This document shows, one piece after another, positions 1 through 64,000 of a DNA stretch of 64,000 nucleotides. Under the pieces are notes generated by a model that made no database searches, was not told the DNA's origin, and saw only the letters and a program-made list of their open reading frames with translations. The position numbers were made by a program, and so were the translations under genes. Position 1 is the first letter of the stretch, and every line of letters starts with the position of its first letter. The stretch is from an uncultured Actinomycetes bacterium (GTDB taxonomy: Bacteria; Actinomycetota; Actinomycetes; Nanopelagicales; Nanopelagicaceae), in NCBI GenBank assembly GCA_903852815.1, contig CAINRW010000044.1, positions 1-64,000 of the forward strand. Direction: 5' to 3'.

Positions 1-189
1 CATGGAGAAAAGTCAGAAAATCTCTTGTCATATTCACGCGGAGAAGTCACGGTTGTTCTCAATCTTGCAGATTCTGCAGCAGAATGTGAAATATCTGGTC
101 GAGCTTTAATTGTCAGCGGTGGCGTCATTGACTCACATAATGAAAAAAAGGTGATTCCTGCACGTTCGTGTGCATGGTTTGTAGCTTAG
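1..189 (+). CDS. C-terminal fragment of a protein truncated by the window edge, possibly a GH13 alpha-glucosidase/amylase C-terminal beta domain
   Basis: Frame 1 is open from base 1 to TAG at 187-189: HGEKSENLLSYSRGEVTVVLNLADSAAECEISGRALIVSGGVIDSHNEKKVIPARSCAWFVA. The VVLNLAD...PARSCAWFVA ending resembles GH13 C-termini. Confidence 0.55.
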   Translation, partial: HGEKSENLLSYSRGEVTVVLNLADSAAECEISGRALIVSGGVIDSHNEKKVIPARSCAWFVA

Positions 190-205
190 ATGGCAGACTA
201 CCGCC

Positions 206-1111
206 ATGGAATCAACGGCAACGTGGGTCATCACAATTGCAGTGCTTGCAGGGATAATTTTATTTGATCTCGGCATTGCGATTATTCGTCGAAATAAACC
301 TACATCCCTAGGTGAAGCAACATTTTGGACCGTTTTCTATATTGGTACCGCGCTTATTTTTGGTGCGCTTTTGCCACATTGGACAAGTGATTTAGGTCAG
401 AAAGAGTTCTTTGCCGGTTGGTTAACTGAGTACGCGCTTTCAGTCGACAACATCTTTGTTTTCATCATCATTCTTGCATCACTGAAAGTTCAAAAAGAAT
501 TGCAACAACTTGTCTTACTTCTGGGCATCATGCTTACAATCGCCATCCGCGGACTTCTCATACCGCTCGGAGCGGCTCTCATCTCTCGATTTGCCAGCGT
601 CTTCTTCCTCTTTGGTATCTTCCTTATTTATACAGCTTGGGAACTTGCCAAAGAAAAAGAAGATGATGAATGGAAAGAGGGAAAAGTCGTGGCGCTGCTC
701 AGAAAGCGTGGCTTTAGTACTTTTGCGATCGCCCTAGTGGCCCTTGGATTAACAAATCTGGTTTTCTCACTTGATTCAATTCCTGCCATATTTGGTTTAA
801 CTAAAGATCCCTACATTGTCACAACTGCAAATGTTTTCGCCCTGATGGGGCTTCGCCAGCTCTATTTCTTACTCGAAGGATTACTGGCGCGCTTGGTCTA
901 TCTGTCGAAAGGTCTTTCCTTCATCCTTGGTTTTATTGGTATCAAGATGATTATGGAAGCCTTCCATGGAATCGGAATAGATGAAATTGCAGGCGTTCAT
1001 ATCCCTGAAGTAACGCTAGAGGTAAGTCTTGGTGTCATTGTTGCAAGTTTAGTTATTACAACTGTTGCGAGCTTAACTGCCACCAGAAAAGATGGAAGCG
1101 AAATAGTTTAA
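206..1111 (+). CDS. TerC family integral membrane protein
   Basis: 301 aa with multiple TM segments; FFAGWLTEYALSVDNIFVFIIIL and NLVFSLDSIPAIFGLT motifs typical of TerC/Alx. Confidence 0.9.
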   Translation: MESTATWVITIAVLAGIILFDLGIAIIRRNKPTSLGEATFWTVFYIGTALIFGALLPHWTSDLGQKEFFAGWLTEYALSVDNIFVFIIILASLKVQKELQQLVLLLGIMLTIAIRGLLIPLGAALISRFASVFFLFGIFLIYTAWELAKEKEDDEWKEGKVVALLRKRGFSTFAIALVALGLTNLVFSLDSIPAIFGLTKDPYIVTTANVFALMGLRQLYFLLEGLLARLVYLSKGLSFILGFIGIKMIMEAFHGIGIDEIAGVHIPEVTLEVSLGVIVASLVITTVASLTATRKDGSEIV

Positions 1112-1446
1112 ATAACTTTTTTGTCTTTAAGGGTTTCGCGACTGAAATCTTTACTCTTTTCATGAATTTTTCGAATTTGAAACTCGATGACTTTGATTGC
1201 GCTATCGAAAGCTGCGACATCATTAAATTCAGCACCTTCTGCGCGCAAGAGTGGACCTGAACCGTGTGAAGTAATAATTACACGGTGAGATTTCTTTCCT
1301 TGGCGTGGATTATTTTCATGGAGAACTTCAACTTCTATGCGCTCGATAATTACGCTAAAACGTTCGAGACTATTTAGTTTGCTTTCAACTATTTCTCTGA
1401 AATCTGCCGCTAATTCTGCATGACGTGTATGAATTTGAATCTTCAT
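1108..1446 (-). CDS. Ribosome hibernation promoting factor / RaiA-like, short form
   Basis: 112 aa; MKIQIHTRHAELAADFREIVESKLNSLERF...FDSAIKVIEFQIRKIHEKSKD matches the HPF/YfiA N-terminal domain; no C-terminal extension. Confidence 0.8.
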   Translation of the reverse strand: MKIQIHTRHAELAADFREIVESKLNSLERFSVIIERIEVEVLHENNPRQGKKSHRVIITSHGSGPLLRAEGAEFNDVAAFDSAIKVIEFQIRKIHEKSKDFSRETLKDKKVI

Positions 1447-1448
1447 AC

Positions 1449-1844
1449 TTACAAGGGTAGTACTACAACCACCGCTGTCGCTATAGATGCAAGAAGAAAA
1501 GATTTTCCGAGAATAGTTAGCGCAGTGACTCGGTCTGCAGCTTTACTGAGTGGATCACTAATTCGAGAGAGATCGCCAAGTTTTCCAAAGTTAAAAGTTC
1601 CAGCAAAACCAAAAGCCAAGCAGAATTTACTGCGCGCTTGGACGTAACCAACTGATGTAATCATTAGTGGAAAAAAGATTCCAAATCTAGAAATTCTAGG
1701 TGCGTTGGTTTTTACCATTGTATAAAGTGTGATTAAAGTAATTACTAAACCAATGATTGCAACAATTTTCCTTCGGCGAATTTCATTCTCGCCGATGTTG
1801 CAGGTGCCAGCAATGTATGAAGAATCAGGCATCTTCGAATTCAT
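1449..1844 (-). CDS. Putative membrane protein, unknown function
   Basis: 131 aa ORF with hydrophobic segments; between HPF and a small ORF on the same strand. Confidence 0.6.
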   Translation of the reverse strand: MNSKMPDSSYIAGTCNIGENEIRRRKIVAIIGLVITLITLYTMVKTNAPRISRFGIFFPLMITSVGYVQARSKFCLAFGFAGTFNFGKLGDLSRISDPLSKAADRVTALTILGKSFLLASIATAVVVVLPL

Positions 1845-1974
1845 CTTCGTCGATCCATGTATCTGCTGCAGAATCTTCTTGGTGTTCTATCCAAGAAAGA
1901 AATGAGCCGACGGCACGAAATGCCAAAATTGCAACAGTAACTGCTGCGAAGGATCGTCGAATAACTTTGACCAT
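1825..1974 (-). CDS. Small 49-aa protein with N-terminal hydrophobic segment and acidic C-terminus
   Basis: Translation MVKVIRRSFAAVTVAILAFRAVGSFLSWIEHQEDSAADTWIDEDEFEDA*. Not in the supplied ORF track. TATTTT lies 6 nt before the ATG; overlaps the next gene by 20 nt. Confidence 0.6.
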   Translation of the reverse strand: MVKVIRRSFAAVTVAILAFRAVGSFLSWIEHQEDSAADTWIDEDEFEDA

Positions 1975-2009
1975 GGGCTAAAAATACTCGCTAATGGCCA
2001 AAATGCGCG

Positions 2010-3065
2010 TTAAATCGCAGCTAAAGCCTTTGTGATGTCGGCCCAAATATCATCAACATGTTCGCAACCAACTGACAAGCGAATCAATTGTTCTGGGACA
2101 GATGGACTTTCAATTGGCCAGCGGCGGCGGCGTTCCCACAATGATTCAACTCCGCCAAGACTTGTGGCATGGGCAATCATTGTTGATGAGTCGCAGACTT
2201 TTTGTGTTTCTTCGGGAGTTCCATCGACTTCAAAGGAGAGGATTGCACCAAAACCCGGATAGCGAACGCGAGTAACTTTTGGATGCTCTTGCAAAAGTGC
2301 GACAAGGGCTTTCGCGCTCTCCTGTGATTTATTGAAACGCAAAGGGAAAGTACGCAAACCTCGTAGGGCTAACCATGCTTCAAAAGGACCAGGGATTGAG
2401 CCGTTGAAACTGCGGGAATCATGTAAACGTTTGTATAGCGCGGGATCATTTGTTGAAAGCGAGCCCATCAAAACATCGCTGTGCCCAGAGAGAAACTTAG
2501 TAACTGAGTGCATCACGATATCAGCGCCCATTGCCAATGGATTTTGGACAAGTGGTGTCGCAAAAGTATTGTCGACGGCGACTCCGATTCCGAGGCGCTT
2601 AGCTTCAGCAATTAATGTTGGAAGATCGGCAACATCTAAACATGGATTTGTTGGAGACTCCAACCAAACAAGTGCTGCGCCTTTCATTGCCGCGATTACT
2701 TCATCTGTATTCACTACGTCAACAAATCGAACTTCTAACCGACCTGATGCATGAAAAGAATTGAGCAGACTCATGACTCCGCTATAGCCTTGATTAGATG
2801 CAACTATCGGTGCACCAATAGGCAGAATCGAAAAGACTGCGCTAATCGCGGCCATGCCAGAAGAAAATGCAAGAGTTTCTCCACCTTCTAAAGCACTAAT
2901 AGCTTCTTCGAGTGCACTCCATGTTTGATTTCCATAACGGCCATAACCAATTGGTCCACCTGAATGAAAAGTTGAAGTCAGAACGACTGATGGATTAAGT
3001 GCTGCATCAGGTTGAACTTGCGGGCGTCCGGCAGTTACAGCGGTGGTCTCTGGATGTGTGCTCAT
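2010..3065 (-). CDS. Cystathionine gamma-synthase / Cys-Met metabolism PLP enzyme
   Basis: 351 aa; GETLAFSSGMAAI, WLESPTNPCLDVAD, HSVTKFLSGHSDVLMG (PLP Lys region), RLSVGCEHVDDIWADI. Confidence 0.85.
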   Translation of the reverse strand: MSTHPETTAVTAGRPQVQPDAALNPSVVLTSTFHSGGPIGYGRYGNQTWSALEEAISALEGGETLAFSSGMAAISAVFSILPIGAPIVASNQGYSGVMSLLNSFHASGRLEVRFVDVVNTDEVIAAMKGAALVWLESPTNPCLDVADLPTLIAEAKRLGIGVAVDNTFATPLVQNPLAMGADIVMHSVTKFLSGHSDVLMGSLSTNDPALYKRLHDSRSFNGSIPGPFEAWLALRGLRTFPLRFNKSQESAKALVALLQEHPKVTRVRYPGFGAILSFEVDGTPEETQKVCDSSTMIAHATSLGGVESLWERRRRWPIESPSVPEQLIRLSVGCEHVDDIWADITKALAAI

Positions 3066-3074
3066 TGCCCAAGT

Positions 3075-4595
3075 CTATTTGCAAGCATCGAGCACTGCCA
3101 TCGCAGCATTGTGGCCAGGAATTCCACTTACTCCCCCGCCACGTATGGCTCCTGCGCCGCAAATAAAAATGCGCGGGTCATCGGTTTCAACGCCCCAACC
3201 TGGCAGCTGATGGTCTTCGCGAAATGGAAAACTGAGATCTTTATGGAAGATATTTCCACGAGGTAGACCAATCTCGCCTTCAATATCTAGCGGAGATTTT
3301 ACTTCTATTGCCACAATTACATTTTCGATAGGTTCAACTAAGTATTGATTAAGCGATGCCATGGCCGCTTTTAGCGCGGCTGATTTCATCGCCTCATTGT
3401 CGGAATCAAAGAGTTTTGCAGGGGTATGAAAACCGAAAATTGTGAGCGTTTGATATCCCTGGCCCTGAAGCTCTTGACTCAAAATCGTTGGATCACTCAA
3501 TGTGTGGCAATACATTTCAACTGGAAGTTTTTCTGGCAACTCTCCACGTTTAACCATTTCTAGAGTATCTTCGAAATTTGAAAAACTCTCTTGCGCATGG
3601 AAAGTTCCAGCAAAGGCAAGTCGCGGATCAATGCCAGATTTTAATTGAGGAAGAGCTTTCAGAAGAATATTTATTTTCATCTGCGCACCTTCAAGAGATT
3701 GAGGTGCCTGGGTGCCGCGCAGTTTTGCCAAAGTTTGTGGTGCGGCATTGCTCAAGAGATATTGGGCGCGAACTTTACTTCCATCTGCAATATCTAAGGC
3801 AATCTCATTGTCATTGCTATGAACTTCAGTGACTCTGGAATTAACGCAAATAGTCACACCCGCAGCCCGTGCAACTCTTTCAAGTTCCTTAACTAAAGCA
3901 CCCATTCCGCCTTTGGGGACTTTCCATTCACCTGTTCCATTGCCAATCAAATGATAGAGAAAACAGATATTTGCTTGCATATCAAATGCAGAAGCTAAAG
4001 TTCCAACTAAAGCATCGGTTAAAATTACACCGCGAATTATGTCGTTAGTGAATCTTTCTTGGATCACTTCACCAATTGGGCGTTCCATCAAGTAGTTCCA
4101 CACCGTGGGCATATCAACCATGGCTTTTAATTCACTTCGTGATTTAAGTGGCTGCAACATTGACGGTGCAATTTTTTCGGCAAATTCTAAAAGTTCGTTA
4201 TAAAAACTTTGCCAAGCTTTCCAATCATTGCCGGTTGGATCAATCTCGTTAAATGAATCAACAGTTGCTTGATCCCATTGACGGGCTACATATAACCCTT
4301 TGTCTGCTCCATCTTTGGAGTAAGGCGTATAACTAGAAACATTTCGTGAAATGCACTCAAAATTTAAACCTAGATCGCTCACGATTTGATCCGGCAAAAG
4401 CGAAACTAAATATGAATACCGCGAAAGCCGTGCATCGTATTCTGGGAAAGCGCGAACACTTGCAGTTGCCCCGCCAATTTCGGCATTAGCCTCAACAACA
4501 ATGACGGATTTTCCAGCTTGAGCTAAATACGTGGCGGCGACTAAGCCATTGTGCCCACCACCGATAATTGCAACGTCATAGAGTTCTTTGGACAT
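3075..4595 (-). CDS. FAD-dependent oxidoreductase, phytoene dehydrogenase-like (PYROXD2-type)
   Basis: 506 aa; DVAIIGGGHNGLVAATYLAQAGKSVIVVEA dinucleotide-binding motif and C-terminal FICGAGAIRGGGVSGIPGHNAA. Confidence 0.85.
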   Translation of the reverse strand: MSKELYDVAIIGGGHNGLVAATYLAQAGKSVIVVEANAEIGGATASVRAFPEYDARLSRYSYLVSLLPDQIVSDLGLNFECISRNVSSYTPYSKDGADKGLYVARQWDQATVDSFNEIDPTGNDWKAWQSFYNELLEFAEKIAPSMLQPLKSRSELKAMVDMPTVWNYLMERPIGEVIQERFTNDIIRGVILTDALVGTLASAFDMQANICFLYHLIGNGTGEWKVPKGGMGALVKELERVARAAGVTICVNSRVTEVHSNDNEIALDIADGSKVRAQYLLSNAAPQTLAKLRGTQAPQSLEGAQMKINILLKALPQLKSGIDPRLAFAGTFHAQESFSNFEDTLEMVKRGELPEKLPVEMYCHTLSDPTILSQELQGQGYQTLTIFGFHTPAKLFDSDNEAMKSAALKAAMASLNQYLVEPIENVIVAIEVKSPLDIEGEIGLPRGNIFHKDLSFPFREDHQLPGWGVETDDPRIFICGAGAIRGGGVSGIPGHNAAMAVLDACK

Positions 4596-5764
4596 TACAA
4601 AGATTTAACAATTCGATCAATTGCTTCAGTCAAAATCGTGGGGCTGGTAGCAAAATTTAATCGCACATACTGCGGTGTTTGTGGACTGTATAAATGTCCG
4701 GGATTAAACGCAACTTTTCCACGCTCTAGCAAAACTTGTGCTGGATTTTCGCCCAGGTTTAATGCCGAGAGATCCAACCAAGCAACGTAACTACTGTGCG
4801 GCATGTGATATTTAATGGATGGGATCTTTGCACTTAATAAATCTTTAATCATCCGTCGATTGTGGTCTAACGCCTCAATAGCTGAATCAAGCCATGGGCC
4901 ACCATCTTTAAAAGCTGCCGCCGATGCAAAAGCGCCAAGGATTGAAGATCTGAAATGAACTGCTGGTGGCATTAGTTTTAATTTTTCATTGATTGCCTCA
5001 TTTTGCGAAACAATGAGCGCCGATTTAAGGCCAGCGATATTCCACCCCTTTGATGCAGAAGTAACGGTTACTCCCACTTCTCGGGCGGTGTCACTGAGAC
5101 CAAGAAAAGGTATGAATTCATATGGCTTAAAAATAAGGGGTGAATGAATTTCATCGCTGATTACTAGAACTCCATATTTCTTGGCCATCTCTGCGATGCG
5201 CGTGAGTTCTTCGTGCGAATAAATTCGTCCTAGCGGATTATGTGGTGAACAGAGCAGGTGGACTTTAATTCCTGATGCATACGCTTTCTCAACTTCATCT
5301 AAATCTATTGTCCAAGGATTAATATCATCGTCATTCGAATCTGCGTAGACAAATGGAATATCAACTTTGTCTAAACGCACTTCATTAATCCAATTATAAA
5401 AATTGTGATAAACAGGTGAATTAATAAGAATTCGATCACCAGGTTGTGTGAATACTCGCAAAACCTCAACTACGCCTACGCCAACATCTGCAGCCACACG
5501 CACTTGAGTTTTATCAATCGTCCAGTTCCAGCGCGTTTGGCAAAAGGTTGCAAAACCATCAGTGAGTTCAGGTACTGACCCGATGTAACCAAGATCTGAG
5601 TGTGAAACCATATCTAAAAGGACATCTTTGATTGGTTGCGCGATTGGGAAATCCATCTCCATAACTGGAAGTGGCAAAACATCGGCTGGAAAACCACGCC
5701 ATTTTTCTGAATGGTGAGTGAGTAATTCACTCAATGCTGGGGCAACAACTTTGTTATCAGACAT
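4595..5764 (-). CDS. MalY/PatB family aminotransferase (cystathionine beta-lyase-like)
   Basis: 389 aa; LPVMEMDFPIAQPI, LLCSPHNPLGRIYS, ISDEIHSPLIF, TSASKGWNIAGLKSALIV; 1-nt TAATG overlap with the downstream gene. Confidence 0.88.
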   Translation of the reverse strand: MSDNKVVAPALSELLTHHSEKWRGFPADVLPLPVMEMDFPIAQPIKDVLLDMVSHSDLGYIGSVPELTDGFATFCQTRWNWTIDKTQVRVAADVGVGVVEVLRVFTQPGDRILINSPVYHNFYNWINEVRLDKVDIPFVYADSNDDDINPWTIDLDEVEKAYASGIKVHLLCSPHNPLGRIYSHEELTRIAEMAKKYGVLVISDEIHSPLIFKPYEFIPFLGLSDTAREVGVTVTSASKGWNIAGLKSALIVSQNEAINEKLKLMPPAVHFRSSILGAFASAAAFKDGGPWLDSAIEALDHNRRMIKDLLSAKIPSIKYHMPHSSYVAWLDLSALNLGENPAQVLLERGKVAFNPGHLYSPQTPQYVRLNFATSPTILTEAIDRIVKSL

Positions 5765-5811
5765 GGCGGCAAGGTTACCCTGAGCGACTGATTTATTAAA
5801 AGAGGTTGAAA

Positions 5812-6825
5812 TTAAGCCTCACTTGGAGAGATTCTGCGCGTTGAATTTCGCACAACTAATGTTGTTGGTAAAACAAGTGACGGTGGTTCGACGTTTGGTT
5901 TTCTTAAACGCTCCATGATTGACCAGGCTGCCATTTCACCCATCAACTGAACTGGTTGCTCGATAGTTGTTAACTCTGAAAACTCTGCCATTTCGTGGCC
6001 ATCAAAACCAACAATGGAAATATCATCGGGAGCTTTTAGACCATGGCGGCGAAGAGCCTGCATTGCACCCATTGCCATTTCATCTGACTCGCAGAAAATT
6101 GCGGTAGGTCTATTTGGTCTAGCTAATAAATCATCCATAGCTCTAGCAGCGGTGTGCATCGTGAAATCTCCATGTACTTCACGTTGTGGCAACCACTCCA
6201 AACCATTTTCGGCAAGAACTTGCATAAAACCTTTACGGCGATCTTGAGGCACGCTGAAATTAAATGGATCATCTGGTCGACCCGACATTAAACCGATTTT
6301 TCTATGACCTTGATTTACTAAATGTTGAGTTGCAGAACGTGCTCCCGCAATATCGTCGATTTTAATTGATGCACATTTGGGATGGTCCATTCCAACAAGT
6401 GCGATAGGAATTCCAAGACTTAACATTGAATCAAACTCTTCAACTGTTGGTGGAAGACTGATAACGATCAAAGCATCAACCCGGCCCTTGAGCAGTTGAT
6501 GTTGAAATAAACGCTCACGGCCTTTCATTTGGCTGAAGTTGTATAGGAGCAGATCTAATCCAGCTTCACGTAAAGCTTGTTCGGCGCCGCTAATAACTTG
6601 TGAGAAATACCAGCGCGAAATGTATGGAGCAACTACGCCAACGCTATTTGTGCGCCCCGTATGACTTGTACTTTTTGCAGGAGTAAGTGGATAGTTTAAT
6701 TTTTCGGCCGCGGCGATTATTTTGGCGCGAGTTTGATCATTAACGTGGTGCATCCCGCGCAGCGCCCGTGACACAGTTGCAGTCGAGACCCCAGCCTCTT
6801 CGGCAACTTCTTTAATGCCTGCCAT
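5812..6825 (-). CDS. LacI family transcriptional regulator
   Basis: Start taken at internal ATG (MAGIKEVAEEAGVSTATVSRALRG) preceded by GAGAGG; periplasmic-binding-like C-terminal domain. The track's 6858 start adds an unsupported 11 aa. Confidence 0.92.
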   Translation of the reverse strand: MAGIKEVAEEAGVSTATVSRALRGMHHVNDQTRAKIIAAAEKLNYPLTPAKSTSHTGRTNSVGVVAPYISRWYFSQVISGAEQALREAGLDLLLYNFSQMKGRERLFQHQLLKGRVDALIVISLPPTVEEFDSMLSLGIPIALVGMDHPKCASIKIDDIAGARSATQHLVNQGHRKIGLMSGRPDDPFNFSVPQDRRKGFMQVLAENGLEWLPQREVHGDFTMHTAARAMDDLLARPNRPTAIFCESDEMAMGAMQALRRHGLKAPDDISIVGFDGHEMAEFSELTTIEQPVQLMGEMAAWSIMERLRKPNVEPPSLVLPTTLVVRNSTRRISPSEA

Positions 6826-6941
6826 TTTTACCTCTCGCGTACCTGCAAAAAACTGCAAAAGCTCTGTAAGTGACTGAAAAATAGGGCATCAACCCTGCAA
6901 TATGCAATACATGGGCGTATTTACGCGCTAAATTGGCGCAC

Positions 6942-7535
6942 ATGAGTAATCAAATTGAAACCCAAATCGATGTGTCCCTAACCGAGCGAAATCGCGTAAC
7001 TGCTTTTTTCCGAATTATCTTGGTCGTCCCTGTGGCGATTTTCGTCGCATCTTTTGCCCCTGATCAATTAACTGCAAACAATGCTTCTTGGGCTACTGGG
7101 TTACTGGTTCTGCCCGTTCTGCTCTCTCTTGTTTTTCGTCAGGCTTACCCGTCATATCTTTTAGCTTTCAATGAAGCGCTTTTATCTTTGCAAACTCGCG
7201 TTGATGCATATGTTCTTGTCTTAACAGATGAATATCCATCGCTTGAAGAAAACGATGTCGTGAGTGTTACTTTTCCGGAAGTAGATCCAAAGGCACTCAA
7301 CCGTTACTTACCACTTGTTAAGTGGTTCCTTGCAATTCCACTTTATTTTGTTGGGGCAATCTATTTTGTCTATGCATTCTTTTTAACAGTTTTTGCTTGG
7401 GCAAGTGTTGTTGTAACCGGTAATTATCCCGAATGGTGTGCCGAAGGTGTTGTCGGAACAATTGCTTATTGGAATCGCGTAATGGGTTATGCATTCCTAT
7501 TCGTTACTGATGAATATCCTTCATTCTCACTGTAA
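6942..7535 (+). CDS. DUF4389 domain membrane protein
   Basis: MSNQIETQIDVSLTERNRVTAFFRIILVVP...; start moved from TTG 6933 to ATG 6942; TAAATT lies 7 nt upstream. Confidence 0.8.
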   Translation: MSNQIETQIDVSLTERNRVTAFFRIILVVPVAIFVASFAPDQLTANNASWATGLLVLPVLLSLVFRQAYPSYLLAFNEALLSLQTRVDAYVLVLTDEYPSLEENDVVSVTFPEVDPKALNRYLPLVKWFLAIPLYFVGAIYFVYAFFLTVFAWASVVVTGNYPEWCAEGVVGTIAYWNRVMGYAFLFVTDEYPSFSL

Positions 7536-7538
7536 TTA

Positions 7539-8183
7539 ATGGCAGTTCATTCAACCCAAAAGATGCGACGAATAGTCGCAGAAGTTGCAGAGTTAGATAA
7601 AAAGTTCGCTCCGCTCATTGAACGACGACCCCTGTGCACCATTGGTCGGAGCGAACCCAGTGAAACTCATTTTGAATCGTTAGTGAGTTCTGTAATTTCT
7701 CAGCAATTGGCAACTAAAGCTGCGGCAACTATTCATGCACGCCTTGTTGAACTCTGTAAAGGAAATATCAACGCGAAGAAAATAATGAAACTCGATGATG
7801 CGGCGTTGCGAGAAATTGGGGTTTCTGGGGCTAAATCACGCACCATTAAAGGGCTATCTAGTGCGGTTTTAGATAAATCTTTGCCCATAGATCGCATCGA
7901 TGAGATTCATGATGACCAAGAGATTTACGACAAACTCACTTCCATTTGGGGAATTGGGCGCTGGACAGTTGAGATGTTCATGATGTTTCAATTGGGGCGA
8001 CTAGATATCTGGCCTACCGGAGATTTAGCCGTACGTCGCGGGTGGGACATGGTGCATAAAAATAAGGAAGAGACCACGGCCAAAGTTTTAGATGTAAAAG
8101 GCGAAAAACTTCACCCGTACCGAAGTGTTGTTGCTTGGTATTGCTACCAAGCAGTGCATGAAAGTCGTGGCTTAGATTATTAA
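7539..8183 (+). CDS. DNA-3-methyladenine glycosylase (AlkA-like HhH-GPD)
   Basis: 214 aa; FESLVSSVISQQLATKAA, LTSIWGIGRWTVEMFMMFQLGRLDIWPTGDLAVRRG HhH-GPD motif with catalytic Asp. Confidence 0.92.
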   Translation: MAVHSTQKMRRIVAEVAELDKKFAPLIERRPLCTIGRSEPSETHFESLVSSVISQQLATKAAATIHARLVELCKGNINAKKIMKLDDAALREIGVSGAKSRTIKGLSSAVLDKSLPIDRIDEIHDDQEIYDKLTSIWGIGRWTVEMFMMFQLGRLDIWPTGDLAVRRGWDMVHKNKEETTAKVLDVKGEKLHPYRSVVAWYCYQAVHESRGLDY

Positions 8184-8593
8184 ATATCTTCAAGAATAAG
8201 TGAGACTGAGTTGATGCACCAACGCTCATCAGTTGGAACGTCGTAACCCTCACCTTTAAAGACATGACCTAAATGAGAACCACAAGCGGCGCAGCGAACT
8301 TCTGTGCGAACACGTGGAAATAAAGATCTATCTTCAATTAATTCAACTGCGTCATCAGCAGTTGGTGCATAGAAAGATGGCCAACCACAGCCTGAATGAA
8401 ATTTCGTTTCGCTTCTAAAGAGTTCTGCGGCGCATGCTTTGCATTTATAAACGCCAACTTTATCGCTGTCTGTATATTCACCAGTAAACGGGAGCTCGGT
8501 TGCGGCGTTTCGCAAAACTTCATACGAAAGTGGATCTAACTTACTTTTTAATTCTTCTTCATTGATTGCAACTGGATAATTTTTCTCACTCAT
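8180..8593 (-). CDS. msrB: Peptide-methionine (R)-S-oxide reductase
   Basis: Zn CxxC pairs (CKAC, CAAC), GCGWPSFY, C-terminal RWCINSVSL catalytic Cys. Confidence 0.95.
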   Translation of the reverse strand: MSEKNYPVAINEEELKSKLDPLSYEVLRNAATELPFTGEYTDSDKVGVYKCKACAAELFRSETKFHSGCGWPSFYAPTADDAVELIEDRSLFPRVRTEVRCAACGSHLGHVFKGEGYDVPTDERWCINSVSLILEDI

Positions 8594-9117
8594 GCTTGCA
8601 CCTCAACTTTTGGATAAGCCACACCAGTACTTGAATGGCAGTCATAACCATTAGGATTTTTTTGTAAATATTTTTGGTGATATTCCTCGGCTAAGTAATA
8701 CGGAACATTGTCAGCGCTAAGAATCTCGGTGCAAATTTCATCAAGTCCGGCTGGAGTTAAAACCCCTTGGTAGGCCAATTTTGAGTTCACGGCAGTTACA
8801 TACTGTTCTGGAGTGGTTGTGTAGATTGCACTTCGGTACTGCGTGCCAATATCTCCACCTTGTTGGTTGAGAGAGGTTGGATCGTGCATCGTCCAGAACT
8901 CTTCTAGCAAACGCTGGTAACTAATCTTTGATTCATCAAAAACAACTTCCACCATTTCGGCATGGCCCGTTACTCCAGTACACACTTGCTCGTATGAAGG
9001 ATTGGCTCTATTTCCGCCCATATAACCAACGGAAGTTTCAGTGACGCCCTCCATTTGCCAGAAACGGCGCTCGGCACCCCAAAAACAACCAGTTGCGAAA
9101 TATGCGATAGAACTCAT
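8590..9117 (-). CDS. msrA: Peptide-methionine (S)-S-oxide reductase
   Basis: ATGCFWGAERRFW active site; the longer ORF start (9207) runs into the tRNA gene, so the MSSIAYFATGCFWG ATG at 9117 is preferred; ATGA overlap with msrB. Confidence 0.95.
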   Translation of the reverse strand: MSSIAYFATGCFWGAERRFWQMEGVTETSVGYMGGNRANPSYEQVCTGVTGHAEMVEVVFDESKISYQRLLEEFWTMHDPTSLNQQGGDIGTQYRSAIYTTTPEQYVTAVNSKLAYQGVLTPAGLDEICTEILSADNVPYYLAEEYHQKYLQKNPNGYDCHSSTGVAYPKVEVQA

Positions 9118-9180
9118 GGCGGTAATTCTTGCAGTATCACGCGATAACTGCACCCGCTGATAACCTACGCATGCTCCAGA

Positions 9181-9252
9181 GCCCCCGTAGCTCAGGGGAT
9201 AGAGCACCGCCCTCCGGAGGCGGGTGCACAGGTTCGAATCCTGTCGGGGGCA
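9181..9252 (+). tRNA. tRNA-Arg (anticodon CCG)
   Basis: GCCCCCG/CGGGGGC acceptor stem, D arm GCTCAGGGGATAGAGC, anticodon arm CCGCC-CTCCGGA-GGCGG, T arm ACAGG-TTCGAAT-CCTGT; discriminator A, no encoded CCA. Confidence 0.96.
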
Positions 9253-9419
9253 CAGCGCGACTTAAATCACGCATAATTCGCAAATCTTTTTCATTTCATC
9301 CTTGTTAATCAATGCAATAGCAGGGAGAATTACCCCCTTGCGCATGAACGTGTGCGTATTACATCGGTAAACATTGGCGCGATTTGGGTATGCCCGGATC
9401 TTTAATAAGGAGGCCCCGC

Positions 9420-9689
9420 ATGGATTGGCGACATCAATCAGCGTGCCGAGACGAAGATCCAGAACTCTTTTTTCCAGTTGGAAACACTGGCCCTGCACTC
9501 ACACAAATTGAGGAAGCAAAGAAAGTTTGCAACCGTTGCATTGTTAAGGAGCCATGTCTTGCTTGGGCCCTTGAGAGTGGACAAGATGCCGGAGTTTGGG
9601 GCGGATTATCTGAAGATGAGCGCCGTGCACTCAAGCGCCGTGCAGCTCGTAATCGTGCACGTTTGATGGAACAACAAAACAGTATTTAA
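9420..9689 (+). CDS. WhiB family Fe-S transcriptional regulator (WhiB1-like)
   Basis: MDWRHQSACRDEDPELFFP...CNRCIVKEPC...GVWGGLSEDERR; four Cys; AAGGAGG before ATG 9420; next to pdtaS as in mycobacteria. Confidence 0.93.
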   Translation: MDWRHQSACRDEDPELFFPVGNTGPALTQIEEAKKVCNRCIVKEPCLAWALESGQDAGVWGGLSEDERRALKRRAARNRARLMEQQNSI

Positions 9690-11155
9690 AGTGGGAAGCG
9701 CAAATTAGCGCGCGTCCCTTGTTGTGTTGATTCCAATTTCAAAACTCCATTTAATTCATTTTCAGTTAACGTACGCACGATTTGTAAACCAAGATTTGAT
9801 GACGTTGCCAAATCAAATCCATCAGGTAAACCAATACCATCATCAACGATGTTAATTACGCACTCGTTGCTGTAACGCTGAAGTTCTATTGAAAGCACTG
9901 AGCCTTGTTCGGCAAGACCATGTTCGAGGGCGTTGTGCATTAATTCAGTTACAACAAGTGAGAGCGGTGTAGCAACTCTTGACTCTAAGGAACCAAGTTC
10001 GCCCTTGCGCTCAATTTTTAACTGACCCATCCGTGGACTCAGCTCCAAGGCATGTGTGACCAACTGATTGAGAACTTCATCAAAGGCCACCGTATTTTCT
10101 GCACTACTTGAAAGCGTTTCATGCACTAAAGCAATTGATGCGATTCGACGAACGGCTTCATTGAGCGCAGAAGCTGCACCTGGATCTTCAATTCTTCGCG
10201 CTTGTAAACGCAGCAGCGCTGAAACTGTTTGCAAGTTATTTTTTACTCGATGGTGAATCTCTCGAATAGTTGCATCTTTAGTTACCAGTTCGCGTTCGCG
10301 ACGTCGAAGCTCGGTTACGTTTTGAAGTAAGACAATAGCGCCAATTCGATCTTCGCCCTGGAGTAATGGCAGAACGAGTAATTCGATTATTGCCCCTTGA
10401 TTATCTATTTCTACACGTCTTAAAACTTTGCCATTCAACCTTGTGCGAATACCTTCTTCATGTGGGTCATGAGAATTATTAGCAACGGCTTCAGCAACTT
10501 CGCCAAGAATGTTGCTTTCAATCTCGCTTTTCCATCCCATGCGACTAAATGCCGAACGGGCATTAGGACTTGCGAAAGAGATAACGCCATTAACATCTAA
10601 ACGAATTAAGCCATCGCCTACACGTGGAACTGGTTCAAAAAGGGAGCCAACATTTTTATATGGAAATGTGCCTTCAGAAACCATGCGGTAGAGGCAATGT
10701 GCAATCTCCCGATAATTAAGTTCCAGTCTGCTGGGTGAGCGCATAAGTTCTGCATTTCGGTGACGCGAAATAACTGCAATAACTTGGTCATCAAAAACCA
10801 CAGGAATGGTTTCCTGCTTAACTAAAATCTCTCCAAATTTTTCAGGGGCTGAATCTCGAATTATCTCTGCATTAGAAAGCGCGCTATCAATCTGGGCATT
10901 ACTCCCCCACAAAATTTCATCGCCAATGATGTCGTTGGTGAAAATTGTCGCCGCTGTGGTTGGACGAATATGTGCCACTGCAACATGACCTGTTGGCCAC
11001 ATCTTCATGTCTTTGCGAATCGGGACCCATAAAACTAAATCGGCAAAAGAAAGATCTGAAAGTAGCTGCCAGTCAGCAACCAGTTCACGTAATTTATGTG
11101 CTTGATCAATCGAGATTGAACTGCGCCCATGAATGAGTGATTCAAACTGGGGCAT
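9686..11155 (-). CDS. pdtaS: PdtaS-type sensor histidine kinase
   Basis: 489 aa; GAF/PAS-like N-terminus, EIHHRVKNNLQTVSALLRLQARR (HisKA_2), HATPase C-terminus; synteny with whiB. Confidence 0.85.
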   Translation of the reverse strand: MPQFESLIHGRSSISIDQAHKLRELVADWQLLSDLSFADLVLWVPIRKDMKMWPTGHVAVAHIRPTTAATIFTNDIIGDEILWGSNAQIDSALSNAEIIRDSAPEKFGEILVKQETIPVVFDDQVIAVISRHRNAELMRSPSRLELNYREIAHCLYRMVSEGTFPYKNVGSLFEPVPRVGDGLIRLDVNGVISFASPNARSAFSRMGWKSEIESNILGEVAEAVANNSHDPHEEGIRTRLNGKVLRRVEIDNQGAIIELLVLPLLQGEDRIGAIVLLQNVTELRRRERELVTKDATIREIHHRVKNNLQTVSALLRLQARRIEDPGAASALNEAVRRIASIALVHETLSSSAENTVAFDEVLNQLVTHALELSPRMGQLKIERKGELGSLESRVATPLSLVVTELMHNALEHGLAEQGSVLSIELQRYSNECVINIVDDGIGLPDGFDLATSSNLGLQIVRTLTENELNGVLKLESTQQGTRANLRFPL

Positions 11156-11542
11156 TTATTTCCACTCCGCCAAATTTAAAGCGATTTCCTGGGTAGCAAA
11201 CCAAATCAATTCGTCCTCACCCGGATAGAGGAGCAAAGCACACTGAACTTGTTCCCACTTTAATTCGCTATTGAGAGTGACAGTTTTTTCTTCAACTTGA
11301 TTGACTTGGCCAGTTGTAAGTTCAATCGCCACAACAATTCCTGGGCTAGTACTTGAACTTTGCTGGGCTAATGCCACTTCAGCTGCCTCTAAAGAAAGCA
11401 GATACTCAATCTCTTCTTCATCTAAATCTTCATTGGCACCGGTATAAAAAGGAGTTGGTGCATAGATTGATTCGACACTCTTAACACCAGTCTGAATGAA
11501 TTCATCGAGCGCGTCACGTGAAATTGGAAGATAGGCTCGCAT
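11156..11542 (-). CDS. Conserved actinobacterial protein, likely DUF6912 family
   Basis: 128 aa MRAYLPISRDALDEFIQTG...; family number from memory of similar proteins, position next to PdtaS. Confidence 0.6.
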   Translation of the reverse strand: MRAYLPISRDALDEFIQTGVKSVESIYAPTPFYTGANEDLDEEEIEYLLSLEAAEVALAQQSSSTSPGIVVAIELTTGQVNQVEEKTVTLNSELKWEQVQCALLLYPGEDELIWFATQEIALNLAEWK

Positions 11543-11562
11543 GGCGCTAATAGTATTAGAAG

Positions 11563-12663
11563 TCAGCCAGCAATCTCTCCAGCGATTTTGGCAATAGATT
11601 TGCGCAAGCCAGAACGGGGATTAACTTCAATGAGAGTGGCTTTTTGATCAAGGGCCATGGTCGTAGCTCGTGGGTCGCGACCTAAAACTCTCACCGCTAG
11701 TGGGCGAAGTTTTGTTGTGATTTCCAGAAACTTGCTCTCCTCAACTTCTCCGCGCTTTCCTGGTGAGCGTTTATTGAGCAGGAAACTTAACTCTGCCCGA
11801 ATTGAAGTCTTTTCTAAGAGTTGTGTGACTTGCTCAAGGCGATGAATCCCTAATAAATCTGGTCTAGCAATAACCATCAGTTCATCGCCTTGGTCACAGC
11901 TCCAGGTTGTCACTGTTGATGTCCAGCGCCTATCTGTTAAACGATTTGAAAGCCCAGAAATAGAGCCCAAATCAATAACTACAAAATCAAAATTATGTGT
12001 GGCGTTCTGCATTAATTCATCGATCGAAGCAGCTTGGGACTGTGAGATTTCGGCAATCGATAGATTCGGTGCAATTATTCGCCAACCAGATTCACCTACG
12101 ACATTTCGAATAGAAATCAAAGTTGCAATTGATGGTGCCCGAAAATTCGCATCAATTATTAATGTGCTTTTCTCTAAAAGACTTAACTCCATGGCTAAGT
12201 TCAGTGCGATAGTCGTACAACCTGTGTCACTTCCTGCCGAGCCAAGTGCGATAACCCGGGCTCTACGGTTTTGCCTAATATCGGCACTGACCTGTCGAAG
12301 CATTGGGGTACGCAAAAAGCCACGCACGATGCTTACAAGTTCGGTGGCGGTGGTTGGTATCGGATGAAGTTCGGCAAATGCATCACTGGCTGTTGTCGTA
12401 TTAGAAAAGCCGATTACTTGCTTCACTTTCTTAGAAAGTGCTGTAACTACTTCTCGTGAAATACCATCAAGATCAGGAGCATAAATAAGCAGCGCCGTGG
12501 AAGCCAACTCGACATTATTAGCTAGAAATAGTTCAAGATTTTCAAGATCTATCGCTCTAAAAACAACGCTCCAACCTTCGGCAAAGAGCGTGCTGGATAT
12601 GAAACCTTCGCTGTGTGCATCTGCAACGGCCGTAATTACGACAGGCAATTCTTGGTTAAACAT
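11563..12663 (-). CDS. CpaE/TadZ/MinD-like ATPase homologue with degenerate Walker A
   Basis: ALGSAGSDTGCTTIALNLAMELSLLEKSTLIIDANFRAPS and FVVIDLGS fit the MinD/CpaE fold, but KGGxGKT is replaced by SAGSDTGCTT. Confidence 0.75.
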   Translation of the reverse strand: MFNQELPVVITAVADAHSEGFISSTLFAEGWSVVFRAIDLENLELFLANNVELASTALLIYAPDLDGISREVVTALSKKVKQVIGFSNTTTASDAFAELHPIPTTATELVSIVRGFLRTPMLRQVSADIRQNRRARVIALGSAGSDTGCTTIALNLAMELSLLEKSTLIIDANFRAPSIATLISIRNVVGESGWRIIAPNLSIAEISQSQAASIDELMQNATHNFDFVVIDLGSISGLSNRLTDRRWTSTVTTWSCDQGDELMVIARPDLLGIHRLEQVTQLLEKTSIRAELSFLLNKRSPGKRGEVEESKFLEITTKLRPLAVRVLGRDPRATTMALDQKATLIEVNPRSGLRKSIAKIAGEIAG

Positions 12664-13255
12664 GTGAGCGAATCACCACTAATCGACCCTTAGTCGTTGC
12701 CGATAAAAGGCGAAGAACTTGAGTTTCTTCGACTGCAACTGTAATCGCGGCATCAGTGCCAAAGTTTTTACTTTTTGTATCAGCGCTTAAAACGCGCACT
12801 CCACCTAAAATAAATATTGGATCTGCAATTCCCTGTCCACTATCGCTATCTAGGACCCAGTAAATATCTACGGCTTCACCAACTTGAATTCCTTCGGCTA
12901 AATCAACGGCTCGAACACTTAAAGGAACCGCACTACTTGCAATAACCGAGACGGTAGCGCTGATACTTTCCTGATCAACGATTTGGCCAATCATTAAATT
13001 ACGAATGACAACCTGACCAAGAGGGTTCAAACTCTTTTCGACATAAGTAGTTGAACTTGTATCAAGGTTCATGCTCACTAACTGCATTTCACCGATAGAG
13101 ATTTGGTGACCTACGGGCAAGTTCAGCGTTGCTACCCAATACTCTCGCTTTGAATTTGAAAGTGCAGCTAAGGCAAAGGCAGAGATAAAAGATGCGGCAA
13201 TGAGCGTAATTGCAAGAGGTAGTCGAGATCTATTGAGATATTTTTTAGGTTTCAT
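12656..13255 (-). CDS. SAF-domain membrane-anchored protein (CpaB/RcpC-like)
   Basis: N-terminal TM then VATLNLPVGHQISIGEMQLVSMNL...GQVVIRNLMIGQIVDQESIS; start at MKPKK preferred over TTG 13273. Confidence 0.7.
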   Translation of the reverse strand: MKPKKYLNRSRLPLAITLIAASFISAFALAALSNSKREYWVATLNLPVGHQISIGEMQLVSMNLDTSSTTYVEKSLNPLGQVVIRNLMIGQIVDQESISATVSVIASSAVPLSVRAVDLAEGIQVGEAVDIYWVLDSDSGQGIADPIFILGGVRVLSADTKSKNFGTDAAITVAVEETQVLRLLSATTKGRLVVIRSHV

Positions 13256-13377
13256 AGGTGCACCTAAATGCAACCCTGATACCGCTAATTCAACTTATCC
13301 ACACTCATCAATTGTGATGGGAAAAACTCAACTCTTTGGCTGAGTCTTTGCCGAGCCTCCCATAGAACCCTTAACAC

Positions 13378-13902
13378 ATGACAACACAACAGGTAAGTGA
13401 AGAGTTAACAATCCACAGTTTTCGAATCGATGATTATGCGCAAAATGTCGATGACGATTGGTTGCATCCTCAACTTGAAATATTTAGACCCATTCAAAAG
13501 CCAACAGTAAAATTTGTGAGCAAGCTATATCTAGTTCCCACACAATATGAAGGTGAATACGATCCTGCTTTTGCTCCCGAGCCAACTTCTGCTGCAGATT
13601 TGCCCGAGTTATTGCCATGGGTGAATCGCTTTGCACATAACCTCGTAGAAATCTGGGCCGGACGTAGATCGCCGAAACAGTTAGAGACTCAGTGTCACTT
13701 CACAATTTACTCAGAGCTAACGAGAAAATCAGGCAGCGAAAAGAGCGTGGGGCATATTCGACAGACTCACTTGCAAGAACCACTCGATGGAATTTGCGAA
13801 GCAACAGTCACGGTTCGATACGGTGAACGCCTTCGAGCAATCATCCTTCGATTTGAGGGATTAGATAATCGTTGGCTTTGTACCGCGCTTACTTTGCTTT
13901 AA
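13378..13902 (+). CDS. Rv3235-family conserved protein
   Basis: [23 protein letters not shown]...; position adjacent to secA as in other actinobacteria. Confidence 0.65.
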
Positions 13903-16571
13903 GCACCGCCGTGACAGCGTTTAAATTTCTTGCCAGAGCCGCATGGGCAAGGAGCATTTCGAGAAACTTCGCCAGTTGTTTTTACACCAGATTCATCGGC
14001 AGCGGTGTATTGCAAACCAGTTGTTGGCAATGGTTTAGCTTCAAGACCGGCGCCACTAATTTCTTTGCCTGATGCTTCTACTGTAACTTCGATATTGAAT
14101 AAGAAACCTGCGATTTCCTCTTTGATTGCATCCATCATCGCTGAGAAAAGCTCATAGCCCTCACGCTGATACTCAACGAGTGGATCACGTTGTGCCATGG
14201 CACGTAAACCAATACCTTCTTGCAGGTAGTCCATTTCATAAAGATGCTCACGCCATTTACGATCAAGAACGGATAGCAGAACTTTGCGCTCGAGTTCGCG
14301 CATAACATCTGGACCCAGATTTTCTTCGCGCTTTGCATAAGCCGCTTGGCAATCTTCAATAATCGCTGAAGTTAAGTAATCAACATCGAGACCCGCTCTG
14401 GAACCAGCTCGTTCAATTAATTCTTCAACTGTAAATGAAATTGGATAAATAGTCTTGAGTGCATTCCACAAAGTATCTAGATCCCAATCTTCGGAATATC
14501 CAGTAGATGTAGCTGCAGCGACGTAGGCCGTCAATGTGTCATCTACGAAAGTAGCGACTTGATCCTTGATATCAGCACCTTCTAGAACCATTCGACGTTC
14601 GCCATAAACAACTTGGCGTTGACGGTTCATGACATCGTCATATTTCAAAACATTTTTACGCATCTCAAAGTTTTGTGACTCAACTTGAGTTTGTGCTGAA
14701 CGAATAGCATTGCTAACCATCTTTGATTCGATTGGCACATCTTCAGGGATTCCAGCAGCTAATAAGAAGCGCTCGACCATTCCTGAGTTAAAGCGACGCA
14801 TTAACTCATCTTGTAATGAGAGATAGAAACGGGATTCACCAGGATCGCCTTGGCGACCTGCACGTCCACGCAACTGATTATCAATGCGTCGCGATTCATG
14901 GCGTTCGGTACCTAAAACATAGAGACCGCCAAGAGCAATAACTTCCTCATGACCTAAAGCAACTGCCGCTTTTTGTCGGGCAATTTCTTCAGGCCAAGCC
15001 TTTTCATAGGCTTCTGAGTTTTCAACTGGAGAAAGTCCGCGACGTTGTAATTCGTAATCGGCCATGAACTCTGGGTTTCCACCCAACATAATGTCAGTAC
15101 CGCGACCAGCCATATTTGTAGCAACAGTTACTGCGCCTTTTACGCCCGCTCTGGCGATGATGGCAGCTTCACGTTCATGGTGTTTTGCATTAAGAACTTC
15201 GTGAGGAACACCAGATTTGCGAAGGAAAGCTGAAAGCTCTTCAGATTTTTCAACGCTGACTGTACCTACGAGAACAGGTTGGCCTTTGCGATGTTTTTCG
15301 ACGATATCTAATGTCACTGCAGCAAATTTTCCAGCCTCAGATTTGTACACTAAATCTGGCTGATCAATACGGACCATTGAACGATTCGTTGGAATTGGAA
15401 CAACACCCAATTTGTAAATCTGATGGAATTCAGATGCCTCGGTCATCGCCGTTCCAGTCATACCTGACAATTTCTCATAAAGGCGGAAATAGTTTTGCAA
15501 AGTGATTGTGGCAAGAGTCTGATTTTCATCTTTAATCTCAATGCGCTCTTTTGCTTCTAACGCCTGGTGTAAACCTTCGCTGTAACGGCGACCTGCCAAC
15601 ATTCGGCCAGTATGTTCGTCAACGATTAAGAGTTCGCCATTCATTACAACATAATCTTTATCGCGTTTAAAAAGTTCCTTGGCGCGAACTGCGTTATTTA
15701 GGTAACCAATCATTGGAGTATTTGCAGCTTCGTAGAGATTGCCAATCTGCAATAACTCTTCTACACGTGTTACACCTTCTTCAAGGATGCCGACAGTTTT
15801 CTTCTTCTCATCAATTTCGTAGTGCACATCTTTTTGCAGTTTTCCAACAAGATTTGCAAACTCTACGTACCACTTAGTTGCCTTATCGGCCGGACCGCTA
15901 ATAATTAATGGCGTTCTTGCTTCATCAATTAAAATGGAGTCAACTTCATCGACAACTGCAAAGAAATGATCGCGCTGAACGCACTCTTCTAATGACCATG
16001 ACATGTTGTCGCGCAAATAATCAAAACCGAATTCATTATTTGTTCCATATGTAATATCGGCGTGATAAGCCTCGCGACGCTCAGCTGGTGACATGTTGGC
16101 AAGAATTACACCAACTTTTAAACCAAGGAAGCGATGAATACGACCCATCCATTCGCTATCGCGTTCTGCTAAGTAATCATTCGTCGTAACAACATGCACG
16201 CCGCGACCAGCAAGGGCGTTGAGATAGGAAGGAAGAGTTGCTACTAAAGTCTTACCTTCACCTGTACGCATTTCAGCGATATTGCCCTTATGTAGCGCTG
16301 CACCACCCATAAGTTGAACGTCGTAATGACGCTGACCTAAAGTTCTTTTTGCCGCTTCACGAACAACAGCAAAAGCTTCGGGCATGATTGAATCTAAATC
16401 TTCGCCCTTGGAGATCCGTGCTTTGAATAGTTCAGTCTGGTTACGAAGCTCCACATCACTTAAGGCAGAGATACGAGGCTCGTGAGAATTAACGTGCTCA
16501 ACAACTTTAGTAAGTTCGCGAAGTGCGCGGCCTTCACCGGCACGCAAAATCCTGTCAAAAAACGCTGGCAT
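13899..16571 (-). CDS. secA: Preprotein translocase ATPase SecA
   Basis: 890 aa; [65 protein letters not shown]-terminal SEC-C zinc motif [17 protein letters not shown]. Confidence 0.98.
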
Positions 16572-16617
16572 CGCTGCAACCTTTCAAGAGTTCACAAATC
16601 TCATCTGCTCTAGACCC

Positions 16618-17253
16618 CTATCGTAGAGGTTGAGTCACGCAAGCGGTAACTGAGCCCAGAACACGCAATCCGCCCGATTGCAGCGCCCTAGTCGCCTCCG
16701 AAACACTGGCCCCGGTGGTGACTACATCGTCTATAAGTAACAAATCACCTCGGGGAAACATTCCCGGTTTGAGTGCAAATGCACCATGCATATTGGATGC
16801 ACGATCCTTAGCACTGAGGCCACTTTGATCACTTACCTTTCTCACGATAGTTAGCAAAGGTGAGACAGGTATCTGAGTTTGTTGAGAAATCTCTTTGCAT
16901 ATTTCGTACATGAAATCTCGACCACGTCTGCGTCGATTTCCTGAAGCCGATGGAATTGGCACAAGTCTGGCATTGCTAGATGTGAAATCACCTCGCTTTA
17001 TAACATGCACGATTGCTTCAATAATCAAATGATCTGCTCCAGCTAAACCATTTTCTTTAGCTGCCAAAATTATTTTACTTGCAGTTGGTGAGTACAAAAT
17101 CGCAGAATGAACTTTAATTTTATCTAAGTGAGTGAGGTAATAATGTGGATGCCATTCTCGACGACACAATGAACAGATAGATAAACCAATTGCATTGCAG
17201 CCATAACAGCGTATTGGAAAGAGAAGTTGTGTTAACTCATGAATAACTTTCAT
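16618..17253 (-). CDS. ComF family phosphoribosyltransferase-like protein
   Basis: N-terminal CYGCNAIGLSICSLC zinc ribbon and LLLIDDVVTTGASVSEATRAL PRPP motif. Confidence 0.9.
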   Translation of the reverse strand: MKVIHELTQLLFPIRCYGCNAIGLSICSLCRREWHPHYYLTHLDKIKVHSAILYSPTASKIILAAKENGLAGADHLIIEAIVHVIKRGDFTSSNARLVPIPSASGNRRRRGRDFMYEICKEISQQTQIPVSPLLTIVRKVSDQSGLSAKDRASNMHGAFALKPGMFPRGDLLLIDDVVTTGASVSEATRALQSGGLRVLGSVTACVTQPLR

Positions 17254-17302
17254 CCATGTGAATCTAGTTTGAACTAAAGCGCGGCAGAACTAGATGTGGA
17301 AA

Positions 17303-18853
17303 CTAACCGTGATAATCGTCAGGTTGTAATTTAATTAACCGTGATTCAATTCCGAGAGCAGTATTTCTGGGAAGTGTGAGCACAAAGTGTGCACCTTTTC
17401 CGGGTCGACCCCATGCTTCAAGTTCACCGTTATGAAGTCGAGCATCTTCTAAAGCAATCGAGAGGCCGAGACCTGTTCCACCTCGCGTACGGGCACGTGA
17501 GGGATCGGCTCGCCAGAAGCGATCAAAAACTCTGCGAAGTGAGTTTTCATCCAAACCGACACCATGATCACGAACGCCAACGGCAACATCGCTCTCACTT
17601 GCAATAATTGTGACAGTTATCGGTTTTTCTTCGGCATGATCAATTGCATTTGAAAAAAGATTTCGCAGAATACGCTCCACACGTCGAATATCTGCCTTTA
17701 TATAAATGTTTTCCGCAATTGAATAAATACGTAGTTCAGTCGAACGCTCTGTAGCGACCAGAGCTAAATCTTGAATACATTGATTAGCTAAAGCAACAAT
17801 GTCGAAATCAACCGCTTCAATGACTGCTACCTCAGCATCAAATCGGCTAACTTCTAAGAGATCTTCAAGCAAGCGCTCGAAGCGATCGAGTTGGGCAACA
17901 AGTAACTCAGTACTGCGAGCAACAACTGGATCAAAATTTTCTCGAGAGGCATAGATAACTTCTGATGCCATTCGAAGTGTTGTTAGTGGAGTACGTAATT
18001 CATGCGACACATCTGAGACAAAGCGTTGTTGCACACGAGATAAGTTTTCAAGTCTTGCAATCTGTTTTTCCAAGGATTCAGCCATCGCATTGAAAGCTTG
18101 ACCCAAAGTTGCGATTTCATCCCCAGTGACAACTTTCATTCGTTGCGTAAAATCTCCCGCCGTAAACTGCGTTGCAATGTGTGCGGCCTCGCGAACAGGT
18201 TTTACAACTTGTCGAACCACTAGCCAAACAATTAAAGCAATCAGTAAAACTAAAGCTGATCCAGTAAGAATAAGTAATCTTTGAATAAGGTTTAGGGTGG
18301 CTTCTTGGTTTGCTAGAGAGAAAACTAAATACATTTCATACTGACCAGCATTAGGAATACTCACTTTTTGGCCAAAAGCTAGACCTGGTATTTCCTGGCC
18401 ACCTAAATACTTAATGCTCACGTACGACCATGAAAGATCGCTTTCTTTGCGGACGATTTTACGCAAAGCCTCCGGAATGGTTTTAGGTTCTACTAAATTT
18501 GAGGTTGTCTCATAATCTTGTTCACGGGTATTTCCTGGACTTCTAATGAAAATTACTTCTCGGGCATTCTCATTGGACGTCAGCGAAGTTGCTGAACTGA
18601 TTACGTTATCTAGAACTTTGCGAACAACCTCATCTTTTTCGCCTTGAGCAAGTAAGAAACGATACTCGGCGCTGAAAATTGTCGAGCGTGCTTCAATGCG
18701 CGATGAATCGATATTAACTTTCTTAATACCGGTAGCTAACTGAGAATTGAGCGCTGAACCAGTTAAATAAATAACTATTAGGGAGAGTAAAACCGTTGAA
18801 ACAATAACTTTTGGGGCTAGCGAGTTCCTGAATCTATTTACTATTCGGTTCAT
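17303..18853 (-). CDS. mtrB: Sensor histidine kinase MtrB
   Basis: HAMP, FVSDVSHELRTPLTTLRMASEVI H-box, HATPase; directly downstream of mtrA. Confidence 0.92.
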   Translation of the reverse strand: MNRIVNRFRNSLAPKVIVSTVLLSLIVIYLTGSALNSQLATGIKKVNIDSSRIEARSTIFSAEYRFLLAQGEKDEVVRKVLDNVISSATSLTSNENAREVIFIRSPGNTREQDYETTSNLVEPKTIPEALRKIVRKESDLSWSYVSIKYLGGQEIPGLAFGQKVSIPNAGQYEMYLVFSLANQEATLNLIQRLLILTGSALVLLIALIVWLVVRQVVKPVREAAHIATQFTAGDFTQRMKVVTGDEIATLGQAFNAMAESLEKQIARLENLSRVQQRFVSDVSHELRTPLTTLRMASEVIYASRENFDPVVARSTELLVAQLDRFERLLEDLLEVSRFDAEVAVIEAVDFDIVALANQCIQDLALVATERSTELRIYSIAENIYIKADIRRVERILRNLFSNAIDHAEEKPITVTIIASESDVAVGVRDHGVGLDENSLRRVFDRFWRADPSRARTRGGTGLGLSIALEDARLHNGELEAWGRPGKGAHFVLTLPRNTALGIESRLIKLQPDDYHG

Positions 18854-18855
18854 AT

Positions 18856-19542
18856 TTATGAACCACCCATGACTCCTGCTTTATATCCAACGCCCCGAAT
18901 AGTTACCACGATTTCTGGATTTTCTGGATCATGTTCAATCTTTGAGCGCAAACGTTGAACATGCACGTTAACTAATCGAGTATCGGTGGAGTGTCTGTAT
19001 CCCCACACTTCACTCAGCAATGCATCGCGCGTAAACACGCGACCTGGTTCTTTAGCTAGCGCTACAAGGAGATCGAACTCCAGACGAGTGAGTGAGATTT
19101 GTTTACCAGCTCGCAAAATTTGATGTGCTTGCACATCGATAGCTAAATCACCGATTGTAAGCAGACCTGAAACATCGGCATTTGTTCGGCGCAATCTGGT
19201 GCGAATACGGGCGATTAATTCTGATGGGTGCTTGAAAGGTTTAACCATGTAATCATCTGCGCCAGCTTCAAGACCGCGCACAACATCGTGGCTATCACCT
19301 TTTGCGGTGAGCATGATGATTGGAACCATAGATTCTGCACGGATCAACTTGCAGACCTCGATGCCATCAAGGCCCGGCAACATAACATCAAGCAAAACTA
19401 AGTCGGGGGGATTATTTCTAAATACTTCTAAAACTTCATCGCCCCGACTGACTAAATCAACATCTATTCCAGCACCAGTTAAAACAATGCCGAGCATCTC
19501 GGCAAGGTCCTGGTCGTCATCGACGACCATAACCAGTGTCAT
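18856..19542 (-). CDS. mtrA: Response regulator MtrA
   Basis: VVDDDQDLAEML, LLDVMLPGLDGIEVCKLIR, OmpR-type C-terminus; synteny with ahcY. Confidence 0.94.
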   Translation of the reverse strand: MTLVMVVDDDQDLAEMLGIVLTGAGIDVDLVSRGDEVLEVFRNNPPDLVLLDVMLPGLDGIEVCKLIRAESMVPIIMLTAKGDSHDVVRGLEAGADDYMVKPFKHPSELIARIRTRLRRTNADVSGLLTIGDLAIDVQAHQILRAGKQISLTRLEFDLLVALAKEPGRVFTRDALLSEVWGYRHSTDTRLVNVHVQRLRSKIEHDPENPEIVVTIRGVGYKAGVMGGS

Positions 19543-20828
19543 TAGCTACCGTGCTCCCAAGAGTTCAAGTACATATCTTGCGCAGGTGTTAGTACGTCGA
19601 TGTGACCACCCATGCTTTGAAGTTTCAAACTAGCAACTTCCTTGTCGATATAGGTAGGAACATTGTGAACACCTGGCTTTAGATTCTTAGCTTCCTTGAC
19701 TAGATACTCAGCTGTGAGAGCTTGATCTGAAAATGACATATCCATCACTGATGCTGGGTGACCTTCAGCGGCACCTAAATTAACTAAGCGACCCTCTGCA
19801 AGAAGTAGAAGGCGACGTCCGTCGGCCATAACGTATTCATCAGTTTGGTGGCGCATCTTTGAATTCTTACTCTTTGCATTTTGCTCAAGCCAAGCAACGT
19901 CAATTTCAACATCGAAGTGTCCGGAGTTGGCCATGATTGCGCCATCCTTCATAACTGCGAAGTGTTCGTCGCGAAGAACATCACGATTACCTGTGACAGT
20001 GATAAATACATCTCCAACTTTCGCCGCATCAATCATTGGCATAACACGGAAACCTTGCATCATCGCATCTAATGCTTTTGTTGGATCGATTTCAGTAACG
20101 ATTACATCTGCGCCCATGCCTTTTGCGCGCTCTGCAACACCTTTTCCACAGTAACCAAAACCTGCAACTACAAGGATACGGCCAGCTAGTAGGAAATTAG
20201 TTGAACGGAAAACTGCATCAAGAGTTGATTGACCAGTTCCATAGCGGTTATCAAACATGTGCTTTGTATCTGTGTCATTAACGGCAATCATAGGAAATTG
20301 AAGTGCGCCATCTTTTGCCATTTGATTGAGGCGAATAACGCCAGTTGTTGTTTCTTCACATCCACCAGCAATGTTTGGAATTAATTCTTTACGTGTTGTG
20401 TGAAGTGTGTTTACAAGATCGCATCCATCATCAAAGACTTGGTGTGGTTCGATATCAAGTGAGGCGTTGATGTGCTTGTAGTAACCATCACGATCAACTG
20501 CATTTCGAGCAAAAACAGAGATTCCATATTCGTGAACAAGTGCTGCTGCAGTGTCATCTTGTGTTGACAATGGATTTGAAGCACACAGCGCGATTTCAGC
20601 TCCGCCAGCTTTTAGTACGCGCATTAAATTAGCGGTCTCAGTTGTCACGTGCATACACGCTGAAATTCGAACTCCGGCAAAAGGTTGTGACTTTTCAAAA
20701 CGCTCACGAATTTGAGCAAGCACTGGCATATTTCGTTCTGCCCATTCAATGCGCATCTTTCCTTGTGCGGCAAGTGACGCGTCGGCGATGTCGTGGCGTG
20801 GAAGAGTAGAAGTAACTGGTGCGTTCAC
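19542..20828 (-). CDS. ahcY: Adenosylhomocysteinase
   Basis: VVAGFGYCGKGVAERAKGMGADVIVTEIDP NAD motif; AAGGAG then GTG start at 20828 (VNAPVTSTLPRHDIADASLA) preferred over 20861. Confidence 0.96.
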   Translation of the reverse strand: MNAPVTSTLPRHDIADASLAAQGKMRIEWAERNMPVLAQIRERFEKSQPFAGVRISACMHVTTETANLMRVLKAGGAEIALCASNPLSTQDDTAAALVHEYGISVFARNAVDRDGYYKHINASLDIEPHQVFDDGCDLVNTLHTTRKELIPNIAGGCEETTTGVIRLNQMAKDGALQFPMIAVNDTDTKHMFDNRYGTGQSTLDAVFRSTNFLLAGRILVVAGFGYCGKGVAERAKGMGADVIVTEIDPTKALDAMMQGFRVMPMIDAAKVGDVFITVTGNRDVLRDEHFAVMKDGAIMANSGHFDVEIDVAWLEQNAKSKNSKMRHQTDEYVMADGRRLLLLAEGRLVNLGAAEGHPASVMDMSFSDQALTAEYLVKEAKNLKPGVHNVPTYIDKEVASLKLQSMGGHIDVLTPAQDMYLNSWEHGS

Positions 20829-20905
20829 AAAAAGCTCCTTTATTAATGCGGTCAGGAGCATAGGTTACTGCCCCACGCTCAAAAGCGAGTAATGAAGGCC
20901 TTAAG

Positions 20906-22267
20906 TTAGCCGCGAATAATGGTCAAGACTTGCTCGCGAAGCTTGTCCATACGGGCCTGTGTCTTTGCCTCTACGTTTAAGCGAAGGAGCGGCTCAGTAT
21001 TGGATGGGCGAAGGTTGAACCACCACGTATCACCATTGACGGTGAGGCCATCTAAGTGATCTATGGCTACATTTTCTTCGGCCGCAAAGGTTTTTTCAAC
21101 TAACTCCATTGCCGCGCCAGCATCTGTAACCGTTGAATTAATCTCACCACTAAGTACATAGCGTTGGAAAGGTTTCAGGATTTGCGACATAGATTTTGTT
21201 GATCCACCTAGGGCTGCGATTGCATGCAGGGCTGCAAGTGCACCTGAATCTGCCCTCCAGAATTCATCAAAATAAAAATGGCCTGAATGCTCTCCGCCAA
21301 AGATTGCCTTGCTATCAGCCATCATCTTTTTTATGTAGGAATGGCCTACTCGACTTCGCAAGCCAACTCCCCCATTTTCTTCAATTACTTCAAGGACTGC
21401 ACGCGATGAAATCAAGTTATAAATCACGGTAGCACCTGGATGTTTTGCTAATTCGCGAGACGCAATGAGTGAAGTTAAGTCCGAGGGATTTACAGTGTTT
21501 CCTTTTTCATCGACTAAGAAACAACGGTCGGCATCTCCGTCAAAAGCTAAACCTAAATCTGCTGAATTTTTCACAACGCTTTTTTGTAAATCTTTTAAAT
21601 TCTTGGCATCAATTGGGTTAGCTTCGTGATTTGGAAAAGTGCCATCAAGTTCGAAATACAGTGGAATCACTTCGCAGTTAAGTCGCTTGAAAATTGCTGG
21701 TGCAGTATGACCAGCCATGCCATTGCCAGCATCGATTACGATTTTTAATTGACGAATATCTGAAAGATCTACTAGGTGCAATAAGTGATCGACGTATTCT
21801 TCAAGCATGTCGCGATTGGTTTCTTTACCAAGTGAACGAATTTCTAGTGGAGAGCCTTGGCGAACAAAGTTTTCAATTGTGACTAGCCCCGACTCTTTGC
21901 CGATAGGTCTGGCACTACTAAGACAGAGTTTGATTCCATTGTATTCGGCAGGGTTATGGCTGGCTGTAAACATTGCTCCAGGTAATCCCAATTTTCCAGA
22001 TGCAAAATAGAGCATGTCGGTAGATGCTAAACCGATTCGAATGACATCTAGCCCTTGCGATGTAATTCCTGCTGAGAAAGCTTCGGCAAGTTCCGGCGAT
22101 GATGGCCGCATATCTTCACCAATTACGACCGTTGCGGGTTCACGTTCTAGTTGTAGAAATCGTGCAAATGCTAAGCCTGTCGCAAAAGTAAATTCAGGTG
22201 TTATCTCGGAATCAACGAGGCCGCGAATGTCATACGCTTTAAAAATATCGGCAATCTCTGAACTCAT
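20906..22267 (-). CDS. manB: Phosphomannomutase/phosphoglucomutase
   Basis: FTASHNPAEYNGIKLC catalytic Ser loop, DGDADRC metal loop, GGEHSGHFYF. Confidence 0.93.
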   Translation of the reverse strand: MSSEIADIFKAYDIRGLVDSEITPEFTFATGLAFARFLQLEREPATVVIGEDMRPSSPELAEAFSAGITSQGLDVIRIGLASTDMLYFASGKLGLPGAMFTASHNPAEYNGIKLCLSSARPIGKESGLVTIENFVRQGSPLEIRSLGKETNRDMLEEYVDHLLHLVDLSDIRQLKIVIDAGNGMAGHTAPAIFKRLNCEVIPLYFELDGTFPNHEANPIDAKNLKDLQKSVVKNSADLGLAFDGDADRCFLVDEKGNTVNPSDLTSLIASRELAKHPGATVIYNLISSRAVLEVIEENGGVGLRSRVGHSYIKKMMADSKAIFGGEHSGHFYFDEFWRADSGALAALHAIAALGGSTKSMSQILKPFQRYVLSGEINSTVTDAGAAMELVEKTFAAEENVAIDHLDGLTVNGDTWWFNLRPSNTEPLLRLNVEAKTQARMDKLREQVLTIIRG

Positions 22268-22278
22268 GGATTTCTTCC

Positions 22279-22650
22279 TTACGATGGAATTGCGCGAAGG
22301 TGGCCGCGTCGGCCAATTGTAGACTGAGACTTTTCAATCTTTGAGGCCTCATCGTCATCAATGCCTTTGAGGGCAACTTCACGTACGGCATCGGCAATAG
22401 CCATCAAATCATCGTCGGAAGGTCCGGGTTCCTGTCCAGTAACTTCATGGCGAATGACGTTCCAACCATTTGGAACTTTTAATCTTTCGCCATGTACGGC
22501 ACATAAGTCATAAGCATGTGGCTCAGAAAAAGTCGCAAGTGGTCCAACGACTGCTGTTGATTCAGCATAAATATAAGTAAGTGTCATCGTCGCAATAGAA
22601 CGGCAGCCGGCACGCGAACAGCCTCTACCTATCTGCAACCGTGGCTTCAT
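22279..22650 (-). CDS. DUF3499 family protein
   Basis: CSRAGCRSIATMTLTYIYAESTAVVGPL...YDLCAVHGERLKVPNGWNVIRH; position next to manB. Confidence 0.9.
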   Translation of the reverse strand: MKPRLQIGRGCSRAGCRSIATMTLTYIYAESTAVVGPLATFSEPHAYDLCAVHGERLKVPNGWNVIRHEVTGQEPGPSDDDLMAIADAVREVALKGIDDDEASKIEKSQSTIGRRGHLRAIPS

Positions 22651-22692
22651 GCATAGAAGATTAGTGCGTCTTGCGTGTATTCACTGGGATTT

Positions 22693-24000
22693 TCAAGGAA
22701 TCAAAACACGTATGTTTGAACTTGGCTCCTCAACGCGGGCTAGATCGCTACCTGCTTGAAGTGGGATATAGCCATATCCATTGACTGAAGAAATAATCGC
22801 CCCGGCATAGGTGTTTTTTCCAGTTGAATCAATTGTCAGAATTCGTGAATTGGCCGGAGCTTTCCAAGTAACTATGTCTGTGCCTTTAATGTGTCGAGAA
22901 TATTTTTTACCGTTATTCATAGTCACCGTTAGTTGAACTGAGATTGAATCTCCAGCAAAAACAACGACTGGAGTTAATCCGGCGATGGCCAGTGATATTG
23001 CGTCAAGCTTTGGTGCTCCAGTACTCCAGAGGAAATCACTATGTCCACCAACGGTAACACTTGTTGAAATTGCGGCAACGATCGGAGTTTGAGATTTAAT
23101 GTGCACCGCTAAAACTTTGGCAGAAATCTCTGGAGAGAATTTAAACTCCGAAACTTTCCCTGCAGGAATCGACTGCGTATTTAATTCTACTGGGATGAAT
23201 CTGCCGTTCGAAGTGAGGACTTCAGCAGTGAAATCCGAATCGAATGAACCTGGATTAAGAATCCGTAACGTATGAGCTGAAGAGTTCTTACCATTTTTCT
23301 GGATTTGATTTGGAATTGCAGGAATAGTTACATCTTTACTTGGCGCAGCGTATGGGTTGACCAAATCTCCACCTAAGGAACGTAAGCCTGCGCCTTTTTC
23401 ATCGACCATAAAAGAATTAATGCGACCTGATCTTGGTGCAACTTTAACGACAAGTGCTTGATCTCCTGGTGCCAATGAATCAAGTGAAATCAAATTAAAA
23501 CTTCGTGATTTAACAGTTATAGATTTCAGAGGCTGCTTGCCTTTTTCTGAATACACCTGAATATCAACAATGGCATCGCTCAGTCCACTGTTTGCAACTA
23601 TGAGATGACCACGAGAAGTTACATTTGCACTTCCGCCAACAAACCATTGTGAAATCTGCGGTCCGGCGCAGAGTGCACCACCGGACCAGTTTCCAGGTCT
23701 ACTTTCCCAAACGACTGGCGTGATTCCTTCGGCATTTACGACAATAGCCCCATTAGTTAAAGCAAATCGAGTCGTTCTAAAAGAAGTCATCTTGGTACTG
23801 CGATTAGTCAGGCCCTGATACTTAACTTGTGAATTAGCAACTGAAAGTTGAGAGGATAAACCTTCCAGGCTTGGAGGACAGACTAGAGCTGGAAAGGATT
23901 CTGAATAATTGCGACTCTTAGTTGTCACATTAAAAAGTGAGGCGGAAAGAAAGCAAATAGCCAAAACTGCAATGTAGCGAAGGGAGCGAATTTTTATCAT
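22693..24000 (-). CDS. DUF5719-like secreted/anchored protein
   Basis: 435 aa, N-terminal signal/TM; paired with the large GT gene; family assignment by position and character. Confidence 0.6.
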   Translation of the reverse strand: MIKIRSLRYIAVLAICFLSASLFNVTTKSRNYSESFPALVCPPSLEGLSSQLSVANSQVKYQGLTNRSTKMTSFRTTRFALTNGAIVVNAEGITPVVWESRPGNWSGGALCAGPQISQWFVGGSANVTSRGHLIVANSGLSDAIVDIQVYSEKGKQPLKSITVKSRSFNLISLDSLAPGDQALVVKVAPRSGRINSFMVDEKGAGLRSLGGDLVNPYAAPSKDVTIPAIPNQIQKNGKNSSAHTLRILNPGSFDSDFTAEVLTSNGRFIPVELNTQSIPAGKVSEFKFSPEISAKVLAVHIKSQTPIVAAISTSVTVGGHSDFLWSTGAPKLDAISLAIAGLTPVVVFAGDSISVQLTVTMNNGKKYSRHIKGTDIVTWKAPANSRILTIDSTGKNTYAGAIISSVNGYGYIPLQAGSDLARVEEPSSNIRVLIP

Positions 24001-27000
24001 GCTAACTCCTCTTCAGAAATCTCGCGACGCTTTCGACCTGCAGGCAAAGCCATAACTACAGCGACTGTGATGACAATCAACTGGAGGGAGAGCCAAGCTC
24101 GTCGAATTGTTCCATCGTGAATCAAAGAAATCTCGCCCGCTTCAGTAACAGTAAATTCTGGAAGTCCTTGTGCATTTCGTGCCTTTGGTAATCGATATCC
24201 ATTTTCCAAAACTTGCCAAGATCGATCATAACTTTCGCTCAAAGTTAGCGTTCCAGGGCCCGGAACATTAATTCGGGCACCAACTTCAGCGGTAGGAAGA
24301 ACGGTTCGCTCTCCGGTCGTAGATGTAAAAATTAAGCGGCCAACTTCGCCAGCAACGCGCCAAACAACTCCAGCCGAAGTAGCTGACGTTCGAGAAAATC
24401 CGCCAAGGCCATCAATTGTTTGAATTAATGTTGCGCTGTAGGGACTCTTAACAAAAACATATTTAATTCCATATGACGCCAGCGTCTTACTGCTTGATAT
24501 TCCCGAGCCATCGATAAGAGCTTTAGTTGCATCCTCAATTTCAATTACTTGTCTCGGCACAATATCTGGATCACCCAAGAAGATTTCTGGACCTCGTGAA
24601 ATGTAATATTGAACGGATTTGCGATCCCCATTTGTAAATTCGCGGAGTACAAGTGTTTTTTCATTTTCTTCAGCCGACAAAAACGCTGGCATTACAGATT
24701 GATGCCCACTTTGAACCGGCGAATCGGCACCTGCTGATATTGCCCAAGCCGTACTAATGACTCCATAAGATGCCGATAGCAACAGCAGCATCGCTGCCAT
24801 GATGTGGCGATAATGAATATTGCTCGAGATTAAAACACTTCGTAAGCGATCTAGAATCACAACACCTGAAACGGTGGCACATAAAGTTGCAACAGCAATA
24901 AATGTTCCAGTCCAAACGGAAACTTGGTTACTGCTTCCATGTACTGAGATTTTAAAAGCTGTAAAAAAAACTGCGGCACTTAAAACTAAAATTCCGAACT
25001 GGCTGGCCTCTTTAGCTAAAGTCGAAGAAAAGAGTGCGACAAGCAAAATGAGAAGGATTGGACTAAAAGCCCACCAAGGAAGCGCGCCTAAACCGCCTGG
25101 ATTGGCAGTTAGAACAAGTGGGGTAGAGCCACCTGCGATAGCTAAACCTGGTTCTGTCAAGAATTTTGAAGGACTTAGTAACGCCTCGAGTGAATAGGGC
25201 GTAACCATTAAGAAAGGCGCTAACAAAACCACTAATCGGCGATATAGACGCGCAAGAAAAACTTCCTTGTCATTATCTTCTTTAAGGATCCGATAATCCA
25301 GATAAATTGAACTTGCAACTAAACCGAATGAAATTACTGTTGTGACTAAAGTAAATGCGGAAAAAATAGCAAGAATTATTGCCAGACCATAAATACGGCG
25401 CCAAGCAATAGTTTCGATTTCGCGCCATTTACTCAGAACAAGCGGGATTCGTGGAGCAAGAATAAGAATAACGATGGTGGCTAACCGGCCAGAGTTAACT
25501 GCAGCCAAAGCAACTGGAGACATTGCATAAAGAAAACTTGCAGGAATTGTGATGAATTTATTTTCTGAATATTTCTGTAAAAGAGTATGCGATGACCACA
25601 TCATCAATACAGGTGCTGCTAAGAAAAAGATGGTCGTGAATAGAGATATTTTTCCGCCAGTAACAAGGGAGAGCAAAGCAAGGATTGGAACCCATGGCGC
25701 TGTGGCATTTGGGCTTCCTAATCCAACTGAGTGCCACGATTCAAAATAACTTCTCCATAGATCACTTGCACCATTTGGCGAAGTAACGAGAGATCCGCCA
25801 AGCAAAGCCCCTATTCGATTATGTGAAGCTAATAAAGTAATTAGGCCAATAAGTAAATATCCGGCAGCCTCTGGCTTACGTAAAATGTTAAACCACTGGT
25901 TGCTTTTTGTTGGTACTAATAAATCTTCATCTTCAAGTGATTCAAGCACTGAAGTTGTTGGCGACTCGTGCACTGGAAAAATTTTTACCCTAATTGATTC
26001 GGTAAGCCGTGAAAGTGAGAGTCTTAATTGCGACCAACGCGGTGGAACGTAAACAGAAATAATTCGAGGAGACACTAAACGTGTCGCTTTTCTCTCTTTG
26101 CGCGCTTTAACTAGAACCGCCGGTTTAATAACTAGCGTTGCAACTGCAAGCAATTCATCGCTGGCATAACCCGGGAGTTTTACAAGTAAATATCCAATTG
26201 AACGCACTAGTGCTGAACTGAAAAGTTGAATTGTTAGCCAGGGCAGCATCCACCACGATGAATTTGCTAATAAAACATATGCAGCATTTCGTCGATCCAA
26301 CAACAGCGGTCTATGTAAGAGCGCTCCAACAACATCAACGCTTCTGCGCTCATTAGTGGCAGCCTGTGCATGAAAAGCTACGGCATGCGTTGTAACAAGA
26401 ACTGAATGTCCGGCTACTCGAACGCGCCAACCCAAATCTATGTCATCACGAAAAAGTGACAAATTTGAATCGAAGCCGCCAACTTCTTCAAAAATATCTT
26501 TTCGAATTAAAGCTCCAGCGGTGCTTACTGCGAGTACATCATGAATTCCATCGTGTTGACCTTGGTCGTACTCCAAAGCTTCCAGACCCGTCCAACGTGC
26601 GCCATTGCCTGCAATGCTGACACCAGCTTCTAATAAATGCGTGCGATCGTGCCAGCCAAGAAGTTTTGGTCCAACAATTGCAACTTGTGGTTTATTTTCT
26701 ACAGCTTCAATTAACTTTTCTAATGCAGTTGATACGGGTGCACAGTCATCATGAATGAGCCAAATCCATTCGTTGCTATCTTCACCTTGAAAATTAATTT
26801 CCGAAACGGCCCGTGCTACTGCATCACCAAATCCACAGGTGCGCTGTTCTCGAATAACTTCTATGCGCGCAGATTCAAGTAAACGTGCAGAAGAATCTAG
26901 TGAACCAGTATCAACTGCAATGATTCGATCTATTGGTCGAGTTTGCGATGCAAGCGCAGCAACAACTGCAGGTAACCAACTTTCACCGTCGTGTGTTACA

Positions 27001-27038
27001 ACGATTGCAGTTACATTAATTTTTTCTGTGTCAGTCAC
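23997..27038 (-). CDS. Large membrane glycosyltransferase (GT2 domain plus polytopic membrane region)
   Basis: 1013 aa; VVTHDGESWLPAVVAALASQTRPIDRIIAVDTGS GT-A motif, FDSNLSLFRDDIDLGWRVRVAG, many TM segments. Confidence 0.88.
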   Translation of the reverse strand: MTDTEKINVTAIVVTHDGESWLPAVVAALASQTRPIDRIIAVDTGSLDSSARLLESARIEVIREQRTCGFGDAVARAVSEINFQGEDSNEWIWLIHDDCAPVSTALEKLIEAVENKPQVAIVGPKLLGWHDRTHLLEAGVSIAGNGARWTGLEALEYDQGQHDGIHDVLAVSTAGALIRKDIFEEVGGFDSNLSLFRDDIDLGWRVRVAGHSVLVTTHAVAFHAQAATNERRSVDVVGALLHRPLLLDRRNAAYVLLANSSWWMLPWLTIQLFSSALVRSIGYLLVKLPGYASDELLAVATLVIKPAVLVKARKERKATRLVSPRIISVYVPPRWSQLRLSLSRLTESIRVKIFPVHESPTTSVLESLEDEDLLVPTKSNQWFNILRKPEAAGYLLIGLITLLASHNRIGALLGGSLVTSPNGASDLWRSYFESWHSVGLGSPNATAPWVPILALLSLVTGGKISLFTTIFFLAAPVLMMWSSHTLLQKYSENKFITIPASFLYAMSPVALAAVNSGRLATIVILILAPRIPLVLSKWREIETIAWRRIYGLAIILAIFSAFTLVTTVISFGLVASSIYLDYRILKEDNDKEVFLARLYRRLVVLLAPFLMVTPYSLEALLSPSKFLTEPGLAIAGGSTPLVLTANPGGLGALPWWAFSPILLILLVALFSSTLAKEASQFGILVLSAAVFFTAFKISVHGSSNQVSVWTGTFIAVATLCATVSGVVILDRLRSVLISSNIHYRHIMAAMLLLLSASYGVISTAWAISAGADSPVQSGHQSVMPAFLSAEENEKTLVLREFTNGDRKSVQYYISRGPEIFLGDPDIVPRQVIEIEDATKALIDGSGISSSKTLASYGIKYVFVKSPYSATLIQTIDGLGGFSRTSATSAGVVWRVAGEVGRLIFTSTTGERTVLPTAEVGARINVPGPGTLTLSESYDRSWQVLENGYRLPKARNAQGLPEFTVTEAGEISLIHDGTIRRAWLSLQLIVITVAVVMALPAGRKRREISEEELA

Positions 27039-27081
27039 AATACAAATCCTCTACTCTCTTAAAGAGTGTGGATCACGAAAT

Positions 27082-27375
27082 TTACGCAGAACGTCGCTTT
27101 AGACGGCGGCGCTCACGTTCTGAAAGTCCACCCCAAATACCAAAACGTTCATCATGTGCGAGCGCATATTCAAGACACTCTGATTGAACATCGCATGAAA
27201 GACAGACGCGTTTAGCTTCACGTGTACTGCCGCCCTTTTCAGGAAAGAAAGCTTCAGGATCGGTCTGTGCACAAAGGGCACGCTCTTGCCAGGAAAGTTC
27301 AACACTCTCGCCAGTTTCCAAAGTGATCTTTGGGCCGGCCAAAGGGCTCTTATTGGCTTCAGGTTTAATCGGCAT
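27082..27375 (-). CDS. WhiB family regulator (WhiB2/WhmD-like)
   Basis: QERALCAQTDPEAFFP...CLSCDVQSECLEYALAHDERFGIWGGLSERERRRLKRR; AAGGAG upstream of ATG. Confidence 0.95.
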   Translation of the reverse strand: MPIKPEANKSPLAGPKITLETGESVELSWQERALCAQTDPEAFFPEKGGSTREAKRVCLSCDVQSECLEYALAHDERFGIWGGLSERERRRLKRRSA

Positions 27376-27438
27376 GCTCGACTCTCCTTGAATAACTGTG
27401 GGTCTCTTCCCTTGTGGAAAAGAGTTGCTTAAGAGTGA

Positions 27439-27467
27439 ATTACACGCGTGTAAGTCGGATAAGTCAA
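27439..27467 (-). promoter_or_regulatory. Predicted promoter for the whiB gene with an overlapping 14-bp perfect palindrome
   Basis: Minus strand: TTGACT (27462-27467), 17-bp spacer, TGTAAT (27439-27444); TTACACGCGTGTAA at 27440-27453 overlaps spacer and -10. Confidence 0.7.
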
Positions 27468-27508
27468 GTGCGGATAGCCCTATTGGGAACCTAAGAGGCG
27501 GGTACTAC

Positions 27509-28513
27509 CTAGCCGATGGGAGAAATTTCATCATTTGTCACAAATGAGCGCGTAATTTGGGCGTTACTGGCGACCACAGCGCCCCGGGCAATAAAAGAGT
27601 CGACGATGCGTGCCCCCGCGCCAATGTGAGCCCCTGCCTCGATTATCGAAGCCGACACATGGGCTCCAGCTTCCACAATGGCCTCATGCGCGACGCAGCT
27701 GCCTTGATCAATTACGGCTGAGGCATCCACAACCGCGGCCTGCATGATCAAAGCCTGTGACGTATGGGTTTTTACATTTTCCGAAGTGAGTGCAGAAGTA
27801 TCTGCCCTGGATTGAACAAGATCGACAGAGCCTTTGAGCAACGCATTCGGTGTACCGATATCCAACCAATAGGAGTTATCAAGAAAACCACATACTTTTC
27901 CGCCTTGTGCAACCAAATCGGGGAAAGTTTGTCGTTCAACACTCACAACGCTTTCGGCAGGAATAGATTCAACAACGCTGGCTTTGAAAACATAACATCC
28001 GGCATTAATCGTATTTGTGATTGGGTTTTCCATCTTTTCTAAAAATGCGCTGACACGACCTGTTTCATCAATGGGAACACAACCATAAGCACGAGCATCT
28101 TCTACTGCTGTTAAGTGCAAAGTGACATCTGCATTATTTGCTTCATGTTCGGCAATCTGTTGTTTCAAATTGTGTGAACTCAAAACATCTCCATTGAAAA
28201 CAACAATTGATTCATTGCCGACTAATAATTTTGCGGCATTTCTAATTGCACCACCTGTACCAAGTGGTTCCTTTTCAACTGCATAAAGAAGTTTCATTCC
28301 CCATTGTGAGCCATCACCAAAATACGGAATAAAAACTTCAGATAAATAAGAAGTTGCAAGCACTACGGTAGTTATTCCAGCTTTCTTGGCCATTGCTAAT
28401 TGGTGTTCCGTTACTGGCAAACCAGCAACTGTGAGCATGGGTTTAGGTGTGTGTTTAGTCAATGGCATAAGTCTGGTGCCAAAACCGCCAACTAAAAGAA
28501 TTCCAACTGCCAT
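27509..28513 (-). CDS. Mannose-1-phosphate guanylyltransferase-like NDP-sugar pyrophosphorylase
   Basis: ILLVGGFGTRLMPLTKHTPKPMLTVAG, C-terminal left-handed beta-helix hexapeptides. Confidence 0.9.
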   Translation of the reverse strand: MAVGILLVGGFGTRLMPLTKHTPKPMLTVAGLPVTEHQLAMAKKAGITTVVLATSYLSEVFIPYFGDGSQWGMKLLYAVEKEPLGTGGAIRNAAKLLVGNESIVVFNGDVLSSHNLKQQIAEHEANNADVTLHLTAVEDARAYGCVPIDETGRVSAFLEKMENPITNTINAGCYVFKASVVESIPAESVVSVERQTFPDLVAQGGKVCGFLDNSYWLDIGTPNALLKGSVDLVQSRADTSALTSENVKTHTSQALIMQAAVVDASAVIDQGSCVAHEAIVEAGAHVSASIIEAGAHIGAGARIVDSFIARGAVVASNAQITRSFVTNDEISPIG

Positions 28514-28516
28514 GAC

Positions 28517-29581
28517 TTATGCCTTCAATCTCTTGACTGCTTGAGCAATCTGCTCGTCCGTTGCAGTTAATGCAATCCGAATATTGTTTCGGCCCTTTTC
28601 TCCATAGAAACTTCCAGGCGTTGCCAGAATTCCCCGTTGCGCCAGCCAGTCCACGCTTTGCCAAGCATCTTCATTTCGTGTGCACCATATATACAAACCT
28701 GAGTTACTAAATTCAACGGTGAAGCCACATTGTTCTAGTGCAGGAATGAGCATCTCGCGCCGCGCGTTATATCGAGCACGTTGTTCAAGGACATGTTGAT
28801 TATCTGAAAGCGCAACGGCCATTGCCTTTTGCACAGGCAGCGGCACCATCATTCCTGCATGCTTTCGCAGTTCTCGAATTTTCGAAATCAGCGCAGAATC
28901 GCCAACCATGAGTGCTGCTCGATAGCCAGCCATTGATGATCGTTTTGAAAGTGAATGAATTGCCAAAATATTTCGATTATCTCCGTTAGTCAATGCCATA
29001 ACTGACGTAGAAGTTGCAGTGTGATCAAACTCTAGATAGCACTCATCTGATATGAGTACCGAATTATTTCTTCGCGCCCACTGAATGCACTCTAAAAGTT
29101 CATCTGCACTATGAACGCGACCCGTTGGATTAGAAGGAGAATTCACCCACGCCAAATCTGCTTGCGGCCATGTTCGTGCATCTATTTCTACTGGAATAGA
29201 TTGTGCGTGGGCAATTAAAGCTCCAACGTGGTACGTCGGATATGCAATCTCTGGAATCAGTACTGATTTAGATTCAATAATTGTTGCTAACCAAGCAACT
29301 AGTTCTTTAGAGCCAATGAGTGGCAAAACATCAAAATCACCCGTTGCACCTAAACGAAGTTTTGCCCAGTTCGAAATGGCTTCACGCAGCTCGGGTGTTC
29401 CAGCAGTAACTGGATAACTTGGTGAATTGGAGGCGTCTTTTAAAGCCTCTTGAATGAACTGTGGAGTGGGATCAACTGGTGTACCTACCGAGAGATCAAT
29501 TATTCCATCAGCGTGCGAGCGCGCTTTTTGGGCAAATGGGGCTAATGCATCCCAGGGGAAATCTGGGAGTGGTGCGCGCAA
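28517..29581 (-). CDS. dapC: Succinyldiaminopimelate transaminase
   Basis: Class I aminotransferase, WVNSPSNPTGRVHSADEL, ISDECYLEF, HSLSKRSSMAGYRAALMVGD; adjacent to ferredoxin as in other actinobacteria. Confidence 0.9.
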   Translation of the reverse strand: MRAPLPDFPWDALAPFAQKARSHADGIIDLSVGTPVDPTPQFIQEALKDASNSPSYPVTAGTPELREAISNWAKLRLGATGDFDVLPLIGSKELVAWLATIIESKSVLIPEIAYPTYHVGALIAHAQSIPVEIDARTWPQADLAWVNSPSNPTGRVHSADELLECIQWARRNNSVLISDECYLEFDHTATSTSVMALTNGDNRNILAIHSLSKRSSMAGYRAALMVGDSALISKIRELRKHAGMMVPLPVQKAMAVALSDNQHVLEQRARYNARREMLIPALEQCGFTVEFSNSGLYIWCTRNEDAWQSVDWLAQRGILATPGSFYGEKGRNNIRIALTATDEQIAQAVKRLKA

Positions 29582-29587
29582 GAAAAA

Positions 29588-29908
29588 CTACTCGCTCTTT
29601 GGAGGAAGCGCTTTTACAGTTTCGTGATCTGTATGAGTCGCTCCCATTTTGCTCGCTCCACCAGGAGAACCAATCTCTACGAAAAACTCAGTATTAATTT
29701 TGCCGAACTGTTTCCATTGAGGTGGCACATCATCTTCATAATAAATAGCTTCCACTGGGCAGACTGGTTCACACGCTCCGCAATCAACGCATTCGTCAGC
29801 CTGGATGTAGAGCATGCGATCGCCTTCATAGATGCAGTCCACAGGACATTCAGCAATGCATGATTTATCTTTTACATCCACACATGGTTCGGCGATCACA
29901 TATGTCAC
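29588..29908 (-). CDS. fdxA: 7Fe ferredoxin
   Basis: CVDVKDKSCIAECPVDCIYEGDRMLYIQADECVDCGACEPVCPVEAI; GGAGG before GTG start. Confidence 0.95.
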   Translation of the reverse strand: MTYVIAEPCVDVKDKSCIAECPVDCIYEGDRMLYIQADECVDCGACEPVCPVEAIYYEDDVPPQWKQFGKINTEFFVEIGSPGGASKMGATHTDHETVKALPPKSE

Positions 29909-30005
29909 GATTAGCCTCCGTAAGAATTATTTAAGTTGCGGGTCAGATTGTAATCGCATCCTCTCTCCGAAGGCGATATTTGCCGTGAAGGATTATCGTT
30001 AATCC

Positions 30006-30206
30006 ATGCCCCAAGGTCTCGAAGCCAGATTTGCTGCCCTGATTGGCAAACGAGTAACCATCCGATTGCATGATCCGCAGGGTGGATTTCGCGACATCGT
30101 AGGCTTTCTTGAGTCCCCCGTCACACTCCGAAATCGCCATGGAGAACTTATTGAGTTCGCACATGAGCAGATTGCACTGTGGCGAGAAGTGGTTGAAAAA
30201 AAATGA
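30006..30206 (+). CDS. 66-aa small protein, possibly a stand-alone SH3-like domain
   Basis: MPQGLEARFAALIGKRVTIRLHDPQGGFRDIVGFLESPVTLRNRHGELIEFAHEQIALWREVVEKK; TATCGT 6 nt before ATG; ATGA overlap with the next gene. Confidence 0.7.
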   Translation: MPQGLEARFAALIGKRVTIRLHDPQGGFRDIVGFLESPVTLRNRHGELIEFAHEQIALWREVVEKK

Positions 30207-31561
30207 GTTTGCGGCTCTATGACACGCTTAGCCGAACTCCACAAAATGTTAATACCGGCAATCAAAGTGTAAAGATTTATTGTTGTGGGCCGACAGTTTA
30301 TCGAGATGCCCATGTTGGAAATCTTCGAACTTTTCTGCTCGCCGACCTAGTGCGACGAGTGCTTGAATTAACTGGCAATAAGGTCGAACTTGTTCAAAAT
30401 ATTACCGACGTTGGGCATATGTCTGAAGATTTTCAAGAACAAGACAAAATGTTGCTTCAAGCTAGCCAAGAAAAAACAGATCCCTTTTTGATTGCACGAA
30501 AATATGAAGAGAAATTTCACCGTGATTTGTCTCGTTTAAATGTCATACCTGCCGATATGTATCCGCGGGCAAGTGAATCAATCACCCTTATGCATGAGAT
30601 TATTTCCAAACTCTTGGCCAGTAACAATGCATATGTCGGTACAGATAACTGCGTCTATTTTGATTCGCAATCCTTCGATAGTTACGGCGCAATAAGTGGC
30701 AATCGACTTGAATCTCTGAAACCAGGACACCGATATGAGTTTGTTGAGCAGGGAGCGAAAAAATTTCACGCAGATTGGGCGCTTTGGAAATCTGCAGGCA
30801 ATCGCCAAGAGATGATTTGGGATTCACCTTGGGGACCGGGTTTTCCTGGGTGGCATATCGAATGTTCGGCAATGTCATTGCATTATTTAGGCGAGCGAAT
30901 AGATGTTCATATCGGTGGAATCGATTTGCGTTTTCCTCATCATGAAAACGAGCGCGCCCAGAGCAATGTAATTGTTTCAAAGGAAAGCGTTGCGCTGTGG
31001 CTACACGGCGAGCATTTACTTTTTGAAGGCCGCAAAATGTCAAAAAGTTCTCACAATGTAGTTTTACTAGAAGATGTCATAGCTCGAGGCTTTGATCCCC
31101 TTGCGCTGCGACTTTGCTTTCTAGAAAATCGATACAGGTCACAGATGGATCTGACGTGGGCAGCAATAGAAGCCGCGAACACGACGCTTACACGCTGGCG
31201 GAACAAGATTGCACAATGGAATAAAAGCGAGATAACTAGCGACGAAGAGTTTCTAAGGATTATTGAGAATGATCTTGATACTCCGAAAGTAATTCAATAT
31301 TTGCGTGCAATTGAAAAGGATGAAAGTAATTCGGATAGAGCAACAATTTTTCTCTATGCTGACAAGGTTCTTGGGCTTAATCTTGATAAACAAGAGGCAG
31401 AAAAAACTTTGAGTCAAAGCCAGAGCGACTTACTGCAACAAAGAGATCTCGCACGAAATGAAAAGCGTTGGAGTGATAGTGACGAACTTCGAAAGCAATT
31501 AGAGGCTTCAGGGTTAACTATTAGCGATACTTCTGATGGTCAAAAGTGGAGTTGGAATTAA
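30203..31561 (+). CDS. cysS: Cysteine--tRNA ligase
   Basis: YCCGPTVYRDAHVGNLRTF, FPGWHIECSAMSLHYLGERIDVHIGGIDLRFPHHENERAQS, GRKMSKSSHNVV, C-terminal R..WSDSDELRKQLEASG. Confidence 0.92.
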   Translation: MSLRLYDTLSRTPQNVNTGNQSVKIYCCGPTVYRDAHVGNLRTFLLADLVRRVLELTGNKVELVQNITDVGHMSEDFQEQDKMLLQASQEKTDPFLIARKYEEKFHRDLSRLNVIPADMYPRASESITLMHEIISKLLASNNAYVGTDNCVYFDSQSFDSYGAISGNRLESLKPGHRYEFVEQGAKKFHADWALWKSAGNRQEMIWDSPWGPGFPGWHIECSAMSLHYLGERIDVHIGGIDLRFPHHENERAQSNVIVSKESVALWLHGEHLLFEGRKMSKSSHNVVLLEDVIARGFDPLALRLCFLENRYRSQMDLTWAAIEAANTTLTRWRNKIAQWNKSEITSDEEFLRIIENDLDTPKVIQYLRAIEKDESNSDRATIFLYADKVLGLNLDKQEAEKTLSQSQSDLLQQRDLARNEKRWSDSDELRKQLEASGLTISDTSDGQKWSWN

Positions 31562-31869
31562 GCTGGTAAAAGAACTGCAATTACGAGCGATAAGACGCCG
31601 AGATTCATAAGAGAAATACCAATACTGTTGCCAGAGATTAAATATTCATCATTTATTCCAGGGAAGCCAGCACGCAAAGTCACGGCAGTCCATGCAATGG
31701 CGGCAGTAATGCGAAAAGCCCTACCGCCCCACTTTCTTCCAATGCACCAAATTCCGGTCGCCGTTGCAACAAGCACAAAAAGCAAACCAAAGGGTGGCAA
31801 CGATGCGTGCAAGAAAACCGAACCAACACCAAGTAGTGCGCCGATAATGAATGAATAAATAAATCGCAT
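31558..31869 (-). CDS. Small membrane protein (DUF6113-like)
   Basis: 103 aa with several TM segments, next to mshB; family name is a recollection. Confidence 0.55.
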   Translation of the reverse strand: MRFIYSFIIGALLGVGSVFLHASLPPFGLLFVLVATATGIWCIGRKWGGRAFRITAAIAWTAVTLRAGFPGINDEYLISGNSIGISLMNLGVLSLVIAVLLPA

Positions 31870-32735
31870 TAAAGCTTTATCCCGGAGGTCAAATCACTTT
31901 CACGTCCTTTGTCATCAAAAGGCGCTGATTTTTCGCCTTTAACTAAGGTGTAGTACTCATGACCCCACACTTGCAGACCTAAATTATTTGAAAGCGCAAA
32001 AAATGGCCCGTCCAGCGCAATCTGTGTTTCATGGGCTTTCATAGCGGCCATTTTTGCTTCCACGAAATCGTTACCATCAATTAATGTAGTAACCAATGAA
32101 TCATCCTTGGCAAATGGAAGATCATCCACGCTCTCGGCACCAAAGAAATCAGAACCAAGCTCTTTCATTTTTTCTATGCCCTCTGCAAGAACTGATTTAG
32201 GCATCGTGTTCCAATAAATCTTTTGAATCTGCCACGTTGCAAGTTCACTTGCACGCATTGCTACTCGATGTGCCTGAATATGATCGGGGTGACCATATCC
32301 ACCGATTTCATCATATGTAATCAAGATATGTGGCTTAACCTCTTCAATAATTGCAACAAGTTCACCAGCTGCGCTGTCCACATTGGCTTGCCAAAAGACA
32401 TCACTTCGATTATTTGGCTCGGTATCCATCATGCCGCTGTCACGGTAGTGACCTAGGAAACGGAAGTCATTCACACCAAGGGCTTTCATGGCAATTGCTA
32501 ATTCGATCTCACGATGCAATCCCAACTTATCTTCTTCACTACTAGCTAAATGAGATAAACCTGGCACCAAAACTTCGCCTTCTTCTCCGCGGGTGCAAGT
32601 CACCAAACAAACATGTGCACCAAGAGCTGCGTAGAGCGCCATAGTGGCACCGTTGTTAATTGTCTCGTCATCAGGATGCGCGTGCACCAAAAGAATTCGA
32701 TATCCAGCGTATGAGTTTTTCATAATGACTCCCAT
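31869..32735 (-). CDS. mshB: N-acetyl-1-D-myo-inositol-2-amino-2-deoxy-alpha-D-glucopyranoside deacetylase (mycothiol)
   Basis: VHAHPDDETINNGATMA, HREIELAIAMKALGVNDFRFLGHYRDSGMMDTEPN, ITYDEIGGYGHPDHIQAHRVAMRA. Confidence 0.92.
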   Translation of the reverse strand: MGVIMKNSYAGYRILLVHAHPDDETINNGATMALYAALGAHVCLVTCTRGEEGEVLVPGLSHLASSEEDKLGLHREIELAIAMKALGVNDFRFLGHYRDSGMMDTEPNNRSDVFWQANVDSAAGELVAIIEEVKPHILITYDEIGGYGHPDHIQAHRVAMRASELATWQIQKIYWNTMPKSVLAEGIEKMKELGSDFFGAESVDDLPFAKDDSLVTTLIDGNDFVEAKMAAMKAHETQIALDGPFFALSNNLGLQVWGHEYYTLVKGEKSAPFDDKGRESDLTSGIKL

Positions 32736-33853
32736 GCAAGTATTCCTCCACGCAAATGGCGCGAATTGTTAAAACCAGCCGCCTGAATAATTTCAAGGCA
32801 CTGCGCAGATCTCACTCCAGATCGACAGTGAAGAATAATCTCTTTATCGTGCGGAAGAAGTTGCAACGCGCTTAAATCTTCAAATTGATTCTTAGGAATA
32901 AGAATGGAGTTGGGAATCCGTGATTGTTCAAACTCGGAAGGCTCGCGTACGTCGATGAGTACAAACTCTTCACCGTTGACGAATTTATCCTGCAACCCTT
33001 GAGCTGAAATTTCTAGTGAGTTTCTGACTCCACAAAATTCTTCATAGTCCTCTAGCAACGCTGCTTGGGTTGATTGAGCGCTGCACATAACACACGCTAA
33101 ATCTTTGCGAATATCTAGTTTTGAGAAACTACTCTCGAGAGCATCAAAAATTATCAATTTTCCGATTTGGATTTCACCAATTCCGGTAATCGCTTTAATA
33201 ACTTCGTTGACCTGCAGGGAAGCAATCGTTGAACACAACGCACCAATTACTCCGGCTTCTGCGCAGTTTTGAACGGTTTCAGGTGCTGGTGGCTTTGGAT
33301 GCAAACATCTGTAGCACGGGCCATGGGTATTCCAAAAAATTGCTGCCTGCCCATCAAATTGATTAACCGATCCCCATACATATGGCTTATTGAGAAGAAC
33401 GGCAGCATCATTTATTAAATAGCGAGTTGCAAAATTATCTGTTGCATCGACAACGATGTCGTAGTCAGAAAATACTTCTATTGCATTGTGAATATCTAAA
33501 CGAGAAGTTATTGCTTGAATTCTTATATGCGGGTTTAAATCAGTTAACTTCTCTTTGGCTACTTCCGCTTTATTTTTTCCAATATCTCTTGTTCCAAAAA
33601 GAATTTGCCGGTGTAAATTGCTCTCATCAACTACATCAAAATCCATTACTCCAATATTTCCAACACCGGCTGCAGCTAAATAAAGCAGCACTGGTGAACC
33701 TAGTCCTCCCGCACCAACGCATAAAACTCGTGCGGCATTCAAGCGTTCTTGGCCTTGCATAGAAAAATCGGCGATTACTGTCTGGCGGATATAGCGGAGC
33801 TTTTGCGCATCACTTAAAGCCAGTCCGGTTCCAATTAAAGGAGCGATTTTCAT
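32720..33853 (-). CDS. moeZ: MoeZ/MoeBR-type ThiF adenylyltransferase with C-terminal rhodanese
   Basis: Start at MKIAPLIGTGLALSDAQKLRYIRQ (33853). VLCVGAGGLGSPVLLYLAAAGVG; rhodanese CRSGVRSA. Confidence 0.92.
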   Translation of the reverse strand: MKIAPLIGTGLALSDAQKLRYIRQTVIADFSMQGQERLNAARVLCVGAGGLGSPVLLYLAAAGVGNIGVMDFDVVDESNLHRQILFGTRDIGKNKAEVAKEKLTDLNPHIRIQAITSRLDIHNAIEVFSDYDIVVDATDNFATRYLINDAAVLLNKPYVWGSVNQFDGQAAIFWNTHGPCYRCLHPKPPAPETVQNCAEAGVIGALCSTIASLQVNEVIKAITGIGEIQIGKLIIFDALESSFSKLDIRKDLACVMCSAQSTQAALLEDYEEFCGVRNSLEISAQGLQDKFVNGEEFVLIDVREPSEFEQSRIPNSILIPKNQFEDLSALQLLPHDKEIILHCRSGVRSAQCLEIIQAAGFNNSRHLRGGILAWESL

Positions 33854-33935
33854 AGGCTGGTAATTCTGCCGTACTGACGCATCTGCGGCTACACCTATTA
33901 GCGAAATTGGCATGACAACCTCTACGATTACGCTA

Positions 33936-34547
33936 ATGAGTAATCTTGATGCATCAAACAAGGCGCGCTTGCCACGTGATGAGCGACGAGCACTACTGCT
34001 CTCTGCGGCATTAGAAGTTTTCACGGCTGCTGGATATCACTCGGCGGCTATGGATGAAATTGCGGATCGCGCAAATGTAAGTAAGCCAGTTCTGTATCAA
34101 CATTTTCCATCAAAACTTGAACTTTATCTTGCAGTACTTGATTTACACATTGACTCACTTGTATTTGAGATACAAAAAGCAATCGCTTCTACTCCAGATA
34201 ATGCAAACCGTGTGCATGCAACGGTCGATGCTTACTTTGCATTTATTGAAAAGGAAGGTGAAGCTTTTCGTTTGCTTTTCGAGAGCGATATGAGCGTCGA
34301 ACCCGCAGTTCGCGAACGTCTTAACCGAATGACTTATGACTGCGCTGCAGCGGCAAGTGCGGTAATTTCAATTGATACTGGTTTGCCTAAAGAGGCTTCA
34401 ATGCTCCTAGGTGTTGGAATGATTGGTTATGCCCAAGTAACTGCACGACACTGGTTAGACCGTGATAGCGCACTTACTCGTGAACAAGCAGTTGAATTAG
34501 TAAACAACCTCATGTGGAGAGGTATTTCAGGTTTTCCGCGCAATTAA
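33936..34547 (+). CDS. TetR family transcriptional regulator
   Basis: ALEVFTAAGYHSAAMDEIADRANVSKPVLYQHFPSKLELY; TACGAT 7 nt before ATG 33936 supports this start over 33912. Confidence 0.9.
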   Translation: MSNLDASNKARLPRDERRALLLSAALEVFTAAGYHSAAMDEIADRANVSKPVLYQHFPSKLELYLAVLDLHIDSLVFEIQKAIASTPDNANRVHATVDAYFAFIEKEGEAFRLLFESDMSVEPAVRERLNRMTYDCAAAASAVISIDTGLPKEASMLLGVGMIGYAQVTARHWLDRDSALTREQAVELVNNLMWRGISGFPRN

Positions 34548-34621
34548 CTCCGATAGGATTACATGTATGAGCTCCATTATTTTTAGAATTTCTTGCAATA
34601 AAATCTCTGGCGCCGCATAAA

Positions 34622-35956
34622 GTGTCAAAAACTTTCGCAGAACTTCCACTTCGCCCAGAGACAATTGAGGCACTTCATGCCCACGGCTTCATTGCACCTT
34701 TTGCAATTCAAGAGATGGTGTTACCCATTGCCCTCAGTGATGGCGATGTCATTGGTCAAGCTAAGACAGGTACTGGAAAGACTCTTGCATTTGGAGTTCC
34801 CGTTATTGAACGCGTCATTGCACCTAATGACAGCGAGTGGAGTTCATTTGAACACAAAGGAATGCCACAAGTATTAATTGTCGTTCCTACGCGCGAACTG
34901 TGTACTCAGGTCACCAGAGATATTGAAGAGCTTGCTAGCAATCGAGGAATTAGAACTTTAGCGGTTTATGGTGGCCGTGCATTTGAACCACAAATAGATG
35001 CACTTCTTGCTGGCGTTGAAATCGTGGTTGGTACACCAGGTCGACTTCTAGATTTGTCACGTCAAGGTCAGTTGAAATTAAAGCAAGTTTCTCGTTTGGT
35101 ATTGGATGAAGCCGATGAGATGTTGGATCTAGGTTTTCTGCCTGATGTTGAAAAGATTTTAGCTAACACTCCCAACCGAGTTCAGACAATGCTTTTTTCA
35201 GCAACGATGCCTGGCGACATTATTGCTTTGGCACGTAGATTTATGAACCAGCCGATTCATATTCGCACTCAAGATAGTGAAGATGAAGGCGCTGTCGTTA
35301 CTCGCATTAAGCAGCATGTTCTTCGCGCACATGCAATGGATAAAATTGAAATGCTCGCTCGCATTTTGCAAGCACAAGGTCGTGGACCAACAATGGTTTT
35401 CTGTCGCACAAAGCGCACATGCCAAAAAACTGCTGAAGAGTTATTAGAGCGCGGTTTTAAAGCTGCGCCTATCCATGGAGATTTAGGACAAAGCGCACGT
35501 GAAAAAGCTTTGGCCGATTTTAAGAATGGAAAATCAGATGTGTTGGTGGCAACTGATGTTGCCGCGCGTGGAATTGATATCGATGGAATAACTCACGTGA
35601 TTAACTATCAGTGCCCAGAAGATGAAAAGACTTATGTTCACCGAATCGGTCGAACTGCCCGCGCTGGGGCTCATGGAATTGCCGTGACTTTTGTCGATTG
35701 GGATGAATTAGCGCGCTGGAAGATGATCAACCAAACTTTAGATTTAGGTTTAGCTGAACCTGAAGAAACCTACTCATCATCTGCTCACCTTTATGAAGTG
35801 ATGGATATTCCTGCTGGATCAACTGGGCGAATTACAAAAGCTAAACCAGAAATCAAAAAAGAGAGCGTAAAGAAAGAAAGTGTAAAGAAAGTTGAAGCAC
35901 CGAAAGTTAGAACTGAAAGAACTCGTACGCGGACTAAGAAGTTTAAAGAAAGCTAA
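34622..35956 (+). CDS. DEAD-box RNA helicase
   Basis: Q motif, GQAKTGTGKTLAFGVPV, VLDEADEML, SAT, ATDVAARGIDI, HRIGRTARAG; basic repetitive tail; GTG start. Confidence 0.95.
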   Translation: MSKTFAELPLRPETIEALHAHGFIAPFAIQEMVLPIALSDGDVIGQAKTGTGKTLAFGVPVIERVIAPNDSEWSSFEHKGMPQVLIVVPTRELCTQVTRDIEELASNRGIRTLAVYGGRAFEPQIDALLAGVEIVVGTPGRLLDLSRQGQLKLKQVSRLVLDEADEMLDLGFLPDVEKILANTPNRVQTMLFSATMPGDIIALARRFMNQPIHIRTQDSEDEGAVVTRIKQHVLRAHAMDKIEMLARILQAQGRGPTMVFCRTKRTCQKTAEELLERGFKAAPIHGDLGQSAREKALADFKNGKSDVLVATDVAARGIDIDGITHVINYQCPEDEKTYVHRIGRTARAGAHGIAVTFVDWDELARWKMINQTLDLGLAEPEETYSSSAHLYEVMDIPAGSTGRITKAKPEIKKESVKKESVKKVEAPKVRTERTRTRTKKFKES

Positions 35957-36564
35957 TTAGTAACAAATACTCGGATTGCATCAACAAGCATTTGAACTGC
36001 AATAGCTGCAAGCAACAAGCCAGCAATTCGAGCTACAAGCGTCACGCCTGATTCTTTTATTACTTTCATAATTGTTGTTGATGCCATAAGTGCTGCAGCA
36101 ATTGCAATATGGACTGCTACAACCGCGCCAACCAAACCAAATGCCATTGCGGTGCCGTGAATCTGTTGTACGAAAATCATCGTTGCAACAATTGCTCCTG
36201 GGCCGGCAAGAAGCGGAGTACCTAGTGGAACTAGCGCAATATTTGCATCTCCACTTTCGCTCCTTCCGCTTCCTTTTCCACCGGTGAGTAAATCAAGTGA
36301 AATTAAAAGCAGAAGTAATGCACCGGCAGCCTGCATTGCCGCAATAGAGACATTGAGATAACTCAGAATTAATCTGCCAAACAGCGCAAAAATTGAAATA
36401 ACGATGAGTGAAACACCTGCAGCTTTAAGCGCTAAAACTCTACGTTCTTTCGCTGATTTATCGGCTACCAAAGCTAAAAATATTGGGGTGGCCCCTGGTG
36501 GATCCATGATGACAAAAAGGGTGACAAAACTCTGAACTGCGAAAGTCATCGCACTAATTTTCAT
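35953..36564 (-). CDS. MarC family integral membrane protein
   Basis: MKISAMTFAVQSFVTLFVIMDPPGATPIFLALV...GSGRSESGDANIALVPLGTPLLAGPGAI. Confidence 0.9.
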   Translation of the reverse strand: MKISAMTFAVQSFVTLFVIMDPPGATPIFLALVADKSAKERRVLALKAAGVSLIVISIFALFGRLILSYLNVSIAAMQAAGALLLLLISLDLLTGGKGSGRSESGDANIALVPLGTPLLAGPGAIVATMIFVQQIHGTAMAFGLVGAVVAVHIAIAAALMASTTIMKVIKESGVTLVARIAGLLLAAIAVQMLVDAIRVFVTN

Positions 36565-37406
36565 GCCCACACAACCCTTCTTTGATCTGCTTGTGATTCA
36601 AGACGTTCCCATTGCGCTGGATCTGTATGGAATTCGGCCAACGCGTTGAGTTTACCGTTACCGTGGTAGTCACTGGCACCAGTAATTACTAAGTCCAACT
36701 CTTTAGCAATAGTGCGCAACATATTTCGCTCATCTGGATTTTGATCTCTGTGATCAACTTCTATTCCATTTAATCCTGCAGCAACTAAACCTTCGAAATC
36801 TTGTGCAGTAAGAGTTTTCCCTCGGAGCGAGGCAAATGGATGTGCGATAACTGCAACCCCTCCTGCGCTTCGAATCATTGCAATTGTTTCTGCTGGAGTT
36901 GGCGCAGCGTGTGAAACATAAAATTCAGAGTCATTATTGAGCATTCCGTTAAAAGCTTCTTCTCGTGAATTAATTATTCCCTTAATTACTAAAGCATCAG
37001 CTAAGTGCGGCCGACCAAGAGTTGCACCTTCTGGCCGAGCATTTTCAACGTCTTCGATTGAAATATCGATTCCTGCCATCTGCATCTTCTCAATCATTTT
37101 TCGCATGCGCGGCATACGCCCGTCACGGGTTTCTTCCAACATTTCCTGCATACCTTTGTGGTTGCCATCAAAGAGAAGTCCAAGCATGTGCACGCTAATT
37201 CCATCGGTAGTTAAGCAAGATATTTCACTGCCAAGAGCTAATCCTAAATTTGCGCGCAAAGTTTGCGCCGCCTCTTGCCATCCAGATGTTGTGTCATGAT
37301 CTGTCAAACCTAATATTGTTAAACCTTGCGCGATTGCTTTATTAACTAATTCGCGGGGGCTGTCAGTGCCATCACTTTTATTGGTGTGAGTATGCAAATC
37401 AATCAT
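36561..37406 (-). CDS. PHP-domain metal-dependent phosphoesterase
   Basis: MIDLHTHTNKSDGTDSPRELV, LGLTDHDTTSGW, VIAHPFA, TGASDYHG. Confidence 0.93.
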   Translation of the reverse strand: MIDLHTHTNKSDGTDSPRELVNKAIAQGLTILGLTDHDTTSGWQEAAQTLRANLGLALGSEISCLTTDGISVHMLGLLFDGNHKGMQEMLEETRDGRMPRMRKMIEKMQMAGIDISIEDVENARPEGATLGRPHLADALVIKGIINSREEAFNGMLNNDSEFYVSHAAPTPAETIAMIRSAGGVAVIAHPFASLRGKTLTAQDFEGLVAAGLNGIEVDHRDQNPDERNMLRTIAKELDLVITGASDYHGNGKLNALAEFHTDPAQWERLESQADQRRVVWA

Positions 37407-38314
37407 GAGGTTAACTCCGTTTGAGAATTTCTAGATCTAGTAACAACTAAAACACAACCAATCAAAATCAAAGCAATTCCAGGCAAGATTCCAAGTGGCG
37501 GCTTCTGCCCCATCCACCAAATCGCAAGTAATGAACTGACTGGAACTTCAAAAAAGATTATTAAGGAAACTATCGCTGGAGAAACTCGCTTGAGTGCAGC
37601 GTTAAACATCGAATGTCCAAGAATCTGGGCTCCGAAAACTAGTCCTAATAAAATCCACCATTCGCGCGCGGAAAAATGCAGTACGGGCATTCCCATGACA
37701 AGAGCCATTGGTAGCGCAGTAATCGCGCACACGAAATAACAGATCGATGTGTAAACGGTTGTTTCAATACTTCGTTGAGCTCTAGAGCCAGCCATCATGT
37801 AGAGCGCGGCAAGAGCTGCAGAAATAAGCGCGGCCAGATCTCCAAGAAAAGTTCGAAGTGAAATGTGTAAATCGATTCCAGAGATGAGAAGCACTCCAGA
37901 AAAACTTACGACCATTCCAAACCACGCTTTAGATGGAATATGTCCACCGCTGAGCTTTACAAACATTGCAGCAAAGATTGGTTGCAATGCAACCAGAGCA
38001 GTACCTGATGCAACACTTGTCCAGCGCATCGCAAGGAAAAAACCAACAAAGTGCAGGGCAAGAACTACACCTGCGACAATTGCCCATTTCACGCCATTGC
38101 GATGACGTGGATGTTTGATTGCAAATGGAAGTGTGAGGAGCGAGCCACCTAAGTTTCGCCAAAAAATTAACGTCGGAATTGGCATGGCACTCATGGCAAT
38201 AAGTGGGCCAGAAGTTCCAATCCCTAAAATGCCAATACCTAAGCGGATGAGATCGGGTCGTGCAGGGATCGCGGTATGACTATCGCGAGTATGTACTGAC
38301 TTCTCATTACTCAT
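37403..38314 (-). CDS. EamA/DMT family transporter
   Basis: 303 aa, about ten TM segments, EamA repeat character. Confidence 0.88.
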   Translation of the reverse strand: MSNEKSVHTRDSHTAIPARPDLIRLGIGILGIGTSGPLIAMSAMPIPTLIFWRNLGGSLLTLPFAIKHPRHRNGVKWAIVAGVVLALHFVGFFLAMRWTSVASGTALVALQPIFAAMFVKLSGGHIPSKAWFGMVVSFSGVLLISGIDLHISLRTFLGDLAALISAALAALYMMAGSRAQRSIETTVYTSICYFVCAITALPMALVMGMPVLHFSAREWWILLGLVFGAQILGHSMFNAALKRVSPAIVSLIIFFEVPVSSLLAIWWMGQKPPLGILPGIALILIGCVLVVTRSRNSQTELTS

Positions 38315-38335
38315 GAGAGAAAGGTACCCAAAACT

Positions 38336-39457
38336 TTAGGGAGTAATACCTAAACGCACTCCAACTAAAGATTTACTGCGTTTAATCAATTTTTCAGCGA
38401 TCTCGAAAACTGCAATTGCGGCAGGTGATTGCGGTTCAGATTCAACAATTGGTACGCCTTCATCTCCGCCAGTACGAAGTGCTGGACTGAAAGCAATTTT
38501 TCCGAGCAATGCAACATCACTTCCCACCAGGGCTGATAAGCGTCTGGAAGTTTCTTCTCCGCCGCCTTCACCAAATAGTGAAATAGTTTGGCCACATGAT
38601 GGGCATGGGAACTCTGACATATTTTCAATAACACCAATTACTCGTTGGTGAATTTGATGCGCAATTCGGCCGGCACGTTCTGCAACTTCGGCTGCAGCAA
38701 CTTGTGGAGTAGTCACTACAAGAATTTCAGAATTTGGAATTAATTGACCAAGTGAAATTGCTAGATCGCCAGTTCCTGGTGGCAAATCGATTAGTAAAAT
38801 ATCTAAATCTCCCCAGTATGCATCTGAGAGCAACTGCTCAAGAACTCTATGCAATAACGGTCCACGATAAGCCACTGGATCAGAGCGCTCTGGCTTAAAC
38901 ATCTCCATCGAAACGGTTTTTACTCCGAAAGACTCAAGCGGAATAAAGAGTTGATCGATTGCAGTGGGGCGTTGCCCCATTAAGCCCATCAACCGTGGAA
39001 TTGAGTGACCGTAAACATCGGCATCAAGAATTCCAACTCGCAAACCTTTTTTAGCAAAAGCAATGGCTAAATTCGCAGTGACTGAAGATTTTCCAACACC
39101 ACCTTTTCCAGATGCAATTCCAATCACACGGGTTAGTGATTCAGGTTGCGCAAATGGAATCGTTTTTTCTCGGCCGTTGCGTACAACTTTCTTTACATTA
39201 TCTCTTTGATCTTGCGACATCACGCCAAAACTAAGCGAAACGTTTTTTACACCTTCGATAGCAAATAAAGCTTTAGTTACATCATTGCGCAATCGATCTT
39301 GCATGGGACAGCCAGAAATGGTCAACAGGATCTTTACTGTGACATCACCTTTTTCTTCACTTAAATCTTCAACCATTCCAAGATCGGTAATTGAACGGTG
39401 TAATTCAGGATCTTGAACGGTGGTGAGTGCCTCAGCTAGTTGATCTATAAGGCTCAT
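38336..39457 (-). CDS. mrp: Mrp/NBP35 family Fe-S carrier ATPase
   Basis: N-terminal DUF59/MIP18-like domain, IASGKGGVGKSSVTANLAIAFA, CPSCGQ. Confidence 0.95.
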   Translation of the reverse strand: MSLIDQLAEALTTVQDPELHRSITDLGMVEDLSEEKGDVTVKILLTISGCPMQDRLRNDVTKALFAIEGVKNVSLSFGVMSQDQRDNVKKVVRNGREKTIPFAQPESLTRVIGIASGKGGVGKSSVTANLAIAFAKKGLRVGILDADVYGHSIPRLMGLMGQRPTAIDQLFIPLESFGVKTVSMEMFKPERSDPVAYRGPLLHRVLEQLLSDAYWGDLDILLIDLPPGTGDLAISLGQLIPNSEILVVTTPQVAAAEVAERAGRIAHQIHQRVIGVIENMSEFPCPSCGQTISLFGEGGGEETSRRLSALVGSDVALLGKIAFSPALRTGGDEGVPIVESEPQSPAAIAVFEIAEKLIKRSKSLVGVRLGITP

Positions 39458-39759
39458 ATTATTTCTGGGTCAATCTTTGCAGTTGGGCGAGGTGCCTTTG
39501 GTGCTGGAGTTTCATCTAAAAGATCACCTAACTGTTTTTTCACAAAAGTTTTAGGATGTAAATCCTGTGGCTGCAAATTTTCAAAGCCTGGACCGAGATT
39601 TTCTCGAAGTTCTGCCGTTGCTGAAGTTGCAAGGGCTCGAATTTTCTTAATCCATTGGGCAGCTTCAACGGCAGCTTTTGGTAAGCGCTCAGGACCAAGT
39701 AAAATCATTCCAAGAATTGCTAAGCCGAAGATTTCACCGGCGCCAATATCAAAGAACAT
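39454..39759 (-). CDS. tatB: Sec-independent translocase TatB-like
   Basis: MFFDIGAGEIFGLAILGMILLGPERLPKAAVEAAQWIKKIRALA; between htrA and mrp. Confidence 0.9.
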   Translation of the reverse strand: MFFDIGAGEIFGLAILGMILLGPERLPKAAVEAAQWIKKIRALATSATAELRENLGPGFENLQPQDLHPKTFVKKQLGDLLDETPAPKAPRPTAKIDPEII

Positions 39760-39787
39760 GCGTCAAAGCCTACCTGCAATGGCCCAA

Positions 39788-40909
39788 TTAGTTTTTCGCT
39801 GCAATCAGGGTCAATGTGGCCGTGAACTCTTTCTTGTTGCGCGAGTAAGTAAGGGAAACTTTGTCCCCTACATTTTTGGAGCGCACCGCGACAATGAGTT
39901 CGTCAGGGGTTTTTATGGCTTGGCCTTCAAAATTAACAATCACATCACCTGCACGCAAACCAGCTTTAGCTGCTGGGCCACCGCTCAGAATTGCTGCCTT
40001 GGAGTTTGCGATTTGTGCACCAATCCCGGTGTAATTCATATCCAAAGAAACACCAAGAATTGGATACGTTGCTTTACCAGTTTTGATCAACTGATCGGCA
40101 GTCTTTCTTGCCTGATTAATCGGAATCGCAAAACCAAGTCCTATGGAGCCGGTTTGTGAGGAAGTACCGAGAGATGCAATAGCAGAGTTAACGCCAATAA
40201 CAGCTCCCGTTGCATCAACTAACGGCCCTCCAGAGTTTCCTGGATTGATAGCTGCATCGGTCTGTAGCGCATTGATAAATGAGTTATCCAGACCAGATTC
40301 ACCTGCCGTTACCGGACGATTCTTTGCACTAATAATTCCAGAAGTTACAGTTCCAGATAATCCAAGTGGAGAACCAATTGCAATGACCGCATCGCCAACG
40401 GCAATTTTATCGCTATCTCCAAATTCAAGTGCAGGAAGATTTACTGCATTAATTTTAATTATCGCAAGATCATATGCAGACTCGCGACCCACAATTGTTC
40501 CGTCGTAAGTTTCACCGTTATTTAAAGTCACTTGTAAAATTCCGCCATTAGTTGCGAAATCGGCAATCACGTGATTATTTGTCAAAATAAAACCACTGCT
40601 ATCAATGACAAATCCGGAGCCCGTACCACCACCATTATCGGAGCGAGTTTCAATTGAAACTACGGATGGAAGTACGCGTCGTGCAATACCTGCGACAGAG
40701 TCAGGTGCACGTTCAATAGTGCTTGATGAATCAACGATATTTGCAGTGTGAAAAATGTTCCCGCCAGTTGCACTTACTCCAAGAAAACCACCAATACAAC
40801 TTGCAAACAAAGCAACAAGTACAACATTGCTTCTAGAAGTTTTTGCTGGTGCCGGTGTTTCCCACCAAGGGCGAATTACATCAATCTGCTTTTTACGAGG
40901 AAAAATCAT
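39788..40909 (-). CDS. HtrA/DegP-like serine protease with PDZ domain
   Basis: LTNNHVIAD, YDLAIIKI, GNSGGPLVDATGAVIGVN catalytic triad motifs, C-terminal PDZ. Confidence 0.94.
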   Translation of the reverse strand: MIFPRKKQIDVIRPWWETPAPAKTSRSNVVLVALFASCIGGFLGVSATGGNIFHTANIVDSSSTIERAPDSVAGIARRVLPSVVSIETRSDNGGGTGSGFVIDSSGFILTNNHVIADFATNGGILQVTLNNGETYDGTIVGRESAYDLAIIKINAVNLPALEFGDSDKIAVGDAVIAIGSPLGLSGTVTSGIISAKNRPVTAGESGLDNSFINALQTDAAINPGNSGGPLVDATGAVIGVNSAIASLGTSSQTGSIGLGFAIPINQARKTADQLIKTGKATYPILGVSLDMNYTGIGAQIANSKAAILSGGPAAKAGLRAGDVIVNFEGQAIKTPDELIVAVRSKNVGDKVSLTYSRNKKEFTATLTLIAAKN

Positions 40910-40921
40910 GTGCCTATCTTG

Positions 40922-41548
40922 CTACAACTTAGTTGCAACTAACAATCCATCTCCCGCTGGAATCAAAGTACTCACCCAATGTTCTGTGTCATTTTTGATG
41001 ATTTTCCCAGCATCGCGAAGCGCAACTGTTTTAGGGTCGCGCTGAGCAGGATCATTCACTTTAGCTCCACCAAAGAAATTATCAATAACTAGAGTTCCAC
41101 CACTGCGTAAAATTCGATGGGCTTCACCGATTATGTAGGCAAGGTCTTGCGGATCATGGCGGACAACTACTAAGTCATATGCTCGATCTGTTAATTTAGA
41201 AATCACTTCAAGAACAGAGTTAGTAATTAAGCGATAACGATTTTGGGCAATCTCAGCATCGATAAACGCACCTTTTGCGATGTGAGTATGTTCCATTTCA
41301 TCATCAATAGAAGTCAAAGTTCCACTGCTTAACATTCCATCAAGCAGCCACAAACTTCCAACACCTGAACCAGTACCAACTTCTACAACTGATTGCGCCG
41401 ATAAAGTAAAAGCTAAGTGGCGCAAATATGCACCAACTCCTGGAGTTACATCGAGGGCACCAATTTCGATTCCCCGTAAACGTGCTTGAGTTTTGAAATG
41501 ATCTTCTTGAATAAAGTTTTCGGCAAATTCATGTGGAGTGCTTTTCAT
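40922..41548 (-). CDS. SAM-dependent O-methyltransferase
   Basis: SVVEVGTGSGVGSLWLLDGM, VIDNFFGGAKVNDPAQRD; position next to htrA as in mycobacteria. Confidence 0.88.
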   Translation of the reverse strand: MKSTPHEFAENFIQEDHFKTQARLRGIEIGALDVTPGVGAYLRHLAFTLSAQSVVEVGTGSGVGSLWLLDGMLSSGTLTSIDDEMEHTHIAKGAFIDAEIAQNRYRLITNSVLEVISKLTDRAYDLVVVRHDPQDLAYIIGEAHRILRSGGTLVIDNFFGGAKVNDPAQRDPKTVALRDAGKIIKNDTEHWVSTLIPAGDGLLVATKL

Positions 41549-43035
41549 TTAATACTCATAATCCACTCAGTGAGTAGGCGGACTCCAAAACCAGTTCCAC
41601 CTTTTGGATTTTCTCCAGAATCAGAATCACTTCGCGCAGTTCCAGCTATATCTAAATGCACCCAACGGCGATCACCTGCAAAATGTTCTAAGAAGAGGGC
41701 AGCAGTTACAGAGCCAGCACCGTATTTCACTTTTTTAGCTATATGGCTCAAATCTGCAATCTCACTCTCGAGGCAGTCTTTGTAATCATCAATAAGGGGC
41801 ATACGCCAAACACGATCACCAGAGATATTTCCTGCGGTTTCAATTTCGCGAGCTAACTGATCATCACGTGTGTACATCGCGGCATATTGCTTGCCTAAAC
41901 CTAAAGTGGCCGAACTAGTAAGGGTTGCTATGTCTACCAAATAATCAGGTTCGAAATTCAAATCGGCAAAAGCTAATCCATCAGCTAAAACTAATCGGCC
42001 CTCGGCATCTGTATCTGAGACTTCTACAGTTGTACCGCCGTAATGCGTGATTACATCACTTGGGCGCTGCGCAGTTCCAGATATTGCGTTTTCAGCGCAC
42101 ATCAACAGCGCGCTCACGCGAATATTTGGTTGCAACTCTTCAAGGGCAGTTAAGGTGGCAAGAATTGCTGCTGCACCAGACATGTCGCTCTTCATTGGAA
42201 TCATCAAGTCATAAGGTCGCTTTAAATTGATTCCGCCCGTATCAAAGGTGATTCCTTTTCCGACAAGAACAACGTGCGCAGGTGTTTTGCGGGCAGAAGC
42301 AATGCGATTAGGTCTGTACTCGACTTGAATAAATCGTGGCCCAGGTTTTGGCGATGAATTTCCAACCGCGCGCAGGCCGCCAAACTCTTTAAGTTCTCGG
42401 CCAGCAAGTGTCTTAACTTTTAATCGCGTGCCTTTAGCGAACTCTTGAGCCTTAGTAGCCATCCACGCAGGAGTCTTAATATTAGAAGGCGTATGGACCA
42501 AATCACGAGCGCGCGTAACCGCTTTCGCAATAGTGATAGCAGCATTGATTGTCTCCTTATCTTCGATTGCAATTAAGAAAGTTGGAACTCCAGCCGATTC
42601 CCCACTTTTGAGATTCCATGTATATGCGCCAAGGGTAAGTGCTATTGCGTGAGCTTTAACATCTTCTTTATTAATTGCACATGCACTATAAACAGTAGTT
42701 TTCTTGCCACGTACTTTTCTGGCAATCGTGGTTCCAGCAACTCTCATGGCAACAGTTGATGCATCACCGGCACCAACTAAATAAATACGATCGCAGTGTG
42801 CACCTTTAGCACTGACTGGAATTTCAAATAGTTCACCAGTTTTGCCAGTTGGTTTGAAAAAACTTAATTCATCGACAAGGTTGATTCCAAAAAACTCTTC
42901 AATATCTGCCACTAAATTCTTGGGTGCGTTGAAGGAAAATAAGCCATCGGAGTTCTTATTAAAGGCGAGCGCAATTGCATCTGCAGAAATTGCAGGTGAA
43001 ATGTGAACCTTTGCAGATTTAAGTATCCAGGACAT
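41545..43035 (-). CDS. pepA: Leucyl aminopeptidase (M17)
   Basis: VGKGITFDTGGINLKRP...MKSDMSGAAA, NTDAEGRL-like SDTDAEGRLVLADGL. Confidence 0.95.
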   Translation of the reverse strand: MSWILKSAKVHISPAISADAIALAFNKNSDGLFSFNAPKNLVADIEEFFGINLVDELSFFKPTGKTGELFEIPVSAKGAHCDRIYLVGAGDASTVAMRVAGTTIARKVRGKKTTVYSACAINKEDVKAHAIALTLGAYTWNLKSGESAGVPTFLIAIEDKETINAAITIAKAVTRARDLVHTPSNIKTPAWMATKAQEFAKGTRLKVKTLAGRELKEFGGLRAVGNSSPKPGPRFIQVEYRPNRIASARKTPAHVVLVGKGITFDTGGINLKRPYDLMIPMKSDMSGAAAILATLTALEELQPNIRVSALLMCAENAISGTAQRPSDVITHYGGTTVEVSDTDAEGRLVLADGLAFADLNFEPDYLVDIATLTSSATLGLGKQYAAMYTRDDQLAREIETAGNISGDRVWRMPLIDDYKDCLESEIADLSHIAKKVKYGAGSVTAALFLEHFAGDRRWVHLDIAGTARSDSDSGENPKGGTGFGVRLLTEWIMSIK

Positions 43036-43063
43036 GCGTTTAAGGCTATCGCCCGTTATTGAT

Positions 43064-43243
43064 TTACTTCTTAACTAATGCAACCGCGGCATGAAGTGCG
43101 GCGCTGAGGTTATTAGCTTCTTCAGAGTTGAGTTCGACAACAAGACGTCCGCCACCTTCCAGAGGAATGCGCATGACTAGCGAGCGCGCCTCTTTTGTGA
43201 CCTCCATTGGGCCATCACCAGTGCGGGGTTTCATTGCTGCCAT
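43064..43243 (-). CDS. DUF3117 family protein
   Basis: 59 aa, not in the ORF track: MAAMKPRTGDGPMEVTKEARSLVMRIPLEGGGRLVVELNSEEANNLSAALHAAVALVKK*; AAGGAG upstream. Confidence 0.95.
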   Translation of the reverse strand: MAAMKPRTGDGPMEVTKEARSLVMRIPLEGGGRLVVELNSEEANNLSAALHAAVALVKK

Positions 43244-43335
43244 GTGGTGACTCCTTTGAAGAGAGAAATAAGGGAAGTTTCAAGAGGAGAAGTATCTCGC
43301 ATCAAAGCATTATGTGTGAAATCCGATAGTTGGGG

Positions 43336-43527
43336 CTATAACCCCAAAATTGCGCTCAATCTCGATTTTCCGCTCAGAATAACCGCCTCTACGGAGCGCT
43401 GTGGCACCTGAAGGAGCGCAGCAATTTGGGCAGGCGTCATTGACTTGAGATAGTGCAGAGTCAAAATGATCCGCTCCTCTTCAGGCAGCGAGGCGAGAAC
43501 CTGGGCCAACGTGCTCTTCTCGCTCAT
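43336..43527 (-). CDS. Stand-alone sigma-70 region 4-like HTH protein (63 aa)
   Basis: MSEKSTLAQVLASLPEEERIILTLHYLKSMTPAQIAALLQVPQRSVEAVILSGKSRLSAILGL; TAACCT 7 nt before ATG. Confidence 0.8.
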   Translation of the reverse strand: MSEKSTLAQVLASLPEEERIILTLHYLKSMTPAQIAALLQVPQRSVEAVILSGKSRLSAILGL

Positions 43528-43566
43528 AGTCCTAAGGTTACTGCGTAGCCAAACAACCCTGGCCCT

Positions 43567-44001
43567 TTAGGCAAAGAGGCGGGCAAATCGCGCCAGAGAA
43601 ATCCGAACGCCAATGAAAAGGGCAGGTTTTACGAGCAGAAAAACCAGCCGCGGTGCCAAAACCTCTTCTGACCAATCAAATCTGGTGCGGCTTACCGAAA
43701 GTTCACTGAGCTCAAATCGTCCAGTTCCTTTAATGACTTTGCCTGTATGCACGACATCGCACAGATAAGGCGGCTGCCAATCAGTAACGACCATTGTGTC
43801 CAAAATTCCTATGGGACCCATTCCGGTGAAAGCACTTATCGCAGTTCCAACTCCATCTGTAATTTCTGAAGTGACCCAGACTTTAGTTTGCAGCATCCAC
43901 TCACTTTGTTTTTCCCAGTGCGCAATGCTTTTCCAAACATCTGCAATTGGGGCATTTACTGTCAAGGAAATTTCTATGTGATTACTTACGGTTTTGAACA
44001 T
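43567..44001 (-). CDS. SRPBCC/polyketide cyclase family protein
   Basis: IEISLTVNAPIADVWKSIAHWEKQSEWM...RFELSELSVSRTRFDWSEEV. Confidence 0.85.
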   Translation of the reverse strand: MFKTVSNHIEISLTVNAPIADVWKSIAHWEKQSEWMLQTKVWVTSEITDGVGTAISAFTGMGPIGILDTMVVTDWQPPYLCDVVHTGKVIKGTGRFELSELSVSRTRFDWSEEVLAPRLVFLLVKPALFIGVRISLARFARLFA

Positions 44002-44522
44002 GCGGCTAGAGCATCCTCTACATTAGTTGTCCATGAGATTAATTCACGCATTCCTGGTTTAATAAAATTTTCTTGCTCTAAATGATTTACTAATTCATGA
44101 AGTGGGTTATAAATCCCAAAAGGATCAAGAATCACAACCGGCTTATTATGAAACTTCAAATAGCGCCCCACCCAAATTTCAAAAAACTCTTCAAGCGTTC
44201 CTGCGCCGCCTGGCAAAGTAATAAACGCATCAGCCATATCGGTTATTAAGGCTTTGCGCTCGCCCATAGTTTCGACAATATGAAGTTCGTCATTGTCGTG
44301 GTCTGCAAATTCAATATCTACGAGTGCCTGTGGAATCACTCCAATGGTCCGCCCACCGACAGTTCGTGCTCCTTGTGAAACTGCGCCCATCATTGAAATA
44401 TGTCCGCCGCCAGTAACAAGTTCCCACGAGTTGCCAGCGATGGCACTACCGAGATCACGAGCGAGCTCTACATATTTCGAGTCAATTGTTGGTGAAGAGG
44501 AACAAAATACTGCAATGCGCAT
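43986..44522 (-). CDS. LOG family protein (TIGR00730-type)
   Basis: FCSSSPTIDSKYVELARDLGSAIA, VTGGGHISMMGAVSQGA, ALPGGxGTLEE-like TLPGGAGTLEEFFEIW. Confidence 0.92.
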   Translation of the reverse strand: MRIAVFCSSSPTIDSKYVELARDLGSAIAGNSWELVTGGGHISMMGAVSQGARTVGGRTIGVIPQALVDIEFADHDNDELHIVETMGERKALITDMADAFITLPGGAGTLEEFFEIWVGRYLKFHNKPVVILDPFGIYNPLHELVNHLEQENFIKPGMRELISWTTNVEDALAACSKP

Positions 44523-44553
44523 AAGTCAAAGGATAGGGGGTTAGGCTTAGTTC
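44523..44553. promoter_or_regulatory. 31-bp divergent spacer with a -10-like element for each gene
   Basis: Plus: TAGGCT 44542-44547 then 6 nt then ATG 44554. Minus: TATCCT (44530-44535) then 7 nt then ATG at 44522. Confidence 0.6.
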
Positions 44554-45471
44554 ATGACGACCATCGCATCTGGCCACGGAATTTCAACACTTAGCGCAGG
44601 TAAAACGCTCGACGTTTGGTTTCCTGCGCCGGCATTGAAATCTTTACCAACTGAAGTTCCGCAAGAACTTCTAGCATTGGTTGGCAGCGATGCGGTTCGT
44701 GGAATTACACGCGAGATTGTCAGCATTGAAATCGACATACATGCAGCACCTACAACTACCGAAGATGCCTACCTTCGCCTTCACTTACTGTCACATAGAT
44801 TAATCAAGCCACATGGACTTTCACTTGATGGGCTCTTTGGATTACTCAATAACGTTGTGTGGACCTCTGTAGGACCTTGCGCAGTTGATGGATTTGAATT
44901 AACGCGTGCGCGACTTAAAGCTGCATATCCACATTTCACCGTTTTTTCAGTCGATAAATTTCCACGAATGGTTGATTATGTAATTCCAAGTGGAGTTCGT
45001 ATCGCTGATGCCGATCGGGTGCGTCTTGGCGCATACGTTTCAGCAGGCACAACGGTCATGCATGAAGGTTTCATTAACTTTAACGCTGGAACTCTTGGAA
45101 CCTCTATGGTCGAAGGTCGCATTTCTGCGGGCGTCGTTGTCGGTGATGGTTCAGATATTGGCGGCGGTGCATCAATCATGGGAACACTTAGTGGTGGTGG
45201 TAAAGAAGTTATCTCTATTGGAGAAAAAACTTTGCTCGGCGCAAACTCTGGTTGTGGAATTTCTTTAGGCAACAACTGTGTTATCGAAGCAGGTGCCTAT
45301 ATAACTTCTGCCTCAAAAGTTCGACTTCCTGACGGCGAAGTTGTCAAAGCTATTCAACTCTCTGGTGGTCACAACTTACTCTTTCGTCGAAACTCACTCG
45401 ATGGTGGACTTGAAGTTATTAACCGTACTGGCACCTGGGGTGGACTTAACTCAATTCTGCACGCCAATTAA
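44554..45471 (+). CDS. dapD: 2,3,4,5-tetrahydropyridine-2,6-dicarboxylate N-succinyltransferase
   Basis: VRLGAYVSAGTTVMHEGFINFNAGTLGTSMVEGRISAGVVVGDGSDIGGGASIMGTLSGGGKEVISIGE. Confidence 0.95.
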   Translation: MTTIASGHGISTLSAGKTLDVWFPAPALKSLPTEVPQELLALVGSDAVRGITREIVSIEIDIHAAPTTTEDAYLRLHLLSHRLIKPHGLSLDGLFGLLNNVVWTSVGPCAVDGFELTRARLKAAYPHFTVFSVDKFPRMVDYVIPSGVRIADADRVRLGAYVSAGTTVMHEGFINFNAGTLGTSMVEGRISAGVVVGDGSDIGGGASIMGTLSGGGKEVISIGEKTLLGANSGCGISLGNNCVIEAGAYITSASKVRLPDGEVVKAIQLSGGHNLLFRRNSLDGGLEVINRTGTWGGLNSILHAN

Positions 45472-46695
45472 ATCAAACCAGGCAGATGGAATTTTAGTTT
45501 TACTGCGAAACTTTTCGCCACTTAAAATTGCTTGAGCCCCTGACGATGAAGTAGCACGAATTTCAGAGACTGTCCCACTTTCATTTCTTCCTAAAATTTC
45601 TAGTGAAATAACATCGGGTAGTACAAATGCACTTGCAATAACTTGCGCGGAAATTTCACGATCCCAAGCGACATAATTGGGATTTAATGCGACATCTAAA
45701 GAACCTGGATCATCAACAATTTGAGTGTACTCACGTTCACTTCCCCAAGCGTTAAGTGCACTTTCTGTTTTTCCACCTGATGACGAAAAGAAATAAGCAG
45801 TTATTGGAATTCCAGCTTGAGTGATTGTTAGGCCAGTCGTATTTGTAACGGTACTTTTCCAAACTTGGCCATATTTTTTCTCTAACTCTTTTGAGTAACC
45901 AATAAAAACTTGATCATTAAACTTTCCATACAAATCACAATCACATGCTTTGCGAATAATTCCTGCTTTACTCAGTGCATATGAGCGCGAAGCAATGGCT
46001 TGGGCTTCCAAAGCGGCAATAGGCCAATAGGAAGGCATCTCGCTCACACCCCATAAATATTCATCAGCCAACCGAACTGAATTTGTAATTTCGAAATAGT
46101 AGTTTGCCCCAGATTTAACTACTTTCAGTTGCATCTGACCATATCGATATTTATTTGTAACACCAGATTGTGAAAGGGTTACTACTGAATCTACCCCTGC
46201 TAAGTAACGCGTACCGCTCCATCTAATAGTGAAAATCTTTCCACTCTTAAACTCAGTTACTGAGTTACCAACAACAATCTTAGGAAGTGCGTTAGATCCC
46301 GCCATTGTGAATCTTAAATAACCTTTGTTGTCGATTGTAGATAGAGGGCTGATGCCACTTTTGTCCGAAATATCTCCATCAAAGAGTTCTATGACACCTT
46401 CTGCAGTTGCTGTAGAAAATCTGGCGACTCGTAACATATGACCAACATTGACGCGTAAAATCTGCGAATCATCTAAGGCATCAATAGAAATATCTTTAAA
46501 ATAATATTGCAGAATTTCGTCAGAAGTTGCCCCAGCTAATGCCATTGACTTAGCACCCATTTGGCTAAGCCCAACTCCATGACCATAGCCAGAACCATGG
46601 AAAGCAAAGGTGGTTGGTGTATCGAGAGCAAAAGTTGCCAACGGCGCTAGAGCAAAACTAAAAATTAATGCCAGGGTGAAACTAAGTCTCCTCAT
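45451..46695 (-). CDS. SpoIID/LytB-domain protein
   Basis: Signal peptide; GSGYGHGVGLSQMGAKSMA, LWGVSEMPSYWPIAALEAQAIASRSYAL, YFFSSSGGKTESALNAWG. Confidence 0.9.
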   Translation of the reverse strand: MRRLSFTLALIFSFALAPLATFALDTPTTFAFHGSGYGHGVGLSQMGAKSMALAGATSDEILQYYFKDISIDALDDSQILRVNVGHMLRVARFSTATAEGVIELFDGDISDKSGISPLSTIDNKGYLRFTMAGSNALPKIVVGNSVTEFKSGKIFTIRWSGTRYLAGVDSVVTLSQSGVTNKYRYGQMQLKVVKSGANYYFEITNSVRLADEYLWGVSEMPSYWPIAALEAQAIASRSYALSKAGIIRKACDCDLYGKFNDQVFIGYSKELEKKYGQVWKSTVTNTTGLTITQAGIPITAYFFSSSGGKTESALNAWGSEREYTQIVDDPGSLDVALNPNYVAWDREISAQVIASAFVLPDVISLEILGRNESGTVSEIRATSSSGAQAILSGEKFRSKTKIPSAWFDLIGVQN

Positions 46696-47702
46696 TACTG
46701 ATCTTCAAAATTATCCAGTAAAGATTTAGGCGATGTGAGAAAACCTAAACCCCATGACATATGCATGGTCAATAAAATTATGGGCAAACGAATTGCCTCA
46801 AGAATTGAGTGCGCAATTAATCCGGATGCGATAACGATAAAGAAAATATAAATCAAAGCTGGGGTAAAAAATATTGGCGAAACAATGGAACCAAGAACCA
46901 GGGAGATGATAGTTCCTACAACTGTAAATGGTGGAACTAGATATCTCACATTAATTGTTCCTGGGTGAGAACGCGCTACTACACGGCGCCATCTTCCATA
47001 TTCAAAATATTGTTTTGCAAGTGCACGAAGAGTTGGTCTTGGTCGATAACTCACAATTAATCTGGGATCGAAATAAACTACTCCCCCAGCTTTTCTAAGG
47101 CGATGGTTAAGCTCCCAATCTTGTGCACGCGTGAATTTCTCGTCAAAGCCACCAATCGCAAGTAATGCTTCTCTTCTAAAACTTCCTAAATAGACCGTGT
47201 CACTTTCGCCAGCTTGTCCGCCCACATGAAATTTAGCGGCACCAACTCCGAGTGGGCTGCGCATAGCTCGTGCAACCGAACTTTCAAATAAATTGCGACC
47301 TTCGGCCGCCATTACTCCGCCAACATTAACTGCGCCCGTTTGCAATAAAATTTCAAATGCCATTGACAAATAATTCGCAGGGATTTGAGTATGGCCATCG
47401 ACTCGAACTATGACTCCATATTTGCTTGCCGATAGCGCAATATTTAAACCCGCGGCAGTTCGTCCAGTTGGATTATCAACAACCACGATCTGTGGATTTT
47501 TTTTAGCCATCGCATGTGCTACTTCCAAGGTTGAATCCTTGGATGGACCCACGGCGACGACTATTTCGGTGACGCCGTCAAAGTCCTGCTTCAGGATTGC
47601 ACCGAGGGCATCCTCCAAATAAGCGGCCTCGTTGAGAACGGGCAAAATCACCGAAATCTCTCGCTTCGGTGAGCCATATAACGCATGTGCTGATGTCTTC
47701 AT
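46695..47702 (-). CDS. Family 2 glycosyltransferase
   Basis: SVILPVLNEAAYLEDALGAILKQDFDG, VRVDGHTQIP, GGFDEKFTRAQDWELNHRLRKAGG, C-terminal TM segments. Confidence 0.92.
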   Translation of the reverse strand: MKTSAHALYGSPKREISVILPVLNEAAYLEDALGAILKQDFDGVTEIVVAVGPSKDSTLEVAHAMAKKNPQIVVVDNPTGRTAAGLNIALSASKYGVIVRVDGHTQIPANYLSMAFEILLQTGAVNVGGVMAAEGRNLFESSVARAMRSPLGVGAAKFHVGGQAGESDTVYLGSFRREALLAIGGFDEKFTRAQDWELNHRLRKAGGVVYFDPRLIVSYRPRPTLRALAKQYFEYGRWRRVVARSHPGTINVRYLVPPFTVVGTIISLVLGSIVSPIFFTPALIYIFFIVIASGLIAHSILEAIRLPIILLTMHMSWGLGFLTSPKSLLDNFEDQ

Positions 47703-47738
47703 AACCCCACCACCGTATCGTCCAAGTAGTCTCTCCCT

Positions 47739-48872
47739 GTGAAAACGACGCGTTCCATTCGAATTATTACATCACTATCTTTGGCCGTTGTCGCCATTTC
47801 CGCTTTTTCATGGCTGGGTTTAAGCCAAGTTAGTGGCGCGCTCAATCGTGTAGATGTTTTTGGTTCACTTGGAAAACGTCCAGATAAGCCATCGAGTGCA
47901 CTTAATTATTTACTTGTTGGTTCAGATACTCGCGAAGGCTTAACGCGCGAACAGGAAAAAATATTAAAGGTCGGCTCAACGGCTACTGCCGCTGGGGCAC
48001 GTTCAGACACGATGTTATTAGTTCATATAAGTAAGGCGCGCGATAAAGCCACGATTATTTCTATTCCGCGTGATTCCCTTGTGACAATTCCAGCTCACCC
48101 ATCCATTTATAACAAAAAAATTATTACCCCTGCGGCTAAGGGAAAAATTAACGCTGCATTTGCTTGGGGTGGCGCACCACTCTTAATTCAAACAATCGAA
48201 GAATCTACAAACATCAAGATTGATCATTATATTGAAATTGGCTTTGCCGGTTTTGCCAACATGGTTGATGCATTAGGTGGAATTCAAGTCTGTTCAAAAC
48301 GCGATATAAATGATCCAAACAGTCACCTTGTAATGTCGGCTGGTATTCATACTCTCGATGGAATTGAATCTTTGAAATATGTACGAACAAGAGATTTTGA
48401 TGGCATGGGCGACCTTGGACGAATGCAACGTCAGCAACAATTTATGAGTGCCGTGCTCCGTAAAGTTACGAGCACTGGTGTACTTCTCAATCCGATTAAA
48501 TTAGTTAATTTCTTTAATGCAGCAATCGCAACAGTAAAGACTGATTCACAGTTAAACGAGCAGGATTTAATTACTTTAGCTAAACAGCTGAAGAATTTGA
48601 CTCCCAGCAAAGTTCGCACATTAACAATTCCGCTGGGAAATTCAAATGGTTTTTATCCGGGTCTAGGATCTGTTGTTATGTGGGATTCAGTTCTAGCGCC
48701 AGAGCTTTTCAATCGGATCATTCAAGATTTACCTTTAATTGATGTGGTAACCCCAACACCTTCGGCCTCATCAACAACAACTGTGGCGGCATCTGCATCA
48801 CCTTCACCATCCACAATCGATAAGTTCAAGACTCGTACTGCCGCTGAGAATCCTTGTGGGGCGTTGAAGTAA
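47739..48872 (+). CDS. LytR-CpsA-Psr (LCP) family protein
   Basis: NYLLVGSDTREG, ARSDTMLLVHI, ATIISIPRDSLVTIP, KINAAFAWGGAPLLIQTIE; GTG start with TAGTCT 6 nt upstream. Confidence 0.94.
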   Translation: MKTTRSIRIITSLSLAVVAISAFSWLGLSQVSGALNRVDVFGSLGKRPDKPSSALNYLLVGSDTREGLTREQEKILKVGSTATAAGARSDTMLLVHISKARDKATIISIPRDSLVTIPAHPSIYNKKIITPAAKGKINAAFAWGGAPLLIQTIEESTNIKIDHYIEIGFAGFANMVDALGGIQVCSKRDINDPNSHLVMSAGIHTLDGIESLKYVRTRDFDGMGDLGRMQRQQQFMSAVLRKVTSTGVLLNPIKLVNFFNAAIATVKTDSQLNEQDLITLAKQLKNLTPSKVRTLTIPLGNSNGFYPGLGSVVMWDSVLAPELFNRIIQDLPLIDVVTPTPSASSTTTVAASASPSPSTIDKFKTRTAAENPCGALK

Positions 48873-48882
48873 AGTTATGGCC

Positions 48883-50193
48883 ATGAATTTACAGCTTTCA
48901 GTAATCGGTTGTGGTTACCTCGGAGTTACCCATGCTGCGTGCATGTCATCGCTTGGATTTAATGTCGTCGGCGTTGAGACAGATGCACGTAAAGTTGCTA
49001 TGTTACAAAAAGGTGAGCTTCCGTTTTATGAACCAGGTCTTGATACTTTGCTTGCCCAGGAAATCGCATCAGGTCGATTAACTTTTACAACAGATGTATC
49101 TGCAATCAAAGATGCTGATCTTCATTTTATTTGTGTGGGAACTCCGCAAAGATCAGATAGCTTTGCCGCAGATTTAACATATGTTGATTCGGCCATCGAA
49201 GCAATCGCCCCGCACTTGAAACCAGGTGCCCTTGTTGCTGGTAAGTCGACGGTTCCAGTTGGTACCGCCCAGCGCCTGCGAGAGCGATTAGCAGTTACTG
49301 CACCTCAAGCCGAGCTAGCGTGGAATCCAGAGTTTTTGCGTGAAGGTTTTGCCGTTGAAGATACTTTGCGCCCCAATCGCTTAGTAGTGGGTGTGACTAG
49401 TGATCGCGCAGAAGAAATTCTCAAGCAAGCATATGAACCGGTAATTGCTCTAGGTACACCTTGGATTCGCGCAGATTTGCCTACGGCAGAGTTAGTAAAA
49501 GTTGCGGCAAATTCATTTTTAGCAACAAAGATTTCTTTCATCAATGCTATGGCTGAAATCTGCGAAGCAGCAGATGGCGACGTGACTGTTTTGGCTCAAG
49601 CAATTGGGTATGACCCACGCATCGGAAATAAATTCTTGCAAGCCGGAATTGGTTTTGGCGGAGGTTGTCTTCCAAAAGATATTCGTGCATTCATGGCACG
49701 GGCCGAAGAGCTGGGTGCTAAACAAGCGTTGGAATTTCTACGAGAAGTTGATGCAATTAATTTACGTGCTCGACTTCGAGTAATTGAAGTTGTGCGATCT
49801 GAATTAGGCAGAGACTTAACTGCAAGAAAAATTGCCATCTTAGGTACAACTTTTAAACCCGATAGCGATGATGTGCGTGACTCTCCAGCTTTGGACATTG
49901 CAGTTCAATTACATCGTGCAGGTGCTCAAGTACTGGTTCATGATCCAAAAGGCATCAAGCCTGCAAAGGCGCGCTTTCCTGAACTTAACTTCGAAGAAGA
50001 TGTTTACACAACTCTCAAAGATGCTGAATTGACTTTGCATTTAACGGAATGGAAAGAATACCGAGCCCTTGATCCAGTTGAAATCGCTTCGATAGTAAAA
50101 GATAAAATAATGATTGATGGGCGAAATTTACTTAATCGTGAACTTTGGCGCGCAGCTGGTTGGAAATTTAGAGCGCTAGGACGCAGCGATTAA
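48883..50193 (+). CDS. UDP-glucose/GDP-mannose dehydrogenase family protein
   Basis: SVIGCGYLGVTHAACMSSLGFNVVGVE, GFGGGCLPKDIRAF catalytic Cys, FKPDSDDVRDSPALDI. Confidence 0.94.
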   Translation: MNLQLSVIGCGYLGVTHAACMSSLGFNVVGVETDARKVAMLQKGELPFYEPGLDTLLAQEIASGRLTFTTDVSAIKDADLHFICVGTPQRSDSFAADLTYVDSAIEAIAPHLKPGALVAGKSTVPVGTAQRLRERLAVTAPQAELAWNPEFLREGFAVEDTLRPNRLVVGVTSDRAEEILKQAYEPVIALGTPWIRADLPTAELVKVAANSFLATKISFINAMAEICEAADGDVTVLAQAIGYDPRIGNKFLQAGIGFGGGCLPKDIRAFMARAEELGAKQALEFLREVDAINLRARLRVIEVVRSELGRDLTARKIAILGTTFKPDSDDVRDSPALDIAVQLHRAGAQVLVHDPKGIKPAKARFPELNFEEDVYTTLKDAELTLHLTEWKEYRALDPVEIASIVKDKIMIDGRNLLNRELWRAAGWKFRALGRSD

Positions 50194-50224
50194 TACTTCC
50201 ACCGAAATTGATGCCCTGCTTGGG

Positions 50225-50587
50225 ATGAAAAACTGGGCCATCGTGGGCCTTGGAAATAATCCAGAACGTGCCGCCTTTGGAGTCGCTAAATTATTGCAAG
50301 AAAAAGGCCACACAATTACGCCGGTATATCCACGTGCTGAAACTGTCCATGGAGAAGTTGGCTACAAGAGCCTTTCGGAAATTCCATTTAGAGTTGACGT
50401 TGTCGACTGTTTTATTAATTCGCAATTAGTCGGCAAGGTAGTTGATGAAGCCATTGAAATTGGTGCCAAGGCGATTTGGATGCAATTAGATGTTATTGAT
50501 CAATCTGCAGCGGACCGTGCAGCGGCAGCAGGATTAATTGTTGTGATGGATCGATGTCCTGCAATTGAATATCGAAATAGGGTTTAA
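50225..50587 (+). CDS. CoA-binding domain protein (YccU-like)
   Basis: [48 protein letters not shown]-terminal [10 protein letters not shown]. Confidence 0.92.
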
Positions 50588-51090
50588 AAACCAGTTTTTT
50601 GATTTCGACGTGAAGCTAAATTTGCGGCTTTTTCTTTTGCCTCTGAATTTATCTGCGCCAATGCCTGCGAAACTTTTTCGCGAACTGCCGTATCGCTCAC
50701 ACCTAAAATTCTTGCAGCTAATAGGGCTGCGTTCTTGGCATTACCAATTCCTACGGTAGCTACTGGGACTCCAGATGGCATTTGAACGATTGAGAGAAGC
50801 GAATCCATTCCATCAAGGTTTTTTAGTGCTACTGGAACACCAATTACTGGAAGTGGTGTGAGCGCGGCAACCATGCCTGGTAAATGTGCAGCACCACCTG
50901 CGCCAGCGATAATTACTTTGTAACCCTTTGATTGTGCGTTTTGCGCAAACTCCATCATCTCTACGGGCATTCGATGTGCCGAAACAACATCGACTGAAAA
51001 TGAAATCTGCAGCTGCTCAAGAAGCTTGGCCGCTTCTTCCATGATTGGCCAATCTGAATCTGACCCCATGATGATTGCTACATCACTCAT
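50584..51090 (-). CDS. purE: N5-carboxyaminoimidazole ribonucleotide mutase
   Basis: [63 protein letters not shown]. Confidence 0.96.
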
Positions 51091-52195
51091 CGATTTCTCC
51101 GCTCAAATAGTCAAGGGCGTGCGTGACTTCTTGGGTTAATTCTATGAGGTTATCTCCCAATAAATTTACGTGACCAATTTTGCGGCCAGGTCGAACTTCT
51201 TTTCGATAGTGGTGAAATTTAAGTCCGGGAGTGCGCGCCATTAAGTGTAGATATGGGCGGTACATATCGGTTTTTTCTCCGCCTAAAATATTTCCCATCA
51301 CGGCGTACTCAGCAGTCATGGCTGGATCCCCCAGTGGAAGATCAAGCACTGCGCGTAAGTGTTGCTCAAATTGATTGGTGATCGAACCCTCGATTGTCCA
51401 ATGTCCCGAGTTGTGCGGACGCATTGCTAATTCATTGATGAATAACTCATCGCCTTTAACAAATAATTCAACTGCCATAACTCCAACGACACTAATTTCT
51501 GCAGCAACATCAAGTGCAAGTTTCTGCGCTCTTTCGCTCATAGCCTGCGAAAGCTGTGGTGCAGGAGAAATAGTCATCGTACAAATGCCATCGCTTTGAA
51601 TGGTTTGAGTGGGTGCCCAAGTTGTAGCTTGTCCGTGAGGTGAACGTGCAACCATCACTGCAATTTCATAATCGAAATCAATCAGCTCTTCAATTAATAC
51701 TTTTCCATTTTCTTTGATAAGCAAAGAAAGCTCGGTTTCATTTTCGACTTTCCAAACTCCACGTCCGTCATAACCACCAGAGATTGCTTTGGCAATTACT
51801 GGGTACTCGGTTACTTCGGAGGCAATAGTTACCACTTTATTTTTCGGCGCTGGAAATTTACTTAACCGTTCGCGCATTGCGGCTTTATCTTGAGAGAAAA
51901 CAAAACTGGTAGAACTTGGTCTAACAACTACACCTTCAGATTCTAAAACCTTGATAATGCTCAAGGGAATTAGTTCATGCTCGAAAGTGAGTACATCACA
52001 TTCACTTGCAAAACTTCGAACCGTTTCAAGATCACGATAATCACCGACAATGTGATTGGTGATTTGGGCCGCGCTCTCATCTGAATCATTAGCTAGAAGC
52101 AAGAGATTTACGCCTAAAGCGGCGGCCGGTGCAATGCTCATTCGTGCTAGTTGACCAGCACCGATTACTCCAACAGTTGGAAAGTTCTTGCTCAC
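51083..52195 (-). CDS. purK: 5-(carboxyamino)imidazole ribonucleotide synthase
   Basis: [14 protein letters not shown]-grasp, [20 protein letters not shown]. Confidence 0.96.
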
Positions 52196-52199
52196 AGGC

Positions 52200-52958
52200 T
52201 TATCGTAGATGAACTACGTCGCCGGCCTGTACGTGCGTTCCTGAGTCTAAAACTAGTTCACCGCGAGCTGAAATATCTACCGCGACCGCCTTTTCAACGC
52301 GATTATCAGGAAAATGAACTTCAACTTCACTGCCTAGAGTTGAACTTAAGTTTTTATAAACGGTAACTATCGCATCACTGCCGTTGTCCCAGTCCACAAA
52401 ATAATCTTCAAACTGACGTAGAACTTTGCATAATAAATCATTTCGATCAAAACCTATTGCTCCTTGCAATGCCAATGATGTTGCCGTTGGCACTGGAAGC
52501 TGCGCTTCATTCATGCCAGTGTTTATGCCAATCCCAAGCACTATGCCATCACCAACAATTTCTGCAATTAGACCAGATACTTTTTTCTCATTAATTAAAA
52601 TGTCATTGGGCCATTTAACTTGTGCCTTGTAATCAGCTAAAGCCGATGCGACAGTCGCGCCGGCAATTAAGGCGATCCAGCCCCAATCTTCTCTATTTCT
52701 TTTTGGTTGAACAAAGAAAGAAAAAAGCAAAGCCGTAGCTTTCGGTGCCTCAAAACTTCTCGACATTCGTCCACGACCTGCACTTTGAAACTCTGCAGTA
52801 ATTACATCGCCGGCCGCAGCCTTGCCCTCGCGTACGAGTTGGGCAAGGTCGCTCTGCGTTGATGCGGTGACGTCAACCACGCTTACTCGCCAGTACTGCG
52901 TGAGCAATTCATTGATCTTTGCGTTATCAAGTGCCGCGCTTAGCATTTCATTGCCCAT
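52200..52958 (-). CDS. birA: Biotin--[acetyl-CoA-carboxylase] ligase
   Basis: [55 protein letters not shown]; start at 52958 (MGNEM) chosen, 52994 overlaps the divergent gene. Confidence 0.92.
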
Positions 52959-52976
52959 GACATGTACCGTAGGGGT
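52959..52976. promoter_or_regulatory. 18-bp divergent spacer with symmetric shared -10 element TACCGTA
   Basis: Plus -10 TACCGT 52965-52970 + 6 nt + ATG 52977; minus -10 TACGGT (52966-52971) + 7 nt + ATG at 52958. Confidence 0.6.
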
Positions 52977-54548
52977 ATGAGCCGTGATCTGCATACAACT
53001 GCCGGAAAAATTGAAGATTTAAGTTCACGAATTGAGGAAGCGGTCCATGCCGGTTCTGCTCGTGCGGTAGAAAAACAACATGCCAAGGGCAAAAATACTG
53101 CCCGCGAACGAATCGAGATGTTGGTAGATCCAGATTCCTTTACTGAAATCGATGAGTTTGCCCGTCATCGCTCAACTCAGTTTGGTATGGAAAATAATCG
53201 CCCTTACGGAGACGGAGTTGTGATTGGTACAGCAACCGTTGATGGTCGCCCAATCGCCCTTTATTCACAAGATTTCACAATCATGGGTGGATCTCTCGGT
53301 GAAGTTCACGCAGAGAAAATTGTAAAGATTGCAGAATTTGCGCTCAAGAGTGGAATTCCACTTATCGGAATTAATGATTCAGGTGGTGCGCGAATTCAAG
53401 AAGGCGTTGCTTCACTTGCTGGTTACGGAAAGATTTTTAGACTCAATACACGCTCATCGGGTGTGATTCCACAAATTTCCTTAATCCTGGGTCCTTGTGC
53501 GGGAGGCTCAGCTTATTCACCAGCGCTTACAGATTTCACCGTCATGGTCAACGAAACTTCGCATATGTTTATTACTGGTCCAGATGTCATTAAGACTGTA
53601 ACTGGTGAAGAAGTTGGAATGGAAGAGTTAGGTGGTGCAAGAACTCATAACACTCGCACTGGTAACTCACATTACTTGGCCGAAAATGAAGCCGATGCAA
53701 TTGATTATGTAAAAGCACTTCTTTCATATTTACCTTCAAATAATATGGATGGAGTTCCACACTTACCACCAACTGAAACTTTAGAGTTAAAAGCATCCGA
53801 CACTTCTTTGGACACTTTAATTCCAGATAGTCCAAATCAGCCATATGACATGAAGGTTTTAATTCAAGCGCTCGTCGATGAAGGTGAATTCTTAGAGGTA
53901 CATGCACTCTATGCACCAAATATTGTTGTTGGCTTTGCCCGCATCGAAGGTGAATCGATTGGAATAATCGCTAACCAGCCAAATCAATTAGCTGGAACTC
54001 TTGATATTAACTCCAGTGAAAAAGCTGCACGTTTCTTACGCTTTTGTGATGCCTTTAATATTCCAATTTTGACACTCGTTGATGTCCCAGGATTTCTTCC
54101 AGGAACTGAACAAGAGTGGGATGGAATTATTCGACGTGGAGCAAAATTACTGTATGCCTATGCCGAGGCATCGGTTCCACTTGTCACCTTGATTACGCGC
54201 AAAGCGTACGGTGGCGCTTTTATTGTTATGGGATCTAAGTATCTCGGTAGTGATATTAATTTTGCGTGGCCAAGTGCTGAAATTGCAGTCATGGGTGCAC
54301 AAGGTGCAGTCAATATTCTTTATCGTAAAGAACTTGCTGAATCTAAAGATCCAGTGGCTAAACGCGCGCAACTTGTTAATGACTACAACGAATCTCTAGC
54401 AAATCCTTACTTGGCTGCAGAGCGCGGAACGATTGATACTGTCATAGAACCGAATCAATCTCGCGCATACATCACTAAGGCTTTCAGAACGCTTCGAACT
54501 AAGCGTGACACCTTGCCTGCTCGCAAGCATGGAAATATTCCGCTGTAA
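52977..54548 (+). CDS. accD: Acyl-CoA carboxylase carboxyltransferase (beta) subunit
   Basis: [65 protein letters not shown]-like [15 protein letters not shown]. Confidence 0.95.
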
Positions 54549-54730
54549 TGAAGTTTTCAATAATTAATGGGAACCCAACACCCGAAGAGTTAGCCGCGAT
54601 TCATGCCGCAATGGCGCAACATAAACGTGAAGAGCTCACGCCAGTTATTCGTCGAAGTGTTTACGGTTTGCCACAATTACGACAGGGCCTGCCGCATCAA
54701 ATAACTTTTGGCGCACGGAAGAATTCTTAG
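54548..54730 (+). CDS. accE: Acyl-CoA carboxylase epsilon subunit
   Basis: 60 aa IINGNPTPEELAAIHAAM; between accD and maf. Confidence 0.85.
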   Translation: MKFSIINGNPTPEELAAIHAAMAQHKREELTPVIRRSVYGLPQLRQGLPHQITFGARKNS

Positions 54731-54733
54731 CCA

Positions 54734-55336
54734 ATGCCACGTATCGTATTAGCTTCAGCTTCGACCTCACGTCGACGCCTTCTTGAATCTGCTGGTTTAA
54801 AACCAACGATTATGGTCAGTCATGTTGATGAAGAAACTGATTTTTTCAATTCAATGTCGCCTTCCGACATGGTGATTGCATTAGCAATCACTAAAGCGCA
54901 CACAATTCGTGAGCAAATAGATTTTCCAGCAATAATTATTGGTTGTGATTCAACTTTTGAATTTCAAGGCCAATCATTAGGTAAGCCTGGAACTCCAGCA
55001 GTTGCAATCGAGCGCGCTTCGCGAGTTCGCGGCAAATCCGGCCTACTCCATACAGGCCATTGCATTATTGATACTGAAAAAGGCAAAGAGATTTCGAGCA
55101 TCGTTACAACTAAAGTAACTTTCGATGACATGAGCGATGCTGAAATTGCAGATTACGTAGCAAGCGGTGAACCGCTTCATGTAGCTGGTGGCTTCACTCT
55201 CGATGGCTTTAGTTCGCCCTTTATTCCACTCATTGAAGGTGACTACACAAATGTTGTAGGAATTTCTATGCCTTTCGTTAGACAAGCTTTTAAACAACTT
55301 GGATATTCTTGGCCAGAGGTAAAGGTGATGCAATGA
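54734..55336 (+). CDS. maf: Maf family nucleotide pyrophosphatase
   Basis: [54 protein letters not shown]. Confidence 0.95.
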
Positions 55337-57051
55337 AACGCGTTTTAATCGCAAATCGAGGTGAAATTGCCGTCCGTGTGATCCGTGCATGCAAGGATCA
55401 TGGTTTAGAGAGCGTTGCTGTTTACTCTGATGAGGATCGCACCGCGATTCACGCACAGATTGCCGATGCTGCTTTTTCACTGAAAGGCACAACTGCCACA
55501 CAGACGTATTTGAATATTGAAAAGCTAATCGCAGTTGCAAAAGAGTCAGGCGCAGATGCAGTTCACCCTGGTTATGGATTTCTTTCAGAGAATGCCAATT
55601 TTGCACAGGCTGTTATTGATGCAGGATTGATTTGGATTGGACCGCCACCGGCAGCTATTCGAGCACTTGGCGATAAAGTCTCAGCGCGCAAAATTGCCGC
55701 CAAAGCTGGCGCACCACTAGTTGCTGGTACAAAAGATCCGGTTGCAGGTCACGAAGAAGTTATTGAATTTGCGAAAGAGCATGGGTTACCGGTTGCAATT
55801 AAGGCCGCACATGGTGGCGGTGGTCGCGGACTTAAAGTTGCGCGCACGATGGAGGAGATTCCAGAGTTATTTGCATCGGCAGTGCGTGAGGCAATTAGTG
55901 GTTTCGGTAGAGGCGAATGTTTTGTTGAGCGATATTTAGATAAACCTCGACACGTTGAAACCCAAGTACTCGTTGATCACAGTGGACATGCAGTAGTAGT
56001 TAGTACTCGCGATTGTTCACTTCAACGTCGCCATCAAAAACTTGTTGAAGAAGCGCCCGCACCATTTTTAACGCAAGAACAAAATCAAGAGTTGTATCGC
56101 TCCAGTAAAGCCATCATGAAAGAGGCGGGTTACGTTGGCGCAGGAACGTGCGAATTTTTAGTCGGTGCAGATGGAACCATTTCATTCTTAGAAGTAAATA
56201 CTCGACTTCAAGTTGAGCACCCAGTGAGTGAAGAAGTTACCGGGATTGATTTAGTTCGTGAACAGTTCCGAATTGCGATGGGTGAATCACTTGGTTTTGA
56301 TGATCCAGTTATTCGTGGACACTCTTTTGAATTTCGTATTAACGGCGAAGATCCTGGTCGCTCATTTCTTCCAGCACCAGGCCGTATCACTGAGTGGGTC
56401 ATTCCGACTGGCCCAGGTGTGCGCATCGATGCCGGTTTTAAGAATGGTGACACCATTGGTGGAAACTTCGATTCACTTCTTGCAAAATTAATTGTCACTG
56501 GAGCAACGCGTGAACAGGCCCTTGAACGTGCACGTCGGGCTTTAGCTGAATTTACGGTTGAAGGTTTAGCTACTGCGATTCCATTTCACCGTGCAATCGT
56601 GGAAGATCGCGCTTTTACGCAAGACTTTACGGTTTACACAAGTTATATCGAAAATGAATTTACAAATGAGATTCCTGCATACCAAGCTAGCGCTTTGCCA
56701 ATAGAGACGCATATGGCCCCTGAACACTTGGTCACTGAAGTCAATGGAAAACGCTTTGAAATTTTGGTCCATGCGCCAAAGCCTGTAGTTAAACGCCACC
56801 GAGCCAAACAATCCATGGCTGGCGGTGCTGGCGGTGCATCTCTGGCAAGTCCGATGCAAGGAACCGTTGTAAAGATTGCACTTTCCGAAGGTGACCATGT
56901 TGAAGTTGGAGATTTAGTTATCGTTCTTGAGGCGATGAAAATGGAACAACCTTTAATGGCACATAAAGCAGGCATCATCAGTAATCTCACTGCAGTAATC
57001 GGCGCTACCGTTTCAAGTGGCACCGTACTTTGTGACATTATTGATGCATGA
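55333..57051 (+). CDS. accA: Acetyl/propionyl-CoA carboxylase alpha subunit (biotin carboxylase + BCCP)
   Basis: [35 protein letters not shown] biotinylation site; ATGA overlap with maf. Confidence 0.95.
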
Positions 57052-57878
57052 CAAATAGCGAACTCCTTTACACCGACCCACTCGCAGCTGCTGAGATTGC
57101 AGCTGCTGAGATTGCAGATCGCACTGGAGTTGAACTTCATGATGTTGCATTAGTAATGGGTTCTGGCTGGGTTGGCGCGGTCGACGCGCTAGGTGAGGCG
57201 ATATTTGAATGTAATGCTGAAGAATTCACAGGGTTCTTGCCACCCACCGTTGAAGGCCATTCCGGAAAAGTTCGTTCCTATGAACTTGATAGTGATGGAA
57301 AGAAATTGCGCGCTTTAGTTTTTCTTGGCCGCACGCATTTATATGAAGGAAAAGGTGTCGAACCAGTAGTGCACAGTGTTCGCACAGCAGTTAAAGCTGG
57401 TTGCAAAATTATAATTTTGACAAACGCATGTGGTGGAATTAATAGAGATTACACAGTTGGTCAACCTGTTCTCATTCGTGACCATATTTCACTTACTGCG
57501 GTTTCACCTTTATCTGGTGCCACTTTCGTTGATTTAACCGATCTATACAGTAAACGCATCCGTGAGATTGTGAAAAAGGAAGACTCGACTTTATCTGAAG
57601 GTGTTTATGTCCATTGGCGTGGTCCCACGTATGAAACACCTGCGGAGATAATTATGATGCGCACGATGGGAGCAGATTTAGTTGGAATGTCTACGGTTCC
57701 AGAGGCAATCGCGGCGCATGCACTAGGTGCTGAAGTCCTCGGTATCTCGCTGGTAACTAATGCTGCCGCTGGAGTAACGGGTGAAAAACTCAATCATGAA
57801 GAAGTAATCGCTGCCGGTAAGGCCGCTGCAAGTCGAATGGGCGCACTTCTCAAAGGGGTTATTCCGAAGTTATTCTAG
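57048..57878 (+). CDS. punA: Purine-nucleoside phosphorylase
   Basis: [66 protein letters not shown]. Confidence 0.95.
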
Positions 57879-57882
57879 GAAC

Positions 57883-59493
57883 ATGGATCTTAAGCAAGAA
57901 GTAGAACTATGGATTGCAGATGATCCAGATGAGAAAACGGCCCAGCAGTTACAAGAATGGCTGAACACAAATAACGAAGCGCAATTGCGCGCATCTTTCT
58001 CTGGATTTTTACAGTTTGGCACTGCTGGACTTCGTGGACCTATTCGACCCGGCCCATCTGGAATGAATCGCGCGGTCGTAGGTCGCGCGGCTGCAGGTAT
58101 TGCGGCTTACATGCGCGAGCGAAATCTTTCCAGTGTGGTTATCGGGCGCGATGCGCGTCATGGCTCTGAAGATTTCACTTTCGAAACGGCTGAAATTATG
58201 TCTGGCGCGGGGATGAAAGTTTTCGTCTTACCCCGACCACTTCCAACACCTGTTCTTGCTTTTGCCACAAATGAATTGAAATGTGATGTTGGAATTATGG
58301 TCACCGCAAGTCATAACCCACCTCAAGATAATGGTTACAAGGTGTATTTAGGTGGTACCGTAGATGGAATCCATTACAGAGGTTCGCAAATAGTTTCTCC
58401 CACCGATGAAGCTATTGCTGAAAAAATTGCATCCATAAATTCATTAAAATCACAACCGCGAGGAAAAGTTTGGACAATCGTGGGCGAAGAAGTTGTTCAC
58501 AAATACGTAGGGATTACAGCATCACTTGCGCATAGACCTGGAAATTTAAAGATTGTTTATACGGCAATGCATGGTGTGGGAACCGAAACATTGCAACATG
58601 TTTTTTATAAAGCCGGTTTTCCTCAACCAATTCTCGTCGATGCGCAATCCAAACCAGATCCAGATTTTCCAACTGTAGCTTTTCCAAATCCTGAAGAGCC
58701 CGGTGCCATAGATCTTGCACTTGAAACTGCCAGGAATTTTGATGCTGATCTGGTTATCGCAAATGATCCAGATGCAGATCGATGCGCCGCAGCGGTTAAG
58801 GATCCAATTCTTGGCTGGAGAATGTTGCGCGGAGATGAACTCGGCGTTGTGTTGGGTGAAACAATTGCACGAGAAACAACGTCAGGAATTCTGGCTAACT
58901 CAATAGTTTCATCTTCGATTCTTAAGAAAATTGCGGGACATTACGACCATGAATTTAAGGAAACGCTCACAGGATTTAAATGGTTAGCAAAGATTGAGGG
59001 TCTAACTTTTGGTTATGAAGAAGCTCTTGGTTACGCCGTGGATGCGATAACAGTAAATGATAAAGATGGAATCTCGGCAGCAATTAAACTTGCACAAATA
59101 GCCACGGATTTAGCTAACCAGAATAAAACAATTTTGGATTTACTTGACGAAGTCTGGCAACGTCATGGTTTTCATGCAACTGAACAGATATCTATTCGTC
59201 TACAGAATCTCTCCCAAGTTGGTCAGATTATGGGAAATCTGCGAAGTAATTCGCCCGAAGAAATTGCTGGGCGAAAAGTTGAATCGATTGATGATTTAAA
59301 TCAACCAAAAGATGGCCTTCCACCAACTGATGGTTTGCGACTCTGGTTAGCCGGCGGAATTCGAATCATAATTCGTCCTAGCGGCACTGAAGCAAAGATG
59401 AAGTGTTACATTGAGGTCATTGAAAAGGATTCTCAACTTGCTCAAGTAGTTCTGGATCAACTGCGAGCCCCATTGAAGGAATTACTACAGTGA
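57883..59493 (+). CDS. Phospho-sugar mutase (alpha-PGM superfamily, PGM2/PmmB-like; possible phosphopentomutase)
   Basis: LQFGTAGLRGPIRPGPSGMN, MVTASHNPPQDNGYKVYLGG, IANDPDADRCAAAV; between punA and deoC. Confidence 0.9.
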   Translation: MDLKQEVELWIADDPDEKTAQQLQEWLNTNNEAQLRASFSGFLQFGTAGLRGPIRPGPSGMNRAVVGRAAAGIAAYMRERNLSSVVIGRDARHGSEDFTFETAEIMSGAGMKVFVLPRPLPTPVLAFATNELKCDVGIMVTASHNPPQDNGYKVYLGGTVDGIHYRGSQIVSPTDEAIAEKIASINSLKSQPRGKVWTIVGEEVVHKYVGITASLAHRPGNLKIVYTAMHGVGTETLQHVFYKAGFPQPILVDAQSKPDPDFPTVAFPNPEEPGAIDLALETARNFDADLVIANDPDADRCAAAVKDPILGWRMLRGDELGVVLGETIARETTSGILANSIVSSSILKKIAGHYDHEFKETLTGFKWLAKIEGLTFGYEEALGYAVDAITVNDKDGISAAIKLAQIATDLANQNKTILDLLDEVWQRHGFHATEQISIRLQNLSQVGQIMGNLRSNSPEEIAGRKVESIDDLNQPKDGLPPTDGLRLWLAGGIRIIIRPSGTEAKMKCYIEVIEKDSQLAQVVLDQLRAPLKELLQ

Positions 59494-60437
59494 AATTTTT
59501 CGGTTTAGTTGATGGCAGTGATTCATCTCTAAGAAAATTCCTGGCCTCACTTCCAGCGGTAGATCAAGTTGGTGCAGATTCAAGAGCGGCCATGCTTGCT
59601 ACACGAAGTATCAAAGCATCATCAAAGCGTTGGGCAATCGATACGGCGATTCGTATGGTTGATTTAACAACTCTTGAAGGTGCCGATACCCGCGGAAAAG
59701 TTGAAGCTCTCTGCACAAAAGCCGTCCGTCCTGATCCCACAAATCCTGATGTGCCAAGTGTGGGAGCAGTGTGTGTCTATAACGACATGGTTGGAATTGC
59801 CAGAACTCATTTGGATTTAATTGGCGGTCAACATGTTGGAGTTGCCGCGGTATCAACTGCCTTCCCTTCAGGCCGGGCCTCAATGAGCGTTAAAATTCAA
59901 GATACACAAGATGCAATCGATGCCGGTGCCTCTGAAATCGATATGGTGATTGACCGTGGTGCATTTCTTTCTGGAAACTACATCGATGTATTCAATGAGA
60001 TTGTTGCAATCCGAGAAATTTGTGGCGACAAAGCCCACTTAAAAGTTATTTTTGAAACTGGAGAACTTGTCACCTATGACAACGTTCGTAAAGCATCATT
60101 TCTAGCAATGGCCGCCGGGGCCCACTTCATTAAAACATCCACTGGAAAAGTTGCACCGGCCGCAACTGCACCTGTTGTCTTAGTAATGCTAGAAGCAGTA
60201 CGTGATTTCTACGCGATGACACAGGTTCGAATAGGTGTTAAACCCGCTGGAGGAATTCGTACTACTAAAGATGCCATCAAGCAATTGGTGCTAGTCAATG
60301 AAACTGCTGGGCCCGACTGGCTTACACCTTCACTTTTCCGAATCGGTGCAAGCGCGCTACTCAATGATTTATTAATGCAACGCATGAAAATGGATGATGG
60401 CTACTACGCTAGCCCTCAGTATGTAACGATCGATTAA
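59490..60437 (+). CDS. deoC: Deoxyribose-phosphate aldolase
   Basis: AVSTAFPSG, EIDMVIDRG, LKVIFETGEL, FIKTSTGK Schiff-base Lys, VKPAGGIRT. Confidence 0.95.
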   Translation: MKFFGLVDGSDSSLRKFLASLPAVDQVGADSRAAMLATRSIKASSKRWAIDTAIRMVDLTTLEGADTRGKVEALCTKAVRPDPTNPDVPSVGAVCVYNDMVGIARTHLDLIGGQHVGVAAVSTAFPSGRASMSVKIQDTQDAIDAGASEIDMVIDRGAFLSGNYIDVFNEIVAIREICGDKAHLKVIFETGELVTYDNVRKASFLAMAAGAHFIKTSTGKVAPAATAPVVLVMLEAVRDFYAMTQVRIGVKPAGGIRTTKDAIKQLVLVNETAGPDWLTPSLFRIGASALLNDLLMQRMKMDDGYYASPQYVTID

Positions 60438-61888
60438 TGGAGGATAAAGTGAGTTTTGAATATGCGCCAGCTCCAGAATCACGCACGGTCGTTTCAATAA
60501 AAGCCAAATATGGACATTTCATTGGCGGAAAGTTTGTCGCTGGCAATAAACACTTCCCAACCATAAATCCAGCAACTGAAGAAGTTCTCTCTCAGATTGC
60601 TCTTGCAGGAAAAGCTGAAGTTGATGCGGCAGTTAAGGCAGCGCGCAAGGCTTATACGACCACGTGGTCGAAAATGAGTGGACGCGAACGTGGAAAGTAT
60701 TTATTCCGAATCGCGCGCATAATGCAGGAACGCTCTCGTGAATTCGCCGTTCTTGAAACCCTTGATAATGGAAAACCTATTCGCGAATCACGTGATACAG
60801 ATATTCCACTAGCTGCTGCGCACTTTTTCTATCATGCCGGTTGGGCAGATAAATTGGAATACGCAGGTCTTGGCACCGTCACTAAAGCACATGGTGTTGC
60901 CGGACAGATAATTCCATGGAACTTTCCACTTCTTATGTTGGCTTGGAAAGTTGCACCCGCCCTTGCCGCAGGTAACACCGTAGTTTTAAAGCCGGCAGAA
61001 TCGACTTCACTGACAGCATTACTTTTTGCCGAGGTGTGTCAGCAAGCCGAACTTCCTGCTGGAGTTGTCAATATTGTTACTGGTGATGGTTCTACTGGTG
61101 CACTTATTGTCAATCATCCAGGAATCGACAAGATTGCTTTCACTGGATCAACTGAAGTTGGAAAATTAATTGCGCGCGCAGTTGCTCCAACTTCAAAGAG
61201 TGTAACTCTAGAGCTCGGTGGAAAAGCTGCAAATATTGTTTTTGAAGATGCAGCAATCGATGAAGCCGTCGAGGGAATCGTTAATGGAATCTTTTTCAAT
61301 CAAGGTCATGTTTGTTGTGCGGGGTCACGACTGTTATTGCAAGAAAATATTGCCGAAGAAGTTCTAGAGAAACTTAAAGTCAGAATGGCAAAAATTCGTG
61401 TTGGCGATCCGATGGATAAGAACACAGATTTAGGTGCGATTAATAGTAAAGAACAACTAAATAAAATAACTGAACTTACTGCCACTGGTGATTCAGAAGG
61501 AGCGCAGCGTTGGAGTGCCCCTTGCGAACTGCCTGGAAAGGGTTTTTGGTTTGCTCCCACTATCTTTATTGGGGTTACCCAAACACATCGCATTGCTCGC
61601 GAAGAGATTTTTGGTCCAGTTTTATCGGTCTTAACTTTTAGAACCCCACAAGAAGCTATCGATAAAGCGAATAACACACCTTTCGGCTTATCTGCAGGAA
61701 TCTGGAGTGATAAAGGTTCGAAAATCTTATGGGCATCATCCCAACTTCGTGCCGGAGTTATTTGGGCAAATACCTTTAATAAATTTGATCCAACATCACC
61801 GTTTGGCGGATATAAAGAATCTGGCTGGGGCCGTGAAGGTGGCCGTCATGGTCTCAGTGCATATTTGAAGGGAGCATCACATGAGTAA
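60437..61888 (+). CDS. Aldehyde dehydrogenase
   Basis: IIPWNFPLLMLAWKVAPALAAGNTVVLKPAE, VTLELGGKAANIVF, FFNQGHVCCAGSRL catalytic Cys. Confidence 0.95.
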   Translation: MEDKVSFEYAPAPESRTVVSIKAKYGHFIGGKFVAGNKHFPTINPATEEVLSQIALAGKAEVDAAVKAARKAYTTTWSKMSGRERGKYLFRIARIMQERSREFAVLETLDNGKPIRESRDTDIPLAAAHFFYHAGWADKLEYAGLGTVTKAHGVAGQIIPWNFPLLMLAWKVAPALAAGNTVVLKPAESTSLTALLFAEVCQQAELPAGVVNIVTGDGSTGALIVNHPGIDKIAFTGSTEVGKLIARAVAPTSKSVTLELGGKAANIVFEDAAIDEAVEGIVNGIFFNQGHVCCAGSRLLLQENIAEEVLEKLKVRMAKIRVGDPMDKNTDLGAINSKEQLNKITELTATGDSEGAQRWSAPCELPGKGFWFAPTIFIGVTQTHRIAREEIFGPVLSVLTFRTPQEAIDKANNTPFGLSAGIWSDKGSKILWASSQLRAGVIWANTFNKFDPTSPFGGYKESGWGREGGRHGLSAYLKGASHE

Positions 61889-62723
61889 TCGAATTGATGT
61901 GAAAAAAACTTACAAGCTTTATATCAATGGAGTTTTTCCACGTACTGAATCGGGCCGCACGTACGAAGTCAAAAATGCAAAAGGTGATTTCATTGCTAAC
62001 CCATGTCTTGCATCGCGTAAAGATTTAAAGGATGCAGTCGTTGCCGCCCGCGCCGCCCAGCCAGGTTGGAATAAAGCAACGGCCTACAACAAGGGTCAGA
62101 TTCTTTATCGAATTGCTGAGATGCTTGAAGGCCGAAGCGCTCAATTTGTTGATGAGATTTGCGCCGTTACTGGAGTCACTAAAACTGCAGCGGTAAAGGA
62201 AGTTAATGAATCAGTGGATCGTCTTGTTTGGTATGCCGGTTGGTCTGACAAAATTTCCTCCCTCACTGGTGCGCTCAATCCAGTGGCAGGTCCGTATTAC
62301 AACTTTACGATTCCTGAAAGTATGGGGGTCATTGCTGCCATTGCACCAGAATCTCCATCATTGCTTGGATTGATTGATGCGATTTCTCCGATAATTGTCG
62401 GTGGCAATACTGTGGTGGTTCTGGCAAGTAACAAAGCCCCACTTTCTGCCATGAGTTTTGCTGAAGTACTTGCTACAAGTGATGTTCCGGCAGGTGTTAT
62501 CAATATTTTGACTGGCAAGAAAGAAGAGATTGCGCCTTGGATGGCATCTCATATGGATATCGATGGTTTTGATATTTCAGGATTAAATAAAAAAATGCAC
62601 ACCGACATCAAAGTTGCTGGAGCCGAAAACCTTAAACGGATTTACTCCTTTAAAGCCGCTGAACCAGGACGTATTTTAGCTTTCCTTGAGAATAAAACCG
62701 TTTGGCACCCAATCGGAATTTAA
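61881..62723 (+). CDS. Truncated aldehyde dehydrogenase-like protein lacking the catalytic domain
   Basis: 280 aa; N-terminal ALDH domain through VPAGVINILTGKKEEI, then a short divergent tail; no ELGGK or catalytic Cys motif. Confidence 0.85.
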   Translation: MSNRIDVKKTYKLYINGVFPRTESGRTYEVKNAKGDFIANPCLASRKDLKDAVVAARAAQPGWNKATAYNKGQILYRIAEMLEGRSAQFVDEICAVTGVTKTAAVKEVNESVDRLVWYAGWSDKISSLTGALNPVAGPYYNFTIPESMGVIAAIAPESPSLLGLIDAISPIIVGGNTVVVLASNKAPLSAMSFAEVLATSDVPAGVINILTGKKEEIAPWMASHMDIDGFDISGLNKKMHTDIKVAGAENLKRIYSFKAAEPGRILAFLENKTVWHPIGI

Positions 62724-62727
62724 CGGC

Positions 62728-63684
62728 TTATTCAACCCATTGTGAATCAATAGTTTTAAACCACAGTTGCTCAACTGCAGCGACATCTAAATCTAGAGTC
62801 ACGCGCACTGACGCCGAATCAACGAGATCAAGTGGCTCAAGCGCTTTAAGAAATGGTGCTCGGCGATCACAAATAGTTTGACCACGTGCAGGTCCATGTG
62901 AAGTATCAACAACTACATCGAAAATCTCTGTGGTAAATAATTCGGGATGAATTGCACTAGCTACTGCCCCGTAATCACCCAACGTGATTGGCGATACATG
63001 CAAACGTTCTATAAATGCATCGATCAAAGTTCCAGCAAATTGCGCAGCAGGATCTGAGGAGGCTTTAAGTTTTGCAGCATCGGAACTTGTTGCACCAGGG
63101 CGCATAAAGACATCGAGACCATACATAGTTATTGGGACACCGCTTTGGAAAACAATGGCTGCCGCTTCTGGATCGTGCCACACGTTAAATTCTGCAGCTG
63201 CTGTCGCATTTCCTGCCGAGGCTGAACCTCCCATCAAAACAATTCGATGCAACTTCTTAGCCGTCTCTGGAAATGCACGAAGAAACAAAGCAATATTTGT
63301 TAATGGTGCGATTGGCACCAAAGTTACTGGGTCATCAGAGTTTTCGATTAAATCTCGCAACAGCTCAACGGCCGTGCGCGAATCTACGGTTCGAGACGAA
63401 GGTGCGATACCGAGATCGCCCATACCATCTGCTCCATGTACATATTCGGCGTATTCAGATTTTCCAAGCAGTGGGCGCACTGCGCCTCGGGCAACTGGAA
63501 TATCACCAGCACCGGCTGCATCTAAGACTTTAAAAGTATTGGCGATAACTTGATCAACATTCGTATTTCCATCAACACATGTAATTCCGAGTAAATTGAT
63601 TTCTGGATGGCGCGCTGCGAATAAAACCGCAAAGGCATCATCTACACCAGTATCAACATCGAGAATGATTGAAGTTTTTTTCAT
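62728..63684 (-). CDS. Inosine-uridine preferring nucleoside hydrolase
   Basis: IILDVDTGVDDAFAVLFAARHPEINLLGITCVDGNTNVDQV; AEFNVWHDPEAAAIVFQSG. Confidence 0.95.
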   Translation of the reverse strand: MKKTSIILDVDTGVDDAFAVLFAARHPEINLLGITCVDGNTNVDQVIANTFKVLDAAGAGDIPVARGAVRPLLGKSEYAEYVHGADGMGDLGIAPSSRTVDSRTAVELLRDLIENSDDPVTLVPIAPLTNIALFLRAFPETAKKLHRIVLMGGSASAGNATAAAEFNVWHDPEAAAIVFQSGVPITMYGLDVFMRPGATSSDAAKLKASSDPAAQFAGTLIDAFIERLHVSPITLGDYGAVASAIHPELFTTEIFDVVVDTSHGPARGQTICDRRAPFLKALEPLDLVDSASVRVTLDLDVAAVEQLWFKTIDSQWVE

Positions 63685-63702
63685 AAGCGATAGCCTATCT
63701 CT
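63685..63702. promoter_or_regulatory. 18-bp divergent spacer with symmetric shared -10 element TAGCCTA
   Basis: Plus -10 TAGCCT 63691-63696 + 6 nt + ATG 63703; minus -10 TAGGCT (63692-63697) + 7 nt + ATG at 63684. Confidence 0.6.
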
Positions 63703-64000
63703 ATGAGTAAAGCGGTCATAGCAGTAGTCGGAAGTGCAATGATTGATTTAACTGCATATGCAAGCCTTATTCCAGCACCCGGTCAAACTCTCGAAGGTGA
63801 TTTATTTACAACTGGTTTCGGTGGAAAAGGGGCAAATCAAGGGGTTATTGGGGCGTTATGTGGCGCCCAGGTTCACTTCATTGGAAAACTGGGTAACGAT
63901 CTTTTCGGAGATTCAATTTACGAGAATTTTAAACAATTAGGGATTGATACAAAATTTGTTGATCGCTCAGATACTCCTAATGGAGTTGCTCATATCTGGG
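63703..64000 (+). CDS. Ribokinase/PfkB family sugar kinase, N-terminal part (runs off window)
   Basis: MSKAVIAVVGSAMIDLTAYASLIPAPGQTLEGDLFTTGFGGKGANQGVIGALCGAQVHFIGKLGNDLFGDSIYENFKQLGIDTKFVD. Confidence 0.9.
   Translation, partial: MSKAVIAVVGSAMIDLTAYASLIPAPGQTLEGDLFTTGFGGKGANQGVIGALCGAQVHFIGKLGNDLFGDSIYENFKQLGIDTKFVDRSDTPNGVAHIW

Follow-up and report, generated by a model that had tools for sequence, protein, structure and literature searches.

A putative symmetric two-way promoter in the 18-bp spacer between nucleoside hydrolase and ribokinase-like genes of a freshwater actinobacterium

The 18 bp between a nucleoside hydrolase gene and a divergent, ribokinase-like kinase gene of an uncultured actinobacterium very probably form one symmetric bidirectional promoter that would serve two leaderless genes. 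We infer the start sites, the firing in both directions, the use of a -35 element and the co-expression of the two genes from the sequence and its conservation, from the leaderless signature of the genus and from the over-representation of the layout. Most likely the spacer is a neat and conserved example, in freshwater actinobacteria, of a kind of bidirectional promoter that is already known.

The spacer, its core and the genes that it separates

In the window, by which we mean the whole analysed stretch of 64,000 nucleotides, the spacer (AAGCGATAGCCTATCTCT, 63685-63702, assigned to neither strand) is the entire intergenic stretch of the divergent pair. The start codon of the hydrolase on the minus strand reads CAT at 63682-63684 and the ATG of the kinase on the plus strand lies at 63703-63705, each being the earliest start codon in its own frame. 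The symmetric core TAGCCTA (63691-63697) can be read as two overlapping -10 boxes, a putative kinase box TAGCCT on the plus strand (63691-63696), 6 nt before the ATG, and a putative hydrolase box TAGGCT on the minus strand (63692-63697), 7 nt before its ATG. The original prediction had described an 18-bp spacer with this 6-7-5 layout, heptamer and pair of gaps, and both its sequence and its coordinates were exact. A63692 and T63696 serve both strands, so that the key A and T of the two boxes are reciprocally paired. The first T of TANNNT precedes the ATG by 12 bp on the plus and by 13 bp on the minus strand, and no Shine-Dalgarno sequence (GGAG, AGGA or GAGG) was found in the 18 bp on either strand, as expected of leaderless genes. 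With a minus gap of 7 nt, the start-site distance predicted from the ATGs is 19 bp, compared to the canonical 18. A sigma-70 consensus scan, which demands a stronger -35/-10 match, returned no promoter at the spacer.

The heptamer is embedded in a longer near-palindrome, not mentioned in the original prediction, in which GATAG-C-CTATC is perfect and seven of the eight arm positions are complementary. Upstream of the kinase box, a CG on the plus strand (63688-63689) would correspond to that of CGN-TANNNT, as judged from the orthologous spacers and from Mycobacterium tuberculosis (PMC3898074). A mirror CG occurs at 63699-63700 in most orthologues; the window has CT there.

The minus-strand gene (62728-63684) encodes an IU-preferring nucleoside hydrolase (PF01156; the best NCBIfam model, RihC, scored below its cut-off). 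The plus-strand gene encodes a PfkB kinase (PF00294), which is cut by the window edge (63703-64000) and complete in the contig beyond it (298 aa). Of all models the ribokinase equivalog TIGR02152 scored best, with 278.6 against a cut-off of 299.65, and the kinase is therefore called ribokinase-like. Probably the hydrolase frees ribose from nucleosides and the kinase makes ribose 5-phosphate from it, the specificities being those predicted for the enzymes. The functional pairing of a hydrolase with a ribokinase, as it was first proposed, thus stands as a plausible link with a kinase that is ribokinase-like by score. A purine nucleoside phosphorylase (57048-57878), a phosphohexomutase-family protein (57883-59493), deoC (59490-60437) and two aldehyde dehydrogenases lie upstream and form, with the hydrolase, a nucleoside-use cluster at 57048-63684, which places the pair within a nucleoside-use region.

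In the mechanism that we propose, RNA polymerase with the housekeeping sigma factor would recognise TANNNT on either strand of TAGCCTA and would open identical DNA in one or the other orientation, and each transcript would start at, or within one base of, the A of its own ATG. As both mRNAs would lack a 5' leader, 18 bp would suffice; the 6-7-5 layout would arise because leaderless -10 boxes with gaps of 6 and 7 overlap as TANNNTA, giving 6 + 7 + 5 = 18 bp. The polymerase facing the kinase would probably also use a -35 element, TTGAAG, in codons 4-5 of the hydrolase. One melting site would be common to both genes, and hydrolase and kinase may be expressed together.

Orthologous spacers and the signature across the genus

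The relatives of this genome are Candidatus Planktophila-type (acI) actinobacteria. The pair with its 18-bp spacer was found in 38 genomes, the window included, which are phylogenetically non-independent. Six positions of the core (T63691, A63692, C63694, C63695, T63696 and A63697) are invariant in 38 of 38 and G63693 is kept in 35, while the flanks vary. Most of the 18-bp orthologues carry CG on both sides of the core (CGNTAGCCTANCG). The arm bases beside the core are mostly non-complementary (63690: A in 24, G in 7, C in 7; 63698: G in 29, T in 8, C in 1).

In five relatives the same pair is separated by 23 bp, four of these spacers being GGAGTTAGCCTATTATCTATTTC or one base off, and here a hydrolase box AGCCTA (gap 6) and a kinase box TATTAT (gap 7) overlap in the TA step alone (AGCC-TA-TTAT). 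In five other relatives the spacer is 65-66 bp long, with a separate TAGACT or TAGAAT 8-9 nt before the start of the upstream ORF; this ORF is kinase-like in four of the five, and in L058 it differs in sequence, probably because another frame was taken. Three of the five long spacers (L045, L047 and L058) have lost the plus-strand TA beside the hydrolase box and the hydrolase -10 remains, its position being kept as AGTCTA in L045 and L047. The other two (L042 and L046) retain the full TAGCCTA though the kinase no longer needs it, which counts against the promoter reading. Overall, the positions of the boxes appear to track each start codon, as expected if every box serves its own gene. With spacers of 18, 23 or about 65 bp in related genomes, this gene pair makes a clean series of putative minimal two-way promoters, on which one can ask whether selection for co-expression or only for compactness has led these abundant freshwater bacteria to share a -10.

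The genus background was sampled as 1.66 Mb, consisting of the window and spaced stretches of four genus genomes, and in the counts from it gene starts other than those of the main pair are uncurated. TANNNT preceded candidate ATG codons in 8.6% of cases at gap 6 and in 4.9% at gap 7, compared to approximately 0.7% elsewhere; GTG starts had a similar peak and TTG starts none. Because of this sharp peak 6-7 nt before ATG, leaderless transcription is probably common in the genus, as it is in other Actinobacteria (PMC3160421). A genus-wide -35 consensus was sought and not found. The leaderless starts assumed at the outset are consistent with the sequence on both sides, as TANNNT stands at gaps 6 and 7 and the genus peak falls there.

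The original prediction had been staked on the genome holding other such spacers, and it does: the 1.63 Mb in 149 contigs contain three CAT-N6-TANNNTA-N5-ATG sites, namely this spacer, one at 52956-52979 and one on contig C126. The second site has an 18-bp 6-7-5 spacer (GACATGTACCGTAGGGGT, 52959-52976, neither strand) between biotin protein ligase and carboxyltransferase genes, and is less clean since its start codons are ambiguous: within the spacer, at 52962, there is a further ATG in frame with the plus ORF, and the minus ORF can be read back to an ATG at 52994. The biotin protein ligase, carboxyltransferase and biotin carboxylase/carrier genes are grouped within 52200-57051, and thus the second pair also joins functionally linked genes.

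With both frames required to be open for at least 80 codons, TANNNTA lay between divergent starts of the 1.66-Mb sample at five sites in the four cells with flanks of 5-6 nt and at 13 in the other 252 (0.05 per cell). The Poisson probability of this excess is 2.6e-6, and 0.0013 without the two window sites. Across 61 genus genomes, where many sites are orthologous and hence non-independent and raw patterns include some non-genes, there were 98 sites of the 6-7-5 geometry versus 38 of a shifted 4-7-7 control. The 17-bp geometry 5-7-5 was in weak excess (38 sites versus 24 for the reversed control), and a 22-bp form, CAT-N6-ANNNTANNNT-N6-ATG, had 159 sites versus 13 in the reversed control, although in two of its three matches in the own genome one side has no open frame. 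A 9-7-2 control (9 sites in 135 genomes) was dropped in favour of 4-7-7: cells with 2 nt beside a start are depleted for other reasons, which made this control too favourable. The 22-bp doubly leaderless class, in which one TA step is shared, thus outnumbers the 18-bp class and has, for example, five sites in genome G014. Among 199 divergent pairs of the 1.66-Mb sample, 51 minus starts had leaderless-like boxes on both sides; the shortest doubly leaderless spacers were 17, 18, 18, 18, 22, 22, 23, 23, 23 and 25 bp long, and such short spacers would give start-site distances of 18-19 and 23-24 bp. Of the proposal of a recurrent promoter module, it holds that the element is promoter-like and recurs in the genome and the genus; a dedicated 18-bp 6-7-5 module does not emerge, as spacers of 17, 18, 22, 23 and 25 bp occur and the 22-bp form is commoner.

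A candidate -35 element in the hydrolase codons

A candidate -35 element for the kinase, TTGAAG (63669-63674, plus strand), lies 16 nt from the -10 and inside codons 4-6 of the hydrolase, of which codons 4 and 5 are frozen at synonymous positions. Among the 38 hydrolases compared, codon 4 (ACT in 38 of 38) and codon 5 (TCA in 37 of 38) are the only two of 108 four- or sixfold degenerate codons for invariant residues with an entropy below 0.3, the median over all degenerate invariant hydrolase codons being 1.5. We consider it rather probable that TTGAAG functions as the -35 of the kinase. As no genus-wide -35 exists, a codon-embedded one would be particular to this promoter; at the third own-genome pair none was found. 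No conserved counterpart facing the hydrolase was found either: ATGACC in the kinase codons (63719-63714, spacer 16) was a tempting candidate in the window, but it is not conserved and was rejected.

The frozen codons may instead reflect a constraint on the mRNA or the translation of a leaderless message, which is possible, but we lean against it. Hydrolase codons 3, 7, 9 and 11 are likewise frozen, which allows for a broader N-terminal or RNA-level constraint, and at the second own-genome pair codons 2-9 of the carboxyltransferase hardly vary at synonymous sites among 12 relatives, where no -35 is evident. However, the kinase, which would be equally leaderless, shows mild N-terminal freezing at most and nothing comparable to the hydrolase, and among the four- or sixfold degenerate codons of the hydrolase freezing is confined to the two in which TTGAAG is written, 16 nt from the -10. 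A -35 element of the kinase promoter fits this pattern.

Known promoters and alternative readings

Bidirectional promoters have been described in bacteria and archaea by Warman et al. (2021, Nat Microbiol). As that study is summarised in PMC12825309, their start sites are mostly 18 bp apart and also 10 and 23 bp; as a criterion for such promoters, divergent start sites should lie 7-25 bp apart, typically 18. According to the description in PMC10268837, the preferred distances follow from the reciprocal pairing of the key bases -11A and -7T. In Escherichia coli, basal firing of bidirectional promoters is too low for competition, but one side, when strongly activated, can repress the other (PMC12825309). 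Judged by these summaries, the spacer would resemble the promoters of Warman et al. in its single symmetric -10, its reciprocal A and T and a predicted distance of 19 bp. In contrast to them, both transcripts here would be leaderless and code for proteins, the promoter would be the intergenic region itself, and the starts are predictions from sequence. In leaderless actinobacterial promoters TANNNT stands approximately 12 bp ahead of the start codon (PMC3160421, PMC3898074), and in M. tuberculosis it is often preceded by CGN (PMC3898074). The spacer is like these in -10 consensus and position, in the lack of a -35 consensus and in CGN, whereas here two such promoters would overlap on one heptamer. 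It also resembles divergent promoters that lie close together in M. tuberculosis, among them those of prpD/Rv1129c with leaderless starts (PMC3898074), in the juxtaposition of promoters and in leaderless divergent genes. Our search of open-licence papers returned almost nothing on freshwater actinobacterial promoters and no report of doubly leaderless promoters with a shared box, the latter being weak evidence of absence.

It is very improbable that the start codons merely happen to be 18 bp apart around a common string. TANNNTA is short, and raw CAT/ATG matches are frequent when open frames are not required, but the three own-genome sites, the enrichment of the geometry in the genus and the conservation of the heptamer in 38 orthologous spacers bear out the original claim of more than chance. 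A by-product of compaction and box symmetry, with no selection for two-way firing or co-regulation, is a quite possible origin of the shared -10, though we lean slightly the other way. TANNNTA and ANNNTANNNT fix four bases for two boxes instead of six, the short classes observed correspond to these two four-base registers (17-18 and 22-23 bp), the same gene pair has separate boxes in some relatives, and the third own-genome pair joins genes without an evident link (metallophosphoesterase and MobA-like). Against this, 38 orthologues have retained the 18-bp spacer, and a functional link connects the genes in two of the three own-genome pairs (hydrolase/kinase and biotin protein ligase/biotin-dependent carboxylase). 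Such an origin is compatible with a bidirectional mechanism, as it concerns why the layout exists. A speculative and rather unlikely extension is that -10 sharing by leaderless pairs is a systematic genome compaction in acI, in which the intergenic region would be a two-way promoter of 17-23 bp, further elements would lie in the first codons of the partner and polymerase orientation would set the enzyme ratio.

The near-palindrome might also be the operator of a dimeric repressor silencing both genes, with the promoter role secondary, as the symmetric CG flanks are conserved in orthologues. We regard this as improbable, since the arm bases beside the core are non-complementary in most orthologues and the motif is rare elsewhere. 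In a search for CGNTAGNCTANCG in 62 genomes, the other sites inspected precede unrelated leaderless genes, a glutamine synthetase-like gene (L204/L205) and thrS (L208), and no nucleoside/ribose regulon or dedicated operator was found. CGN-TANNNT boxes in both directions account for the CGs, so that with a bidirectional promoter the palindrome would be explained without a dedicated regulator. As a minor observation, a similar CGTTAGGCTANCG box precedes the leaderless glutamine synthetase-like gene (L204 1548-1560, L205 1528-1540), its TAGGCT lying 7 nt ahead of the ATG.
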